Below, piece by piece: positions 1 to 64,000 of a stretch of DNA of 64,000 bases. The stretch covers positions 1 to 64,000 of the forward strand of contig BGKB01000108.1 of assembly GCA_003116975.1 (NCBI GenBank), written 5' to 3'. Origin of the DNA: Aurantiochytrium sp. KH105. Its lineage: Eukaryota; Sar; Bigyra; Thraustochytrida; Thraustochytriidae. Position numbers and translations under genes: made by a program. Position 1 is the stretch's first letter; each line of letters starts with the position of its first letter. The notes below the pieces were generated by a model, which made no database searches, was not told where the DNA came from, and was given only the letters and a program-made list of their open reading frames with translations.

Positions 1-28
1 AAATCTCCGTATATTTTTGCTCCTGCTC

Positions 29-38
29 TTATAAAAAG
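29..38 (+). promoter_or_regulatory. Candidate TATA box upstream of the SOUL gene
   Basis: A TTATAAAAAG element lies about 255 bases upstream of the SOUL start codon at 294 and matches a TATA box. It implies a transcription start near position 60 and a 5' leader of about 230 bases. It is judged from sequence only. Confidence 0.4.
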
Positions 39-293
39 ACGGTCTTTAAAGTATAGGCTAGATGAATTGCGATCTCAGCCTCAGCGGCAATCCTTTCAAC
101 GCCTCCCTCCCTCCCTCGGGGGGAGAGAGAGAGAGCAGCAACAGATTGTCTGGCCCAATCGCATCGCATACACGAGACGCAACGAGGCCTCCGTCCAGCA
201 AACAGCACGCAAAAGCCAGGTATACGTCACGTCCGCGAGCAGGCGATCGCAGAACTCATCCTTGCGCAAGGCAGCACCAAGGGGACTCGCACG

Positions 294-968
294 ATGGGCA
301 CAGTGTTCGGGAAGATCGACGTGGAGACGCCTTCGTACGACGTGCTGGCCTCCTTTGAGCAGGAGAAGATTGAGGTGCGCAAGTACGGCGCGCGGTACGA
401 GGCGTTCGTGGTCTCGAGCGACTTTCCTGATGCCAAAACGGAAAAAGAGTTTAGTTCCGCGGCTTTTTGGACACTTGCCAAGTACATTGGTGTCATGTCT
501 ACACCTCAAAACGAGGGCCAGGCTTCGCACGAGCCCGAGGCTGTCGACATGACCGCACCCGTGGTCATGTCCAAGACCACGAAACATCAAAGCATCGACA
601 TGACGGCTCCCGTGGTTATGGGCGGCAAGACTGATGAGGAGCAAACCATGGCTTTTATCCTTCCACACAAGTTCGTAACGCAGCAAGAGAAACCGCCCAC
701 CCCGAGTGACAAGCGTGTGCACATTCGGCTGGTCGAAGGCGAGACTGTGGCCGTCAACACATTTGCGGGCATCTCCAGTCCCGACCGTTCCGCCAAACGG
801 GCCCTTCGCGCGGCAAACACCCTCGAGAACGATCTCGAAGGCAATCAGTTCAAGGTTGTCAAGGACGAAGACGGGAACCCTATCTGGACATTTCGAGGCT
901 ACAACTCGCCTTTCGTCCTCCCCTGCTTTCGCACCAATGAGGTCGCGATTCGAGTCGAGGCCCAATGA
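294..968 (+). CDS. SOUL/HEBP family haem-binding protein
   Basis: The 224-residue product matches the SOUL haem-binding family, small proteins that bind haem or porphyrin in cytosol or plastids. Family hallmarks are the start (V-E-T-P-x-Y near residue 10, then the I-E-V-R-K-Y-x-A-R-Y segment), the D-M-T-A-P-V motif, and the C-terminal W-x-F-R-G-Y-N-S-P-F segment. The D-M-T-A-P-V-V-M motif occurs twice, near residues 83 and 102, a small internal duplication. No signal peptide or membrane segment is visible, so it is probably soluble. The start at 294 is chosen because the conserved N-terminus follows directly. It converges on the eS7 gene, and its last 45 bases plus downstream sequence are repeated imperfectly in tandem. 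The family call is firm; the ligand is inferred from the family. Confidence 0.85.
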   Translation: MGTVFGKIDVETPSYDVLASFEQEKIEVRKYGARYEAFVVSSDFPDAKTEKEFSSAAFWTLAKYIGVMSTPQNEGQASHEPEAVDMTAPVVMSKTTKHQSIDMTAPVVMGGKTDEEQTMAFILPHKFVTQQEKPPTPSDKRVHIRLVEGETVAVNTFAGISSPDRSAKRALRAANTLENDLEGNQFKVVKDEDGNPIWTFRGYNSPFVLPCFRTNEVAIRVEAQ

Positions 969-1232
969 GGAAGTCTTTCGATTCCTTGCCAGTGAGAAAG
1001 TCGTGTACAATCAAGTCGTTCTTCCCCCACCTTATCATTTCTTCCTTCTTGTCTGGAGTGACGTTGCATTGCTTGCTTTCGCACGAATGAGGCCGCGACT
1101 CGTGTCGGGTTCCAATGAGTGAGTGTTTCCATTCCTCGCCAATGGGAATGTCATGTGTCTTCAAATTCTTCTCCCCCACCCCCCACCACCTCCACTTTTT
1201 TATTTATTTCTTTTCTGAAACGACGTTGCATT
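925..1232 (+). repeat. Imperfect tandem duplication of the SOUL gene 3' end
   Basis: Bases 925-1070 (last codons, stop and 3' flank of the SOUL gene) are repeated imperfectly at about 1076-1232. Shared blocks are CTTTCGCAC-AATGAGG, the C-AATGAG around the stop, ATTCCT-GCCA, TTCTTCCCCCACC and ACGTTGCATTG. The second copy has substitutions and small insertions and is no longer coding. Confidence 0.65.
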
Positions 1233-1711
1233 GTTGCTCGTGTAAAACTATCCAGGGCATACTTGCGCTACAAAGGAACTCTTGCATCCTGGAACGTCAA
1301 ATCTTAAAACTATCCAACGACTTTCCGGCGTCTTTCTTGAACCTTCCCCCCCTTTACATTTGCAGAGATCCGAAAACCCAATAAACGAGCACGGCAACAA
1401 TTCTTCAAATGAACGCATCGGGCTAAAAAGCAAAAGCTATCGATGCTGCACACAAGCAAGAGTATTGTTCGCCAGATATGGTCGAGATTGAGCACGTTCT
1501 CCATCAAAAGAGCAACACAGACAACCCCATCCAAACCACAGAGTTGACGTTTTCGAGTTACGAGCAGCAAGAAAGAAACAAACAAAGATACAAAGAGAAC
1601 CAAGAAGAAGGAGAAGGAAAAGGAGAAGAGGAAAGCCAGAAAAAGTAAAGGAGAAAGAGGAGAAGACAAAAGAAAGAGGATCAGGCAAAAGCTGGGCACT
1701 TTGTTTTTTGT
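969..1711. other. Convergent intergenic region (SOUL / eS7 3' flanks)
   Basis: It carries the degenerate SOUL 3' duplication and then, at about 1560-1690, a strongly purine-rich tract on the + strand (poly-pyrimidine in the 3' flank of eS7). Open frames here are short and compositionally biased; I see no gene. Confidence 0.5.
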
Positions 1712-2290
1712 TTAGTTCTCCACCGGGAACTCGAACACGACATCCTTCGATGTGAGCTTCTTGTACACGGTCGAGAAGGTATCGAGCTTGGTCTCAATGT
1801 TCACCTGGTCCCTGGTGTGCAGAAAGACCTTGAGCTGCTTGGAGCCATCAAGGCGGTAGCGGGTGCGCTTGCCAACAATCTCGGTCGGGTAGACGAGGTC
1901 GTCGAGGATAGCCTCGTGCACATGGGTGAGGGTGCGGCTCCTGGGCCGGACGCCCTGGGTCTTGATGTTGCGGTTGAACGAGTCGCCGTAGATGGTGCGG
2001 TGGCCAATAATAACAACGTGGTGGCCCTGGAGCTTCTTCTCGAGCTCGCGGACCAGACGCTGCTGGATCTTGCGGAACTCACCGAGGAGCTTGTAGGGGA
2101 CCATGAGCACGGCGGCCTTGCGGCTGCCGTCCACGGTCACCTCCTTGGCGCCAATGATGTAGAGGCCCTGGAGGTCGGCCTCCTTGAGCTCCGAGCTCGA
2201 GGTCTCGAGCTTGAAGATCTCATCCGCGACCTTGAGCTCGAACTCGTCCGGCTGCTTGCCGTCAGGCTTCACGATCTTGGACTCCGCCAT
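1712..2290 (-). CDS. RPS7: 40S ribosomal protein eS7
   Basis: The 192-residue product is a full-length cytosolic small-subunit protein eS7 (about 190-195 residues in most eukaryotes). Recognisable family segments are the V-P-Y-K-L-L-G-E-F-R-K-I-Q-Q-R-L-V-R-E-L-E-K-K block, the H-x-V-x-I-G-x-R-x-I block, the R-x-R-T-L-T-x-V-H-E-A-I-L-D-D-L-V-Y-P block, and the conserved C-terminus ending V-F-E-F-P. The start at 2290 (M-A-E-S-K-I) is chosen because the family begins there; the open frame extends 43 codons further upstream into low-complexity leader. eS7 functions in the processome and 40S maturation. It is divergent from the first GMC oxidoreductase gene. Confidence 0.95.
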   Translation of the reverse strand: MAESKIVKPDGKQPDEFELKVADEIFKLETSSSELKEADLQGLYIIGAKEVTVDGSRKAAVLMVPYKLLGEFRKIQQRLVRELEKKLQGHHVVIIGHRTIYGDSFNRNIKTQGVRPRSRTLTHVHEAILDDLVYPTEIVGKRTRYRLDGSKQLKVFLHTRDQVNIETKLDTFSTVYKKLTSKDVVFEFPVEN

Positions 2291-3754
2291 CTTGCTCGAA
2301 CACCGCTCGCGCGCTCTGAGATCTCCTCCGCGACCTGCCTGCTGCGACTGCTCAATCAGCTCTACCGCGCCTTCCTGCCTGCCGCCCTCGCCACCCCTCC
2401 CAGCCAGCCCCGCCGCCACCGCTCCTCCCCGCGCTCCCCGCGTTCCCGCCCGCCGCGCACCCCCGCCCCGCGCTAGGACCCCCTACCGCCGCGCTACGCC
2501 CTCGCCGCCCGCCCCTCGCTTCCGCCAGCCATTCGGCGCACACGAACCCTACCCTAGTTTGCGCGCACCCCCGTCCCCGCGCACACCCTGTCGGGGACCA
2601 GTGTGTGCCCGCGCGCACCCCGCTGGGTTCGTTCTGCAGACCATCGTACGAAGTGGGGACAGGTGCGGATCTGGCTGGCGTCGCGTCGCACGCGGGGGAT
2701 GGAAGCGCGTCGCCGAGACCGCGCTCGGCTTTGCTCGGCGCACCCGCCGTAGTCGCTGCGGCGTCGGCAGACAGTCCTGGTGACTGACAGACAGGACAGA
2801 ACAAGCCCGCGAGCGAGCGAGCGAGCGAGCGAGCGATGGATAAATGACGACGGCTTGGTTAGCCGGGAAGCGGGGTCATTCGCCGCACCGCCCGCGCAGG
2901 CTCCTTTCTTCGACCACAGTCACATCCATGCAGCTCAAAGGCGAAAACCCGCGGCAGGAACCGCCCTGCAGCCCGCCAGCAGCAGCTAAGCTGCTTCGTC
3001 CGCCACCGCGAGTCCCCCGACGAACGCGACGAAACGTCCATGAGCTCGAGACGCTATTATATCTTCTTACTTACGACCCCAGAACTTGCAAAAACTACTC
3101 CTTGCCGCCACACCACCGCAAGGCGATCTCGCACTCAGTCCTCCCGCCTCTCCCGGACCGCGGCCGCGACAGCGACTGCGACGAGCTCCTGGGCGAGCGG
3201 GATCGACCGTCGCCGTCGCTGCCGCAGCAACGTTCTGGGGCGCCGGGGCGGAAGAGGCGGGTGCGAAGCCCTCCCGAGAGCGCTGTCTGGGCGCACCTGC
3301 GCGAGCGTATCCTGGGCGCGGCGCAGAATCCCGCTGCAGACGGCGCACGCGCGACCTCAGCCGGCGGGGCGTCTGACTGACCCCGGGCCTGCGTGCGGGG
3401 GTGGGGGGATTGGCAGGATGCTTGCAAGCATGAGCGTGCACGCCTTCGATTCCTGGGGCATGATCCCAGGGGGAAGGACTGGGATCTTCGATGGGCTGCC
3501 AGCAAAAGCAGAGCACACTGCGCTGCGGAGCGAAGCGAACCGCAGCCGCCACAGACCGATCAGGCTTTGTCGACGGCCGAGCTTGACTTTCGTTGAACGG
3601 AGGCAGGACGTACAATAAAACAAGAAATCATCGAGGCAAATCTCCAAAAGCCAAAACCAGAACCCCAAAGACCCCAAGCCCGAAAGCGAAAGCAACGCGA
3701 GCAAAGGGTAGTATAATTGAGTTCAATCCAATCGAATCCAAAAGGCAAGGGAGC
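2291..3754. other. Divergent intergenic region between eS7 and GMC gene 1
   Basis: About 1.46 kb of very GC-rich sequence, pyrimidine-rich on the + strand from 2300 to 2600, which forms the eS7 leader and promoter. It contains a (GAGC)n tract at 2811-2835. The final 150 bases before the GMC start at 3755 are rich in AAAGCC/CCAAA steps. Open frames on both strands overlap each other and lack domain signals; no gene is supported. Confidence 0.5.
2811..2835 (+). repeat. (GAGC)n microsatellite
   Basis: About six copies of a GAGC tetranucleotide. The same tetranucleotide precedes the start codons of GMC gene 4 (12333-12363) and the orphan gene at 55811. Confidence 0.9.
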
Positions 3755-5632
3755 ATGGCGTCCGCCGAGAGCAATGGAGGCGTGCGCCGCATGCAAAAGC
3801 TCGCGAGCCATCTACAGGCGGAGCGCGCGCCCATGCCCAAGGCGACTCTCGAGGCGCAAGAAACTGCGGGACTCCAATCGGGAGGCGAAATTTCGGGCGA
3901 GTTTGATTACATTGTCATTGGCGCGGGCGCAGCCGGCTGCGTCGTTGCCTCCCGGCTCACCGAGGACCCCAATGTCTCCGTCCTCCTGCTCGAGGCTGGC
4001 GGGACCAACCAGGTCTCGCGCGTAGCCCAGCCGCTGGCCACTTGCTTTGACTTGCAGAACTCCCCGTACGATTGGGCCTTTCGCTCGACGCCGCAAAAGA
4101 AGCAGGAGGGCCGCGTGGCCCACTGGCCTCGCGGCAAGTGCCTCGGAGGATCGACTTCCATCAACACCATGCTCTATGTCCGCGGCGACCCGCGCAATTA
4201 CGACCAGTGGGAGGAAGAGTACGGCTGCGAGGGATGGAGCTTCAAGGATGTCCTGCCGTGGTTCAAAAAGTCGCAGCGCCAGGTCATGAGCGACAAGATG
4301 GACCCCAACCATTACGCCAAGGGCTTCCACGGCACGGACGGCGAAATGTCCATCACTGACAACTTGGACCCCGCCTGCCAAATGGTCTCGCGCGAGACCG
4401 GCGAGCGCTTCATGGCTGGCTGTGACGAGGTCGGCATCCAGGCCCCGCACGACTACAACGGACCGGTGCAGGAGGGTGCAAGCCTTTCGCAGGTAGCCAT
4501 CAACAATGGCAAGCGCGTCGACACCGCGTCCGCCTTCCTCTTTGACAACGGCGCCATCAACCGCCCCAACCTCACCGTTGTCACGCACGCTCACGTCCGC
4601 AAGATCCTCATTCAGGGCGATTTGGCTGTCGGCGTCCTCGTCAAGACCGGCGACTACGACATCGAGACCCTCAGCTCGGACAAGGTCCCGTCCCAATTCG
4701 TTGCCGCGCGCAAGGAGGTCATTGTCAGCGGCGGTGCCGTCAGCACCCCGCACCTCCTCATGCACAGCGGCATCGGTCCTCGCGAAGAGCTCGAAAAGTT
4801 CAACATTCCAGTCATTGCTGATCTTCCCGTGGGCAAGAACCTCTACGACCACCTGCTCTTCTTCCTCGAGTACAGCTACAAGGAGAACGTCCCGTACTTT
4901 GCGGGCCAGCCGCTCCAGGTGCTCAAGGCCTACTGGGACTACTATGTGCGCAGCACGGGCCCTTTCATGTCAGGCGTCACGACTGCGCTTGCCTTCTTCC
5001 GCTCGGGACTCCGCCCCGAACGCGACGGCAACGATCTCCAGATTCACTTCATCCCCTACGCCCAGAACGATCTCGATCAGTTCACGCGCAACTTTGGAAT
5101 CGACACCACGCGCCCAGAGTACTCGGACGAGAAGCCGCCTGGCGGCTGCCTGTTCTTGCCCTCGCTCATTCGCCCGTACAGCAAGGGCTACATTGGCCTC
5201 AACTCGGCCAACCCCTTTGAGCCGCCCCTCGTCGACCCCAACTACCTCGACGACGAGACCGACGTTGCCATGCTTGTCAACTGCTACCGCAGGTGCATGA
5301 AGATTGCCGAGTCCAAGGCCTTCGAGGGCCACCTCGCTGGCCGCGTCGTCAACCGTCACTCCAAGCACGACCCGAACTCTGATGCTTACATCGAGGAGGA
5401 GATCCGCAACAAAGCCTGTACCATCTACCACCCGGTCGGCACGGCCAAAATGGGCCGTCTCGACGATCCCACGGTCGTCTGTGACGCCAAGACGCTCAAG
5501 ATCAAGGGCTTCCGCAACCTCCGCGTCGCCGACGCCAGCATCATGCCGGACGTCATCTCGGGCAACACCTCCGCGCCCAGCGTCATGATTGGCGAGCGCG
5601 CCGCGGCCATGATTCAGGCCGACATGGTCTAA
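3755..5632 (+). CDS. GMC oxidoreductase 1 (FAD alcohol/choline-type), PTS2-like N-terminus
   Basis: A 625-residue glucose-methanol-choline oxidoreductase. The FAD ADP-binding motif G56-x-G58-x-x-G61 ends its first strand-helix unit with E80 to hold the ribose. GMC signature 1 (R-G-K-C-L-G-G-S-T-S-I-N) and signature 2 (S-T-P-H-L-L-M-H-S-G-I-G-P) are intact. The catalytic pair is present: H559 in Y-H-P-V-G-T and N604 in S-G-N-T. The family oxidises alcohol groups, often passing electrons to O2. Residues 12-20 read R-M-Q-K-L-A-S-H-L, a PTS2-type peroxisome signal with Met in its second position. The open frame extends 54 codons upstream, but 3755 is chosen because four paralogues place the same motif within 20 residues of their start. 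First of four tandem + strand copies. The substrate is unknown. Confidence 0.9.
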   Translation: MASAESNGGVRRMQKLASHLQAERAPMPKATLEAQETAGLQSGGEISGEFDYIVIGAGAAGCVVASRLTEDPNVSVLLLEAGGTNQVSRVAQPLATCFDLQNSPYDWAFRSTPQKKQEGRVAHWPRGKCLGGSTSINTMLYVRGDPRNYDQWEEEYGCEGWSFKDVLPWFKKSQRQVMSDKMDPNHYAKGFHGTDGEMSITDNLDPACQMVSRETGERFMAGCDEVGIQAPHDYNGPVQEGASLSQVAINNGKRVDTASAFLFDNGAINRPNLTVVTHAHVRKILIQGDLAVGVLVKTGDYDIETLSSDKVPSQFVAARKEVIVSGGAVSTPHLLMHSGIGPREELEKFNIPVIADLPVGKNLYDHLLFFLEYSYKENVPYFAGQPLQVLKAYWDYYVRSTGPFMSGVTTALAFFRSGLRPERDGNDLQIHFIPYAQNDLDQFTRNFGIDTTRPEYSDEKPPGGCLFLPSLIRPYSKGYIGLNSANPFEPPLVDPNYLDDETDVAMLVNCYRRCMKIAESKAFEGHLAGRVVNRHSKHDPNSDAYIEEEIRNKACTIYHPVGTAKMGRLDDPTVVCDAKTLKIKGFRNLRVADASIMPDVISGNTSAPSVMIGERAAAMIQADMV

Positions 5633-6570
5633 ATCTTTGCTGCAAAGCTTTCTTATTTTTATAAATCTCAGATGCATTCTTGTTCTGGCCATCTTGATGA
5701 TCGACAAATAGCAAAGTTGCGAATCGACAACGCGTTTGCTGTTGGACCCTGTTCTTCATACTTCTTCATTGTTCCTGGTAATGTCGTTGTTCTTCTTTCA
5801 TGCTTGTTATTTCATTGTTGGTGAGTTCATTGGTGATGAGCTTACTGTTGATGAGTTGTGGTTGATTTCATTGTTCACGTCATTCTTGTTTCATTGTTCT
5901 TTCCTGGTTGTCAGCTCACCACCTGTTGTGCCTTCATCACGTCCGCTATCCTTGCCAGCTAACGCCGTCGCGTACAGTATCACTGCTCTCAACTCGACGC
6001 TTGCCGCCACGATGCAGCCTCAGCCCTCAAGCATCATCACCAAGAAGGTGAAGTGAAGAAGAAGCCCTGCCGCCTTCAAGTTGCAGAGGCCGTGCTCTCT
6101 TCGAAAAACGGATCGTTGGGGGGGCGGGATGGCCGAGTTCGGGCGGCGCCGCGCTGCGAGTCTGCGTGCAGTGCAACGCGCGCGCGTGTCGGACTTCGGT
6201 TTGCGTGCGGCGCGCGGCGCTGCATGTCGTCACGATTTCGGCCTGCCTCTCGGCGTGCAATGAGCCGCAGGCGGCCGGGCGGGCGGGTGTGCGGGTTCGC
6301 CTGTGCGACGGGGCGAGTCGAGGCCGAGTGCGCGCGAGGAGGCGGGGGCAGCCTCTCTCTCTCGCAGAGCCTGCCTTCCTTCCTTTCGCCACTTTTGGCA
6401 GTATCTTTGGCGCGGCGGGGACGCTCAGACGATGCGTCCCGACGGACTTAGGCATATCCTGGACTGTCGGGAGTCCCAAGCGCGACCCGCCGCCAACCCC
6501 CGGGTCAGTCTCGAGGACACTCGGGGCGCAAAGAGCTCTTGCTTCGTCTTAGACGCACTGTGCTGCGCTG

Positions 6571-6612
<42 letters not shown>

Positions 6613-6769
6613 GCGCGCTCGAGTCGTGCGAGGGTCGCCAAATCCGAATCATCGCCCGCCCTTGGGGAGAGAAGAGACTTTGCGAGACACGAAGCAAGAT
6701 CGGGCAAGCAAGACCAAGCAAGCCAAGACAAGACAAGACAAGACACAAGCCAAGACAAGCCGAAAGAGG
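5633..6769. other. Intergenic region between GMC genes 1 and 2
   Basis: The first 400 bases are AT-richer, presumably the 3' UTR and terminator of GMC gene 1. The remainder is GC-rich leader with a (CTG)13 run at 6573-6612 and purine-rich CAAGA/ACAAG repeats at 6700-6765 just before the next start. No gene is seen. Confidence 0.5.
6573..6612 (+). repeat. (CTG)13 trinucleotide repeat in the GMC gene 2 leader
   Basis: Forty bases of uninterrupted CTG ending 157 bases before the GMC gene 2 start. An equivalent run lies in the leader of GMC gene 3 at 9538-9573. Confidence 0.95.
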
Positions 6770-8641
6770 ATGGAGGGCGCTCGCCGTGTGCAAAAGCTCG
6801 CGAGCCACCTCGATGCGCCGGGCGCCGCCAATGCCGATGCCAAGGTTCACGCGCAAGAAACTGCGGCAAAGGGGCTCCAGGAGGGCGGCACCATCTCGGG
6901 CGATTACGATTATGTGGTGATTGGCGCGGGCTCCGCAGGCTGTGTGGTGGCCTCGCGGCTGAGCGAAGACCCGAACGTGTCGGTGCTCCTGCTCGAGGCT
7001 GGCCCGACGAACCAGGTCTACAGGGTGTTCCAGCCGCTCGTGACGTGCGCTGACCTGCAAAATTCGGAATATGACTGGGCTTACCGCTCCGAGCCGCAGC
7101 GCGAGCAAGCGGGCCGTGTTTCGCACTGGCCCCGCGGCAAGTGCCTTGGCGGATCGTCGTCGATTAACACCATGCTTTATGTTCGCGGTGACCCGCGCAA
7201 CTACGACCAATGGGAACAGGAGCTCGGCTGCGAGGGCTGGAGCTACAAGGACGTGCTTCCTTACTTTCTCAAGTCGGAGAATCTCGTCGTCAGCGACAAG
7301 ATGGACCCCAACTTTCACCCTGCCGCGTACCATGGTCGCAATGGCCCTCTCACGGTGACTGACATCAATGACCCTATTTACCCCAGTGTTGCGCGCGATA
7401 CCTCGGAGCGATTCGTGGCCGCCTGCAACGAATGCGGCGTCCGCGGACCACACGACTACAACGGACCCGAGCAAGAGGGCGCAAGCTTGTCGCAGAACTC
7501 GACCTACAATGGCAAGCGCGTCGACACGGCTTCTGCATTCATCTTTGACAATGGCGCTATCAACCGCCCCAACCTCACCGTGGTCACCTATGCTCACGTG
7601 GAAAAGATTGTCATTCAAGGGGACACTGCCGTCGGCGTCCTGGTCAAGACGGGCAACCACGATGCCGAGACCCTCAACTCGGACAAGGTCCCCTCGCAGT
7701 ACGTGGGTATTCGCAAGGAGGTCGTTGTTTGCGGTGGCGCCGTCAACACGCCCCAGGTCCTCATGCTCAGCGGCATTGGACCTCGCGCTGAGCTGGAAAA
7801 GGTCAACATTCCCGTCATTGCCGATCTCCCTGTCGGAGAGAACCTTGAAGACCACTTGCTCTTCTTCCTCGAGTACGCCTACAAGGACCATGTTTCTGCA
7901 TTTTCCGGCCAGCCCCTGCAGGTCATCAAGGCCTTTTGGGACTACTACGTCAATAGCTCGGGCCCCTTTATGTTCGGGCCGGCGACGGCCTTGGCGTTTT
8001 TCCGCTCGGGCATTCGCCCCGAGGAAGACGGCAACGACTTACAAATCCACTTTATCCCGTATGCCGGCAATGACTTGGAGCAGGTCGAACGCAACTTTGG
8101 CTTCGACACTGCACAGGCGTACTACCAAGACCTTTTAAAGTCGAACGTCACGAACCGGGCCATCTTCTTGCCGTCCCTTGTTCGCCCGTACAGCAAGGGC
8201 CGCGTCGGCCTCAAGTCCAGCAACCCCTTTGACGCGCCGCTCATTGACCCCAAGTACCTCGATGACGAGAGGGACGTCCGCATGCTCATGTCTTGCTACC
8301 GCAAGTGCCTGGACCTCGCCGAGAAGACCAAGGCTTTCTCGGGCCACTTTGCCGAGCGCATCATTGACCGAGACATCAAGTACGACCCGAACTCGGACGA
8401 ATACATTGAGGCCGAGGTCCGCAAGCGTGCGTCTACGATCTACCACCCCGTCGGCACGACCAAGATGGGTCGTCTCGACGACCCCACGGTCGTCTGCGAC
8501 GCCAAGACCCTCAAGGTCAAGGGTTTTCGCAACATTCGCGTCGGCGACTGCTCCATCATGCCTTATGTCATCTCGGGCAACACTAACGCCCCTGCGATCA
8601 TGATTGGCGAGCGCGTGGCCGCCATGATCCAGTCCTCCTGA
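6770..8641 (+). CDS. GMC oxidoreductase 2 with canonical PTS2
   Basis: A 623-residue paralogue of GMC 1. Residues 6-14 (R-V-Q-K-L-A-S-H-L) fit the PTS2 consensus exactly, predicting PEX7-dependent import into the peroxisome matrix. G-A-G-S-A-G follows at about residue 54, then R-G-K-C-L-G-G-S-S-S-I-N, N-T-P-Q-V-L-M-L-S-G-I-G-P, catalytic H559 (H-P-V-G-T-T-K-M-G) and N604 (S-G-N-T-N-A-P). The frame opens 77 codons upstream through the CTG repeat, which would give an alanine tract; 6770 is preferred because it puts the PTS2 at the N-terminus as in the paralogues. The C-terminus (M-I-Q-S-S) has no PTS1. Closest by eye to GMC 1 and 3. Confidence 0.9.
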   Translation: MEGARRVQKLASHLDAPGAANADAKVHAQETAAKGLQEGGTISGDYDYVVIGAGSAGCVVASRLSEDPNVSVLLLEAGPTNQVYRVFQPLVTCADLQNSEYDWAYRSEPQREQAGRVSHWPRGKCLGGSSSINTMLYVRGDPRNYDQWEQELGCEGWSYKDVLPYFLKSENLVVSDKMDPNFHPAAYHGRNGPLTVTDINDPIYPSVARDTSERFVAACNECGVRGPHDYNGPEQEGASLSQNSTYNGKRVDTASAFIFDNGAINRPNLTVVTYAHVEKIVIQGDTAVGVLVKTGNHDAETLNSDKVPSQYVGIRKEVVVCGGAVNTPQVLMLSGIGPRAELEKVNIPVIADLPVGENLEDHLLFFLEYAYKDHVSAFSGQPLQVIKAFWDYYVNSSGPFMFGPATALAFFRSGIRPEEDGNDLQIHFIPYAGNDLEQVERNFGFDTAQAYYQDLLKSNVTNRAIFLPSLVRPYSKGRVGLKSSNPFDAPLIDPKYLDDERDVRMLMSCYRKCLDLAEKTKAFSGHFAERIIDRDIKYDPNSDEYIEAEVRKRASTIYHPVGTTKMGRLDDPTVVCDAKTLKVKGFRNIRVGDCSIMPYVISGNTNAPAIMIGERVAAMIQSS

Positions 8642-9176
8642 GCAGCAAGCAACGCAAGCAAGCTCGCGCACACGACGACCACGGCGCGACCTTGGGGTCT
8701 TTACATTTTACATTCTTTTTATAACATTTTCATGACTACGACCTTTCACAGCATCATCGCTATGGCAGCAGCATCGCCATACCATCAAGCTTGTATACGT
8801 ATGTGCATGCTCGTTGTCCTCGTCGCTACAAAGTACTCTTCATCGCCCTGTTCGCTTGTCATCATCGTCACAGTCGCCGCGAATGCTCGCTTTTTCCCTC
8901 CCCTCCAAACGCTCCGCCATCGTCGTCACCATCTCCGTCACCATCCCATCTCGCCCGTCGGCGACCGCCAGTCAGCATCCGTGCCGCTGCCAGTCGCCTT
9001 CCGCCGGCGCTCGATCCTCGTCCCACTGTTTTCCTGCCACTCTCGCTCCCACTCAGCTCACCCTGGGCTGGTCCGTCACTCCCACGACGGACCGGTAGAA
9101 AGAACTGCGGCACATCTGGCTGTCGTCCGCAGTCTTCCGCCTCCGCGACGCCCTCGCCAGTCGCCACGGTCGGTCA

Positions 9177-9270
9177 CCTTGCCTTGCCTTGCCTTGCCTT
9201 GCCTTGCCTTGCCTTGCCTTGCCTTGCCTTGCCTTGCCTTGCCTTGCCTTGCCTTGCCTTGCCTTGCCTT
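9177..9270 (+). repeat. (CCTTG)19 pentanucleotide minisatellite
   Basis: About 94 bases of near-perfect CCTTG repeats, about 400 bases upstream of the GMC gene 3 start. Because the period is not a multiple of three, it opens frames on both strands and creates spurious long ORFs. Confidence 0.95.
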
Positions 9271-9537
9271 CGATCTCTCGCTCCGGATCGATCGATCTCT
9301 TTCGTGCGAAGACGGGTGAGAGTGGCTGATCCGAGCCGCGGCGCTCGGCTCGGCAGGTTGGCTCGGCAAGACCGTGCGCGGTCCAGGATCCGGCCGAGCC
9401 AAGGCGTGTCGCAGGCTCGGCACGAGCATGATCGTCGTCAGACTGTGGAGCGGGGAACGGTATCCGCGCCGGGGGCGGGTCGGACGAAGCGGGACTGCAG
9501 GATCTCGCGCGAGCCTCGCCCTCGTTATGCGGCAGAT

Positions 9538-9573
9538 GCTGCTGCTGCAGCTGCTGCTGCTGCTGCTGCTGCT
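9538..9573 (+). repeat. Interrupted CTG repeat in the GMC gene 3 leader
   Basis: A CTG run with one CAG interruption, ending about 97 bases before the start of GMC gene 3. It mirrors the run before GMC gene 2 and may be inherited from the duplicated leader. Confidence 0.9.
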
Positions 9574-9669
9574 CGCAAGCAAACACAGAACTGAGAGCGC
9601 GGCAGCAAGCCACACGAGCGACGGCCAAAGGCGAAGGAGGAGGAGGAGGATAAGGAGAAGAAGGAAAGG

Positions 9670-11526
9670 ATGGCGGCGCGCGTGGAGAAGCTCGTGGGTC
9701 ATCTGCAGGCGCCGGCTGCCGAGGAGGGCGCCAAGGCCACGCTCGAGGCGCAGGAGACCTCGGGCCTGCAGGACGGCGGGAACATCTCGGGAAGCTATGA
9801 TTATGTGGTGATTGGCGCGGGGTCCGCGGGCTGCGTGGTGGCGTCGCGGCTGAGCGAAGACCCAAATGTGTCGGTGCTCCTCCTCGAGGCCGGCGGGAAC
9901 AATCAGTCCGTGATGGCTGTGCAGCATCCGCTCGTCAAATTTGACGAGCTGCAGAACTCGCCGTATGACTGGGCGCACCGCTCGACCCCGCAGACAAAGC
10001 AGGATGACCGCGTCTCGCACTGGCCGCGAGGCAAGTGCCTCGGCGGATCCTCGTCCATCAACGCCATGCTCTACGTTCGCGGCGACCCGCGCAATTACGA
10101 CCAGTGGGAGGAGGAGTACGGCTGCGAGGGCTGGAGCTACAAGGACGTGCTGCCGTACTTTCTCAAGTCCGAGAACCTCATCACCAGTGACAAGATGGAT
10201 TCCTCTTTCCACGCCAGCGGCCACCACAGCACCAAGGGCCCTCTCCGGGTCACGGACCTCAACGATCCGGCGTACGAGATGGTCTCGCGCGAGACCGGCG
10301 AACGCTTCGTTGCTGCCTGCAGCGAGTGCGGCATCAAGGGCCCTCACGACTACAACGGACCCGTCCAGGAAGGCGCCAGCCTCGCGCAGGTGACGATTCA
10401 CGATGGTAAGCGCACGGATACTGCCACTTGCTTCCTGTTCGACAATGACGTCGTCAAGCGCCCCAATCTCACCGTCGTCACGCACGCGCACGTGGAGAAG
10501 ATTGTCATTCAGGGCGACACTGCCGTCGGGGTCCTCGTCAAGACCGGTGATGTCGATGCCGAAACGCTCAAGTCCGACAAGATCCCCTCGCAATTCATCC
10601 CGATCCGCAGGGAGGTCATCGTGAGCGCTGGCACGACCAACACGCCGCAGGTGCTCATGCTCAGCGGCATTGGACCTCGCGCCGAGCTGGAAAAGTTCAA
10701 CATTCCCGTCGCTGCTGATCTTCCTGTCGGCAAGAACCTCGTCGACCATCTCTTTGCTTTTCTCGAGTATGAGTACGCCCCAGGTGTTGCGTCATTCTCG
10801 GGCAAGCCGCTTCAGGTCATCAAGGCATTTTGGGACTACTATGTCAACAGCACGGGCCCCTTGATGTCGGGAGGCGTGACTGCCATGGCCTTTTTGCGAT
10901 CCGGCCTCCGCCCCGAAAAGGACGGCAACGACTTGCAGATCCACCTCGTCCCTTACCCGGGCAACGACCTTGATCGCATCAAGGCCAACTTCGGCCTCGA
11001 CACTACGACCAGGGAGACCCAAGAAAAGGGTCTCGAGCGCTGCAACTTTATGGTGACGCTCGACCGTCCGCACAGCCGCGGTCATGTTGGGCTCAACTCG
11101 GCGAGTCCCTTCGACCCGCCTCTTATTGACCCGAACTACCTCAGCGAGGAGATTGACGTCGATGCCCTGGTCTATTGCTACCGCAAGACGATGGAGATTG
11201 CGGAGAAGACCAAGGCTCTTGGGCCCCACTTTGCCAAGCGGGTCATCAACCCTGACTCGACGTTCGCGCCGGACTCGGACGCGTACATCCGGGAGGAGAT
11301 TCGCAAAAAGACGTGCACCGTGTACCACCCGGTCGGCACGGCCAAGATGGGCTCCCTCGACGATCCCACCGTGGTCTGCGACGCCAAGACGCTCAAGGTC
11401 AAGGGTTTCCGCAACATCCGCGTCGCCGACTGCTCGGTCATGCCCGACATCGTCTCCGGCAACACCAACGCCCCCGCCATCATGATCGGCGAGCGCGCGG
11501 CCGACATGATCCGCGCCGGGCCCTAG
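9670..11526 (+). CDS. GMC oxidoreductase 3 with PTS2-like N-terminus
   Basis: A 618-residue GMC paralogue. Residues 4-12 read R-V-E-K-L-V-G-H-L, a PTS2-type peptide with Val at position 6, where L/S/G/A/K is usual. The FAD motif G-A-G-S-A-G is near residue 48, the GMC signature is R-G-K-C-L-G-G-S-S-S-I-N-A, and the catalytic residues are H553 and N598. The start at 9670 is preceded by a purine-rich GGAGGAGGA tract, and the N-terminus aligns with the paralogues. A C-terminal half motif reads C-N-F-M-V-T-L-D-R-P-H-S-R-G, where the others have F-L-P-S-L-V-R-P-x-S-K-G, so this copy has diverged most in that loop. No PTS1 (ends R-A-G-P). Confidence 0.9.
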   Translation: MAARVEKLVGHLQAPAAEEGAKATLEAQETSGLQDGGNISGSYDYVVIGAGSAGCVVASRLSEDPNVSVLLLEAGGNNQSVMAVQHPLVKFDELQNSPYDWAHRSTPQTKQDDRVSHWPRGKCLGGSSSINAMLYVRGDPRNYDQWEEEYGCEGWSYKDVLPYFLKSENLITSDKMDSSFHASGHHSTKGPLRVTDLNDPAYEMVSRETGERFVAACSECGIKGPHDYNGPVQEGASLAQVTIHDGKRTDTATCFLFDNDVVKRPNLTVVTHAHVEKIVIQGDTAVGVLVKTGDVDAETLKSDKIPSQFIPIRREVIVSAGTTNTPQVLMLSGIGPRAELEKFNIPVAADLPVGKNLVDHLFAFLEYEYAPGVASFSGKPLQVIKAFWDYYVNSTGPLMSGGVTAMAFLRSGLRPEKDGNDLQIHLVPYPGNDLDRIKANFGLDTTTRETQEKGLERCNFMVTLDRPHSRGHVGLNSASPFDPPLIDPNYLSEEIDVDALVYCYRKTMEIAEKTKALGPHFAKRVINPDSTFAPDSDAYIREEIRKKTCTVYHPVGTAKMGSLDDPTVVCDAKTLKVKGFRNIRVADCSVMPDIVSGNTNAPAIMIGERAADMIRAGP

Positions 11527-11585
11527 ACGACTTCCCGCAACGCATCAGCGTGAACGGTGCTACTCTACTACTTCCACGTAAAACG

Positions 11586-11590
<5 letters not shown>

Positions 11591-11644
<54 letters not shown>
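11591..11644 (+). repeat. (CT)n dinucleotide repeat
   Basis: About 46 bases of pure CT followed by TTCTCTCT, in the 3' flank of GMC gene 3. Confidence 0.95.
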
Positions 11645-12332
11645 GCGCTCCGTGCTTCGCTCACGCACAGCACACACCCCGTCCCCGCCCCTTTTGGATA
11701 CCGCGCACACCGGGGTGCGCGCGCGTCGTCTTCCGCACCGGCGGGCCGGCGGACCGGCCCCGCCTGCTGAGCTGCGGCCTGCGCGCGGCCGCCTCCTCCT
11801 CGCTCGCCCGCGCCCTCTGCGCGCGCGCGACCGCAGCGCAGCGCAGTGCAGAGCAGCGCGGTGCGGCGTGGAGCAGCGGTGCGGCACGCAGCGCTGTCGA
11901 CGGCCCGCGCGGCGCCGGTTCAGTCGACCCAGGGCGGGGCGAAGATACCCCAGGTCCGCCACTGCTCGCGCGGCCGCGCGCGGCAGGGCCCGGACGCGGC
12001 GCAGAAGACGCATCGTTCCCTGCCTGCCTGCCTGCCTGCACGGAGAGCAGAGCGCGCGCGAGAAAGCGCGCGAGGGCGAGCTCGATTCGTCCAACGCCGG
12101 CGGGAGGCCGCCTTGCGGCGCGTCTTGGCTGCGGCTGCGGCATCTGGACAGGCCGGCGTATCTTTTCTTGCTTCCTTGCTTGCTGTCTTGCTTGCGTGCT
12201 GGCTGGCTGCGGAGTCTCTTCGGGCGCAGTACGTACCCGTTTGCTCGTAAGGGGCGTCGGACTCGGGCTCGCAGCGGCGCGAGCGAGGCAAAGCGCAGCG
12301 AAGCAAAGCAAATCGCAAACGGCGCAGGAGAG

Positions 12333-12363
12333 GAGCGAGCGAGCGAGCGAGCGAGCGAGCGAG
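12333..12363 (+). repeat. (GAGC)n repeat in the GMC gene 4 leader
   Basis: About seven to eight GAGC units ending 25 bases upstream of the ATG at 12389, so very likely within the 5' UTR. Confidence 0.9.
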
Positions 12364-12388
12364 ACGCGGGCGGAGAGCGGCAGGCAGG

Positions 12389-14266
12389 ATGGAGGCGGAC
12401 GAGGCCGGCAAGCGCCGCGTGGAGAAACTCGCGAGCCACCTGCGTGGCGCGGCGCGCGGGGAAAGCAGCGGCGTCCAGGTGCACGAGACGGCGGGACTCG
12501 TGAACGGCGGGGAGATCCTGGCCGAGTATGATTACATTGTCATCGGCGCGGGGTCCGCAGGGTGCGTGGTGGCCTCGAGACTGAGCGAAGACCCCAAGGT
12601 GTCCGTGCTCCTGCTCGAAGCAGGCGGCAACAACCAGACCTTCGAGGTGCGCCATCCCATGCTCACATGCCCGACCATGCAGAACTCCAAGTTCGACTGG
12701 GCCTTCCGCACAGAGCCCCAAAAGCACCAAGAGGGACGCATCTCGCACTGGCCTCGCGGCAAGGGCCTCGGCGGTTCCTCGTCCATCAACTACATGGTGT
12801 ACGTCCGCGGCGACCCGCGCAACTACGACCAGTATGCCAACGAGTTTGGATGCGAGGGATGGAGCTACGAGGAGTGCCTGCCCTACTTCAAAAAGAGCGA
12901 GAACCTCATCACCAGCAAGGACATGGATCCCACGCACCACGATGAGAGCCTCCACGGCCGCAAGGGCCCGCTCAAGGTGACGGACATCAACGATCCCATG
13001 TGCAAGTTCCCCGCAAAGTACACCTCGGAGTGCTTTGTGGCCGCTTGCAACGAACACGGCATCAGGGGCCCGCACGACTACAATAGCAGGGAGCAAGAGG
13101 GCGCGAGCCTTTCCCAGATTTCCGTCTCGGACGGCAAGCGCAATGACACCGCGTCCATGTTCCTCTTTGAGACCGGCGCCCTCGAGCGTCCCAACCTCAC
13201 CGTCCTGACCTATGCTCACGTGCAAAAGCTTGTCACCCAGGGCGACCTCGTCACGGGCGTCATCTACAAGGCCGGAGATCACGACCTCGAGACGCTCAAG
13301 ACCGATGCCATTCCCTCGCGCTTCGTGGCGGCACGCAAGGAGGTCATCGTTTCCGCGGGCTCGGTCAGCACGCCGCAGATCCTCATGCTCAGCGGCATTG
13401 GCCCCCGCGAAGAGCTCGAGAAGCACGGCATTCCCTGCGTCGCGGACCTCCCCGTCGGTCGCAACATGTCCGACCACCTCCTCGTTTTTCTCGAGTACGC
13501 CATCAAAGACCACATCCCGTCTTTCTCTGGATCCCTCATGGACATTGCCCAGGGCTTCTGGGACTACTACGTCAAGGGCGAGGGCGTCTTCACCATCCCC
13601 TTTGTCACCGCCATGGCCTTTTTCCGTTCCGGAATTCGCCCCGAAGAGGATGGCAACGATTTGCAAATCCACTTCACGCCGTATTGCTCCAACGACAAGG
13701 AGCTCACCATGCGCAACTTTGGTCTCGACACGACGCAGCCTCGCTACGATGATCTCGGCTCACCGGCGCGCGCCGTCTTCCTCCCGTCGCTCGTCCGGCC
13801 CAAGAGCAAGGGCACCGTCACGCTTCGCTCCGCGTGCCCCTTTGATGCGCCTCGTGTCGACCCCAACTACCTCGAGCACGACGATGACGTCAAGGCCTTG
13901 CTCTACTGCTACCGCAAGTGTATCGATCTTGCCGAGCGCTCCGAGGCCTACAAGGATCACCTCGGTGAGCGCAGCGTCAACCCGTACTCTGAATACCACC
14001 CGGACTCGGACGAATACATTATCGAGGAGATCCGCAACGGCGCCTGCACCATTTACCACCCGGTCGGCACCTCGACCATGGGTCGTGTGGACGATCCCAA
14101 CACGGTTGTCGATGCCAAGACGCTCAAGGTCAAGGGCTTTCGCAATCTGCGCATCGCCGACGCAAGTGTCTATCCCGAGGTTCCTTCGGGCAACACCAAC
14201 GCTCCCTCCATTTTGGTCGGTGAGCGTGCCGCCGCTATGATCCGCGGCCAGACTCTCCAGAAATAA
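12389..14266 (+). CDS. GMC oxidoreductase 4 with canonical PTS2
   Basis: A 625-residue GMC paralogue. Residues 10-18 (R-V-E-K-L-A-S-H-L) match the PTS2 consensus. The linker E-T-A-G-L-V-N-G-G-E-I-L-A-E-Y before the FAD motif is nearly identical in GMC 6, and both share P-E-V-P-S-G-N-T-N-A-P near the active site, so 4 and 6 look like closest relatives. Catalytic H557 lies in H-P-V-G-T-S-T-M-G, where other copies have A-K-M-G or T-K-M-G; N602 is kept. GMC signature 1 reads G-K-G-L-G-G-S-S-S-I-N, with Gly replacing the Cys seen in the other five copies. The gene converges on GMC 5, with only 119 bases between stops. Confidence 0.9.
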   Translation: MEADEAGKRRVEKLASHLRGAARGESSGVQVHETAGLVNGGEILAEYDYIVIGAGSAGCVVASRLSEDPKVSVLLLEAGGNNQTFEVRHPMLTCPTMQNSKFDWAFRTEPQKHQEGRISHWPRGKGLGGSSSINYMVYVRGDPRNYDQYANEFGCEGWSYEECLPYFKKSENLITSKDMDPTHHDESLHGRKGPLKVTDINDPMCKFPAKYTSECFVAACNEHGIRGPHDYNSREQEGASLSQISVSDGKRNDTASMFLFETGALERPNLTVLTYAHVQKLVTQGDLVTGVIYKAGDHDLETLKTDAIPSRFVAARKEVIVSAGSVSTPQILMLSGIGPREELEKHGIPCVADLPVGRNMSDHLLVFLEYAIKDHIPSFSGSLMDIAQGFWDYYVKGEGVFTIPFVTAMAFFRSGIRPEEDGNDLQIHFTPYCSNDKELTMRNFGLDTTQPRYDDLGSPARAVFLPSLVRPKSKGTVTLRSACPFDAPRVDPNYLEHDDDVKALLYCYRKCIDLAERSEAYKDHLGERSVNPYSEYHPDSDEYIIEEIRNGACTIYHPVGTSTMGRVDDPNTVVDAKTLKVKGFRNLRIADASVYPEVPSGNTNAPSILVGERAAAMIRGQTLQK

Positions 14267-14385
14267 TTCCAGCCAGCGAAAAGTTACCGTGGCCAGCTGC
14301 CTGCGCAGCGCGATAGACAGTGCAGATTCGTGTAGCGTAGAGTGTAGCGCTTGCTGTTTCTTTTTATTTTATGTCAAGATATATT

Positions 14386-16215
14386 TCATGCTTGAAACTC
14401 CTGTGACGCTGTCGTGCTCTTGGATATCATATCTGCCACGCGCTCACCAACCATGATGGCAGGAGCGTTGGTGTTGCCTGAAGGAACCTCGGGAAATACG
14501 CTGGCATCCGCCACGCGCAAATTGCGAACTCCCTTTACCTTGAGCGTCTTGGCATCGACAACCGTGTTCGGATCGTCAACTCGACCCATCTTCGCAGTGC
14601 CAACGGGGTGGTAGATGGTCAGACTGCAGTTGCGGATCTCTTCCTCAATGTACTCGTCCGAGTCTGGGGCATAGGCCGAGTCTTCGTTCACCGTCCGCGC
14701 CCCAAGATGGTTCTTAAATGCAGTTGATTTCTCCGCCAGCTCAATGCACTTGCGGTAGCAGGCGGTGAGCATGCGCAAGTCGTCATCATGATCCAGATAC
14801 TTGGGGTCGATTACGGGGCTGTCAAACGCGCTTGCTGATCGTAGCTTGACAGACCCCTTGCTGCGAGGACGAATTGCAGTCGGAATAAACATGACTCGCG
14901 CTGGCGGGCCCAAATCTTTGTACCGCGGCTGCGACGTATCATAGCCGAGATTGTCCCGCAGGACTTTCTTGTCGTTGAAGGCGTACGGGCAAAAGTGAAT
15001 TTGCACATCGTTGCCATCCTCTTCAGGACGCACTCCAGAACGAAAGAACGCCATTGCAGTCACCAGAGGCGCTGCGAACGTGCCATTGCGCTTAGAGTAA
15101 TAATCATAAAATCCACGCAAAACTTCGCTCCCAGATCCCGAGAACGAAGGAATGTGTTTCTCAATGGCGTACTCGATGGGTACGAGAAGGTGGTCGGAAA
15201 GATTCTCGCCCACGGGCAGATCGGAGACGCACGCAATCCCGTGCTTTTGCAGCTCTTCGCGCGGGCCGACACCGCTCAGCATGAGGAGTTGCGGTGTGCC
15301 CACTGCCCCCGCTGACAGCACGACTTCATGCCGAGCACCCGCAAAACGCGACGGCACAGCATCGGATTTGAGCGTCGCGGCGCTGTGCTTGCCCGATTTA
15401 AAACGGACGCCGATAGCGATTCCATTCTCAATGACAATCTGCTCAACGTGCGCGTGGGTCAGAACCGTAAGGTTGGACCTCTTCATCGCGCCAGTTGCAA
15501 AGAGGAACGCCGAGGCAGTGTCGACACGCTTGCCATCGCACACTGTCACCTGCGCCATACCCGCGCCGTCCTGTTCAGCGCCATTGAAGTCGCGTGGGCC
15601 CTGAATGCCGTGCTCCTCGCAGGCGGCTACAAAGCATTCTGATGTATGCTTTGCAGGAAACTTGTACTTGGGGTCGCCAAGATCTGCAACTTTAAGAGGA
15701 CCCTCAAACCCGTGAGTTTTCGCATCGTGATAGCTAGAGTCCATCATTTTGCTTCTTGTCAGGCTCTCGCTTTTCTTGAAAAAAGGAAGCACTTCTTCGT
15801 AGCTCCATCCCTCGCAGCCAAATTCGCGAGCCCATTGATCATAGTTGCGCTTGTCGCCGCGAACGTAAAGCATATAGTTGATCGAGGATGATCCTCCGAG
15901 GCACTTTCCACGGGGCCAGTGTGCCACGCGCCCGTTTTGCTGGCTTTGCGGCTCCGAGCGAAAGGCCCAGTCAAATTTGGAGTTCTGAAGTCCCGCAAGC
16001 ATCACCAGAGGCTGCCGCACTGCATAGGTCTGATTCGAGCCCCCTGCTTCGAGCAAGAGTACCGAGACCTCCGGGTTCTCGCTTAGACGGGACGCGGCTA
16101 CGCATCCCGCGGATCCAGCGCCGATTACAATGTAGTCAAACGTAAGATCCGCCTTTGCACTTGCCATTTTGTTCTTTGTAGCGAATTGGGCGGTGCACGA
16201 TTTTTTGGGGGCCAA
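14386..16215 (-). CDS. GMC oxidoreductase 5, no PTS2
   Basis: A 609-residue GMC paralogue in opposite orientation to copies 1-4. G-A-G-S-A-G, R-G-K-C-L-G-G-S-S-S-I-N, G-T-P-Q-L-L-M-L-S-G-V-G-P, H536 (H-P-V-G-T-A-K-M-G) and N581 are all present, so the enzyme should be active. The N-terminus is short (about 30 residues before the FAD strand) and lacks the PTS2 nonapeptide and the Q-E-T-A-G-L linker of the other five. A second in-frame Met at 16167 (M-A-S-A-K-A-D-L) could be the true start and also gives no PTS2. The C-terminus (Q-E-F-Q-A) is not a PTS1. It is probably cytosolic. The coding sequence looks slightly less GC-rich than copies 1-4. Confidence 0.9.
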   Translation of the reverse strand: MAPKKSCTAQFATKNKMASAKADLTFDYIVIGAGSAGCVAASRLSENPEVSVLLLEAGGSNQTYAVRQPLVMLAGLQNSKFDWAFRSEPQSQQNGRVAHWPRGKCLGGSSSINYMLYVRGDKRNYDQWAREFGCEGWSYEEVLPFFKKSESLTRSKMMDSSYHDAKTHGFEGPLKVADLGDPKYKFPAKHTSECFVAACEEHGIQGPRDFNGAEQDGAGMAQVTVCDGKRVDTASAFLFATGAMKRSNLTVLTHAHVEQIVIENGIAIGVRFKSGKHSAATLKSDAVPSRFAGARHEVVLSAGAVGTPQLLMLSGVGPREELQKHGIACVSDLPVGENLSDHLLVPIEYAIEKHIPSFSGSGSEVLRGFYDYYSKRNGTFAAPLVTAMAFFRSGVRPEEDGNDVQIHFCPYAFNDKKVLRDNLGYDTSQPRYKDLGPPARVMFIPTAIRPRSKGSVKLRSASAFDSPVIDPKYLDHDDDLRMLTACYRKCIELAEKSTAFKNHLGARTVNEDSAYAPDSDEYIEEEIRNCSLTIYHPVGTAKMGRVDDPNTVVDAKTLKVKGVRNLRVADASVFPEVPSGNTNAPAIMVGERVADMISKSTTASQEFQA

Positions 16216-16658
16216 GTTCAGGTTTTGCTTTCCTCCGACATGTCCGCTACATGCTGATCTTGCTTTACTCTAGCACAGCTTGAGACACAGCGACTGCCCT
16301 CTCTCTCTGCGCATCCGATGGACGTTTGATGTCCAAGCCAATCAGCTTTGCGTCCTTTTGATGATGTGACGCGCAAATGATAGACACATCGAACATAAGT
16401 GGTCATCGACCAGCCGTCCAAGCTGGTGCGCTATGTTGTTCATCAACAAGCACGGTCTCGTGTCGATATGTATAACAAGCGAGGGGGAGGGAGGGTGTCA
16501 CCTCAAGCGCAAAGGATTGCGCGCTCAAGTCGTGTCGATGTAACAATGGAGGGTCACCTCAAGAACGAAGGATTGCGCGCCCGATGATGTCGCACACACT
16601 CACAGTCAGCCAAGACGGACGGGGTGCCTTGCCAGTCACGAATTTCAAGCACAGCACC
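16216..16658. other. Divergent promoter region, GMC 5 / molybdo-oxidoreductase
   Basis: Holds an imperfect direct repeat (16456-16519 and 16529-16583) and no gene other than the possible 25-codon upstream extension of the + strand reading frame. Confidence 0.5.
16456..16583 (+). repeat. Imperfect direct repeat in a divergent promoter
   Basis: Two copies share TCGTGTCGAT-TG-TAACAA, GGAGGG, GTCACCTCAAG and AAGGATTGCGCGC in the same order, at 16456-16519 and 16529-16583. The second is about ten bases shorter. It ends at the first ATG of the downstream frame, so it may be promoter or leader. Confidence 0.6.
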
Positions 16659-17696
16659 ATGAAGACCGCGGCCAAGGTCGCGGCGGCGTGGGCAGGCAGC
16701 TCGCTGGCCATCATTGCAGGCGCCGCCGTGGTGCTTCTCTACCTGGGCGCGGGCGGACCTGACGCAGATGATGAGGCAAATCTCGACATGAGCGCGGAGG
16801 ACGCCAAAAAGGTTCAGGCCCTCGTGGACAAAAAGCTGCGACTCCGCGAGAGGGCGCGCGAAAGGACGCCAGAGCAGGAAGCGAGAAAACAGCAACGGGC
16901 CAATGATCTCGGACTTCCTGCAGGTCAATTGCTCGCGCGCAAATGGATCGTCCTCGACCTTGGCTACAGGCCGACCCAAGTTCAGTACCCAGAGATCGCA
17001 GGCGCAGTAGATGAGGCCCGCTGGTCGCTCAAAATTGCGTTTGACCACGGCGACGAGAACACCAAGAGCGAGTCACTCACGTTGACGCTTGCAGACCTCA
17101 GGCCTCTCGCGCAGACCTTTGGAGATGTAACATGGAACTGCGTCACAGGTTGGAGCACCAAAGGACTCTGCTTCAAAGGTGTCCCGATGCAAGAACTAGT
17201 CGAGTTTATCCGAGAAAAGGCAACACAAGAGCACGGCTCCAAAGTCTGGCACGAAGACTGGCGCTGGCTGTTTCAGTCGAGTCCTGAAGGCTACACAGTG
17301 CCGGCATATCGCGAGGATGTCATGGACGGCGGCTTTCTCGCCATTGCTGACGGCAATGGCGATCCGCTTTCCATCGAGCATGGTGGAATTCGTTTCGTCT
17401 TCCCGACCCTATACGGCTGGAAGAGCTGCAAGTGGGTCTCTGAACTAGCCTTCTTACCAAAGTACCGCAAGGGGTGGTGGGAACGCGTCGCATGCCACTC
17501 CCGCGGACGTGTCGCTTTCGACGAGCGTTGGGCCAAAGATGCTGGCGCTTTCTGGACTTTGCTCAGTAGCTGTAACATGTTTTATCTGCGAGTGTTTGGC
17601 GACACCTTTGCACCGGTCATGCAAATATCTGGCCAGATACTTGCACGTATCGTCGATTTTCTCAAGGCTTCTCTTCGACTCCACAATGATCAATAG
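16659..17696 (+). CDS. Membrane-anchored molybdopterin-binding oxidoreductase
   Basis: A 345-residue product with a hydrophobic segment at residues 11-30 that should act as a signal anchor, a charged coiled stretch (45-90), then a sulfite-oxidase-fold molybdopterin domain. The best signature is W-N-C-V-T-G-W-S followed by C-F-K-G-V-P-M-x-E-L; the Cys of C-V-T-G-W-S (residue 161) corresponds to the Mo-ligand Cys of the MsrP (YedY)/sulfite oxidase superfamily. Downstream G-G-x-I-R-F-V-F-P-x-L-Y-G-W-K-S-x-K-W and the following Trp-rich motif fit the superfamily pattern G-x-P-L-R-l-v-x-P-x-x-Y-G-x-K-x-x-K-W. No haem or dimerisation domain is visible. The start at 16659 is chosen for the anchor; the frame opens 25 codons earlier (16584). 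The substrate is unknown. Confidence 0.8.
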   Translation: MKTAAKVAAAWAGSSLAIIAGAAVVLLYLGAGGPDADDEANLDMSAEDAKKVQALVDKKLRLRERARERTPEQEARKQQRANDLGLPAGQLLARKWIVLDLGYRPTQVQYPEIAGAVDEARWSLKIAFDHGDENTKSESLTLTLADLRPLAQTFGDVTWNCVTGWSTKGLCFKGVPMQELVEFIREKATQEHGSKVWHEDWRWLFQSSPEGYTVPAYREDVMDGGFLAIADGNGDPLSIEHGGIRFVFPTLYGWKSCKWVSELAFLPKYRKGWWERVACHSRGRVAFDERWAKDAGAFWTLLSSCNMFYLRVFGDTFAPVMQISGQILARIVDFLKASLRLHNDQ

Positions 17697-18335
17697 ATTC
17701 CTTTACTATTTTATCGACTAGCGCCCGGCACGCTTTTCCAGAGAGGAAAAAGAAAAAATCAAAGAGGCTGTCTCTCTCACAGGTCATTCGTCAAAGATCG
17801 CGTCCGCGAGGTCGCTTCTCGTTCTAGCTCATTCTTCTTCTGCATGAGAATCGATAATCGCCAATGAATAAATTCGCAACCTACCTACGTTCTCGCTCAT
17901 TGGGCTCGCCCACCCAGCTTGCCCAGCCTTTGGTACCTTTCACATGTGATGCTGACGTGGACGCAGTCGCGAACCTGCAGACAGTGTGCGTGCGTCGTAC
18001 GTGGTACACTCTCCACTTGTCGGTGACTTACTCGCAGCAAACACCAAACACCAAACACCAAACCGCGCACTTTCCCGCGACGTGAAGGCCGCGAGACTCT
18101 TTCTGAGGGAGACGGTATAGATAGCTAGCTAGCTGGCTGGCGACGCGAGTGCGCACGCGGAGCTCCGTCGCGACGGAGCCCTAGGCGCAACTGTGCCGCA
18201 CGAAAAGCTGCTCGAGGGCTCGTTCCCTCCTCGAGCGAAGCCACGCGCCGTCATCGAGGCCCGAGAAAAAGGGGCGCGTGGACACAACAGCGCACACGCA
18301 CGGCACGCACGAAGAATTTCGCTTCGGAGACGCGC
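17697..18335. other. Intergenic region, molybdo-oxidoreductase to phosphatase
   Basis: AT-richer at first (3' UTR with A-rich tract near 17745-17760), then ACCAAACACCAAACACCAAA short repeats at about 18040-18062 and TAGC repeats near 18118. Likely the promoter and leader of the phosphatase gene. Confidence 0.45.
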
Positions 18336-19070
18336 ATGTGGAGAAGGATGAAGGCCAGCAAAGCAGGCAGCGACGAGCAGTTCGACGATGAGGCGCAAAT
18401 GATCTTCGCCGCGCTAAATCTTGATTTGGGCCGGCGGGAAAGGTACAATGCTCTCGACGCTATCTACAAGCACCCAGACACTGGCGCCCAGGTTTTCGTT
18501 GGAAACCGAAATGCGGCATCCTCGAAGGAGACTCTCGACGCGAATGGCATCAAGCGCGTCGTCAATTGCACGGGTGATATGGAAAATTTCTTTGAAGATG
18601 ATGATAGCATGCACTATATGCGTTTTCGGATCGCGACCTGGATGCAAACAGTAAAGGAAATCCGTTCCAACGAGGCGTGTTTGGCCTTTGCTGAGCCCAT
18701 GCTCGAGTTTGTGGACACTGGTCTGGAACTTGGTGAGTCTGTGCTCATTCACTGTCTCGCTGGTGCGCACAGGGCCGGGACAACGGGCGTTATCGTCCTA
18801 ATGCACAAACTCAACGAACCCTTTCCGGAAGCCCTTCTCAAAGCGCGGCTCCTGAGGCCCGTGATCAATCCCATCGGGACTCTCAAGCTCTACGCGGAGC
18901 GCTACTCTATCGCTCTCGCGCAGACGCGAGTCTCGAATGACGCCTTCTCTTCAATCGCAGATCATGAGGAGGAGGACGAGGACGTGGACGAGGACGAGGA
19001 GGACGAGGAGGAAGACGTCCAAGACTCCACTGACGACAGCGCTACGCTTGATGCCGCCATAAGTTTCTAA
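18336..19070 (+). CDS. Dual-specificity-type protein phosphatase with acidic tail
   Basis: A 244-residue protein with the cysteine phosphatase loop H-C-L-A-G-A-H-R-A-G-T-T (nucleophile C140, R146), matching the HC-x5-R signature of dual-specificity phosphatases. The preceding segment V-F-V-G-N-R-N-A-A and G-I-K-R-V-V-N-C-T fits the usual DUSP beta strands (I-Y-L-G-x and G-I-T-x-V-L-N). Where the general-acid Asp is normally found, the sequence reads R-I-A-T-W-M-Q, with no obvious Asp, so catalysis may be weak or use another acid. The C-terminal 45 residues contain a run of Asp/Glu (about 210-230), suggesting nuclear or basic-partner binding. It is tail-to-tail with the Tudor-repeat gene, 48 bases apart. 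Confidence 0.8.
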   Translation: MWRRMKASKAGSDEQFDDEAQMIFAALNLDLGRRERYNALDAIYKHPDTGAQVFVGNRNAASSKETLDANGIKRVVNCTGDMENFFEDDDSMHYMRFRIATWMQTVKEIRSNEACLAFAEPMLEFVDTGLELGESVLIHCLAGAHRAGTTGVIVLMHKLNEPFPEALLKARLLRPVINPIGTLKLYAERYSIALAQTRVSNDAFSSIADHEEEDEDVDEDEEDEEEDVQDSTDDSATLDAAISF

Positions 19071-19118
19071 TGCTTCTGCTGCGAATAATTAGTTTCCCTC
19101 TTGTGTAAATTAGCCTGC

Positions 19119-22100
19119 TTATCCTAGTTCTGCGAGAAGAGCTCGGTCAAACTCTTCTTCAAGGGACGCAATCGCTCGTTGCGAGTCTACATTGTTTTCC
19201 GTCTCCGAAGCGGACGAGTGATACCCACGCCTGCGCGCAGCGACTCGAGCTACGAGTGCATTTACTGTCGCGGGATCGCCGCCACGCTGCTTAAAGTCGA
19301 GCAGGCGGAGCCTGCCTATAGCCTCTTGCAATTCGCGAATGTAGGCTGCACTAGCATCTTCGCCACTCGGGCCAGCATTTTTGTCAGGAGTTTGCGTAGC
19401 ATGCCCAAGCACAAAGACACGTCGCGCGACGTGCACGAAAAGCCGGTCCTTCGATCCGAGACCCAGGACATCGGTCCAAAGGCGATCGATCGGTCCACGA
19501 GGGAGCGATGACGATGAACTAAATAGCTCCTTCAGACAGCTCGAAAATCCATCAAACGAAAGGGAGTCTCGTTCACTGAACCAAGACTCGACCGTGGCTT
19601 CAGCGGTCTTTCGACCGCCTGAAAACAGCGCTGCCTCAATGCTCTTCAGACAGGCGCGACCACTCGCGCCACCGCCAAACACTTCACATTGTGACCGTGC
19701 TGCGGTCGCTCTTGCCTTCTTGGGCGACATTCTTTCAACTAGGTCTTCCAAACGGTCGCGTGCCTCTTCTTGAAGCTGGGGGAGCTCTCGATCTTCGCGC
19801 AGTGCATTGACTGCAATTCGTCCGGACCCTCGAGGGACGCCCTGTTGCCGCCGCCGTTGCTGTTGCTCTTCCTGTTCCATTGCTTCTTCGATGTCCCCAT
19901 GCACCAAATCGTCGACACCTGGCATCATTGGGGAGCGTACGGGAGAAATGGACTTGGCATGTGAAGATTTCGCACGTTCATACAAGCCAAAGGGCCCAAG
20001 CGCCTCGACAGCTCCGTGCACTTTGGCAGCCCAGTCCTTATCTAGCCCTACTTCCGTGACGAGCTCCTGTGCACTTAGACTGGCCAAGAGACAGCCATCG
20101 ATGGATCGGGCTCGAAACGCTCGCTGCACCTCTCGCGGCGCTCCAAGGCTTTGAGACAGCCATTCGAGAACATCTGCAACGCACCACTCGGGAAGATCCT
20201 GAGAGAGTGCTCGCGGATTGCGACGTGATCTTAGAATGTGATAAATCTCGCGCAGTTGATCGAGATGGGCAAGAATTTTGCGCCGATGCAGATTTCCTGT
20301 AATGCCCTCTGGAAGCTCTTCTTCCTCGAGGATGGCCAAAAGATGCTTACCCGTGAGTGTCTCAAATGCACTTGCAAGGGAAGGCAACTCGAGCTTGCGC
20401 TGCACCCACTGTCGCACGTCGTGCGCATTCCACGTTGAAGGGTCGGTGGGCAAGTCCGCAGCTCTCGAGTAGGCTTCGCACATGGCAAGACCCCCTCTTT
20501 TACTCCTGCTAGATTTCTTGTCACTTTGCAGGCCCAACCACTTGTCACTCGAGAGTGCATTAACCCACTGCTGGGTTTCAGTGGGGCTTTGGCCATAAAG
20601 GCGCTCACCAGCCTCATTGACGCGAATATTCGGATCGATACGCATGTCGATTGGCGCCTCTCGCGGTTCCCACAACCGCGCGCGAGCGTCTTGGCTCAAA
20701 GCTGCCACTGTTTCAGCGCCCAGGGTCTCCTCGAAATGAGCGGCGAGCTCCTGAGCCCCGGTGTCTTTGTATCGAGCAACAAACTCTCGCGCCACGGCCG
20801 CTTGCTTCTTCAAGTTTGCCCACTGGTTCTCCTTCTTCTTATTTTTGGAGCCTGCAACGCCTGCGGTTGCCCTCTTCTTCAAAGCAGCAGTTGCTGCTAT
20901 TGTCGTAGCAGAAATGGAATCTCTCTCGGAAGACTCAGCTGCGTTCACCTTTCTTTGAGGTATGAGAAAACGCATCAAGGCGGAGCAGCTGACGGCTTCT
21001 TTGCCCATGGAGGCAAAAACCTTGGCCGGGTGTTCTCGCAGGGGAGCAAGAAGGGCAGACCCTGAGAGCAATTTGCGAATTTGCGGTTTGCCGCGCACGG
21101 CCTTCACAAGAGCATCTTGTTTTATCTTCCCATCCGTGGGGATCTCCAAAAACGCAAACATTTGCTCGAGTCGCTGGCGCGCGATGCTGACTTCACGGTC
21201 TCTCGCGTCGAGAGACTTCGCAGAAGCAGACGAGGACATGCTACGTCTACTGACATTCGAATGACGTTTTTGCGTAAGAGACTGACGCCCCCTTGCGTGC
21301 GGCAAGAGCCAGATTGTCTCTTCGTGTTGCAGGACTTCGGCGCAGAGCATGGCGGACTTGACATGCGGAGGCTCAAGAACTTGTGTCCCGCCATCTCTTG
21401 CCAGTTGCACGCTTCGCCCCCCAAAGTGTTCGCGAATCTCAGGCCCAAGCACGAGTCCAGCTCGTTTCGGAAGGTCGGTCCTTAGACTTGCAATGGTCGC
21501 GCAAGGGTCGATGGGCGCAAAAAACTCACCCAGCGGGGTGTTTACAACAATTCCAAAGTCCGGCATTGCGAATTGCATGAACTCGGATTCGTCGAGCTCC
21601 CGATCACCATCGGCATCGAATTGCGCGATAATGGAATGAGCTGCCTCCAAACTTAGATCGTCCCCGCCACAGGCCTCGCTGAAGACGCGACATAGCTCGG
21701 TCGCGCTCACCTTGCCGGAACCATCGAGGTCAAATTTGCGAAACGCTCGAGCGAGGTCAGCGCCCCTTCCAATCAATGCACGGATCCTTCCTTCCAAGGA
21801 ATCCGGAGTTGGAGTCTGAAATAAAAAGTAATTGCGTAAGGCATCGAAGGACACCGTCTTCTGCTTGAGAAATTCATTGTCGACACGAAGCAAGACGGAA
21901 CGTAGCAGACGATCAGACGCACTATTGATGCGCAAGGCCTCTATCCCACGTCTAAAGCCAGCAAGATCGATGGCATCGTCTCTCCGTTGCGAGTGTTTTC
22001 GAAAGATCCGCAAAACGCGTTCTGGGTCAATGCTGCCGTCTTTTTGTCGCATTTTACGACTCACAGTGCCTCGAAGCATGCAAAGAAACACCTGGACCTT

Positions 22101-25100
22101 GTTTTCACTGGGCTCGAGCTCATATGCGGCACTTTCATCCGTTTTCAATTCTTCAACAACATTGATCTCTGACTTGGCCTTGACTTTTTCCTTGTTCAAA
22201 GATGCCACCCCGGGCGTGATTTCAATTGCGTGGCCACGAGAAACGACCTCTTTCGTGCAAGCATTATGCTCAGCCTCTCCAGACTGGCTAGGCGCCATGG
22301 ACTCGTCTCCGCACGAAATAGGAATGTCGGGGCTCTCAAAATTATTGGTGGGATTGCTCGTTGACGCAATCTCCTTTTCGGCTGAGGACGACATGTCGGC
22401 ACCTGTGGCAGGTGTCAGGTTCGAAGCTTTTATCTGCTTCTCGGCATTCGCGCTTGCTGTTGCCATTTCGACTCCAGGGGAAGCAGCCTCAGCCTTTGCT
22501 GCGGGCTGAGCAGCCAGATCCGGGTGCATCAATTCACATGGAAAGAATTCAATGATCTCCCCATCCTCAAACTTGACAGTGCAAGAGCCTCTTCCCGCAA
22601 TCTTTTGGACTTCTCCATGATAAGGCTGGGCCCATCCGGGCAGATGGCCTATCACGCGATCGCCCTTCTTGTATGCGTTGAGCGCTGTTGACAAAACCTC
22701 GCTGATCTTCCCCTTCTCAACGTCCCGGGCAACTTCACCATCGTCAAAGTTGATTGTCATCGTGTTTGCGGATCCGATCGCCGTCACCACGCCCTTGTAT
22801 GCGCGTTTCCATGTATCCAGCTTGGCTTGCACACGATCGCCAAGATGTACCTCGAGAACCTCGCGCTCCGAAGTAGAGTTGACATCGACGGACGGCGTCT
22901 TCATTTGTTCAGGCTTGGCGTTTTCCACAACGTCACCATCATCAAAGACGACGTGGAAAGTGCCGTCGCCATGAGCTGTCTTGATCGTACCTGGGTAATG
23001 CTGATCCCACTCTGGAATTTGTACTTCGACGCGAGCTCCCACCTTCCAAGCCGTCTCTGGTTTCTTTGCGGACTTGACTGCTTGCTGAGCAAGTGCTCTC
23101 ATTTGTTCTGGCTTGGCATGCTCCACAACGTCACCATCATCAAAGACGACATGGAAAGTGCCGTCGTCGTGAGCTGCCTTGATCGTACCCGGGTAATGCT
23201 GATCCCATTCAGGGATTTGCACTTCGACACGGGCTCCCACCTTCCAAGCTGATTTCAGTCGTTCTGATTTCGTTGCAGGTTTCTCGGCTTGTTGAGCAGG
23301 TACTCGCATCTGATCTAATTTTGCACTCTTGACGACGTCGCCGTCGTCAAAGACAACATGATAAGTATCGTCTGCATTCACATTTTTCACAGTCCCAGGA
23401 TAATGCTGATCCCATTCTGGGATTTGCACTTCGACACGAGCTCCCACCTTCCAAGCTGACTCTGGTTTCTTTGCGGGTTTCTCGGCTTGTTGAGCAGGTG
23501 CCCTCATTTGTTCTGGCTTGGCATGCTCCACAACGTCACCATCATCAAAGACGACATGGAAAGTGCCGTCGTCATGAGCTGTCTTGATCGTACCCGGGTA
23601 ATGCTGATCCCATTCTGGGATTTGCACTTCGACACGAGCTCCCACCTTCCAATCTGACTCTGGTTTACTTGTGGGTTTCTCGGCTTGTTGAGCAGGTGCT
23701 CGCATCTGGGTTGACTTTGCATTCTTGACGACGTCCCCGTCATCAAAGACAACATGATAGGTACCATCTTTATTCGCCTTCTCTATGGTTCCAGGATAAT
23801 GCTGATCCCATTCAGGAATCTGTACTTCGACACGGGATCCCTTTTGCCATTTTGTCGATGCTTCAACTGTTCGCATGTACTTTGCTTCCAGCGCAGGGAC
23901 CATCTCACCATCTTCGAAGCTGACACAATAAGTTCCATCCGAATTTGCGCCCAAGATCGTCCCTGTATAGAATTGAGACCACTCAGGAATCTTCGCTTCG
24001 ATGCACTGATTCACGGCAAACTTGGCGGAAGTTGGCTTTGAGGCCGACACAGGCTGGTTCTCGGTTTGCCTCCCCTGCTTCTCCTGCTTTTCCTGCTTTT
24101 CCTGCTGCGTCGTACTATTTTGGGCGAGTTTTTCGACATCCTCATAAAGTACTGAGTCCTGGCACTCGCCATCGTCAAAGAGAATTTGATACGTGCCATT
24201 GAGATTGGCAGATTGAATCGTCCCCGGATAGGCTTCTTTCCATGCAGGAATCTTTGCCAAAACGCGGGTCCCGGAAGGAAAGAGCTTTGGTCGCGCTTTG
24301 CGCAAGAGATCGCTTGGGACCAGGGGGACGTGCTCCCCATCGTCAAAGTGGCACTCGTAACCGCTACGGCCCACCGCAGCAACGACTTTTCCGCCGTAAA
24401 ATTTGTCCCAGCCTGCAAGTTTTGCCTCAATGCGGTCCTCTGGTGAAAATGTCTGGAATGTTTTCACTTCTTTGAGTTGAGCCTCGGCAACTGTGTCAAC
24501 GATCTCGCCGTCATCAAAGAGGACCTTGTAAACGCCTGAGCCTGAGCAGCCGTCCACAATGCCTTCGTACTCCTGATCCCATCCATCGAGCTGAGCAGAG
24601 ACTTTGTCACCTCGGGCAAATTTGCTAGAGTGCAGAGGTCCGTTTCCGCCTTTGCTAGTTTCCTGCAAAGGCTGCACAAAGTCTATTGGAACATATTCGA
24701 CTTTTTCGCCATCGTCAAAGTGGATCTCGCATGCGCCTGGGCCTTTGACAGCCTTTACGATTCCTTCGAAAGCCTGGCCATTCCAAACGGCTAGGGAGAC
24801 GCGAACACGTTGTCCGGGTTTGACTTTATTCTCGCAAGCAAGAATACGCATCTGCCCTGCTTGGACTACATCGATGCTCTCACCATCGTCAAAGTCGACA
24901 GCAAAAGTGCCATCCTTGTTCACACGAACAATAACGCCTTTGTAGAACGTGCTCCAGCCGTCGACCTTGGCTTCTACTCTGGCGCCGAGCACGAAGGCGC
25001 CATTGCTATCCTGTCCTCCGCCGTCTTCTTGTTCGTCAGGGCCTGCTGCAGCACGGAACTCTTTGGCCATGCGCGCAAACTCAGAGTCTGCTTTGCCGTC

Positions 25101-25106
25101 GCCCAT
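19119..25106 (-). CDS. Giant Tudor/agenet-like repeat protein with EF-hands and two SAM domains
   Basis: A 1,995-residue protein. Residues ~40-880 hold 13 repeats of about 45 residues each with the pattern G-x-R-V-x-x-x-I-x-x-W-x-x-x-Y-x-G-x-I-x-x-x-x-x-D-G-T-x-x-V-x-F-D-D-G, resembling Tudor/agenet beta-barrels that read methylated lysine or arginine. Repeats 7-11 are nearly identical. Next come two EF-hand loops near residues 1124 and 1160 (D-L-D-G-S-G-K-V-S-A-T-E and D-A-D-G-D-R-E-L-D-E-S-E), then SAM domains near 1557-1622 and 1637-1707. The linkers are Glu/Lys/Ser-rich. The start at 25106 (M-G-D-G-K-A-D) follows a basic leader that is open 61 more codons; I prefer the internal start because the acidic, repeat-bearing part begins there. 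It could be a chromatin or scaffold protein with calcium input; that role is inference. Confidence 0.85.
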   Translation of the reverse strand: MGDGKADSEFARMAKEFRAAAGPDEQEDGGGQDSNGAFVLGARVEAKVDGWSTFYKGVIVRVNKDGTFAVDFDDGESIDVVQAGQMRILACENKVKPGQRVRVSLAVWNGQAFEGIVKAVKGPGACEIHFDDGEKVEYVPIDFVQPLQETSKGGNGPLHSSKFARGDKVSAQLDGWDQEYEGIVDGCSGSGVYKVLFDDGEIVDTVAEAQLKEVKTFQTFSPEDRIEAKLAGWDKFYGGKVVAAVGRSGYECHFDDGEHVPLVPSDLLRKARPKLFPSGTRVLAKIPAWKEAYPGTIQSANLNGTYQILFDDGECQDSVLYEDVEKLAQNSTTQQEKQEKQEKQGRQTENQPVSASKPTSAKFAVNQCIEAKIPEWSQFYTGTILGANSDGTYCVSFEDGEMVPALEAKYMRTVEASTKWQKGSRVEVQIPEWDQHYPGTIEKANKDGTYHVVFDDGDVVKNAKSTQMRAPAQQAEKPTSKPESDWKVGARVEVQIPEWDQHYPGTIKTAHDDGTFHVVFDDGDVVEHAKPEQMRAPAQQAEKPAKKPESAWKVGARVEVQIPEWDQHYPGTVKNVNADDTYHVVFDDGDVVKSAKLDQMRVPAQQAEKPATKSERLKSAWKVGARVEVQIPEWDQHYPGTIKAAHDDGTFHVVFDDGDVVEHAKPEQMRALAQQAVKSAKKPETAWKVGARVEVQIPEWDQHYPGTIKTAHGDGTFHVVFDDGDVVENAKPEQMKTPSVDVNSTSEREVLEVHLGDRVQAKLDTWKRAYKGVVTAIGSANTMTINFDDGEVARDVEKGKISEVLSTALNAYKKGDRVIGHLPGWAQPYHGEVQKIAGRGSCTVKFEDGEIIEFFPCELMHPDLAAQPAAKAEAASPGVEMATASANAEKQIKASNLTPATGADMSSSAEKEIASTSNPTNNFESPDIPISCGDESMAPSQSGEAEHNACTKEVVSRGHAIEITPGVASLNKEKVKAKSEINVVEELKTDESAAYELEPSENKVQVFLCMLRGTVSRKMRQKDGSIDPERVLRIFRKHSQRRDDAIDLAGFRRGIEALRINSASDRLLRSVLLRVDNEFLKQKTVSFDALRNYFLFQTPTPDSLEGRIRALIGRGADLARAFRKFDLDGSGKVSATELCRVFSEACGGDDLSLEAAHSIIAQFDADGDRELDESEFMQFAMPDFGIVVNTPLGEFFAPIDPCATIASLRTDLPKRAGLVLGPEIREHFGGRSVQLARDGGTQVLEPPHVKSAMLCAEVLQHEETIWLLPHARGRQSLTQKRHSNVSRRSMSSSASAKSLDARDREVSIARQRLEQMFAFLEIPTDGKIKQDALVKAVRGKPQIRKLLSGSALLAPLREHPAKVFASMGKEAVSCSALMRFLIPQRKVNAAESSERDSISATTIAATAALKKRATAGVAGSKNKKKENQWANLKKQAAVAREFVARYKDTGAQELAAHFEETLGAETVAALSQDARARLWEPREAPIDMRIDPNIRVNEAGERLYGQSPTETQQWVNALSSDKWLGLQSDKKSSRSKRGGLAMCEAYSRAADLPTDPSTWNAHDVRQWVQRKLELPSLASAFETLTGKHLLAILEEEELPEGITGNLHRRKILAHLDQLREIYHILRSRRNPRALSQDLPEWCVADVLEWLSQSLGAPREVQRAFRARSIDGCLLASLSAQELVTEVGLDKDWAAKVHGAVEALGPFGLYERAKSSHAKSISPVRSPMMPGVDDLVHGDIEEAMEQEEQQQRRRQQGVPRGSGRIAVNALREDRELPQLQEEARDRLEDLVERMSPKKARATAARSQCEVFGGGASGRACLKSIEAALFSGGRKTAEATVESWFSERDSLSFDGFSSCLKELFSSSSSLPRGPIDRLWTDVLGLGSKDRLFVHVARRVFVLGHATQTPDKNAGPSGEDASAAYIRELQEAIGRLRLLDFKQRGGDPATVNALVARVAARRRGYHSSASETENNVDSQRAIASLEEEFDRALLAELG
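22890..23870 (-). repeat. Five near-identical ~200-bp coding repeats in the Tudor gene
   Basis: Tandem units with a period of about 198-210 bases, each encoding G-A-R-V-E-V-Q-I-P-E-W-D-Q-H-Y-P-G-T and a linker rich in A-Q-Q-A-E-K. The landmark TGCTGATCCCA recurs near 23000, 23200, 23410, 23608 and 23809 on the + strand. High identity between units implies recent expansion or gene conversion. Confidence 0.85.
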
Positions 25107-25723
25107 GGTCTTTGCGCTTGCGACTCGCGTTTGGTATGTTTTTTTGTGGTTTTTTAGCGTCCGAGCAAAAACCAACCTAGCCCAGTCTCGTTTGGGCTCT
25201 CTTGCGGTTGCGTCGGGCCACGCTGCGGCGTTCGCACAGAGCCTCTTATGCCCTCCGTTTCTGTTTGGCGTCCAGCTAGCTGCTGGCAAAACCGCGAGCC
25301 CAGCGCGAACGCGCGTCGCGACGCCTGCTTCGAGGCAGCGGCACTGCGCTGCTAAATCACACAGCGAAGGCGAACAAGCCGGAGCTCACCTTCCCTTCAA
25401 GCTCTGTCTGTCATTCGCGTTCCGAGTCACCGGGCGCGGGTCACTGTAACGGCTAGCCCGCGCGAGCTCCTGGGATGGACGTGCAAGATCGGGTCCGAGG
25501 AGTGCGACAGACAAAGGCGTGCCGCAAGCAAATGCGGAAAGGACTGCCGCATGATCTCATTCTCGCGAGTAGCGACGCTGTCGCCAGGCGGAGGCGAGGC
25601 GGCCCGGCGCGCTCGCCGGCGAGTCGTTTGACGAGGCCGCCGTGAGCAGGCGCTGCGCTGCCTCGCACGGACTCTCTGGACAGGCCGGGCGGCGAGTTGC
25701 TGGCAGCGCAGAACGCGAACACG
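25107..25723. other. Divergent intergenic region, Tudor gene / orphan gene
   Basis: GC-rich leader sequence for two divergent genes. Frames on both strands are open but lack recognisable domains. No RNA gene or repeat was seen. Confidence 0.4.
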
Positions 25724-26374
25724 ATGCCCGTCTTCAGGTTCCACGCGGCCGTGCGCGTCGCGGCGGGCAAGCCCCGGCCCGAGGCGGCGGGCGTGCAGGT
25801 GGTCGCGGCCCCGAAGCCGTCGAACAAGCCCGACGGAGGCGGCGAAGCGCATCGGCGCAAGAGACGCAAGGGCGGCCGCGAGGCGCCGGCCGCGGGCGAC
25901 GGCGCAGGAGGCGAGGCGAGGCAAGAGATCCACGACGAAGAGGCCCGCGAGCGCGAGCTCGAAGGGGCAACGCGCCGAGCTCTCCTTCCCGTGTCCCTGT
26001 GCCTGTCAGAAGTCGACTGGTTGACGGCGACGGCCGGCGCTGGGTCGGCTGAGCTCGTGCAAGAGCCTGAGACGCCTTGCTTCGAGCTGGTGCGTGACAT
26101 TGTGCTGCACGAGGCTGCAACCTTGCTAGTGGCAGCCAAGCCTGATGCTCACGTCATTGCACCCACGCCCAGGCCGAACGTAAAGTGGCCAAAGATTGTC
26201 CGCAAGGAGGCCTCTGTAAACAAGTGGAATAAAGCCGAGAAGCGATGCGTTGAGCTCAAATTCTCTTCCGTGCGGGCCGAGCTGACGCTCTCAGACTTTC
26301 GAGGCGAGTATTATGTAGACAATGAAGCAATGGTTCCATTTCGTGTCTCCTCGATGGTTACGTACAAATTGTAA
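25724..26374 (+). CDS. Hypothetical protein
   Basis: A 216-residue product I do not recognise. The N-terminal third is low-complexity and basic (H-R-R-K-R-R-K-G-G-R near residue 50, a possible nuclear signal) followed by Glu/Arg-rich sequence. The last 100 residues look like a folded domain (V-K-W-P-K-I-V-R-K-E-A, then C-V-E-L-K-F-S-S-V-R-A-E-L-T-L). The start at 25724 (M-P-V-F-R-F) is preferred over 25697, since no motif supports the earlier Met. Long antisense frames overlap the 5' half only, while the 3' half is open only in this frame, which supports it as real. Function unknown. Confidence 0.5.
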   Translation: MPVFRFHAAVRVAAGKPRPEAAGVQVVAAPKPSNKPDGGGEAHRRKRRKGGREAPAAGDGAGGEARQEIHDEEARERELEGATRRALLPVSLCLSEVDWLTATAGAGSAELVQEPETPCFELVRDIVLHEAATLLVAAKPDAHVIAPTPRPNVKWPKIVRKEASVNKWNKAEKRCVELKFSSVRAELTLSDFRGEYYVDNEAMVPFRVSSMVTYKL

Positions 26375-26608
26375 AATATCTAAGGTGCGTTTTTTTTCGC
26401 GATCGTTAGGCCTATGTAGGCTGTGCCAGGGCGCGCCCTGATTTCTTTCTGCTTATGAGTAAACGTACAAGATCTTGACAACTTTCGAGCAATTGCAGCG
26501 GATTTGGCATAATCACTTTTTTTCCATCGATTAGGAGAGAATGTGCAAACTCCCCCTCCTGAAGTGCGCTGGTTTTATATTATTATTTACTGAATGTGCT
26601 ACTTTTTT

Positions 26609-28522
26609 TTAAGGAGTGCTAGAAGAAGAGGACGATGACGACGAGGAAGAGGAGGAGGCAATCATGTGCGCCACGCGCTCGCCAGCCATGATGGCGGGTG
26701 CGTTGGTATTCCCGGAAGGGACTTCTGGAAAGATGCTTGCATCTGCAACGCGGAGATTGAGGAAGCCCTTGACCTTGAGCGTCTTGGCGTCGACGACCGT
26801 GGTGGGATCTTCAACGCGCCCCATTTTGGCGGTGCCCACAGGATGATAAATGGTGACGGATGTTTCGCGCAACTCTTCGCGGATATACTCGTCAGAGTTT
26901 GGGTCGTATTCCGAGTATGCGTTGACGATGCGTTCGCCGAGAACGTCCTTGAAGGCTTCTGAGGTTTCCGCAATCTCCATGCATTTGCGGTAGCAGTGTA
27001 AAAACATCTCCATGTCGTCCTCGTGATCAAGGTAATTGGGCTCGATCCGAGGCTCATCAAAGGGGCACGCACTCCTCAGCGTCACAGACCCCTTGCTCTT
27101 GGGCCGCACCAAAGACGGGATAAACATGACGCGCTTGGGAGGCAACTCGTCTTGAAAGCGAGGATGGGTGATGTCGGTACCAAAATTGCGCTTGAGAAGC
27201 TCGTGGTCATCCATCGTGTACGGCGTAAAGTGAATCTGCAGGTCATTTCCATCCTCCTCGGGTCTAATTCCCGAACGGAAAAAGGCCATTGCCGTGATGA
27301 AAGGGAACGAAAAGATGCCCTGGCCTTTAACGTAATAGTCCCAGAAGCCCTGCGCAATCTCCATGAACGAGCCGGAAAAGCCTGGCGCATGATCCTTGAC
27401 GGCGTACGGAAGGGGGCACATGAGATGGTCCGACATGTTGCGGCCGACAGGAAGGTCGGCGATGCACGGAATGCCAAGTTGCTCAAGTTCCTCGCGCGGT
27501 CCGATGCCGCTCAGCATGAGGATTTGCGGCGTGCCAACAGCTCCTGCCGAAATGACAACCTCTTTTCGCGCTGCGACGAAGCGAGACGGAACGGCACTCG
27601 TCCGGAGCGTCTTCATGTCGTGGTCGCCAGCTTTGAAGACGACACCCGTAACGAGATCGCCCTGCGTCACGAGCTTTTGCACGTGAGCGTGCGTCATCAC
27701 GGTGAGGTTCGGACGTTTGAGCGCGCCTGTCTCAAAGAGAAACATGGACGCTGTGTCGGAGCGCTTGCCGTCGGCCACAGAAACCTGCGCAAGGTTCGCG
27801 CCATCTTGCTTGCCGCTATTGAAGTCGTGCGGACCTTGGATTCCTTTCTCGTTACAGGCAGAAACAAAGCATTCGGACACGTACTTTGTTTGGAACTCAA
27901 AGTGCGGGTCACTGAGATCGATGACCTTGAGGGGTCCTTTCCTGCTGCGATATTCGTCTGAATGGTGCGTGGGGTCCATTTTCTGGCTGGTGATAAGATT
28001 TTCGCTCTTACGAAAGAATGGCAGAACTTCCTTGTAGCTCCAACCCTCACATCCGAATTCGTTGGCGTACTGGTCGTAGTTCCGAGGATCGCAACGCACG
28101 TAGAGCATGTAGTTGATGGAGGAGGAGCCTCCAAGGCACTTGCCGCGGGGCCAGTACGAAACGCGCTCATTTTGGTTTTGTTGCGGCTCGGAGCGAAAGC
28201 CCCAATCGTACTGCGAATTCTGCAGTGTTGCGCACGTGACTAGCGGGTGTCGCACGGAAAAGGTCTGGTTGTTTCCGCCTGCTTCGAGCAGGAGCACGGA
28301 CACCTTGGGGTCTTCGCTCAGCCGCGACGCCACAACACATCCTGCCGATCCGGCGCCGACGACAATGTAATCGTACTCTGCGAGGATCTCCCCTCCGTCC
28401 ACAAGACCTGCCGTCTCTTGCGCCTGCAGTCCGCGTCTGCGCGCCTTTTCGTCGACGTTGCTGCCTCCGCTGTCGCCTCGCAGGTGTCCTGCAATCTTCT
28501 CCACGCGTCGGGCGCCCTGCAT
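26609..28522 (-). CDS. GMC oxidoreductase 6 with canonical PTS2 and poly-Ser tail
   Basis: A 637-residue GMC paralogue, separated from the main cluster by four unrelated genes. Residues 6-14 (R-V-E-K-I-A-G-H-L) match the PTS2 consensus. G-A-G-S-A-G, R-G-K-C-L-G-G-S-S-S-I-N, G-T-P-Q-I-L-M-L-S-G-I-G-P, H560 and N605 are intact. The frame is open 119 codons upstream of 28522; that start is chosen because the motif M-Q-G-A-R-R-V-E-K aligns with M-E-G-A-R-R-V-Q-K of GMC 2. The C-terminus is M-I-A followed by 13 serines and T-P, produced by a TCN repeat; none of the others has this. The linker E-T-A-G-L-V-D-G-G-E-I-L-A-E-Y places it nearest GMC 4. Confidence 0.9.
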   Translation of the reverse strand: MQGARRVEKIAGHLRGDSGGSNVDEKARRRGLQAQETAGLVDGGEILAEYDYIVVGAGSAGCVVASRLSEDPKVSVLLLEAGGNNQTFSVRHPLVTCATLQNSQYDWGFRSEPQQNQNERVSYWPRGKCLGGSSSINYMLYVRCDPRNYDQYANEFGCEGWSYKEVLPFFRKSENLITSQKMDPTHHSDEYRSRKGPLKVIDLSDPHFEFQTKYVSECFVSACNEKGIQGPHDFNSGKQDGANLAQVSVADGKRSDTASMFLFETGALKRPNLTVMTHAHVQKLVTQGDLVTGVVFKAGDHDMKTLRTSAVPSRFVAARKEVVISAGAVGTPQILMLSGIGPREELEQLGIPCIADLPVGRNMSDHLMCPLPYAVKDHAPGFSGSFMEIAQGFWDYYVKGQGIFSFPFITAMAFFRSGIRPEEDGNDLQIHFTPYTMDDHELLKRNFGTDITHPRFQDELPPKRVMFIPSLVRPKSKGSVTLRSACPFDEPRIEPNYLDHEDDMEMFLHCYRKCMEIAETSEAFKDVLGERIVNAYSEYDPNSDEYIREELRETSVTIYHPVGTAKMGRVEDPTTVVDAKTLKVKGFLNLRVADASIFPEVPSGNTNAPAIMAGERVAHMIASSSSSSSSSSSSSTP

Positions 28523-29345
28523 CGTGCTCGTCGGTGTGCGCTCTGCTCGGCCGACTCCGAGCTGCTCGCTTCTCTCCTGTTCGTTCGACCGCTTGTTTCC
28601 TTTCTTCGTTTTCAGGTCTGCTGCCAGCTTCGGCGTCCGCTCGCTCGCAGTCGCTTCGCTCGCGGTAGCAACGCAATGGATGCAGTACTGCCAGCGCGTG
28701 CACGGCTCGCGTCCATACTTTCCCCTTCCCCACAGGACTCTTTTCTTCACTTCGCGCAAACTGGCGCATCCGTGGCCGCCAGACTTTGAGCACTGCAAGC
28801 TGGCAGTGGCCAACAGTAAACGTGCGGACGATGATGGTCGCGGCCGGCTTGCTTGCATGAGGCGGAGCTTGCCGTGCAAGTCGCATCGTTGCGTTGCCTA
28901 CGGTGCGTTGTCTTGCTGCAGCGCGCGAGCGCATCGCTGCGTAGGCCGCAACGCACCTTATAAAAGCGCCGGGACGGACGTCTCAAGTTCCAAGAAGAGG
29001 GACCGCAAAGGCTTTGCGCCAGCGCCTTCTCGTTGCGCGCACACACGTCTGCAGGCTGCTGCAGCAGCTGCTAGCTCTCGCGAGCTGCCGACCTCGCGGC
29101 AGCCCGTGGTGCCTTCCTTGGCCAAGAGCAACAGGCCGGTCTGCAGATCGGCAGGCATGGCAGGCAGGCACATGCACGCCCTCCTTCAACAGCCAGTCAG
29201 TCGGTTACCTGGACATGAATGGGGTTAGCGATTCGCGAATCCGGTGCTCGGTGGCTGCAGTGCTATCTATGCGTTGATGAAGGCCGTTGGCGGGTGTTTG
29301 CTTAGGAATGCTCAAGCTCATGTGGAGAAGAGTGATTTATTTTTC
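28523..29345. other. Intergenic region, GMC 6 promoter and glycosyltransferase-like gene 3' flank
   Basis: Contains a TTATAAAA element at 28958-28965 (TTTTATAA on the - strand), about 440 bases upstream of GMC 6, flanked by an imperfect inverted repeat: CGTTGCGTTGCCTACG near 28888 and CGTAGGCCGCAACG near 28940. No coding gene is supported. Confidence 0.45.
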
Positions 29346-31241
29346 TTAGGAGGCGACGAGCTGCAGCTGCTGGCTGCTGGGCGTGAATTCGCATTTGCTT
29401 GGAAAACATTGCTTGATGCGAAGGTCCGGGGCGCATTTTTTGTCAATGAGCTGGATTCGAGAAGCTGTATAGCCGCCGTGCGCCTTCATGAGTTTGGCAC
29501 AGAAAGAACAAAAAGGAGGCACAAGAGGCTGCGACTTGGAAGCGAGCGCACGCCGCAAAAGACGGTCGCACATGAGGCTGTAGTTATAGGGATCGCGCAA
29601 GTGCGGGTGATTGAACTCAGAGCACCCGTATCGCACGTTTCCTTGACAATAGCGCATGTGCGCGGGCGCTGCATTGCAAAAGGCAAAATGACGGTATGCA
29701 GCTTCGTGCGAGCAGTACTTTGGAGTGTGAAAAGACTCTACAAATCGATCGCCCGTGACCTCGTTCCAGCTGGCAGCGAGGCCTAGAATAAACATTGGAC
29801 GCTGGTTCCAGAGTTCGATCCACTTATTTGCGACGCGGCCCGAAACGCCAAGGTGGAAGGTGTAGCTCCGTCTTTCCGTGCCCTCGAACCGGCGCCACGT
29901 CAAATGTTCCGAGGACAGCTCCCACTCAAAGCTCCATGGAATCCACATGCCCCAAGGCCGCCATGATAGAGGATGCCGCGATTGCGCGAGCATGTTAGGA
30001 ACCATGGTTCGCGGAAGAATGAAGCAATCATTGCCTGGGTGGGGCGAAGCTTTGGCTGTTGCGAGCATGTATTCCAGAGACTCTCGATTTACCTCGAGCT
30101 TATTCTCATCAATACGGAGGTCCATGCGGGTGATGGTAAATGCAGAGGGACGATACGGCGCGTTTGCTGGCCGCTCGTGACGACGCGCCTGAAATTGAAG
30201 CGCTTCCTCCGTGCTCTGCGGTGAATTCCCTTGGCCCCCGGCATCCTCAAACCAGCTGCGAAGCGTTGCGGCGGACGGTGGAGACGACTGGCGAGAAGCG
30301 AGCGCTTGCCTTGTGCGATTTTGCACATAGAGGTGAGCGAGATCCTGCATGGCAAGAGGGATCAGGTCAATATCCCCGCCATGCAGCTTGTAGTAGACAC
30401 GCGCGTCATTCTGGCAGAGCAGGGGAGTGGTAATGTGTGCACCCCCCGTCTCATCAAAGGAAAGACAAAACAGAAGCAGCTCAAAGGTCTCCGCAAGCAA
30501 TTCGTCCTGGATGCTGACGCCGTCCAAGTGCGCCAGTTTCCAGGCTTGCACATAAAAGTCTTGGTGCACCCCAATGTCCGCATTGGTGTAAATTAGGTGC
30601 TTTCCCGTGCCATGATCTCTTCCGACGCGAAATATTTCGCCAACCACCGGCAGTTTGTGATGGTTAAAGGGATCGATGACCACGTCCTTTAGATCGATTT
30701 CGCGCGCGAAGGCCGGCCCTGATCCTCGGTCCTCAGAGAGAACGGCATTGATAAACTCGACGCGGATTCCCGCCTCCTGCAACGCGTATTCGGCCGCGAG
30801 CTGCCAAGAGAGACGCACAAGATCATGCTCCTTGCTGAGCTTAGAGCCAGGGCTGACGTTGAAGGAGTTGAAAACGTGCGTGAAGTGGATCTCCTCTGCA
30901 TTATTGTTGCCAGGACTTGATCCCAAGCCAAGCTCCTCTTCATCTCCATCTGCACGGTGTCCATCGTCCGCTGCTGATGCTGGTTTTATCAGCGACGCCC
31001 CCGCCCCCGCTACACTTCCCGTCGTGCTTGGTGCCCCTCGGTCGATCGTTACCGAGCGCGCCACGCTCGAGCCCTCGCCGGCGGCTTGCGGCTCGAGGAT
31101 GAGAACGTGGACCATTGAAAAGTAGAGCAAGTTGCAGCCGATGGCGGCCAGGAGCAGCGTCCTGACCACGCGCCGCGTGCACGAGCGCGCCGCGACGCTC
31201 ATCACGCGTCGCGCTCCGCGAGAACGCTCACCTCGCCGCAT
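29346..31241 (-). CDS. Type II membrane protein, possible glycosyltransferase
   Basis: A 631-residue protein with a basic N-terminus and a single hydrophobic segment at about residues 27-48, the layout of a Golgi type II membrane enzyme. A Ser/Ala/Gly-rich stem (55-110) follows. The luminal part begins T-H-V-F-N-S-F and contains L-I-Y-T-N-A-D-I-G-V-H-Q-D-F-Y, where N-A-D resembles the metal-binding acidic motif of GT-A glycosyltransferases. There are many Cys and Trp residues near the C-terminus (W-R-P-W-G-M-W-I-P-W). Glycosyltransferase is an inference from topology plus that motif; I do not recognise the family. An alternative start is Met14. It is divergent from nothing obvious; the transposon lies upstream. 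Confidence 0.65.
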   Translation of the reverse strand: MRRGERSRGARRVMSVAARSCTRRVVRTLLLAAIGCNLLYFSMVHVLILEPQAAGEGSSVARSVTIDRGAPSTTGSVAGAGASLIKPASAADDGHRADGDEEELGLGSSPGNNNAEEIHFTHVFNSFNVSPGSKLSKEHDLVRLSWQLAAEYALQEAGIRVEFINAVLSEDRGSGPAFAREIDLKDVVIDPFNHHKLPVVGEIFRVGRDHGTGKHLIYTNADIGVHQDFYVQAWKLAHLDGVSIQDELLAETFELLLFCLSFDETGGAHITTPLLCQNDARVYYKLHGGDIDLIPLAMQDLAHLYVQNRTRQALASRQSSPPSAATLRSWFEDAGGQGNSPQSTEEALQFQARRHERPANAPYRPSAFTITRMDLRIDENKLEVNRESLEYMLATAKASPHPGNDCFILPRTMVPNMLAQSRHPLSWRPWGMWIPWSFEWELSSEHLTWRRFEGTERRSYTFHLGVSGRVANKWIELWNQRPMFILGLAASWNEVTGDRFVESFHTPKYCSHEAAYRHFAFCNAAPAHMRYCQGNVRYGCSEFNHPHLRDPYNYSLMCDRLLRRALASKSQPLVPPFCSFCAKLMKAHGGYTASRIQLIDKKCAPDLRIKQCFPSKCEFTPSSQQLQLVAS

Positions 31242-32051
31242 CCATTCTCGGCCGCCGCGGCCAGAAGCGGGTCTGCAGGGACATCGACCAGCCGAGCTGC
31301 GGCCGCGGCTCCTTCATCGCGTGTCGGATTGCCTGCTTACGTGACGAGACAGGGACTGGCTGCCTGGGACCATGGGGCAACGAGGTGACCGGTGAGGCGA
31401 GAGCCTACAGTGGCTCGCCGGATCCGTTGGCGAGGCCGTTCGTCAAGACGCTCATGGTATCTTGATCGTGGCCAGGCTCGCTGGCTGGCGGCCTGGAAGG
31501 CTGGCTGTCTCGGCGGAGTAAGTTCGGGTTGGTGGGTGGGGCCGCGGCGCGGGTAGGTGGGAGGATAGAGGGCTGGTAGTGTCTCTGTCGCTGGTGGCGA
31601 ATTCGCTGGCGGCAGCGGGACATGTGCTTTTGTCCAGCCACTAATGGCGTGCGCGGGTGTTCGTTTCTAAGAGTGAGTCGAGGGACTCTTGGAATCGGAC
31701 GCCAAGCAGCTGTGCCGCAGTAACGTGAACTTGTGGATACTTGCTGAGGAGGCGGGGCCGATCGACATGGACTTACCGTGGCTTCTTCGGATGGATATCA
31801 TCGCTTTCGAAGGAGAAAATTCTGGCAAGTGAAGTGAAGATGAGCACAAATGAGAGCCTCGTGTCGTTCACGTGTCGTTCACTTTCACCCTCTCTTCAGC
31901 AACGAATCTAGTCGATTGCTGTTGCTTGAGATCAGTTATCATAAGTTTCGGATTTTTCCTCGCCGCGGCGGCACCGACCTGTGATTTCCACATGCAAATT
32001 TTGCGCAATGCTTCTGATGCTTCTGAGTCTGGAAATTTTGATAAATCTTCA
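31242..32051. other. Intergenic region between the type II protein and the transposon
   Basis: GC-rich near 31250-31640, then AT-richer toward the transposon. The boundary of the mobile element should be here. I looked for a terminal inverted repeat against 35620-36600 and found none I would defend. Confidence 0.4.
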
Positions 32052-34424
32052 TTATTTTATTGTATGTGTGCCGTGTTGCTTTTCGCCAAGAGACACATCG
32101 TTACAGTCTGTTTCGCTTGCGGTGACGATTTTGGCTGGCATAGATCTAGGATTAGCGATCTCAGGGAATGCCCGAATAAACTCTAGGGTCATGCGAAAAA
32201 GTTTTGCGCGCTTGGCTTGCCAAGGGAAGTTTTTGTCCCATTGTTTGATCTTGGTCAAGTAGCTCACCATATGGCAACGTTTTAGCTTGCCGCCTGTGTA
32301 CCCAGAAAGAGCAGCGTTTACAAAAAGTGCCGCTTTCACGAGATCCTCCTCTTCCATTGTATCCGGAACGCTCTCCGGCGTTCCAGCTGGGACTTCATCA
32401 GCGTTCTGGGACGGGTTTAGTTCGCGTGATGAGCTCGCCTCTTCTGAGACATGTTCCTCTGAGCTTGCAGAGAGGGAACGTACAAGCTCCAGCAGTTCTT
32501 GCCTGGACGGCTGAATCGGAACACGTTTCCCTGCGAGTTGTAGGACCTCCATGAGTTTTGTTCTTGTAATCTTGTCATCTCGCCCAAATTCGAACGAGGA
32601 ATTTTCATTTGCTTTTTGGAGTAAGAAAGCGCGAACACCTGCTTCTTCAACGAACTGCTTGTCGTCCTTCTCGGCTTTCTTCGCCTTGCTCACGGCCTCA
32701 TGGGACTTGTCTTGAGCCTCGATGGCTTCAAGTTGCTCGAGATCGTACATGTCCTTCGGCCGCCAGGAATCCGTTGATACACGTTCTCTGCAAAAGACGA
32801 AGTCAGCACCCCCAACGTCTTTGAACAAGACATCCAACAAACTTTTCCGCTTCTCCTGCATAGAATCATCCTGCCTTTCTCCTGCGCAGCCAGAACTCGA
32901 TATGAGCTTTCCGTAGGCCTTTTCGATGAGTGGCCTCGCATCTGCACTTCCTATTTGAATGTTGGTATAGTTGTTGATGATGGTCTGGTGACTTGTTGAT
33001 GCTGCTGCGGCCAATTCGCGCTCTTTAAGATCCTTCATCATCTTCTTCATTTCAGCAAGTAATGTGATTAACGCGGTCGCAGACTCTCCGCCATCCCCTC
33101 CTCTTACTCGCGATTCGCCTTGCGCCTCCAGCGATGGATTATCATTGGATTCCTCAAATGGTTCCTCCGTTTCATTCACGTCAGTGTCCTTTTCCTCCCA
33201 GGCCGCTGCGCGCAGCAGTTTACAAAAGTACTTGCATCTGAAAGCGAGAATTGCTTCGGTAGGCAAAGTCATTGCGCTCGTAGGAGAGTCCGAACGTGCA
33301 ACAATTTCTATACCGATGAGCGTCCGGATTCCGCAGTTGACTTGATCACGCTGTACCGCTGCTGCAAAGGTGTTGACAAAGGGCCACGTGCTTGCATCCC
33401 GGTCTATCTGCTCTTCGGGATACGCTTTAAAGGCGCGATCGTTGAGAAACCGGATGACCGCACCTTTCCATTCCTGCGCCTCGCAAGCAAGGGGGTCGAA
33501 GTACTCGAAACGACGTTCCTTCACAAATATGAAGATGACACTCCAATGTGCAGAGCTCGGATTGCAGGGGAAGCAAATGACATCGTGCTCAAGCAAACGT
33601 TTTGCTTGCTGTGCAGCCTGGTTGCTTGATCCACGTGGAGCCCGATCTTTCCCCTCATCACGTGCCCACATCGCAGCAACGTTCGTATCGACCATGACCA
33701 TGGATCGAATCGAGTTCGCGCAGATTAGTCTCCCCATGGAGTTCATGATATCGTCAGTGATCCATGCTTGATCCTTGGCATCGAGTTTGGGATCATAGAG
33801 CTTGAGGAGGCTGGTATTCGCCACAGATATGCCATAAATGTCAAATACGGTATTTTCGCCAAGATCTCGAACCTCGCCGAATATGTCGAAGGTCCGTCGA
33901 CGCTGCAACGCCCCTTTTGAGAAATCTCGAGAGAACTTGGGCGTCGTCAGGTTTTCCTGTGGCCAGTCTGTGTTCAAAGGCCACAATCCAGTACGCTGGA
34001 AACCGCTCGTGACGTAGTCTGCGTCTCCAACTGCTTGTCGAAGAGCTCTGTCAGCAAATTGAGGCACTTTAGTAAGCGAGATGGCCCCCGTTGCATTCGT
34101 TGCACGAATGAATGTTTGTTGGTATTCGCCAAATGTTCGCTTGACAGAAGCAAAAACCGACACGTCCAATGGTTGGAGCTCAGAAGGAGTGTGCGCAGGC
34201 ATGCAGATCACATGCACATGCTCATTGCGCAGATGGATCAGAGCGGGGAGGTTCTTGACAAATGAATTGTACCCGTCTATGACAAGAATGTGGTGAAGAC
34301 GGTCCTCCTTGTCTCCCCCATAGGGGGGGGGGGGAGCTTCTGATCCATTCTGTGAAAAGCTTCGACCACTCTGCAAATTTTTCGTAGTTCGTCCACCCAT
34401 CTGCAGTTCGGTGAAAGCTGGCAC
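32052..34424 (-). CDS. Transposase C-terminal half: DDE core end plus Ulp1/SENP-like C48 protease
   Basis: A 790-codon frame; real coding begins near the C run at about 34334. Residue numbers count from 34424. I-L-V-I-D-G-Y-N (D50) and P-A-H-T-P-S-E-L-Q-P-L-D-V-S-V-F (D87) are the second and third Asp of a DDE_1/pogo transposase, followed by G-F-Q-R-T-G-L-W-P-L-N. Residues ~215-410 resemble Ulp1/SENP cysteine proteases: A-H-W-S-V-I (H293), E-Y-F-D-P-L (D310) and Q-R-D-Q-V-N-C-G (Q358, C364), with the six-residue Gln-to-Cys spacing of the family. The last 380 residues are charged, with a possible SAP-like helix pair (near T-K-L-M-E-V-L-Q-L-A-G) and otherwise unknown. The frame is intact to its stop. 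Confidence 0.85.
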   Translation of the reverse strand: MPAFTELQMGGRTTKNLQSGRSFSQNGSEAPPPPYGGDKEDRLHHILVIDGYNSFVKNLPALIHLRNEHVHVICMPAHTPSELQPLDVSVFASVKRTFGEYQQTFIRATNATGAISLTKVPQFADRALRQAVGDADYVTSGFQRTGLWPLNTDWPQENLTTPKFSRDFSKGALQRRRTFDIFGEVRDLGENTVFDIYGISVANTSLLKLYDPKLDAKDQAWITDDIMNSMGRLICANSIRSMVMVDTNVAAMWARDEGKDRAPRGSSNQAAQQAKRLLEHDVICFPCNPSSAHWSVIFIFVKERRFEYFDPLACEAQEWKGAVIRFLNDRAFKAYPEEQIDRDASTWPFVNTFAAAVQRDQVNCGIRTLIGIEIVARSDSPTSAMTLPTEAILAFRCKYFCKLLRAAAWEEKDTDVNETEEPFEESNDNPSLEAQGESRVRGGDGGESATALITLLAEMKKMMKDLKERELAAAASTSHQTIINNYTNIQIGSADARPLIEKAYGKLISSSGCAGERQDDSMQEKRKSLLDVLFKDVGGADFVFCRERVSTDSWRPKDMYDLEQLEAIEAQDKSHEAVSKAKKAEKDDKQFVEEAGVRAFLLQKANENSSFEFGRDDKITRTKLMEVLQLAGKRVPIQPSRQELLELVRSLSASSEEHVSEEASSSRELNPSQNADEVPAGTPESVPDTMEEEDLVKAALFVNAALSGYTGGKLKRCHMVSYLTKIKQWDKNFPWQAKRAKLFRMTLEFIRAFPEIANPRSMPAKIVTASETDCNDVSLGEKQHGTHTIK

Positions 34425-35556
34425 CTACGGTCGCGTTAGCTTTGAGCTCCGCCAGTTTATCTTCGTTGAACGACCGAACTCCTTTGAGGATATACATCGG
34501 GGGCATGCTGTCCCCCGCGGCACTGACACAAGCCAGCATCGTCACTGTCGGTGTGTTGGGTGAAGCGTCTGTATGCGCATATCTATCACTCTTGTCGCAG
34601 ATACCGAATCGCCGACCCCATTTCGGCTGGAAAACTATCTCGTCCATATTATGCACGAGGTTTGGCCGCAGCGCATAGTCTCCGGACAGACTTTTTGCTG
34701 CTAAGATTTTCTGATTGATCGCACGCACTTCGGCGTACTTATGCTGTACCAAGTCGAACCATTCGGACGCGATATCATAGTTGAGCGTACGGTAACTCAT
34801 TGTGTCAAAATCATCGCGTCGTCGAATTCGCAAATCGGGATGACGAGCTTTGAAGGAGCTCCACCAACCATTTGTCGCTTTGAATTTGGTGTTGCTGTCC
34901 TTGAGTCTAGCGAGATCGTATGCCATCCCCTGGATATCCTTTGCGGAAAGTGGCATGCCAGTCTTGGAACATTCAGCGATAAGTTCCTTCAACTGCTGCT
35001 CAAGACTGTGCGTCAGAGCTGTTTCGTAGGGCTGAAGCCTTCCTCCATTTTTTTTGGCCTCCTCGATCAGTCTCGTGAGGGTCCACCTGTTGAATCGATA
35101 GTCGGAAGACCGAGAGTAGTGATCGATTATCCATGCAAGCGACGGTTTCACCGTACTGGAAAAGTTCCCGTTGCCGAGAGCACGATCGACTGCCTCTTGA
35201 GCGACAGCGAGATACTTTGGGTCCTTCAAGGAATTGTACTTTCCACGCCTCCGTTTTTGAGGTGTCGATGTGTCCAGCACGTTGTCCGTTTCCAGGTCGA
35301 CAGCGTCGCCCAGATTGCTAGCTTCATCGACGCAGGCCCCTGGGCACTCTGCAGTCGACGAGGGTGCATTAAAACCATCCTGCACCACTGCGTTGCTGCT
35401 CCCTTTTGGCCGACCTCGGGCTCGCTTTGCGGGCGGCTCGGCCAAAGCCAAGAGATCGGGAAACTTCGAAGCGACCTCGTCGGTTTGTTTCTCCCCCGGG
35501 CCTTCGACAGCTTCTGGCGGCGACACAAAGAAGCTCGTGATCACGCGCTGGCTCAT
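34222..35556 (-). CDS. Transposase N-terminal half: PIP box, AT-hook, HTH, first catalytic Asp
   Basis: A 444-codon frame, meaningful to about residue 408, where the homopolymer lies; the last ~36 residues are out of frame. Residues 3-10 (Q-R-V-I-T-S-F-F) fit the PCNA-interacting consensus Q-x-x-I-x-x-F-F. R47-G-R-P-K51 is an AT-hook core. K101-R-R-R-G begins a helix-turn-helix region, and G-W-W-S-S-F-K-A-R-H-P-D-L-R-I-R (230-245) is typical of CENP-B/Tc5-type DNA-binding domains. V-H-N-M-D-E-I-V-F (D305) is the first catalytic Asp of DDE_1. The start at 35556 is chosen over the Met at 35619 because it puts the PIP box at the extreme N-terminus. Confidence 0.85.
   Translation of the reverse strand: MSQRVITSFFVSPPEAVEGPGEKQTDEVASKFPDLLALAEPPAKRARGRPKGSSNAVVQDGFNAPSSTAECPGACVDEASNLGDAVDLETDNVLDTSTPQKRRRGKYNSLKDPKYLAVAQEAVDRALGNGNFSSTVKPSLAWIIDHYSRSSDYRFNRWTLTRLIEEAKKNGGRLQPYETALTHSLEQQLKELIAECSKTGMPLSAKDIQGMAYDLARLKDSNTKFKATNGWWSSFKARHPDLRIRRRDDFDTMSYRTLNYDIASEWFDLVQHKYAEVRAINQKILAAKSLSGDYALRPNLVHNMDEIVFQPKWGRRFGICDKSDRYAHTDASPNTPTVTMLACVSAAGDSMPPMYILKGVRSFNEDKLAELKANATVGASFHRTADGWTNYEKFAEWSKLFTEWIRSSPPPLWGRQGGPSSPHSCHRRVQFICQEPPRSDPSAQ
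34323..34334 (-). other. 12-base homopolymer at the transposase frame break
   Basis: Twelve consecutive G (C on the coding strand). With 11 bases the two transposase frames would be continuous. This could be a sequencing or assembly error, a real inactivating slip, or a slippery site; the sequence alone cannot tell. Confidence 0.8.
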
Positions 35557-35619
35557 CTTTCGTCGACGGAGCTGCCAACGCGCTGCGCTAGATCTTTGCT
35601 GCTCAAGCTGCGCGACCAC

Positions 35620-37017
35620 CTAACCACAACCAGGCCTAACCACCACTTGGGTTCAAGCCAACGTCCGCTCATACAAATGTATTAGCCGGACTATTTTATG
35701 GCCTATTTTTGTATAGCATACTACTATAGTAATACCGTATACAGGTTGATTTGCAACATGATTTTAGTGAGGTAAATCCTATACGATTTCTCGTAGCAAC
35801 TCTGTGTGATTTGCAAATCGGACGCTTCAACCTAACGATGGAAAGAAATCAAATGCAGAGGACTGGCATCACAAAACCCGTCTTTGCCATGGAAGATCAT
35901 GCAGAGCGGGCATAGTATAAAAACGCAAATCATTTTGAACTGGCCATTCTGACTCGGCTTGAGTCAGACGCAGAAGGCGCCCAGCGCGGGACCATATTGG
36001 GGTAAATCGACTCTTGTGCGGTTCCTAGCAAGTTGTTGTTGGATGGGTCGGATGGAGGGCGCGAATTGGACTACGTGACAATCTATCAATTGGTCTTACG
36101 ATTTGAAGTTGTTGAGAAAGGAGTTAGCAAAGCCGCAAATGGGAGATGCCCGGACATAGAGATCTTGCAAAAACGCACTTCAAAATTGGACGGAAGGCTG
36201 CGATGGTGGACGAAAGTACGTGTGTGGCCTCTCCACGCCCGTACCAAGCTTCCGTAGGATTTGCTGTGGCGTGTATGGCCTCAAGAGCAAGTTGCGGATT
36301 TTTCAATCTCGGCCTCCCTATTGTGATCGCGATGACCACATTGTGCCAGAACAAGCTCCACGGTTCGCAAACTTCGCGTGCGGTAGAGAGAGTCTGCAGA
36401 AGAGGTTGCGAACCGCATAGGAGCAGTGAAGCGAGCAAAGAACGTCTGGCTGGCCAGTGATCTCTCCTCCGCAGTTTTGGCGTCATGGGCGAGCAAAATA
36501 AATAATACAACCAAGAATAAAATTTCACTTTTCCTACGCTGGTGCTTCATGTTGTTAGAGGTAGTTTTCGAGTAGGCCTATTCCCAACGAGACCGCGAAG
36601 GTCAAGAAGAAAAGAAAAAAACCAGGCACAGCTGAGCGCTGGAGCTCAGTCAGATGAGAGGCCTTGCTTCTTCTTTTCCATTTGCTCACCCAAGGCCATG
36701 CGAGGCAACTGATCTGCGATCAAGGCTCCTCAATCAGTGGCAGAAAGATGGACCTGCTTGCTCACAAGAAACCACGCAAAAAAGCAGTCAAAGAAGGATG
36801 CCGTCTCGTCATTCTGGAGCACGCACACTCACGCACTCCTATTGCTGGTGCTGCTGGTGCTGGCTGCTTCTTTGCCGGAGGTGTCTTCCAGACCTCAAAC
36901 GACGTAAGAAGGCGCGGCGTGGCGCGGGGAGCAAAGCACGGCAAGAGGCGCGCAAGAGGCGTACACGCGGCCCAGGACACGCCGGAGACGGGCTTCGGGA
37001 CACACGCACAAGTCGCC
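35620..37017. other. AT-richer intergenic region between the transposon and the J-protein gene
   Basis: From 35690 to 36560 the sequence is visibly less GC-rich than neighbouring DNA and includes a TAGTATAAAAACG element at 35914-35926 in + orientation. There is no credible ORF; 36124-36528 and 36146-36460 oppose each other and lack motifs. Part may belong to the transposon. From 36600 it becomes the leader of the J-protein gene. Confidence 0.45.
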
Positions 37018-37908
37018 ATGAGAGTTGCGTTAAGACATGCCAGTAGCAGCTTGCTGGCCTCGGCAAGGGGAGGCATGCTGCAGCCTATGAGGAGAGTTCC
37101 AGACGCGAGGTCAAGGCTCGCGACGGCCTGGCAAGTGTCGCTGAGGACAGGAAGCGTAGCGAGATCTCTGTGGACGACGCCCATGGCCGTTCGAAGACAT
37201 GCTTTGCTTGGATCAACGCCGAGGCTCGGTAATCTTGGGCTTCTGACACAGCCGACGCGAGCTTGGAAACTGCATGAGCCGCTCGCAGTCTCGGCACGCA
37301 GCATTTTTAGCCGTGGTGCGTCTTCGGATGACCTCTATGAGATTCTTGAAACGAACCGTAGCGCGTCGCAGCAAGAAATCAAGAAAGCGTACTTTAAGCT
37401 GGCCAAGCGGTACCATCCAGACATCAATCCGGATGATCCCAATGCTCAAAAGATGTTTCATCGAATTGCCGCTGCATACGAGGTACTTGGGAACGCGGAA
37501 AAGCGGCATGTATACGACATGACGGGCCATCATGATAACCAACAGCGATTCAACCAGAATGCCAGTGCAGCCCCCGGAAGCGACGACTTTGCAGACCAGA
37601 TCTTCCACAAGGTGTGGCAAGACCTTGGTCTCAAGGAATACGTCGAAGTGGTGAGCTCGGAGGCCTCAACGGCATGGGAAGCAGCTCGGCATGGCGATTT
37701 CAGTTTTGCCAAGGAGTTCGCTCGAGAGCGAAAGGGCCTCATTTTGTCAGCGATTGTCCCGCTGGCCATCATGTTGCGTTTCCCTGGCATGCTCTCTACC
37801 GCGCTGCGTTTGCTTTCCGTGGGGGCGCTTGTCTTTTTGCGTAACATTCCTCCCGAATTGGCGTGGAGACTGATGCGAAATGTCTGGCTGCGCATCACCC
37901 GGAGGTAG
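37018..37908 (+). CDS. Mitochondrial J-domain protein (class III DnaJ)
   Basis: A 296-residue product with a J domain at residues 105-168: D-D-L-Y-E-I-L-E, helix II K-K-A-Y-F-K-L-A-K-R-Y, the H133-P134-D135 triad that stimulates Hsp70 ATPase, and A-A-A-Y-E-V-L-G. There is no Gly/Phe region and no zinc-finger domain, hence class III. The first 100 residues are Arg/Ser/Ala/Leu-rich with almost no acidic residues until E87, as in a mitochondrial targeting sequence. The C-terminal 75 residues include hydrophobic stretches (I-L-S-A-I-V-P-L-A-I-M-L and L-R-L-L-S-V-G-A-L-V-F-L) that could be membrane-associated. The frame is open 118 codons upstream; 37018 is chosen because the presequence starts there. 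Confidence 0.85.
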   Translation: MRVALRHASSSLLASARGGMLQPMRRVPDARSRLATAWQVSLRTGSVARSLWTTPMAVRRHALLGSTPRLGNLGLLTQPTRAWKLHEPLAVSARSIFSRGASSDDLYEILETNRSASQQEIKKAYFKLAKRYHPDINPDDPNAQKMFHRIAAAYEVLGNAEKRHVYDMTGHHDNQQRFNQNASAAPGSDDFADQIFHKVWQDLGLKEYVEVVSSEASTAWEAARHGDFSFAKEFARERKGLILSAIVPLAIMLRFPGMLSTALRLLSVGALVFLRNIPPELAWRLMRNVWLRITRR

Positions 37909-38386
37909 TTTAGACTTTGCTGCTGGCTAGTTTCGTCTTGATCAATCCACGACGATCTCATCCTCACGAACACCATGTTGCTTTGCTTTTTACTTTTATA
38001 ATTCTTTTGAGCTGTTTGCTTTTTGAAGTTCCTGGCAATGGGATGGATAAAGACATTGTTTGAAATTGATTTTTTCTTGTTTGATAAAATCTTGGTCAGG
38101 AACATATTTTCAAGCTCTCTCTCTCGCTCTCTCTCTGCGTCAGTGCTTTTCTGTCTTGCATTTGTATCGGAATGGCGTTTCGCGAAGGAAGATGGCAAGT
38201 GCGATTGTGTATGGGATTCTTAAGAATCGACAAAAGCCGTGCAATCCTGACACGAGGAAAAGAGCGTCCGTGAGCATGTGCGTGTGCTTGAGCGATTGAG
38301 CGGGTACGGATGAGCTGGGCGCGTGGATTGGCGCGTGTGGATGGATCAGGAACAAAAGAAAACAGCTATCTCTCTCGCATTGCAGG
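37909..38386. other. Convergent intergenic region
   Basis: The 3' flanks of the J-protein gene and the orphan membrane protein gene, AT-richer than the coding DNA, with a short CTCTCTCTCTCGCTCT tract near 38115. No gene seen. Confidence 0.5.
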
Positions 38387-38986
38387 CTACCGCTTCTTTG
38401 AAGGACGGCAGGCGCGGAAAACAGGCGCGAGGATGCGTACGGTCGAGACGACCAAAACTTTGGAAATACTGAGTGTCTTGGCGACGGCGAGGATGCTCGC
38501 AGCGTTATCCATAAAGGCACTCAGCTCAACCTCCGGGCGATAACTGAAAAGGTAGCCAATGAACCACATTTCAATGATGACCATGAAGATGACAATGGGA
38601 AATCCAATGACAAGGAACTTGATGGCCTCAAGGTCATTGACGATACTATTGCCGTCCGGCAGGAAATCGAGGATTTTGGCGTGTGCGGCGGTGACCATAA
38701 GCATCGAGAGGACGACGAAGAATTCGGTAGGGTCGGCGAGCGGGATTCTGCGCTGTGCGATGAGAATGACGACGGCGAACTGAAGACCGGCAAGGACAGC
38801 CATAAAGTTCTGCGCTGTGATGCCCCGCTTCGACGAGGACTTCATGAAGGCCTCGAAGCTGGCGGGGAAGATCACATCTTCTCGCGTTGTCCCCTCTGCC
38901 GCCGCGATTTGCGCGCCGAGCTCTGCGCGCTGCGAGGCCGCCTGCACCTCGTCGATCATCGACAGCACCGACGTGTTCACCTCCAT
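38387..38986 (-). CDS. Hypothetical multi-pass membrane protein
   Basis: A 199-residue protein I do not recognise. The first 60 residues are soluble and mildly acidic. Hydrophobic segments follow at about 60-77 (F-M-A-V-L-A-G-L-Q-F-A-V-V-I-L-I-A), 87-103, 122-150 (long, possibly two passes) and a weaker one at 160-185. The C-terminus is basic (R-P-S-K-K-R), suggesting a cytosolic tail and possibly a dilysine-type ER retrieval signal (K-K-R is not a perfect K-K-x-x). Coding is supported by uniform hydrophobic periodicity and an ATG with an A/G-rich context. Function unknown. Confidence 0.6.
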   Translation of the reverse strand: MEVNTSVLSMIDEVQAASQRAELGAQIAAAEGTTREDVIFPASFEAFMKSSSKRGITAQNFMAVLAGLQFAVVILIAQRRIPLADPTEFFVVLSMLMVTAAHAKILDFLPDGNSIVNDLEAIKFLVIGFPIVIFMVIIEMWFIGYLFSYRPEVELSAFMDNAASILAVAKTLSISKVLVVSTVRILAPVFRACRPSKKR

Positions 38987-39305
38987 CTTGCCCTCCTCCG
39001 CGCCTTCCGCCTCCTCCGCGCCCGGGCCTCGCTCCTCGCGCGCGGGCGCCTGTGAGCCGCGAACGGCGACAAGCTAGCTGGCAGGCAGAATCGCGAGCTC
39101 GCTCACTGCGTGCCGCGCGTGCCGCGCGTGCCGCCTGCAGCTGCTCGCGCCCTGCTGCCGGCCTCGCTGCCCGCGCGTCTGCGGCCCGGCGCCGGTGCTC
39201 CGCTCTGCTCTGCCCTGCGCGGCTCGCGCTCGCTGTCGCCCGCGCCGACGGCGCCCTGCCCTGCGCCGCGCGCGGCCCCGCCGCTCCGTTCGGGGTCTGC
39301 GCGCA

Positions 39306-39321
39306 NNNNNNNNNNNNNNNN
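39306..39321. other. Assembly gap (16 N)
   Basis: Sixteen N characters abutting a TTTC microsatellite; the true length of the missing sequence is unknown. Confidence 0.99.
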
Positions 39322-39329
39322 CTTTCTTG

Positions 39330-39408
<79 letters not shown>

Positions 39409-39420
39409 GCTTTCCTTTCT
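39322..39420 (+). repeat. (TTTC)n microsatellite beside the gap
   Basis: About 95 bases of TTTC with two TTGC variants. It adjoins the N run, so its length may be collapsed in the assembly. Confidence 0.95.
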
Positions 39421-39786
39421 TTTCGCTAAACTCTGCTTTTCTTTTCTCTCCTATCTTTTCTTTTACTTTACTTTGCAGGTAGTAGTTGGTTTTCTTTTCT
39501 TTTGCGTGCGTGCGTGTGTGTGTCTGGCTTCCGGCGTCACGCGTGCGACACGCACGAGTGGAAAGTCAGTCAGACCGAGCCCGGCGGGACCGCGACGCGC
39601 GCCGCGAAGAGCTAGCCCAGGGCCGGCGGTCGCGCCCAGCAGCCGCCCAGCCGACGTCGGCGCAGCGCAGCGCAGCGCGGCCGCGACGGGAGGGATGAGC
39701 TGAGTCGAGATGCGAGCGTCGGAGGGGAAGAAGATGGCGCGCAAGGCACTCACTGCAGGCAAGGCGTGCGAGGGAGGAGAAAGTAC

Positions 39787-39818
39787 GGGAGGGAGGGAGG
39801 GAGGGAGGGAGGGAGGGG
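39787..39818 (+). repeat. (GGGA)n microsatellite
   Basis: About eight GGGA units. The same unit recurs at 58180-58206, 59039-59072 and 59774-59809. Confidence 0.9.
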
Positions 39819-39971
39819 TACACACGTTCATTCTCGTTCGATCGATCGATGATCGAGTGATTGATTGATTGATTGATCATCACAGCAACGTCGCCGTCCA
39901 CGTCGTGACGGAGAGCGAGCGACGAGGACGAGACGATCTGGACGACCTGCTGATCTCTCTCGCGGCGGCGG

Positions 39972-40005
<34 letters not shown>
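39972..40005 (+). repeat. (AGC)11 trinucleotide repeat
   Basis: Uninterrupted AGC repeat in non-coding sequence. Confidence 0.9.
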
Positions 40006-40006
<1 letters not shown>

Positions 40007-40690
40007 GGCAGGTAGCAAGGCCGAGCGTGAGCCGTGGGATATCGACCAAAAAAAGATGTGCCAACTGCCGGGAAGTGCGCACGCTGGACAATCTAATGGA
40101 CGGATGGATGGATGGATGGTTGGGTCGGCTAGGGAAAGGCAGGGCTTGCTTGTTCGATCGAGGATGTCGGTCGGCAGTGGGAAGGAAGGCGCGCACTTGC
40201 AGCTGCAAGCAAGATGCAGTGACTCAGGATCTCGCTCTGGTGGCGTCATCAGACTTTGAGACAAATGGCTGCGAGCGAAAGATGGACCGGGCTCATTTTA
40301 CGCTGGTAGTAGGATCATAGGTATAGTATTGTGGCGGGAGAAAGATCGGCAGCGAGCGCCCAGTCGCGCCAGAGGGTTGACGTAGAAGAGAGTGAGTGAT
40401 TACAGTGAGGGAATGCTGAGTGAATGATTCGCACAACTAGGCCTACATTTTGTTCAAGCGCTTGACAAAATAGAAAGGATTCAAATGCTTGGGCTTACAG
40501 GGTGATCAGTAGATGCGTCATTGGCGGATGCCTATACATTTTTACTCGACACAATTCACAGTCAATCTCGAGTGTCTGCTTGCTGGCAGTCGGCAACAGA
40601 TTTTTCAGAATTGACTTGAGAACCGGCGAGGGTGACAGCAAATAATGGTCCACAGCACGGGAAAATGACAAAATATAGCTTGCTTGTTGC

Positions 40691-41449
40691 CTATGGCCTG
40701 TGTGGCTGCTGTTGCTGCTGCTGCTGGTTCTGCGCTTGTTGGTGAGCCTGGTTAGACTTAATGACGAGATACAGCCCAAAGAAACCGAGGCCAATGTGCC
40801 AGCCAGCGACAACCGCAAGAACCACGGCGATGAGGGCAACGATTTGCGGAAATCGCTGCTCGGGCATCCCAAAGATGCTCGGGATAAGGAACTCGCGACC
40901 CTCGATTCCGATTTGCCTGCTCAAAGGCGTAAAAATGCCATCGGGTCCACTTGGCATGCTTGGCATGCCTTGCATGCCTTGCATGCCTTGCGCGCCGCTA
41001 GGCGTGGTCCCAACACCGTTTCCATTGCCAAAAAAGTTGCTTGCCGAGACTGGGCCAGTGGGTCCACGCCCGCCCGACGAGGCTTCTGGCCCAGGCTGGC
41101 CGGACCGCCGCATGGATTGGGCACGGGGATCTGTAAAAAACATGTGCGCATAAGATTGCCCCGAGGAACGAGTGAGCAAGCGCGAGAAGCGTGCAAAGAT
41201 GGTCAGAAAAGCTGTACGTCTTTTTCGTCGCAGCGCGCACCGCCGGCCGAGCTTGGCCTCACCTCGGCGCGCCCCGCCACGCCACGTCACTTCATGCCCA
41301 CCCTTGCCCGCCATGTTGGACCGCTAACGCGTGCGCGCGCGCAGAACAGAGCGCGGCGCAAGCGTGGAGAGGTTCACATGCGCCCGTGTCGGCGCTGCAG
41401 GTCACGTACCGTCATCCGGGACGATCTCGCCGTTGATAATAATCGGCAT
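40691..41449 (-). CDS. FAM241/DUF4605-like small membrane protein, two exons
   Basis: Exon 1 is 41410-41449 and exon 2 is 40691-41130, joined in phase 1, giving 159 residues. Exon 1 encodes M-P-I-I-I-N-G-E-I-V-P-D-D, and splicing completes D-D-D-P-R. The N-G-E-I-V-x-D-D-D-P-R start is the hallmark of the FAM241 family of small ER-associated membrane proteins. The middle is Gly/Pro/Met-rich (repeated G-M-Q), followed by one or two hydrophobic segments (F-P-Q-I-V-A-L-I-A-V-V-L-A-V-V-A-G-W then G-L-G-F-F-G-L-Y-L-V-I) and a Gln-rich tail. The donor GTACGT and acceptor TTTTTTACAG are clear. Without the intron the exon 2 frame would start in a meaningless 46-residue leader. The family is known mainly from animals; function here unknown. 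Confidence 0.8.
41131..41409 (-). other. Spliceosomal intron (279 bp)
   Basis: On the - strand it begins GTACGTGA and ends T-rich then ACAG. It interrupts the conserved motif after the second Asp of D-D-D-P-R, and only its removal reconnects the motif. It is the one intron in the window that can be supported by protein homology. Confidence 0.8.
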
Positions 41450-41602
41450 CGTTCCAGGGAAAAGACAGACGAAGGAAAGATTGAGGTTTGTTTCGCTCTC
41501 CCACGCTCTTTACCTGTCTGCATAATGTCGTATACCTGGCTTCACAATGCATAAGCAGCGCATGCGCAAAGGACCACCGCAGGCAAGCTAGGCATCGAGG
41601 TC

Positions 41603-41628
41603 GACAACAACAACAACAACAACAACAA
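41603..41628 (+). repeat. (CAA)8 trinucleotide repeat
   Basis: Short CAA tract between the FAM241-like and NO66-like genes, in the promoter or leader region of the former. Confidence 0.85.
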
Positions 41629-41720
41629 GCAGTCAATCGATTCGTTCGGGCATTCAAAGTCTCAATTGTATTCCGGTCTTCGCAACGATGGTTCGTTCTT
41701 CAAGCATCGACAAGGTCCGA

Positions 41721-43721
41721 TCAGTCGCACAGCAGTAGGACACGCTCCCGAACGAGGAAGCGGACGACGCGCAGCTTGTCCTCGTCCGAATCAGGATGCT
41801 TGAGCTTGCCGACAGTGAGCGGGGTCGATGGATCTGAGTTTAGGATCTGCTCCAGCATTTCGGCGTCCTCGAGCTCAAATTCAAGACCACGCGAGTCCGT
41901 CGCATGGTACGTGCGCGTGTTCAAGCAAGAATGGTAAAAGAGAGCCGCGTTGCCCTCCACGGTAAGGGTTCCAACGCCCTTGGCCGCAAGGACAACCTGA
42001 GAGTCTACGTCGATCTGCTCGAGCTCGTCCTCGGGAATGTCGTCCTCCGTTGCGGGTCGACCATCCGCAACAGACTCGACGGCCATCGAGGCCTCCTGCG
42101 GAACTGCAAGCACGCCGAGCGGCTGGTGCCTATCGTGCTGAAACTTGACGCCCATGCGATCAGCGATGAGATCAAAGTCGATGTTCTGTAAGACATGCTC
42201 GCTAATGAGCCGAATCATCTCTGCCACAAACTGATGTCTGCGTGGATCTGATTCTTGGTCCGAGTTCACGACGCCCATAAAGTTAGCAAGCTCGCGCGGC
42301 AAGTTACGTCGCAGCGGCTCGCAGTCAAGGGCCTTGTCATCCATGCACGTTCGCTGGATCGCGTGGGGAAGTGCCTCGCGGATAAAGTCGGCCCACGTGT
42401 TGAGCTGCCCGACCGAGAGCGTCACATGCAGTGAGTGCTCGCGAAGTTTGGAGCGTGCATGGTGCACCATGCCGCGCGGAATGTAGAGCACATCACCTGG
42501 CTCGAGCGTGGTGTGGATCGCCACCTTGAGGTGCTTGGCTACTTGCTCCTCGGTAAAATCCTTGCTCGAGTATCGTGGGTTCCGCGGGAAGAGAACGTCC
42601 GGGTCCTCATCCTCCTCGTCTTCCTCATCGTCCTCTGCGTCATCGTCGTCCTTGCCATCTTCTTCCCCCTCTTCCTCTGCTTCTTCGTCGTCATCATCGT
42701 CCTGCTTCTTCGACTCGTAGTGATGGTACACGGTCCACTCCTTGGCACCTTCAAGCTGCAGGATGAAGGCATCGATATCGTCGTAGTGGGGCGCAAAACC
42801 CTGCGAGCCCTTGGGCGTCAGATATGCGTTGGCGCCACCGCCGCAGCCAAAGAGGCCCTCCATCAGCGTCACCAACTTCCAAATGGTCTTGCTGAGTTCT
42901 TGCGGGCGCAAAAGCCGCACCGAGGCGCCCTGTGTCTCGCCAAAGAGACTCATGACCTCTTTAGCATCCGCGACAGCCTCCGTGTCGTGCATGAGGGTCT
43001 TGCGCGCTCCATCCCGGTACGCTGTAAGGCTAAAGTCTCGGTTGTGTTGCAGCTTGCCGGCCTGCAGGGCCTTTTCAATATCCGTCTTGGCCAACAAACC
43101 ATCGAAATACGTCGTTTGCCCCGTCTTGTTACGGCGTACAAGCAGGGGTTTGGTCTCATAGTACTCGGACATGAAGTCCTCTACGGTTGTCGCGCCTCCA
43201 AGGATCCACTGCAGCGCACGTTCGCCAGCGAGACGAAAGTCGCCGCCCGCGGCCTCGCAGATCGCCTCGACTTCTTTGGTGCCCGGCGCCGCCGCATCGT
43301 CGCTCTTCGCCGACTTGCCGCCCGCCTTCTTCTTGTTCTTCTTCTTGGCACCATTCTCGGTGCCGGGATTCAGGCCATTTGGCTCCTCTTCCTCCTCCTC
43401 GCCCTGGTGCTCGTGCTTCTTGCCCGTCTTCTTCTTCTTCTTGCCGGCCTTCGCCTTCTCCTCCTGCTGCCTCGCCGCGAGCCTCGCCGCCAGCGACGGG
43501 GCCGCCTTGTTCTTCTTCCTGCCCTCTGCGCCCGCGCTCGCGCGCGCCTGCTCCCCTCCGCGCCCCTCCTCGCCGCTGCTCGCGCCCTCGTCGCTGCCCT
43601 CGCCCTCGAGCGCCCTGGCCACCGGCGTCTTGCCGTACAGCGCGACCTTCTTGGCGCGCTTCTTGTCCGCGCGCCTGCGGTTGCGCGCCTGCCGCTTGCG
43701 CTTCTGCGCCGCCTCGTCCAT
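41721..43721 (-). CDS. NO66/MINA-type JmjC ribosomal oxygenase
   Basis: A 666-residue JmjC protein of the ROX family (NO66/RIOX1, MINA53), Fe(II)/2-oxoglutarate oxygenases that hydroxylate ribosomal protein histidines in the nucleolus. The iron ligands are visible: H312-Y-D314 in G-F-A-P-H-Y-D-D-I-D-A-F and H420 in Y-I-P-R-G-M-V-H. The N-terminal 150 residues are Lys/Arg/Glu-rich (K-K-R-A-K-K-V and K-K-K-K-K-T-G-K-K), as expected for nucleolar targeting. The conserved entry motif W-x-L-G, then F-x-x-x-Y-x-E-x-K-P-L-L-V-R-R, is present. An unusual Asp/Glu-rich insert of about 35 residues splits the JmjC core between ligand D314 and H420. The start at 43721 (M-D-E-A-A-Q-K) excludes 58 upstream low-complexity codons. 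It is divergent from PEX7. Confidence 0.85.
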   Translation of the reverse strand: MDEAAQKRKRQARNRRRADKKRAKKVALYGKTPVARALEGEGSDEGASSGEEGRGGEQARASAGAEGRKKNKAAPSLAARLAARQQEEKAKAGKKKKKTGKKHEHQGEEEEEEPNGLNPGTENGAKKKNKKKAGGKSAKSDDAAAPGTKEVEAICEAAGGDFRLAGERALQWILGGATTVEDFMSEYYETKPLLVRRNKTGQTTYFDGLLAKTDIEKALQAGKLQHNRDFSLTAYRDGARKTLMHDTEAVADAKEVMSLFGETQGASVRLLRPQELSKTIWKLVTLMEGLFGCGGGANAYLTPKGSQGFAPHYDDIDAFILQLEGAKEWTVYHHYESKKQDDDDDEEAEEEGEEDGKDDDDAEDDEEDEEDEDPDVLFPRNPRYSSKDFTEEQVAKHLKVAIHTTLEPGDVLYIPRGMVHHARSKLREHSLHVTLSVGQLNTWADFIREALPHAIQRTCMDDKALDCEPLRRNLPRELANFMGVVNSDQESDPRRHQFVAEMIRLISEHVLQNIDFDLIADRMGVKFQHDRHQPLGVLAVPQEASMAVESVADGRPATEDDIPEDELEQIDVDSQVVLAAKGVGTLTVEGNAALFYHSCLNTRTYHATDSRGLEFELEDAEMLEQILNSDPSTPLTVGKLKHPDSDEDKLRVVRFLVRERVLLLCD

Positions 43722-44289
43722 CGCCCGCTGTCTCCTCCTCCTCCCTCCCTGCTCGCTCCCCGCGCCCTCTCCTCGCGCTCCTTCCGCCCGCGTGCACGCC
43801 GCGGCCGCGCTGGGAGCGGCCTCCTTCCCGGGTCTGCCTGCCGTAGATAAGCGATGCGATGCCATGGCATGCATGCCATGGCGAAAGGACGGCAAGACAG
43901 AAGCCCATTCCAGTCCCGGTTCTTGGCGCGCCGCGAGAAGCCTGCGAGCGAGGAGCCGCGTCCGCCTGCCTGGCCCGGTCGCGGCTGCTCTGGCGCGAGG
44001 CGGGCACGAGCGGGAGACGCGCGGCTGCGGCGGCGAGGAGCGGCAAGGGTAAGCGTGGCTTGAGCTCGAGGTCGGCGGGCGAGATATCTGTCACAGCGGC
44101 AGCCAGACTTCGATCGCCGCCTGCCAGCTTGCTTGCTGGCCCGCTGTGCGGTGCTGTGCTCGAGACGCGCAAAGCGCGGGTGTCGCCTCGCCTCGCCGCG
44201 CCGCGCCGCGCCTCGCGTCTTGTCAGGGCGCGGAGAGAAAGCTAGCTCGCCAGGTCCGCGGCATCGTTCTGGCCACGGCGGGACACACC
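43722..44289. other. Divergent promoter region, NO66-like / PEX7
   Basis: GC-rich shared upstream region with the near-palindrome GCGATGCCATGGCATGCATGCCATGGCG at about 43855-43882 and GCCGCGCC short repeats near 44195. No separate gene. Confidence 0.5.
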
Positions 44290-45354
44290 ATGGCGATCAT
44301 GCCGGGTATGCCCGGCGGACCGGGCGCGCCCGCGGGCGGCGGCGTGGCCCTGCTACGCACCGAGGGGTTCAACAACTACGCCGCGGAGTTTAGCCCCTTT
44401 CACGACGGGCTCATCGCCGTGGCGTCCTCGCAGTACTTTGGCATTGTAGGGAACGGACGCCAGTATGTGGCGCGGGTCGGCCCCGGCGGCAGCGCGCAAA
44501 TCGTGCGCCACTTTGACACGCAGGATGGCCTCTACGATTGCTCGTGGAACGAGGCCAACGAGAACCAGCTCGCCAGCGCTTCCGGCGACGGCTCCATCAA
44601 GCTCTGGGACCTCAACAGTACGGACGGCTTTCCTATCCGCAATTTCAAGGAGCATACGCAAGAGTGCGCCTCGGTCGACTGGAATCTTGTCACCAAGGCC
44701 TCCTTCGTTTCCGCGAGTTGGGACGGTACCATCAAGCTCTGGGACCCAAATGCCCCCATGGCCGTGCGGACCTTTGCCGAGCACATGGGCAGCGTATATA
44801 ACTGCCAGTGGTCACCTCGACACCCGAACCTCTGCATTTCGTGCTCTGCGGACAGCACCGTCAAAGTGTTTGATATTAACCAGCCGCACAGCGCGACTAC
44901 TGTCCATGCTCACGAGAACGAAGTTCTCACCGTCGACTGGAACAAGTACAACGAGTTTCTCTTTGCCAGCGGTTCCGTGGACCGCACGATTCGCGTCTTT
45001 GATGTGCGCAATCCGCAGAAACCCATTTCTGTCTTGGCTGGCCACGACTTTGCTGTGCGGAGGCTCAAGTTCTCTCCGCATGACGCAAACCTTATCGCCA
45101 GCTCCTCTTATGATATGTCTGTCAATCTCTGGCGCATGGACCGTGAGGACGCCCTCGTGATGCGCTGTCAGCAGCATTCCGAGTTTGTCATGGGGCTGGA
45201 CTTTAGTCTCTTTCGACCCAACACGATTGTTTCTGCATCTTGGGACGAGCACGTGTGCGTATTTGATTACACGCAGGGTCCACCTCCTCGCATTCCTCCC
45301 CCTCCCAAGCGTCCGGGACTCCCGCCAACTTTGCAAGGTGGAGGCCCAAGATGA
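44290..45354 (+). CDS. PEX7: Peroxin 7, PTS2 receptor
   Basis: A 354-residue WD40 protein of PEX7 type, the cytosolic receptor that binds PTS2 cargo and delivers it to the PEX13/PEX14 docking complex. After a Gly/Pro/Met-rich 20-residue lead the family start is clear: G-F-N-N-Y-A-A-E-F-S-P-F, then D-G-L-Y-D-C-S-W-N-E (strongly characteristic of PEX7). Six to seven WD repeats follow, with I-K-L-W-D twice, V-K-V-F-D, I-R-V-F-D, and a last blade S-A-S-W-D-E-H-V-C-V-F-D. A proline-rich C-terminus (P-P-P-R-I-P-P-P-P-K-R-P) extends beyond the usual end. The start at 44290 is chosen over the 48 codons of leader. It is relevant to the GMC enzymes with PTS2-like signals. Confidence 0.9.
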   Translation: MAIMPGMPGGPGAPAGGGVALLRTEGFNNYAAEFSPFHDGLIAVASSQYFGIVGNGRQYVARVGPGGSAQIVRHFDTQDGLYDCSWNEANENQLASASGDGSIKLWDLNSTDGFPIRNFKEHTQECASVDWNLVTKASFVSASWDGTIKLWDPNAPMAVRTFAEHMGSVYNCQWSPRHPNLCISCSADSTVKVFDINQPHSATTVHAHENEVLTVDWNKYNEFLFASGSVDRTIRVFDVRNPQKPISVLAGHDFAVRRLKFSPHDANLIASSSYDMSVNLWRMDREDALVMRCQQHSEFVMGLDFSLFRPNTIVSASWDEHVCVFDYTQGPPPRIPPPPKRPGLPPTLQGGGPR

Positions 45355-45829
45355 GCAAATGCGAATGCGAATGCAAATGCGATATAACGCGATGCGATTT
45401 TTTCCTCCTGACTTTGTGCTCCCAAAACTAAACAATATATATTTCTTTACAGCTGGGATTCTTTGGATGTTTGTCGACCGTTTTCGTTCACTGGTTTTTT
45501 TTTTAAAATTAATAAGTTTCCCTCAGCACTCTGCTTCTGCTCAACACGTTGAAATCAAGCAGCTGGTCTTCTATCAAAAGCACTTTTCATGGTATTAGAG
45601 AAAAGATTCGACCTTGACATCAAGTGCAAGGTTTTCTTTCTTTCCCCGCCAGACAAGTCGTTAGCGCATTTCTTCGTCCATCCTTGCACTCGCACTGTAC
45701 GAGAGCCCGCCTGTTGGTAATCATTCATTCAGGCGCTCTCGGCCACTCACAGTCAGTCACCCGCCTCGTCCGTCCGAGTCACTGTTGCAAAACCATTTCC
45801 ACAAAGGGAGAGCTTCGACAACGACGAGA
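45355..45829. other. Intergenic region, PEX7 to TFIIS-like gene
   Basis: The first part is AT-rich (a T9 run followed by AAAATTAATAAG near 45500-45513), consistent with a 3' UTR. The rest is the leader of the TFIIS-like gene. No gene or RNA seen. Confidence 0.5.
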
Positions 45830-47053
45830 ATGGCGGCCGACACGTGCGCGGCGCGCGGGTGCTCCGAAGAGGTCTGCGTGCTGGGCTCGCACGAGGGCAA
45901 GGCGCACGCGTTTTGCCTCGTACATTATTATGGCAGCGCGTTCGCGGCGCGAGACGCTTCGGGCGTCAATGAGGGCCAAGACCAGCAACAAGCATTCGCA
46001 AGCCAGGCTCGCGTACTCTCAACACGCGCACTCAAGCGCCAGCGAAGGACAGCAGAGGACCTCGTGCGCGAGATGCTCGCCGAAATCGGCCATGACATGG
46101 AGGACGAGCTCCAGCGTATCAAGGACCAGCGTGATCGCCGTGAAAAGGTCACGTCCGGCGCTCTCCACAAAGAGCTCGTGAAGGAAGCGCATGGCGCAGC
46201 GATGAAGCAAAATACCACGCAACAGACAGCCAACGCTGCTCCACGACGGGACGCTGGTGTCTCCAAGGTCGGCACCGTCGATGTCGACAAGCTCTACGAA
46301 TGGCAGCTGAAGATGCTTCATCGCAAGCAGACAGGACGCAAACTATCGGACCCCGAGCCGGGCTCGCAGGCGGCGAGCGCCGCGGGAACACGTAAAGCGC
46401 AATCGTCTGCACCGCGCGCCACTGCAGCGAATGCCTCCGCGACGCGAAGTCGTGTCTGGAAACCTACTGGCGAAGAACTCCTCGGCCAGGCACACGTTCC
46501 CATGGAGGCTTGGCGCAGGAATGCAGCCGAGCTCGTGGCCAACGCGCTCTTGCAAGACGTAGATACGGCTCGTTTTGACGCTGGCAAAGCGGCTCTCGAT
46601 ATTGAGAACGCGCTCTTCATGCATTTGCACCAGAATCAGAATGCCTACAGACCAAAGATGCGCACTTTGCTCCACAACCTGCGCATCGCAGCAAATGAGC
46701 CTTTGCGACGCAATATCATCACCGGGACGCTTTCGGCAGCGGATCTCGTCAAGATGGACGAGGCGGCACTGATGGACCCAGAGAGCCGGGCCAAGCTAGA
46801 ACGCACGCAAGCAGAGGTTTTCGAGCAGCACCGCGTCGTCTCCACAGAGGAGGCTTTGGCGAGCAAGAGCATCGTCGACGACGCCCAGTGTCCGCATTGT
46901 GAGAACTCGCAGGGCATCATTAAGCTCTCCCTGGCGTCCTCGCGGCCAGAGAGCACCAAGGCTGAAATTTACGGCAACAAGGAAAAGGTCGACTCTTCGT
47001 ACACTCGATTTCGCTGCCCCGCTTGCGGTTACTCGTGGCAAGAAGCGAACTAA
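45830..47053 (+). CDS. TFIIS-like protein with atypical zinc fingers
   Basis: A 407-residue protein. The central part (about residues 215-320) fits the TFIIS M domain, with Y-R-P-K-M-R-T-L-L-H-N-L, then N-E-P-L-R-R-N-I-I-T-G-T-L and L-V-K-M-D. The C-terminal zinc ribbon starts near residue 354 (C-P-H-C) and ends C-P-A-C-G-Y-S-W, but the loop is 38 residues instead of about 24 and has V-D-S-S-Y-T where TFIIS carries the catalytic D-E of R-S-A-D-E-P. The N-terminus replaces the usual TFIIS N-domain with a small C6-x4-C11-x17-C29-x2-H32 cluster, perhaps another zinc finger. The linker is Ala/Thr/Arg-rich. Predicted role: RNA polymerase elongation or an RPB9/PHF3-like function. It may not stimulate RNA cleavage. 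Confidence 0.75.
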   Translation: MAADTCAARGCSEEVCVLGSHEGKAHAFCLVHYYGSAFAARDASGVNEGQDQQQAFASQARVLSTRALKRQRRTAEDLVREMLAEIGHDMEDELQRIKDQRDRREKVTSGALHKELVKEAHGAAMKQNTTQQTANAAPRRDAGVSKVGTVDVDKLYEWQLKMLHRKQTGRKLSDPEPGSQAASAAGTRKAQSSAPRATAANASATRSRVWKPTGEELLGQAHVPMEAWRRNAAELVANALLQDVDTARFDAGKAALDIENALFMHLHQNQNAYRPKMRTLLHNLRIAANEPLRRNIITGTLSAADLVKMDEAALMDPESRAKLERTQAEVFEQHRVVSTEEALASKSIVDDAQCPHCENSQGIIKLSLASSRPESTKAEIYGNKEKVDSSYTRFRCPACGYSWQEAN

Positions 47054-47310
47054 TAACAGTGAGACGAGCCCAAGGCTCGCCTGTCCCGTGTCCCGAAAAT
47101 GGTGGTCTCACAGTCAAAGCACCTCCAGCCCTTGCCAGACGGTAATGAGGGAGGAAGTGAAAAGAGGCAATTGTTTGCCCGCACTCGATCAAGCAATGAA
47201 CAAAAAAAGGCATTGTCAAGGGAATCACGTGACGATGGACTGTCAATAATTCCATTATTGTATAGAAAAGTATGTATAACCACTCATTTCGACCTATTGC
47301 TTTTTGGTGC

Positions 47311-49284
47311 TCAGAGAATGGCCAGCAGGTTGTTCAGGTCTTCAAGGGTCATGCTCTCATCAGGCTTGAGAAGGACTTCTTTGGCGCGCATAAATCGGGG
47401 CTCGTTGAGCGCACTAGGGCCGCTGTTGGCATTGCCTTGCTGCGCGCTAAAGAACTGGTCAAAGATCATGGCGTCGCCCACGCCGCAAGCGTCGAGCTCG
47501 GCACGGTTCGTTTCTACCCAGTTCACATACTTGACGGCCTGCTCTGGGGAGAGAATATTGAAAAGCGTATGGGTATGCGTCTCGACGGCCTTGGTACGCG
47601 TTGCAATGTTGCTCCGTAACTTTTCAAGGTACATGGTACAAAGACTCAGGCGCTCACGCTCGTCCCTGGTCTGTGCCTTGTCCTGTGTCTTGTAGTTCAC
47701 GCGCAGCTTTTCCTGCTGCTCCTGGCTCAAGCTCAGTTCCGTGCAAATAAGAGACCACAGCGCGCGCGTGTCTGCCTTACGGCCCTTGCCATTGTGAGCT
47801 CCCGACTGATCCGAGGGGACCTTGTTCACAGGTCCGTCCTGGAAAAAGCCCTCACCCTGGTTCATCATCCAGAGCAAGAACTTCGTGTAGGGAGGCAGAA
47901 TCAGATTGAAGAGGTGCTTGTAGTGATGCTCCAACATTGCTCTGCGCTCAGAACACGAGGGTCCAGTCTCTTGAAGAATACTATGAAGCTGGCCTCGCAA
48001 AGCGTCACCGCCAATGCTGCCCTGTGACATGCGCGACATGAGATCGCGAAGAAGGCCCTGTCTGCGGTCTTGCAGCGCCTGGTTCGCCTCCTCGAGATGC
48101 CGCCGACGTAGCTCGTCAAGCTCAGCGGTCAGACGCGACACGCGGTTCTCTAGCAGCTCGAGGTTTTCCTTCTTGCGCCGCCGACTCAAGCGCGCCGACT
48201 CGCGATTCCGTTCCAAACGCCGTCTGTGCCGCTCCTGCTCTTCTTCCGACGCGCCTGGCTTCGCTTCGCCGCTACTGTTCGATCCAGCATCTGCTTTACG
48301 AGTCGCACTAGCATTCGAGGCGGAAGAGGCAGCAGCGACGGCAGCAGCAGTGGCAGTTCCAGAGGCACCCCGCGCACCGGTTGGCACTTTTGTCTCTTCC
48401 TTGATGTGCATGCCTGGCCCTTGTCTACCCGCAGGTCCAGGGCCTACAGTGGCAGGTCGCCGCCCAGGCGCCCCCGCGCTTGCCGTTGGCGCTGCAGAAG
48501 CGGCCGACGGGTGCATCGTTGAGGAGCCCAATGACGCGGCTGTAGCCGCGGACGCGGCGGCAGCTGAATTCATGGCTGCAGGCGTCGCTCCACGGCTTCC
48601 TGGAGACTGTCCAGGGACAAACTGACGCGCACCACGTCCCGATGCGCCAGTCATACCTCGCATCGAAACTGGAGCTTGCCTTGCGCCGAGGCCGCTGCTA
48701 CCAGGGTATCCGGGCCTGTAAGCTGAGGATGCCATTGGGGCCTGCTGGCCGCCGCCCTGATTCCATGACGCCGCTGTTTGTTGCTGTTGGTGTTGCTGCT
48801 GTTGCTGTGAGGCCCAGGAAGCAGCTGTCGGCTGTGACGACATCGGAGGGCTACTGTATGGCATGGACGACATGGTCGCCGCAGACATGGAGCTGGCCCC
48901 CTGAGGTCCACCTGTGCCTTGTTGTGAGGAAGCATGTTGCTGAGCCTGAGTCTGTGCCTGTGCTTGACCATGCAGCGGGGCCTGCTGCTGTTGCTGCTGC
49001 TGCTGCTGATGTTGCTGCTGAGAAGCGTACGGGCCTGCTCCGAAGGAAGGGTCGAATCCGCCCTCGGCGGAGAGACTCGCTCCAGACCCCTCGCCACGCA
49101 GCAGGCCTGCCATGCCATCATTGACTTCGTCCATGCTAAGTGGCGGAAGGCCTTTCAAGTCAAGGTCGATGCCATCTCCACCGCCCTCGTTGCCCAGAAA
49201 GTAGTCGAGGAGGTCATCGTCGCCGTCGATAAGCAGGCCTTCCCCGAGGTCATCCGTCTCGGTCTTGTGCGCGTCTCCAGACAT
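47311..49284 (-). CDS. bZIP transcription factor with Gln-rich activation region
   Basis: A 657-residue protein. The basic region R-N-R-E-S-A-R-L-S-R-R-R-K-K (about residues 359-372) fits the bZIP signature N-x2-S-A-x2-S-R, followed by a leucine heptad zipper to about 410 (L-E-L-L-E-N-R-V-S-R-L-T-A-E-L-D-E-L). The N-terminus is acidic (D-D-D-L-L-D-Y-F-L near residue 22, a possible activation helix), then Gln-rich (poly-Q near 89-101 and 160-169) and Ala/Ser/Gly-rich. The C-terminal 200 residues (H-Y-K-H-L-F-N-L-I-L-P-P-Y-T-K-F-L-L-W-M through F-N-I-L-S-P-E-Q-A-V-K-Y-V-N-W) form a second helical domain that I do not recognise with certainty; it could serve dimerisation or regulation. The start at 49284 opens with an acidic M-S-G-D. 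Confidence 0.85.
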   Translation of the reverse strand: MSGDAHKTETDDLGEGLLIDGDDDLLDYFLGNEGGGDGIDLDLKGLPPLSMDEVNDGMAGLLRGEGSGASLSAEGGFDPSFGAGPYASQQQHQQQQQQQQQAPLHGQAQAQTQAQQHASSQQGTGGPQGASSMSAATMSSMPYSSPPMSSQPTAASWASQQQQQHQQQQTAASWNQGGGQQAPMASSAYRPGYPGSSGLGARQAPVSMRGMTGASGRGARQFVPGQSPGSRGATPAAMNSAAAASAATAASLGSSTMHPSAASAAPTASAGAPGRRPATVGPGPAGRQGPGMHIKEETKVPTGARGASGTATAAAVAAASSASNASATRKADAGSNSSGEAKPGASEEEQERHRRRLERNRESARLSRRRKKENLELLENRVSRLTAELDELRRRHLEEANQALQDRRQGLLRDLMSRMSQGSIGGDALRGQLHSILQETGPSCSERRAMLEHHYKHLFNLILPPYTKFLLWMMNQGEGFFQDGPVNKVPSDQSGAHNGKGRKADTRALWSLICTELSLSQEQQEKLRVNYKTQDKAQTRDERERLSLCTMYLEKLRSNIATRTKAVETHTHTLFNILSPEQAVKYVNWVETNRAELDACGVGDAMIFDQFFSAQQGNANSGPSALNEPRFMRAKEVLLKPDESMTLEDLNNLLAIL

Positions 49285-49401
49285 TGTGGATCCAGAAATC
49301 GTCTACGCCCGCCTCTGCTCGTCGCTCCCTCCTCGCCGCGCCCCCGCGCCCGCCTCGCCTCGGCCGTCTCCTTCTCCCTCGCGTCGCGCGCTCGGGAGGT
49401 C

Positions 49402-49427
49402 GGGAAGGGAAGGGAAGGGAAGGGAAA
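49402..49427 (+). repeat. (GGGAA)5 pentanucleotide repeat
   Basis: Five GGGAA units in the leader of the bZIP gene. Confidence 0.85.
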
Positions 49428-49704
49428 TTCAAACCCGACTTGTCCAATCTGCGCCCAGCGCCTCCGGGCGCGCGCCGCGCCGGGCCGCCGCGGGGCGCTC
49501 GGCGCCACGACGCGGGCCGCGCGCGCGCCTCCTCCCGCCGCGCCTCCACGCGCAGCTCGCCCGCCCGCCCGCCCGCGTCTGCGCGCGAGTCGTCCGTCGC
49601 GGGCGCGGCCTCCTTGTTCCTGCTCTGCTCGCTCTGCTCGCTCTGCTCTGCTCCGCTCGCCTTTCCTGCGCCCGGCCGGCCAGCACTGCGGACTTCCCGC
49701 CGCG

Positions 49705-49765
49705 CAAGTGGGTTATGCGCAGCCGCAAGTGGGGTATGCGCGGCCGCAAGTGCGCCTGCGGCGGC
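49705..49765 (+). repeat. Short tandem repeat (about 21-22 bp unit)
   Basis: Two full units reading GCAAGTGGG-TATGCGC-GCC and a partial third. It is upstream of the lipase gene; its role is unknown, and a tandem transcription factor site is possible. Confidence 0.7.
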
Positions 49766-50066
49766 TCGTCCCAAACATGGATCCGGGAAAGTGGAACAAA
49801 GCGGCGGCAAGTGGAGACCGCGCGCGCGGATAGTCGGGAATGGCGCCACAAGTCGGGATTCCAGCCTCCCCGCAAGGAAGGAAGGGAGTTGAGAAGATAG
49901 GATTCGCCAGGATCATCAGCAAATCTCGAGCCTCACGACGGCCGGCGCGCGCACGGCCCAGGCTGCGCGGCGCGGTCGCTCGGGGCTGAGACGAGGAAAG
50001 GTGGCCCGCTGGCGTGCTCGGGCTGCTCGGTCGCCCACTCGGGCGTAGAGCAGAGGCAGGCTCGCC

Positions 50067-53000
50067 ATGGCGGACCATCACTCGGACGGGTCGCAGGGTG
50101 CCTCAGCTCACAACCACGAGCCGCGCACGAGACCCCAGCGCGGATGGAGCCATAGCTCTTCACCGGACGTCTATGCTGACGGCGCGGGTGAGGACCGCTT
50201 CGGCGAACGTCGACTGCTCGATGATGACGCCCTCGAAGACGAAGTCGAGCGCGCCGTTGAGGCGTACGAGGCCGGTCAGGAGTTCTCCGGGTACGAACGA
50301 GCCCGCGCTGATTCGGAAGATGCTTCAGGGAGTTCCTTTTACGACACCGCCGATGAAGGCGCAAGTCTATCGCGCGCTGGTTCAAGGGCGAAGCGCGGCC
50401 GGCCTCGACACGCTCAAGATGGCGCAAGGCGTCGCAGAGGACGTCGTGAAGAGACAAATGTGCCAAAGGGTAGCAGTGCAGCGACGACAACCGGGGGCGT
50501 GCGTGCGAGAGACGCAGAGGAACAAGATCAACCGCGCTTCGACTTGCTTGATCACTTTACATTGCGATCTTCTCTTTTCCGACATGGGAATCAGGTCGTA
50601 CTCAATGGAATGCGACACCAGCTGATCTTTGATGCAGCGTATGCCGAGGACAGTGATGATAATGGCGCAGAGCAGACCGGTATAAACGAAGGGGGGCGCA
50701 AACGCAAACGGCACCGCAAAGTCGTTCTCAGCGTAAAAAGGGCGTCCATGTATGGTGGCTGGGTCTTTTTCCTCAAGTTTCTCTACGTATACGTGGTGCT
50801 TTTTCTCGTGGGTGCGACGGTCGTGTTTTGCATCCTTGTGCCTGTGCAGTACGGCCTTGGTGTGTTTCTGGTCGGCATTCGCAGCGTCAATGACACAGAG
50901 GAGAGACTTGCGACGCTCATGACCTTGCTCGCGATGCCTTCTTTCGTGGAGAGCCTGTCGATCATGTCGACATTTGTGATTGGCTACTTTAGCGACATTT
51001 GGAATGACTTTGAGTTCATCAACACCATGACACTTGTAGGACCAGTCGTGCGAGACTGGTTCATTCTCACAGCTATTCTCTTTGTGCCGCTCGGGACCTT
51101 TGCCGTGAGTTTTTTGCTTCGTTCCGTCTCGCCCATCACAAACGCTCTGCTCGCGGCGCTCTGGTGCTCCCTCGTTCTCTTTGGTCTCACCATGTTGTAT
51201 ACGGTGTGGATCGAGATCTATTCGTGCCTCAAGATTATGCAAAACTGTGTCGATGAGGCACGGACGCTGCGGCACGCCTTTCTCTATCTATTGCGGCACC
51301 GTCTGCGGCAACGCTTCGCATTCACTTATTATCCGGGCATGGACCCAGCGTTTGCGGGAGAGGCGCTCGATGAAGCCAAGGTGCTTGCGCATTTGAAGAA
51401 AAAGGATCGACTTGGCTCATTTGCTCAGTGGTTCTATTACCCCGTCCAGCCACGTCGCCTGTGGAACATTGATACCGTTCTCAAGCCGCGCCCCGTATTG
51501 AGCCGCCAGGACTTTTCTGTACTTTTTCTCTGCTGTCTCTCGCGCTCGCGCTTTCGGGGGACCATCAGCAAAAGTGCCGTAAAGAGCTCTTTCGCTTGCG
51601 TCATGCTCTCTTCCTTTCTCGTGTGGCTTGTCGTCGTAGGCTACCTCGTGTATTCGAGCTTCATCCCGACCATTCTCGTCATTCTCGCAGGTCTTGTCTC
51701 CTTTGCCATCTTTATTACGTGGATCGGTCACAATCTCGCCTGGATGCAAGAATTTAAACGTGGGTCTTTGGGACCCGGCAATCCGTCTGCGGGGCAGTAC
51801 TTTTCTCTTCCTCTTTGGACCATGTACGGAGCTAGGGCAAGGTCTGCAACAAGAGCGGCCGAACAAGTCGAGGCCGAGAACTCCTCTGCAAACAACACGG
51901 GCGACTCTAGGCTTGTTACGTCTCAATCTTCGGCAGCATTATCTACGAACCCTTTTGAGGATGTAGAAGCCGTTTCTGATCGCAACGAAGGCCAGAGCGC
52001 GGAAAGCGCCGATCCAGACCACGTGCCGCTGGAAGAAATCGAAGACAACCCTTCCGAGGAGGCTGATAGCTCTCTCACTTCAATGAGCAACCACTCGCCT
52101 CAGCGTATCGATATTGACGACTGGCAGCGGATGAAAGCGATGCGTGAAAGTCGCTTCGTGTACGCAGAGCCCAAGATTTGGGTCGCCATCCTTTTGGTGA
52201 TCTTTACCTTTGCTATTTTTGTGGGCATACCCATGTATGGATTTTCGCAACTTGGCGTAGGTGGCTATGCTGCATTCTTTGCGGTGGCGTGCTGTCTCTC
52301 GATCCAGCGATTTGTCTTTAACGTGCCAAGTTTGGTGGAAAACTTTGGCCCCAAGGCTGTCAACTCTCTCGAGCTTCCGCTCTTTGACTTTATCGAGGAG
52401 AACGAGGATCAGGTCGACGCCGCGATCAAGGCCATGGAGGAAGCCGGATCCCCCGGACCTGGCATGGGCCTTCGCAGCCTCGACAGACGCTCATTCTCCT
52501 CCTCTCTGTCATCCATCCGACTGGACGCAAGCGATGAGCGCGACGAAAGCTCGCGCCTCAGAACCGGCATGCAAGACCAAGCGCAGGCGGGACGATCCGG
52601 TAGTGGTGCGCGGCGCGTGCATTTGGTGCTCACACGCATGGCTCAGCAGCAGATTCGCACATTTTGGATGGGCAGCTTTGCACTCGCAGTTATTGCCATG
52701 ATTGTCCTGGTTGGCTTCAGTGTCGATCAGGACACAACGCTTTCGGACTACCAGGGGATTCCTCTGCATGGCAACGCCACGCATAGAACGCACGTTGTCC
52801 CGGCGCCCTCGCGGAGCAAGGTGGGCTTCATGTACCCAGTGTGCACGCTTTTCGATACGCTTTATGCTGGAAAGGATGAGCCCGGGTTTGTGTCGGCAAC
52901 GATGCCTGGAGATATGCAGCAAGGTGGCGGGGAGACGGGGCACTTTGCGGCGATTGCAGAAGCCAAGCTGACGACACTGGACTTTGTCTTTCTCTCTGAT

Positions 53001-53828
53001 CTCGCGTACTCGCACGCTCAGACTTCGCAGCAACAGCTTGATCGCTGGTTTGGCCCCAAGGCTGTGCGATATATTCCCCCGGACAAGTATGACCAGTATG
53101 CTGCGCCGCGGCTTTCGTCTGCGGTATTCAAGCTGCTGCATATTCCGTCGCGAGCAGCAGGTGGTGATGGCGGGGATCGGGAGGTCTTTCTTGTGACGGT
53201 GCGAGGAACGATCAACACGTACGATCTTTTGTCCGATATGCAAATCTGGTTTCCAGCCATGCTCTTTCAGTGGCTGCGGTTTGTGTTGCCCTTTGGGGCG
53301 GTGTGGAACTCTGTGATACCTTCCCTCATCAAGTATATGAACGTGCTGGAAACGGCGCCGTCGAATCAGCTGAGTTATCAGGCAGACCTGACGAACTTTG
53401 TACGCGCTCTGCGGGCCAAGAACCCAGATGCTTTCGTGGCCATCACTGGCCACTCTCTTGGTGGCGGGATTGCCATGCTCGTTGGCGCGGCGGAGAGTGT
53501 CCCAGCGATTGGAATTTCCGGTCCGAACTCGGTGCTCTCAAGTCTGAAGTTTGGCTTTAATCAGAGCATGCTCGACGCCTTTGCCGTGAACATTATTCCT
53601 CGCGGCGATCCTATTCCAACCGTCGACGACCAAGCACTGCTGACAGAGAACATCTTGTGCCGTGTCGGTCGTGGAGCGTACCTGGGCGCATGTCATGAGC
53701 TGAAGCGAACCTTTTGTGAGTTGCAGTACATTTGTGGCTCGGGGGACCGCCCTCCTGTATCGATTTGCAACACAATTTATCAGTTTCCCGCGGCCATCCA
53801 TCTCCACAATGCCAGTGACTCTCCATAG
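50067..53828 (+). CDS. Polytopic membrane protein with C-terminal class-3 lipase domain
   Basis: A 1,253-residue protein. Residues 1-220 are hydrophilic and disordered. Several membrane segments follow at about 230-400 (V-V-L-F-L-V-G-A-T-V-V-F-C-I-L-V and later), about 515-565, about 710-755 and about 875-895. The C-terminal 250 residues are a class-3 lipase: A-I-T-G-H-S-L-G-G-G with nucleophile S1130, N-I-I-P-R-G-D-P-I-P with probable D1181, and H1245 or H1247 near the very C-terminus as the His. The region F-L-V-T-V-R-G-T corresponds to the family's oxyanion strand. Long acidic and Ser-rich linkers sit between membrane bundles. A hydrolase on acyl lipids at a membrane is predicted; substrate and compartment are unknown. 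The start at 50067 is the first Met of the frame. Confidence 0.8.
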   Translation: MADHHSDGSQGASAHNHEPRTRPQRGWSHSSSPDVYADGAGEDRFGERRLLDDDALEDEVERAVEAYEAGQEFSGYERARADSEDASGSSFYDTADEGASLSRAGSRAKRGRPRHAQDGARRRRGRREETNVPKGSSAATTTGGVRARDAEEQDQPRFDLLDHFTLRSSLFRHGNQVVLNGMRHQLIFDAAYAEDSDDNGAEQTGINEGGRKRKRHRKVVLSVKRASMYGGWVFFLKFLYVYVVLFLVGATVVFCILVPVQYGLGVFLVGIRSVNDTEERLATLMTLLAMPSFVESLSIMSTFVIGYFSDIWNDFEFINTMTLVGPVVRDWFILTAILFVPLGTFAVSFLLRSVSPITNALLAALWCSLVLFGLTMLYTVWIEIYSCLKIMQNCVDEARTLRHAFLYLLRHRLRQRFAFTYYPGMDPAFAGEALDEAKVLAHLKKKDRLGSFAQWFYYPVQPRRLWNIDTVLKPRPVLSRQDFSVLFLCCLSRSRFRGTISKSAVKSSFACVMLSSFLVWLVVVGYLVYSSFIPTILVILAGLVSFAIFITWIGHNLAWMQEFKRGSLGPGNPSAGQYFSLPLWTMYGARARSATRAAEQVEAENSSANNTGDSRLVTSQSSAALSTNPFEDVEAVSDRNEGQSAESADPDHVPLEEIEDNPSEEADSSLTSMSNHSPQRIDIDDWQRMKAMRESRFVYAEPKIWVAILLVIFTFAIFVGIPMYGFSQLGVGGYAAFFAVACCLSIQRFVFNVPSLVENFGPKAVNSLELPLFDFIEENEDQVDAAIKAMEEAGSPGPGMGLRSLDRRSFSSSLSSIRLDASDERDESSRLRTGMQDQAQAGRSGSGARRVHLVLTRMAQQQIRTFWMGSFALAVIAMIVLVGFSVDQDTTLSDYQGIPLHGNATHRTHVVPAPSRSKVGFMYPVCTLFDTLYAGKDEPGFVSATMPGDMQQGGGETGHFAAIAEAKLTTLDFVFLSDLAYSHAQTSQQQLDRWFGPKAVRYIPPDKYDQYAAPRLSSAVFKLLHIPSRAAGGDGGDREVFLVTVRGTINTYDLLSDMQIWFPAMLFQWLRFVLPFGAVWNSVIPSLIKYMNVLETAPSNQLSYQADLTNFVRALRAKNPDAFVAITGHSLGGGIAMLVGAAESVPAIGISGPNSVLSSLKFGFNQSMLDAFAVNIIPRGDPIPTVDDQALLTENILCRVGRGAYLGACHELKRTFCELQYICGSGDRPPVSICNTIYQFPAAIHLHNASDSP

Positions 53829-54333
53829 AACAAACACGATGTTTTCATTACCATCCTGATCTTTAGCAAGTCTCTCTGATGTAGACGAGGCCAAAGCCAA
53901 GTCGGCTTCATGCATCTTTGTGTGCGGCTCCATTCATTTGGGCATACCGTGCAGGAGAACGAGTATAATAAGGGTTAACAAATATCATCTTGTGTTGTTG
54001 TTCGTAAAAGCGCCCGAAGATTGGTCTTCCCGTATCAGATTTTTGAGCACGCGTGTTCAGAGCACTGGAATCACGCTGCGGCCCCCATTGCCATTGAAAT
54101 TGAAGAAGTGTTTGTTGGACTATTGATCAGAAAAAGTAAGATGCGTGATTTTCACGCAGTAGTACACTTCGGTTCAGACTGAAAAAAGGGTTGCGTAATC
54201 TCTTACATATCATCAAGAAGATCGGTGTCGTATTTCACATTCTTGTCTAGTTCCTAGGCATGGAGTCGCTTTGGAGAACGTCTGCTCTCGCCCCCCAAAA
54301 AGAGGCACGGTCGGGAGATAAATTCTTCTGTGG
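53829..54333. other. Convergent intergenic region, lipase / WW protein
   Basis: AT-richer 3' flanks of two convergent genes, with no ORF longer than 70 codons that has domain content. Nothing else seen. Confidence 0.5.
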
Positions 54334-55449
54334 TCACTTTCTTGCGTGCGCACCTTGACCGAGCTGGACTACATGGAAAGCGTCGGCTTTAAGAGGGCCC
54401 GCAAGAGTCGGAAGTGCACCAAGTCTCCAGTCGTCAACATGTGCGCTACGCGCGAGCCGTCCGTCGCGCCACGCAAAGAGCAGGTCCTTGTACGCAAGGA
54501 GCAAAGAGCCTGGCACGAGAAGAAGTGGAAGTGCAACTAACATGTGCAGACCCTGCTTCAAACGTCCACGGCCAAGCTCGTATGGCTGTTGTGCTAGAGT
54601 CAAGACGAATCCTATGAAAACGAGATACAATCCTCGGAAAAAGGCTTCAAAAGCGACTGCCGGTCCTTCGATACAAACGATATGGAAGATACTCGACCAC
54701 ACGTAAAAATTGACGGCGCGTACAACATCATCTTTGCCCCGAATCAAGTAACTATCCTCGTCAGCTTCGATGTCCTCGTCGTCACTTTGGCCGTCGTCTC
54801 CGCTGTTGGAGCTTGCGTCCGAGTCATCGAGGTTCTGGTTCCACTTTATATCAGATTTTGAAGGCGTGGATTGTCCTCGTCTGCGCTTTGGCGTAACGCT
54901 GGCGCCGGACGGGATTGGCTGGACAGCTGCGCTTCGCGAGAGCTGCGGTCGAAACCACTGCGAGGCTCCCGAGACATGGTTGAAATAGTACTCGTAACCA
55001 GAGTTGGGATCCATGTACCGCGCCCATCCCGCGCCAATAGGTTCGCCTGGATCATTCTGCGGAATGAGAGCAGCATTTTCGTCGTCCTCCACTTCTGCTT
55101 CGCTTTCGGACGACAAGTCCTCGCTTTCGTCATCGTCATCATCGTCATCGTCATCTTCCTCGTCATCATCGTCTTCTTCTTCTCCATCGCTGGAAGCCTC
55201 AGAGGTGAGATTGCTACCGTCACTTAGGACATCGACGTCTTGCAAGCCTACGATGGCGTCTTCCTCCTCGCTGTCGGAGATCAGATCCCCATGCCTTTCG
55301 AGGATGACCTGCAGCATGGCTTCCCGGTCGCCCTCCATCGTCCTAAGTTCCTTTGCCTCGTGGCCGACCGCCCTCGCGCGCTCACCCGACTGACCCTTTC
55401 GTTCTGGTCGCATGCTCTTCGCGACGAGACTCCCTCCAACCAGGATCAT
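54334..55449 (-). CDS. Acidic WW-domain membrane protein
   Basis: A 371-residue protein with a long Asp/Glu run (about residues 88-122), then a WW domain at about 139-168 (G-W-A-R-Y-M-D-P-N-S-G-Y-E-Y-Y-F-N-H-V-S-G-A-S-Q-W-F-R-P, W142 and W165). WW domains bind proline-rich peptides. A basic Ser/Lys stretch and a second acidic stretch follow, then two or three hydrophobic segments (I-F-H-I-V-C-I-E-G-P-A-V-A-F-E-A-F-F-R-G and L-V-A-L-P-L-L-L-V-P-G-S-L-L-L-A-Y). The start at 55449 (M-I-L-V-G-G) or 55338 (M-E-G-D-R) is likely, because the frame further upstream runs into the divergent neighbour gene. WW plus membrane segments is unusual and the function is unknown. Confidence 0.7.
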   Translation of the reverse strand: MILVGGSLVAKSMRPERKGQSGERARAVGHEAKELRTMEGDREAMLQVILERHGDLISDSEEEDAIVGLQDVDVLSDGSNLTSEASSDGEEEDDDDEEDDDDDDDDDESEDLSSESEAEVEDDENAALIPQNDPGEPIGAGWARYMDPNSGYEYYFNHVSGASQWFRPQLSRSAAVQPIPSGASVTPKRRRGQSTPSKSDIKWNQNLDDSDASSNSGDDGQSDDEDIEADEDSYLIRGKDDVVRAVNFYVWSSIFHIVCIEGPAVAFEAFFRGLYLVFIGFVLTLAQQPYELGRGRLKQGLHMLVALPLLLVPGSLLLAYKDLLFAWRDGRLARSAHVDDWRLGALPTLAGPLKADAFHVVQLGQGAHARK

Positions 55450-55810
55450 CCTCCTGCGCCGGGCACGCACGCGCCGATCGTCCTCTCCACCGAGAAGTAG
55501 CCGTTGAGTCTTCCCAGCCTTCTCGACCCTCCGCTCCTTCCCAAAGTTACAGACGCGCCGACGGGAAAAACCTCGATTTTTTTTTTTCGATTTTTGATTT
55601 TTTTTTAGAGAAACCCAAACCAAGCTCGGCGTCGTGGCGGCGGCTGCGGCTGCAGACTCGACGGAGCGCGGCCGCCGGTGCGCAGGCGCTGCAGCGCGTG
55701 CCGGGCCCAGCGGCGCGCGAGAGGAGAGGAAAACCCGCTCGCCCCCCGGCCGCGCCAGGCAGCACGCAAGCACGCAAGCACGCAAGCGCGCGAGCGAGCG
55801 AGCAAGCAAG
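55450..55810. other. Divergent promoter, WW protein / coiled-coil protein
   Basis: Carries an A/T-rich core (T runs near 55577-55605) flanked by GC-rich leaders, and CGCAAGCA/GAGC repeats at 55762-55810 leading into the + strand start. Confidence 0.5.
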
Positions 55811-56386
55811 ATGGGCGTCGCGGGGCGCCCCCAGGCCGCGGGCGGCGCGGAGACGGGCGGCGCGCTGGCGGGCTCGGCTGGAGCGGGAGCGGGAACTGCG
55901 AGCGCGGCGGGCGCGAGCAGGTCGGTGACGCCGTCGGCGATCTCGACGGCGACGACGACGACGGCAGGTGCGGGAAACGCGACACACCAGCACCAGGCAC
56001 ACGCACAACAGCCGGCACAGGCGCCGCAGCCCTCGGGGCGCGTGGAGGTGAAGGCGCCGCCCTTTGTGTGTCGGGGCCGGCAGTTTGTGCTGCACGAGCC
56101 GCCCATGGACGAGGATCAGCGGCAACGAATTCGATCTGCAATTCGGAATCGAATGATTGGTGACGCCCTCGCCAAGGTGCGCCAGCACGACGAGGATTAT
56201 GTTCGCGCGAGTCGCGCAAAGTCAGTCTTGGCCACCAAGGCGTTGCTAGAGAGACAGGAGCTCGAGCTTGCGGCGCGTCTTCGCAACCTTGAGCAGCAAA
56301 AGGACACGCTGAAGCTGTTGCTTGAGCAGATCGAGCACGAGGGGGATGGGGATGATGCTATGGAAGGCGATGCCGTCGAGTCATAG
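55811..56386 (+). CDS. Hypothetical coiled-coil protein
   Basis: A 191-residue product I do not recognise. The first 75 residues are Gly/Ala/Thr/His/Gln-rich and probably disordered. From about 85 it becomes compact: P-F-V-C-R-G-R-Q-F-V-L-H-E-P, then an alternating charged region and a long helix (about 120-178) with heptad leucines, L-L-E-R-Q-E-L-E-L-A-A-R-L-R-N-L-E-Q-Q, predicted as a coiled coil. The C-terminus is acidic. The start at 55811 follows a repeat-rich leader; the frame opens 59 codons earlier in low-complexity sequence. It is divergent from the WW protein gene, with which it shares a 361-bp promoter. Confidence 0.6.
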   Translation: MGVAGRPQAAGGAETGGALAGSAGAGAGTASAAGASRSVTPSAISTATTTTAGAGNATHQHQAHAQQPAQAPQPSGRVEVKAPPFVCRGRQFVLHEPPMDEDQRQRIRSAIRNRMIGDALAKVRQHDEDYVRASRAKSVLATKALLERQELELAARLRNLEQQKDTLKLLLEQIEHEGDGDDAMEGDAVES

Positions 56387-56941
56387 ATTGGCTTGCTCGC
56401 AATGGATAATGCAAACTAGCTTGGTTTGACTTGGTGAGGCTAGGCTAAGCTAGGCTATTAGGCTTCTTGCTGGGCCGCTCCAGGACAAGGACTCTTTTGC
56501 CCGGCATTGCCGAAATTGTCGATGCTCCAAAGAAGCGGTTGGATTACTTTTGTCGGGGCTTCTTCTCTTCGGATCGTAGCCTTGTTCAGCAAGGCAAGAA
56601 GCAAGGAAGGCAAAGACACAAGCAAGCAAGCAAGCAAGCAAGGAGGCTTGACTCGGTTCGTCTTCGTCTATAGGGCAAGCAAAAGCAAGCAAGCAAAAAA
56701 GGAAACGAACAAGCAAGCAAGAAAGAAAGATGGCATTTTGAAAGGTGTATTGTAGCAGTATTATCATCTCGTCTATCGTAAGTAAGTAAGGAAAGCAATG
56801 AAAACAAAGTGAAAGTAAACACGCAGGGTCACAGAGGGGTCAGCACAGCGCGCAGTGCGCAGGCAATGAGGTATGTATGTATGTATGTATGGATGGCATG
56901 CATGCATGCATGCATGCATGCTCTTGCAATCAGTCAATCAG
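56387..56941. other. Convergent intergenic region with AAGC and ATGT/GCAT repeats
   Basis: AAGC-type repeats near 56620-56730 and (ATGT)n then (GCAT)n at 56872-56922. It forms the 3' flanks of two convergent genes; no coding gene seen. Confidence 0.5.
56872..56922 (+). repeat. (TATG)n followed by (GCAT)n repeat
   Basis: About five TATG units then about six GCAT units, the latter self-complementary and able to fold back. Confidence 0.9.
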
Positions 56942-57763
56942 TCAAATCAAGGAAGACTCCTTGGGCGCCATGTACGTCATGGAACGCGGACGATACAGGT
57001 TAGGCTGCCTGTTTTGATCTGCATGCGGATGGGAAAACGAGAACGATGCCGCGGTTGCGGAGCTGTTCGGGCTCCAGAGAGCGTCGAGGTTCGCGGAGTG
57101 AGAGCTCGCTGAGGCACTCGCGTGCATGGCGGCATCGGGCCCGGCCCCTCCAGCTGGGTCATTTACAGCGCGCACCCAGCGTGCGCGCATTTGGTTGCGA
57201 GGCGTCGCACGGTCTCGCGGCGAAGGCGGCCGCGGCACGAGTCCGCCTCGGCGTTGTGACGACGGCGTGCGCGGGGTCAATTCAGCGTCTGAGAGCACCC
57301 GATGCGCGCCCGTGTCTGCCAGGGCTTGGCGCGCGGGCCTTGGCGAGTGATCGGGTTGCTGAAGGCGCTCGAACTCGTTGCAAAAGTTCTTTGCGAGCTG
57401 GTAGACTTCGGTTAGGTCCGGCTGCGTCGCGCTGCGGCGCGGCGATGATCGGGGCTGCGGGTGGTTGGCTCGAGGTCTCCGCGGCGTGATGACCTCGGGC
57501 GGCGCGGAGCGAGCGTGGAGCCCCGCGCCGAGCGAGGCCTTGGCGTCGTCGCTGGCGGGTTTGGCCGGGTTCAGGTCGTCAATACGGAGCTCTGCGATAG
57601 CCTCCTGCGTGCTTCTCCTGGCGCGCAACGTGCGTCTCTTCGGGATGGTCTCCGCCCCGGCCCGGCCTGCTGCCGGCGCGGCCAGCGGCTGGGCTTGTGG
57701 GCTGCCCGAGGTGCTTCTCGCGCGTCTCCTCGACGGGATGCTGAAGCCACAGTACCTGGTCAT
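56942..57763 (-). CDS. Hypothetical Arg/Ser/Pro-rich protein
   Basis: A possible 273-residue product with start M-T-R-Y-C-G-F-S at 57763 (frame open to 57877). It is largely disordered: Arg/Ser/Pro-rich with S-P-R-R, T-P-R-T-P and P-R-P-P-S-P-R-D motifs that look like proline-directed phosphorylation sites. One region, L-T-E-V-Y-Q-L-A-K-N-F-C-N-E-F-E-R-L (about 140-160), has the pattern of an amphipathic helix and is the best evidence that the frame is coding. Opposing frames are also open, so this call is tentative. Confidence 0.4.
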   Translation of the reverse strand: MTRYCGFSIPSRRRARSTSGSPQAQPLAAPAAGRAGAETIPKRRTLRARRSTQEAIAELRIDDLNPAKPASDDAKASLGAGLHARSAPPEVITPRRPRANHPQPRSSPRRSATQPDLTEVYQLAKNFCNEFERLQQPDHSPRPARQALADTGAHRVLSDAELTPRTPSSQRRGGLVPRPPSPRDRATPRNQMRARWVRAVNDPAGGAGPDAAMHASASASSHSANLDALWSPNSSATAASFSFSHPHADQNRQPNLYRPRSMTYMAPKESSLI

Positions 57764-58179
57764 CGTTATCGGCGGCGTCTCTTTCGTGCTCTCGCTCCTG
57801 CTGCTGCTGCTCCTGCTCCTGCTGGCCAGCTCGCTGCGGCGGGGCCTCGTTTCCAGTTTGCTGCCGCGACGTCGCACTTGCTTGGTCGCTCTCTCTCTCT
57901 CTCTCTCTCGCTGGTTCGGCCTCGGCCTCGGCCTCGGGATCGGGCTCGGAAGAGCAGGTTTCGGGTTCGGGTTCGGGTCTGCTCTCCCGGATCGGGCGCC
58001 TCGCCTCGTCAGAGTTTACTCGCTCGCCGTCCACGCACGAAAACGACGAACTCGAGAAACGAAACCCCTTTTCTTTCCTTTCCCTTTCCTCGCCTGGCTC
58101 GACCGACCCGCGCGACGCGAGGCGAAGCGTGCAGGTAGGCCGGTGCCGGGGGCAGTGTTCGCGCGTGCGCGTGCGTGCG

Positions 58180-58206
58180 AGGGAGGGAGGGAGGGAGGGA
58201 GGGAGG
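58180..58206 (+). repeat. (GGGA)n microsatellite
   Basis: About six to seven GGGA units. Confidence 0.9.
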
Positions 58207-59038
58207 TGGTGCGAGCGAGCGGCGGTTGGCAGTGCACCTCACTGTCAGGGCGGTGCAGCAGCGCGCCCGACCCCGACTCGAAAAAAGGCGGAGTGTCCGA
58301 GACGGAGGGAGTCCTGACTCGCGGGTCTTTCAAGCCGCCTCCCCGCCGACCGGCTGCCTGCCTGTCTTTCTCTCTTCCTCTTTCCCGCAGCTGCGGCTGC
58401 TGCGGGCCCCAGTTCCTGCCTGCCTCGAGTCCCTCGATTCCCCTTTTTCTCTCTCTCGCCGCTGGCTCCGCGTCGCGTGTCGGCGGGCGAGCTGAGGTGC
58501 GTTTTATGGCGGGTCGGCGAGAGGTTGGAGGGCGAGCGGGCGGATTCAGACAGACCGCGGGAGGAACTGGCGAACCGAAGGCGAGTCGGGGCCGCAGGAA
58601 CGAGGGGGACGATGGATGGATAGATGGATGTGTCCGTTCGTCGCTCGCGGCCGTGCCTTGCCTTCTCACGGAGAAGCGACTCCGGATGGATGACTCACAG
58701 ATGCTTGTTGAAAGCAGCCAGTCGGCTTGGTTTGGCGCAAGTTGGCTTGACTTTCCCGCTTCGTTCGCTACGCGACGCGACGCCTCGCTTCGTCTCGTCT
58801 CGTCTTCGCGGCCGGGACTGATTCTTTCGTTCGACGCGGGGAGTGGCAATGGCGGCGGCGGCTGTCTGACTGGCCGATCGATCGACCGCAAGGTGCCCTC
58901 ACAAGGCTCCTCGGCCTTAGAATTCAACAAGCTAGCTAGCTAGCTTGCTGGCCCGGTGGCTGGCTTGCGTGCTCTTGTTGCTCTCGCTTTCTCCGAGCGT
59001 GCCGGGGCGAGGCGAGGCGAGAGAGAGTATGTATACGG

Positions 59039-59072
59039 AGGGGGGAGGGGGGGGAGGGAGGGAGGGAGGGAG
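59039..59072 (+). repeat. G-rich (GGGA)n tract
   Basis: GGGGGGAGGGGGGGGAGGGA-type sequence; several G runs could support a G-quadruplex. Confidence 0.85.
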
Positions 59073-59773
59073 CGACTAATGGATGGCTCTACTTTCTCTC
59101 TGCAGTCAGCGTGTCTGTCTCACAGTCGCACGCACTTCTTACAGGTATATACTGGCCGCTGGCGAGCGCGCGAGAGACCGATCGATGCGCACGGTCCCAA
59201 CCTAACCCAGGCGCGCCTGAACTATGGTGGGAGGCGAGCGCGTAAGAGCGAGGCGAGCGCGTGGGAGTGGCCGGCCTGGGTTCGGCCTGGCTTGGCCTGG
59301 CTTGGCTTGGTTTGGCTGGGCTTGCTTGCCTGGCTTTAATAAGAATAAAATTCCTTCCAGGGATCAGTGACGCTGCTGAAAGAAGCGCGAGGGAGCGGAG
59401 GCTCGGGCGAAAGACGCGAAAGACGCGGCGGAAAGGAAAGCGAGCAAGCACTTGTGATGCGCTGCGACGCTTTACTGTTGTCGCTGCCGCAGTTGCTGTT
59501 GCCATGGTTGCTGCTGCTGCTGCTGCCAGCTGTTGCTGTTGCTGTGCGCGAGAACGTTTCCAGACGCCGGCCTGCCTGCCGGCCATTACTCGCTCGCCCG
59601 CGTCCCGGTCCAGCCGGCCCTGGTTCGGGAATCGGGAGGGCCCGGCGCCGCCCGCCCCGGGAGGTCATTTGACCGGCGAACCGCCCGCCCAGGCAGATGG
59701 CTGGGCGGCGCAGCATGGCACGGCGCGGCATGGCATGGCACCGCTCTCATGATCGCGGCGCAGAAGGAGGAGG

Positions 59774-59809
59774 AAGGGAGGGAGGGAGGGAGGGAGGGAG
59801 GGAGGGAGG
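59774..59809 (+). repeat. (GGGA)n microsatellite
   Basis: About nine GGGA units, followed by CAGCTGCAGCTGGCTGGC. Confidence 0.9.
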
Positions 59810-59952
59810 CCAGCTGCAGCTGGCTGGCCGCGAGGAAAGGGGCGGGAAAGAGGCGGGAAGGACTGGCGTTCGTTCCTTCCAACACGGTCTTTCGCGCCGT
59901 CGCGTGCCTGATGTCGCGTCGCGCGCATCGTGACGTGGAGGATGCAGGAAGC

Positions 59953-59998
59953 GACTCGACTCGACTCGACTCGACTCGACTCGACTCGACTCAACTCG
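59953..59998 (+). repeat. (GACTC)9 pentanucleotide repeat
   Basis: About nine GACTC units with one CAACT variant near the end. Confidence 0.95.
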
Positions 59999-60017
59999 AA
60001 GGGAGCAAGGAAGGAGA

Positions 60018-60042
60018 CGAGGCGAGGCGAGGCGAGGCGAGG
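60018..60042 (+). repeat. (GAGGC)5 pentanucleotide repeat
   Basis: Five GAGGC units just downstream of the GACTC array. Confidence 0.9.
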
Positions 60043-61362
60043 GAAGGGGAAAGAGGGAGGAAGGAAGACGGCAAAGCGTAGTGTGTTTTACTTATTATAC
60101 AGCGGCCACAGCATGGAAGCGCGCATGCGCATGTGGTGCATCCATCCCTGCCGCACCCGCCGCATGATAGGCTCTTTTTCATCTACCAGCGTGGAAGCAA
60201 GGCCCTGGAGGCTGGCTGATCTTTGCGACGCTCGCTCGAACTGCGTGCCTGCCTCGACGTGTGCCAGGCACTCGCTGCCAGCATCGTGATCACCATCGAC
60301 CTGGCTGGCTGGTGGCTGGCTGCTTTTTGCGTGCTGCGCCTCGCCGGGCGCTGGTCGAAGCCGAGCAAACGCGCGCAAGAGCGACGCGCGGCGTGATCCG
60401 TGTGTTGGCTCGCGGCGCTCTCGAGCCAAGCCAAGCCACGTCAAACCGAGTCTCAAGCCGAATCGAAGAAGCCGCTTGCTTTGGGGCTTGCTTGCTCCAG
60501 CTTGCGCCTCCGCCTCCTCGCGGCTGCTAGCCAGCCGGCCGACCCAACTAAGCCCGGCAACTCGTGCGGAATCGAGGCGGTCCTCGCGAGCAATGGCGCC
60601 TCTCGCCTTCTTTATGTCCGAGGCGGCCTTTTTCTTTCTTTCCTTCTTTCTGCCTGTTCTTCCCTGGCGTCTTTCTTCTTCCTCTCCTGCTCGCCTCGCG
60701 CGACCCTTTCTTCGACCTTCCTCCCCACACTCATGCGCTGCGGGGGCTTGGGGCTCCGCCGGGTGGGACGCGCTTCTTTGGGGGAAAGACCTCTCCGACC
60801 GATCGGGGCGGATACCCCTCGCCCGCTCCGACACCTCCGCCCGCCTTGTGAAGCCGCCGCGCCCGTCGCCTTCGCTGTGCCTCGCCTCGCCTCGCCTCGC
60901 GTTCCCTGACCCCTTTCCGAGGTGGAAGACTTTCCCTGGCCCCTTCCAGCGGCAGTCCTCCTCCGCCTCCGCCTCCGCCTCCGTCCGGCCGCCGCTTCGC
61001 GTGTGCACGCGCAGAGGCCGCGACAGGGGCGGCGCCGCGGGAGCCGGGTCGTTGCCGCGCGCCACTGCCACAGCCAACCGACCGCACGGGTGCCACGGAA
61101 CGAGTGCGGCGCCCTATCCCCTCTATCTTTCTCTCCTTCCCTCCTTCCTTCCCCAGCCGCTCTGGACTGCTCGCGCGTCTTTCACCGCCGCCGCAGCCGC
61201 TCGCGTGCCGCTGCCGCTGCCGGCCAACTGAAAATACTCGAAGCCGCACGGCGCAGACGGCACCCGCGGCTCACAGTCGGGAAGGTGCGACTGCACGCGT
61301 CGATCAACGATCGATCGATCGTGCCGCGGCGGCCAGGGCTTCGAACGCGAGGTCTATTCTCA

Positions 61363-61394
61363 TCTCGTCTCGTCTCGTCTCGCCTCGCCTCGCC
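61363..61394 (+). repeat. (CGTCT)n/(CGCCT)n pentanucleotide repeat
   Basis: Three to four CGTCT units grading into CGCCT units. Confidence 0.85.
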
Positions 61395-61945
61395 CGCACC
61401 GCTTGACTCGGCTCGACATGGAATGGCAGGGCGAGGAGGCATGGCGGCCTTTCCCGTCGTCATGGCCGGTGCGGCGCGCCTTCTCAAGATCCACATCGCC
61501 GGGCTTCCGCCGCTTCCCTCTTTCCACTTCCTCGCCGCGCCGCCTTGCCTTGCATAGCCGGCCGCGTCGCGTCGGTTGCGGAGGGTTCGGTCGCGTCGCG
61601 TCGCGTCGCGTCGCAAGGTGGGACGAGTTGGTTCAAGTTCAAGAGGGCGGGTCTTTCGCGCTCGGCCGTGCTGCGCGACGCGATGCAGCGCCGTGCTGTG
61701 TGCCGCCGTGCGTGCACAGTGTAGCTACAGCTGCGCTGCTGCAGCAGCCAGCTGCTGCCAAGGTAGGGCGCCGCGGCCGCATGCACGAGCACCGTACCGT
61801 GCGAGCCTGCCCCGTTAGAGGGGGGCGCATCGCATTGATCACGGCGCCGGAGCCTTCCTCTGCTCTTCCTGGCCGCGATGCGTCCCGGCCACGGTCTCGA
61901 TCCTGCCTCGCTGTGCAAGATAGATAGATCTGGCGCGATCATCAT

Positions 61946-61970
61946 GGGCAGGCAGGCAGGCAGGCAGGCG
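61946..61970 (+). repeat. (GGCA)6 tetranucleotide repeat
   Basis: Six GGCA units in the gene-poor region. Confidence 0.85.
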
Positions 61971-64000
61971 AGCGAGCTGGCGCGGTCGGTCGCACCACCA
62001 TCCTGGAGATCTTCCCTTCCTCGCTTCCTTCGTTTCGTGCGCGCGTTGCTGCTTCGTACCGTACGATGGATCGATCCGTCGATCGGTCCTTCGCCATCGT
62101 CTGGCGGCGCGGCGGATGTCAGGGGTCGATCGACGGACTCGGGTGGATGGAAGGATCGAGGCAACGGGTCGCTGGCGGTGTTGGCATTCCTCCTCGCCTC
62201 CGCGTCTTCCGCGCGTTCATCGCATCCCATCCCGTCCATCCATCCCCCAACGCCGCCTGCAGACAGAGGTGGCGGCAGTGGCGGCCCGCGGGTCGACGAG
62301 GGAGGGCGGGAGGGAGGGTTGGAGAGAGGGCGGCGGTGGGGTCCCCGCGCTTGTTCGTGCGCGCGCGAGGGCCAGGGGCGTTCGCGACGGACAAAGAAAG
62401 AAAATACGGGCTTGGAGGGAAAACAAGCCAGCAGCTTGGCGTCGAACAGCTGGCCTTTGACCGATCCTCGAGGCGGCCCCGCGCGCGTGTGTTGGACCAA
62501 CCCGACCGCTCGCTCCCCTGCCGCGAGAGCTGTCTGAATCTGTCGATCCGCATCCGGGCTCGAGCACGCGGCCGCGCGCGAGCATCAAGCGGCCTCGGCG
62601 AGGCGCGGCGCAGGAAAGAAAGCATGAAAGGAAGACGTGCCGCGTGATGAGACACGTCGTGACGTGAAAGACGGACGCCCTGGGTCACTCGGACTCCACT
62701 CCTCGGACGAAGCGTCCCCCTCAGCCCGCTTCTCCTTTGACTGTGAGTCCCCCCTCACGTGGGGCCACAGCGTAACTTTCGCGAGCCTTCTTGACCTACC
62801 GCAGCTGCGGTGGACGCACGGTCGCTGTGACACTCACATCGCCCGCCAGTTTCGGCCGAGGGAAGCGAGTAGAGAAGCCCAACAAAGGCTTGCGGCCATG
62901 GAAAACGATCGTCTGAAGAGTAAGTAGCCCGCGTAGCGAACGCCTGGCGGATCAAAACTTTGCGAGGCGTCCCGTGCTGGCCGTCCCCAGCAATGCGAGT
63001 CACCTGGCTAGTCGCAGTCGCGTGACGCGATCCGCGAGGAATCCGAGTCAACGTTCGGCATCTCAACGACGAGTTTTCTCCCTTCCTGCATTTCGTTTCG
63101 CCGAGCGAAACAACGGCATCCAGCAGGGGCTTGGTTGGGCTCGGGCAATTCGCACCGCGTCGATTCAGCCAGCCAGTCAGCCAGTCAGCCAGCTGCGCAG
63201 CCAGCCAGCTGCGCAGCCAGCCGAACTCTCCGGCCTTCCGAGGCTCTACGTCTCGCTCTACGGGCACGGCCGTCGGACAACTGTGAAGCATTGCGATGCA
63301 TTGCGATGCGATGCGACAGCCGAAAGCCTTGGTTGCTCGTGTCACCCGCCGTCGCACCCACCTTTCCGCGTCAAGAAGCGTCCGGAAGCCCCAAGGCTGC
63401 TCGCAGTTCGTCGCGACGCGTCTCGTCTCGACTCGCCTCGATGCGGCCGAAGTCGCGCTGTCACGGGCGTCTTCAACCAATCGATGGGCTCGTCCAATCA
63501 AGCACGGCGACTTGACGCTCCTCCCTTTTTGTTGCACCTCGACGCTTAGCTGGCAGCCAGCACGAGTTCTGCCAACGTGCGCAAACGATACATAGCACAC
63601 CGCGTTTCAAGGTGATGCTGCACCTTTCTTCCTTCCCTCACTGCGGCAATGCCAATACCGCAGTCGTATCGATCCGAGCCAGCCAGAGATGATTCGTGAT
63701 GCCGAAGGTGTGGCTGATACCGAAGCCAGGACGATTCGAGCCACTCGAGCGGTTTTTTGACGCCTCACCACGCCAGCGGCAGCGGGCGCTTCCGTGCTGC
63801 GTACCAGCTGGCCAAAATCGGCAGGCACTTGCGTCAAAACTGTCGGCTGCATGTCGACTGGTCAACTGATTGATAAGTCGATCGATCGATCAAGGCGCTT
63901 GCTCGCGTGTTCGCTGGCGCTTCGGTTCTTCGAAAGCATCACAATTCCTCGGGGATATGCAGGTCAGTTAGAAACAGCCAGGTTGGGTCTTTCGTTTCTT

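Follow-up and report, generated by a model that had tools for sequence, protein, structure and literature searches.

Do a pogo-type transposase and a Ulp1/SENP-like cysteine protease form a single protein in Aurantiochytrium sp. KH105, and what would such a protein do? The question is raised by a transposon remnant, an immobile pogo-type copy within the window (the whole stretch of 64,000 nucleotides analysed here), for which the first-pass annotation described open frames at 34222-35619(-) and 32052-34424(-). The element is almost certainly a pogo superfamily transposon fused with a Ulp1/SENP-like C48 protease and belonging to a thraustochytrid lineage. In our main reading, to which we assign a probability of roughly 0.6, the locus is an immobilised copy of a cut-and-paste element whose one protein, made of a PIP-like motif, an HTH_Tnp_Tc5 domain, a DD36D core, the protease and a tail, would act as a transposase that removes SUMO or a similar modifier; docking on PCNA is the less certain part of this reading.

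Domains of the fused protein

The features of the remnant are collected in Table 1. A pogo DDD core had been proposed from three aspartates, and these were found again as D305 (counted from Met) in the upstream frame and D50 and D87 in the downstream frame, together with Pfam matches to HTH_Tnp_Tc5 in the upstream frame and to DDE_1. The DDE_1 match of the window is split across the two frames, its first half lying below the Pfam cut-off. At the homeologous locus C44, which holds the same insertion, DDE_1, HTH (1.4e-9) and C48 (2.9e-8) all lie in one frame and exceed their cut-offs. A second family, represented by C320 and ~30% identical, carries HTH (5e-9), DDE_1 (6.2e-5 and 1.6e-14) and C48 (5.3e-9) in the same order. 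The DDxD triad (D306, D428 and D465) has a last spacing of 36 residues, the pogo range for this spacing being 29-59. Target duplications of Mutator-like and CACTA elements differ from the TA of pogo. A Ginger1, Mutator or CACTA identity was rejected, DDE_1 and HTH_Tnp_Tc5 being the sole transposase domains detected by Pfam.

Table 1. Features of the transposon remnant in the window
Feature	Position	Strand	Basis or remark
Transposon remnant	31901..35834	-	From degenerate 5' inverted repeat (35834) to end of homology to mobile relatives (31901)
Degenerate 5' terminal inverted repeat, begins TA	35817..35834	-	Compared with mobile relatives' repeat TAGGGTAAAACCTCCGATT
Upstream frame from Met, N-terminal transposase part	34222..35556	-	Reading frames
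PIP-box-like motif QRVITSFF, residues 3-10	35527..35550	-	Common to C44, Hondaea, C320, C153, C75
HTH_Tnp_Tc5 DNA-binding domain	34828..35007	-	Pfam 3.6e-10
DDE_1 core, first half	34339..34545	-	Pfam 0.0073 alone; whole core 5.3e-17 in unbroken homeologue C44
12-G homopolymer at frame change	34323..34334	+	One-base gap relative to C44
DDE_1 core, second half, second and third Asp (DD36D)	34092..34292	-	Pfam 5.3e-9
Peptidase_C48 (Ulp1/SENP-like); H293, D310, Q358, C364 of downstream frame	33225..33764	-	Pfam 3.4e-11; alignments, hhalign
C-terminal tail	32055..33152	-	3' part common to non-autonomous copies

The protease domain scores 43.8 bits in the window against a PF02902 cut-off of 20.7, and the match is likewise significant in C44 (34.3), C320 (36.7) and Hondaea (41.8), as an HMM search proposed with the first-pass annotation was meant to establish. 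The catalytic residues named there, and their Gln-to-Cys spacing of six, were verified. Numbered as H671, D688, Q736 and C742, they are invariant, along with the DDxD triad, between the window/C44 and C320 families. The same motifs occur in host SENPs, and the element C48 profile matches theirs with a probability of 96.8 (E 2.1e-10, 88 columns). Among the C48 loci compared in the genome, the closest match is a SENP-like host pair (C117/C54), which has the His-Asp-Gln-Cys set and a KE(K/R)RxEYFDxL motif in common with the element; its open frames of 562-569 aa have no DDE_1 match, Pfam having been run on their C48 part only. An AlphaFold model of the C48 part built from a two-row alignment (window and Hondaea) reached a pLDDT of 35, so the protease identity rests on sequence profiles. 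Sequence searches of the PDB gave no significant match (best E 0.22 and 0.07). The names among these non-significant matches are of SUMO proteases and one deubiquitinase/deneddylase, and the modifier may therefore be other than SUMO. The element protease probably acts as a deconjugase. The earlier description of it as intact holds for the domain itself; the whole frame is broken in the window, and the element is incomplete, with a degenerate 5' repeat and no 3' repeat found.

A SAP-like nature of the C-terminal tail was also considered. The excised C320 tail matched DUF4518 at 28.7 bits (cut-off 27) and Ish1 at 18.7 bits (cut-off 26.6), and neither profile matched the tail of the window or C44. 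The SAP-like reading was dropped, the weak DUF4518/Ish1 match being confined to the C320 family.

Relatives, ends and mobility

A genome-wide check for the same fusion placed the protease after the transposase core in 3/3 long copies of the lineage (window, C44 and C320). No C48 domain was found at the other three DDE_1 places of the assembly (C34, C65 and C123), which are more distant pogo-like frames. Each long copy has a defect: the window its frame break, C320 a stop codon, and both the window and C44 the lack of a detected 3' repeat. The closely related Hondaea fermentalgiana has the same locus, where the gene model FCC1311_097042 has HTH and C48 matches and no DDE_1 match. Its product was the only other fused member among the candidates scored in protein searches (the best 7996 and the best 7991, and 1110 in a search with the C48 region). 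Distant fused relatives may have been missed, since only these best candidates were scored and the C48-region search missed cellular SENPs. PF02902 was listed for 0/11 of the pogo-like hits P0003-P0006 and P0009-P0015. Viral contigs gave 84 pattern matches, none confirmed; a plasmid search returned nothing, and NCBIfam no match.

A 1.17-kb non-autonomous derivative documents movement of the lineage. Its 14 fetched copies are 98-100% identical and retain both perfect inverted repeats with TA. For one copy, the only one for which the search returned sequence across the junction, the unoccupied site was also recovered; it contains TA just once, which shows the target duplication itself. The identity of the copies and the empty site indicate that the lineage moved recently. 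C320 (4298 bp) is flanked on either side by an inverted repeat with TA, and a search for its empty site gave none. The 5' end of the window copy differs from the mobile repeat at 4/18 positions, and a search for a 3' inverted repeat found none in the window copy or C44. Alignments to L005, L006, L011, L017, L020, L024 and L026 terminate together at the 3' boundary of the remnant, that to L023 terminates at 31910, and that to L025 falls short of the boundary. None of the fetched loci proved to be a full-length mobile partner flanked by perfect repeats. The inverted repeat of C14 is embedded in sequence that includes 1062 N; those of C310 and C93 lie near contig ends.

Frame, selection and alternative readings

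The reading frame of the window is broken once, inside the DDE core. The break may be an assembly error, with the window copy encoding the whole protein, an explanation that we put somewhat short of even odds. It sits in a 12-base homopolymer with open frames on either side; however, the independent Hondaea gene model likewise skips residues ~278-560, and its frame may be broken too.

Domestication is rather less likely. Here, host selection would keep the immobile window/C44 locus as a host gene after loss of the 3' repeat. The insertion is common to both homeologues and, by gene model, to Hondaea, and neither homeologue has a detected 3' repeat. The frames of the window and C44 contain no internal stops, where ~6.6 would be expected from their 197 differences (P 0.001); the sole stop difference, a one-base change at the last codon, brings this to P 0.009 if included. 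Five of six internal indels are multiples of three, and dN/dS between the two copies is 0.50 (p 8e-6), with 0.45 for the transposase part and 0.43 for the tail; a related pair, C153/C75, gives 0.24. Against this stand the frame break in the window and the far stronger constraint on the neighbouring gene (0.17). Moreover, the protease part shows no detectable constraint, its dN/dS of 0.86 (9 synonymous and 28 nonsynonymous changes; p 0.69) not being distinguishable from neutral, and the constraint seen elsewhere may predate the repeat loss or reflect one haplotype.

The near-neutral ratio of the protease part weighs against the main reading too, and it favours a captured host gene fragment, carried as a passenger with no role in transposition. 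The match of the element C48 to the host pair C117/C54 points the same way, and the ULP1-like regions of plant cut-and-paste elements are treated, in the part of PMC2528002 that concerns them, under transduplicated cellular gene fragments. Yet survival of the catalytic residues and of the domain's position across families ~30% identical is hardly expected of a passenger, and C48 lies in frame within the transposase protein; we consider this reading improbable. Finally, a transposase gene and an adjacent host Ulp1 gene joined by misreading, for which nothing speaks besides the frame break, are ruled out as good as completely, because C44 holds the insertion as a single open frame of 1182 aa, that is, one fused gene, and C320 has the identical order.

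A possible PCNA-directed protease among known transposons

The reading of the locus as an immobilised copy of a PCNA-docked transposase draws on the extreme N-terminus. A PIP-box-like motif, Qxx[I/L/M]xxF[F/Y], is found there in 6/6 lineage members examined (the window and those in Table 1) and in 0/14 other pogo-like proteins, among which L052 and L054 are cut at the C-terminal end. In 5000 shuffles of the C44 protein, the motif fell within the first 40 aa in 0.14% and anywhere in 3.3%. PCNA is a well-known SUMO substrate. The motif makes PCNA a more plausible target, although SUMO or PCNA as target is inferred. According to PMC5371812, a PIP-box is also present in the pogo element of Drosophila, in Tigger and in Lemi1.

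In the proposed mechanism, the transposase would dock on PCNA where DNA is being replicated or repaired and bind its element ends. Its protease would remove SUMO, or a modifier akin to it, either from PCNA, from the transposase itself or from nearby silencing or repair proteins, and this removal could promote excision or reinsertion or help the element to evade SUMO-directed silencing. The PCNA-directed version of the deconjugase role is put forward tentatively. More speculative still is a transposase that serves as its own PCNA-docked SUMO protease: bound to the sliding clamp by its N-terminal PIP-box, it would edit SUMO at replication forks, on PCNA or on repair and silencing factors bound there, to choose or protect its insertion, the immobile locus perhaps being kept by the host for this activity. 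Among the papers covered, no such deSUMOylation step is described for a pogo/Tc1-mariner element.

The element shares HTH_Tnp_Tc5 and a DDE_1 DDxD core with the pogo superfamily of the IS630-Tc1-mariner group (pogoR, Tigger, Lemi, Passer, Fot and Mover), and the short inverted repeats with TA at both ends of C320 and of the non-autonomous copies resemble those of the superfamily; Mover, of stramenopiles, Rhizaria and red algae, is reported to have the same DD36D spacing (PMC7386202). In contrast, its 1182 aa, with C48 and a long tail, exceed the 300-977 aa reported for the superfamily, and its DNA-binding domain is detected, whereas that of Mover is undetectable by hmmscan; section 8 of the same paper lists no protease (PMC7386202). 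Mutator, CACTA, Ginger1 and Crypton elements are known to carry Ulp1 domains (PMC2528002, PMC2836005, PMC3212892). Ginger1 carries a C-terminal Ulp1 or OTU domain, the former placed after the DDE core in a single protein as here, but its core is Gypsy-integrase-like rather than pogo (PMC2836005). Mutator-like and CACTA elements are also cut-and-paste and carry ULP1, in CACTA alongside Tnp2, although their transposase superfamilies differ from pogo (PMC2528002, PMC2836005). CryptonF and CryptonS of oomycetes and diatoms are, like the present element, stramenopile mobile elements with a Ulp1-type C48; unlike it, Cryptons use a tyrosine recombinase and the CryptonS peptidase resides in an additional protein (PMC3212892). 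Among the papers listed in searches of open-licence PubMed Central, no report of a pogo transposase with Ulp1 was found, in keeping with the first-pass remark that no pogo/Tc1-mariner element with such a protease was known.

The role of Ulp1 in DNA transposons is so far a proposal (PMC2836005). Several unrelated DNA transposons took up Ulp1-type proteases, and pogo adds a further superfamily to them. The pairing of a PIP-box with a protease offers a concrete target, PCNA, and, if true, transposition would be linked to SUMO control at replication forks.

A pogo-type transposase with a C48 protease

The first-pass annotation had described the window element as a pogo-type transposase carrying an intact Ulp1/SENP-like C48 protease (H293, D310, Q358 and C364). 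Pfam bears out both halves of this claim over two open frames, and the positions of the catalytic residues named are confirmed within them.

Open frames, related loci and PIP-box-like motifs
Feature	Position	Strand	Match or motif	Found in
Upstream open frame	34222-35619	minus	HTH_Tnp_Tc5 3.6e-10 and first DDE_1 half 0.0073 (Pfam)	window
Downstream open frame	32052-34424	minus	second DDE_1 half 5.3e-9 and Peptidase_C48 3.4e-11 (Pfam)	window
12-G run, meeting point of the two frames	34323-34334			window
Gene fused in the Hondaea model	29346-31313			window
Longer non-autonomous relative (L005)	1129-2536 of L005			C27
Locus with a frame lacking core and protease (L070)	133200-135000			C153
Locus with a frame lacking core and protease (L071)	24900-26700			C75
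PIP-box-like motif right after Met			QRVITSFF	window, Hondaea
PIP-box-like motif right after Met			QRMITSFF	C44
PIP-box-like motif right after Met			QLTLSNFF	C320
PIP-box-like motif right after Met			QRTLRGFF	C153/C75

A locus on a second contig of this assembly, C44, is 92.5% identical to the window across 7.2 kb and 91% across a further 2.3 kb. Since the match extends through the flanking gene, this locus is the homeologue or allele of the window's and shares its insertion. Its protein is a single 1182-aa frame (Pfam DDE_1 5.3e-17, HTH_Tnp_Tc5 1.4e-9 and C48 2.9e-8), which rules out two separate genes for transposase and protease. Judged by its sequence, Hondaea fermentalgiana FCC1311_097042 (1364 aa) represents the same locus: it matches the C44 protein at 90% in its N-terminal part and, beyond about residue 557, at 86%, lacks residues ~278-560, and continues into the same neighbour gene that lies beside the window element. 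Pfam matches the HTH and C48, and no DDE_1, in this protein. On the strength of this shared locus, the host is regarded as a thraustochytrid close to Hondaea. The Hondaea model fuses the transposase with the next same-strand gene, probably an annotation artefact. Several inspected loci occur in pairs (window/C44 at 92% DNA identity, C153/C75, C117/C54, C34/C65, and C26/C154 at 84%), a pattern like that of a hybrid or of a diploid with high heterozygosity.

Genome-wide, further copies of the fusion were recovered, with C48 also present at the DDE_1 loci of C44 and of C320, a second family. DDE_1 matches six places, of which C320, C44 and the window carry C48. The other three, C34, C65 and C123 (C123 falling under the curated cut-off for DDE_1), are absent from the genome's 23 C48 matches (some being two pieces of one gene) and from the comparison with the element's C48; Pfam finds no C48 in the frame at C123 or in the 1066 aa covered, out of 1131, of the one at C34. 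A SENP-like pair, C117/C54, gives the strongest C48 matches, and among the C48 loci compared it is the nearest to the element's C48. In a profile-profile alignment of the two, 88 columns that start ahead of the His and end shortly beyond the Cys have probability 96.8 and E 2.1e-10.

The C320 relative consists of two frames in one register separated by a single TGA, and its halves match HTH_Tnp_Tc5 (5e-9), DDE_1 (6.2e-5 and 1.6e-14) and C48 (5.3e-9) in Pfam. With the TGA read through, the protein is 31% identical to that of C44, and D306, D428, D465, H671, D688, Q736 and C742 are invariant in the alignment. The element spans 4298 bp, starting with TAGGGTAGAACCT and closing with its inverse, TA included; a search for its empty site found none.

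Mobility and selection

Searching the genome with the downstream frame of the window element yielded 80 matches, many of which cover just a short stretch of the C-terminal region. Twenty were fetched, and 18 of these loci consist of such stretches. Two perfect inverted repeats (TAGGGTAAAACCTCCGAT) stand 1168-1171 bp apart in 14 of the 18; of the others, L005 carries imperfect repeats at a distance of 1408 bp, two loci have a single repeat and the last lacks repeats. When up to two mismatches are allowed, the repeat pattern occurs at 53 places, versus one for the reversed pattern. Same-length pairs among the 14 copies (n=56) are identical in 45 cases and 99.9% alike in 11, and the three copies of 1168-1169 bp are ~98% like the others over a 1037-bp core. 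The empty site of one copy (L009), on C154, is a lone TA where the element would stand. This 1.17-kb non-autonomous element was amplified recently (L006-L017, L019 and L020). These copies are 98-100% alike, with TAGGGTAAAACCTCCGATT ends and TA. L005 is a longer relative, its repeats bearing 2-3 mismatches.

The derivative carries ~880 bp of the window element's 3′ part (~86% identity) and short pieces of the 5′ end. No full-length partner with matching ends was present among the loci fetched. The 5′ repeat is degenerate in the window (4/18 mismatches) and better in C44 (2/18). Homology of the window element to the derivatives ends at 31901, and no 3′ repeat with up to four mismatches occurs between 31000 and 36800 of the window or anywhere in the 9.5-kb C44 locus.

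Domestication of the window/C44 locus is a live alternative to an immobilised transposon copy. With codons 409-415 at the frame break excluded, dN/dS between the two is 0.50 (p 8e-6), versus 0.17 for the neighbouring gene. No stop falls inside the frames, against ~6.6 expected from the 197 differences (P 0.001; P 0.009 if the terminal stops, in the last codon and one base change apart, are counted as one), and five of six internal indels are multiples of three. The frame thus stayed intact during much of the period after the two copies split, despite the one lost end, as domestication would have it. However, by part, dN/dS is 0.45 for the transposase and 0.43 for the tail but 0.86 for C48 (p 0.69), so that constraint on the protease is not evident here; conservation between the families, rather than this locus, is what shows it.

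PIP-box-like motif and known elements

The pattern Qxx[ILM]xx[FY][FY] fits all six members (window, Hondaea, C44, C320, C153 and C75). It was not found in 11 pogo-like database proteins or in this genome's three other pogo-like frames; in 5000 shuffles it arose within the first 40 residues in 0.14% and anywhere in 3.3%. A PIP-box is reported in Drosophila pogo, Tigger and Lemi1, its relevance there being unclear (PMC5371812). The C153 and C75 frames (457/458 aa) are homeologous relatives of the C320 transposase that hold the motif, the HTH region and a tail-like piece, without DDE core or protease. At 0.24 (p 1e-9), their dN/dS points to domestication as a DNA-binding protein.

The sequences establish that the two domains are fused, that both active sites are conserved, that relatives have pogo-type ends and that derivatives moved recently. 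Beyond this, the DD36D core would cut DNA, the protease may deconjugate SUMO or a relative of it, and the transposase may dock on PCNA. The host factor HMGXB4 links a Tc1/mariner element to SUMO (PMC10138897), an analogy and no more. Elements already known to carry Ulp1 are Ginger1 and Mutator (PMC2836005), CACTA (PMC2528002) and Crypton (PMC3212892). The main text of two pogo surveys (PMC7325037, PMC7386202) lacks the words protease and peptidase, and a search of open-licence PubMed Central, mostly by title and abstract start, found no report of pogo with Ulp1. Ulp1 in transposons is hence a known theme, of which its presence in pogo is a variant, new as far as the literature was searched; what is new is the pairing of PIP-box and protease.
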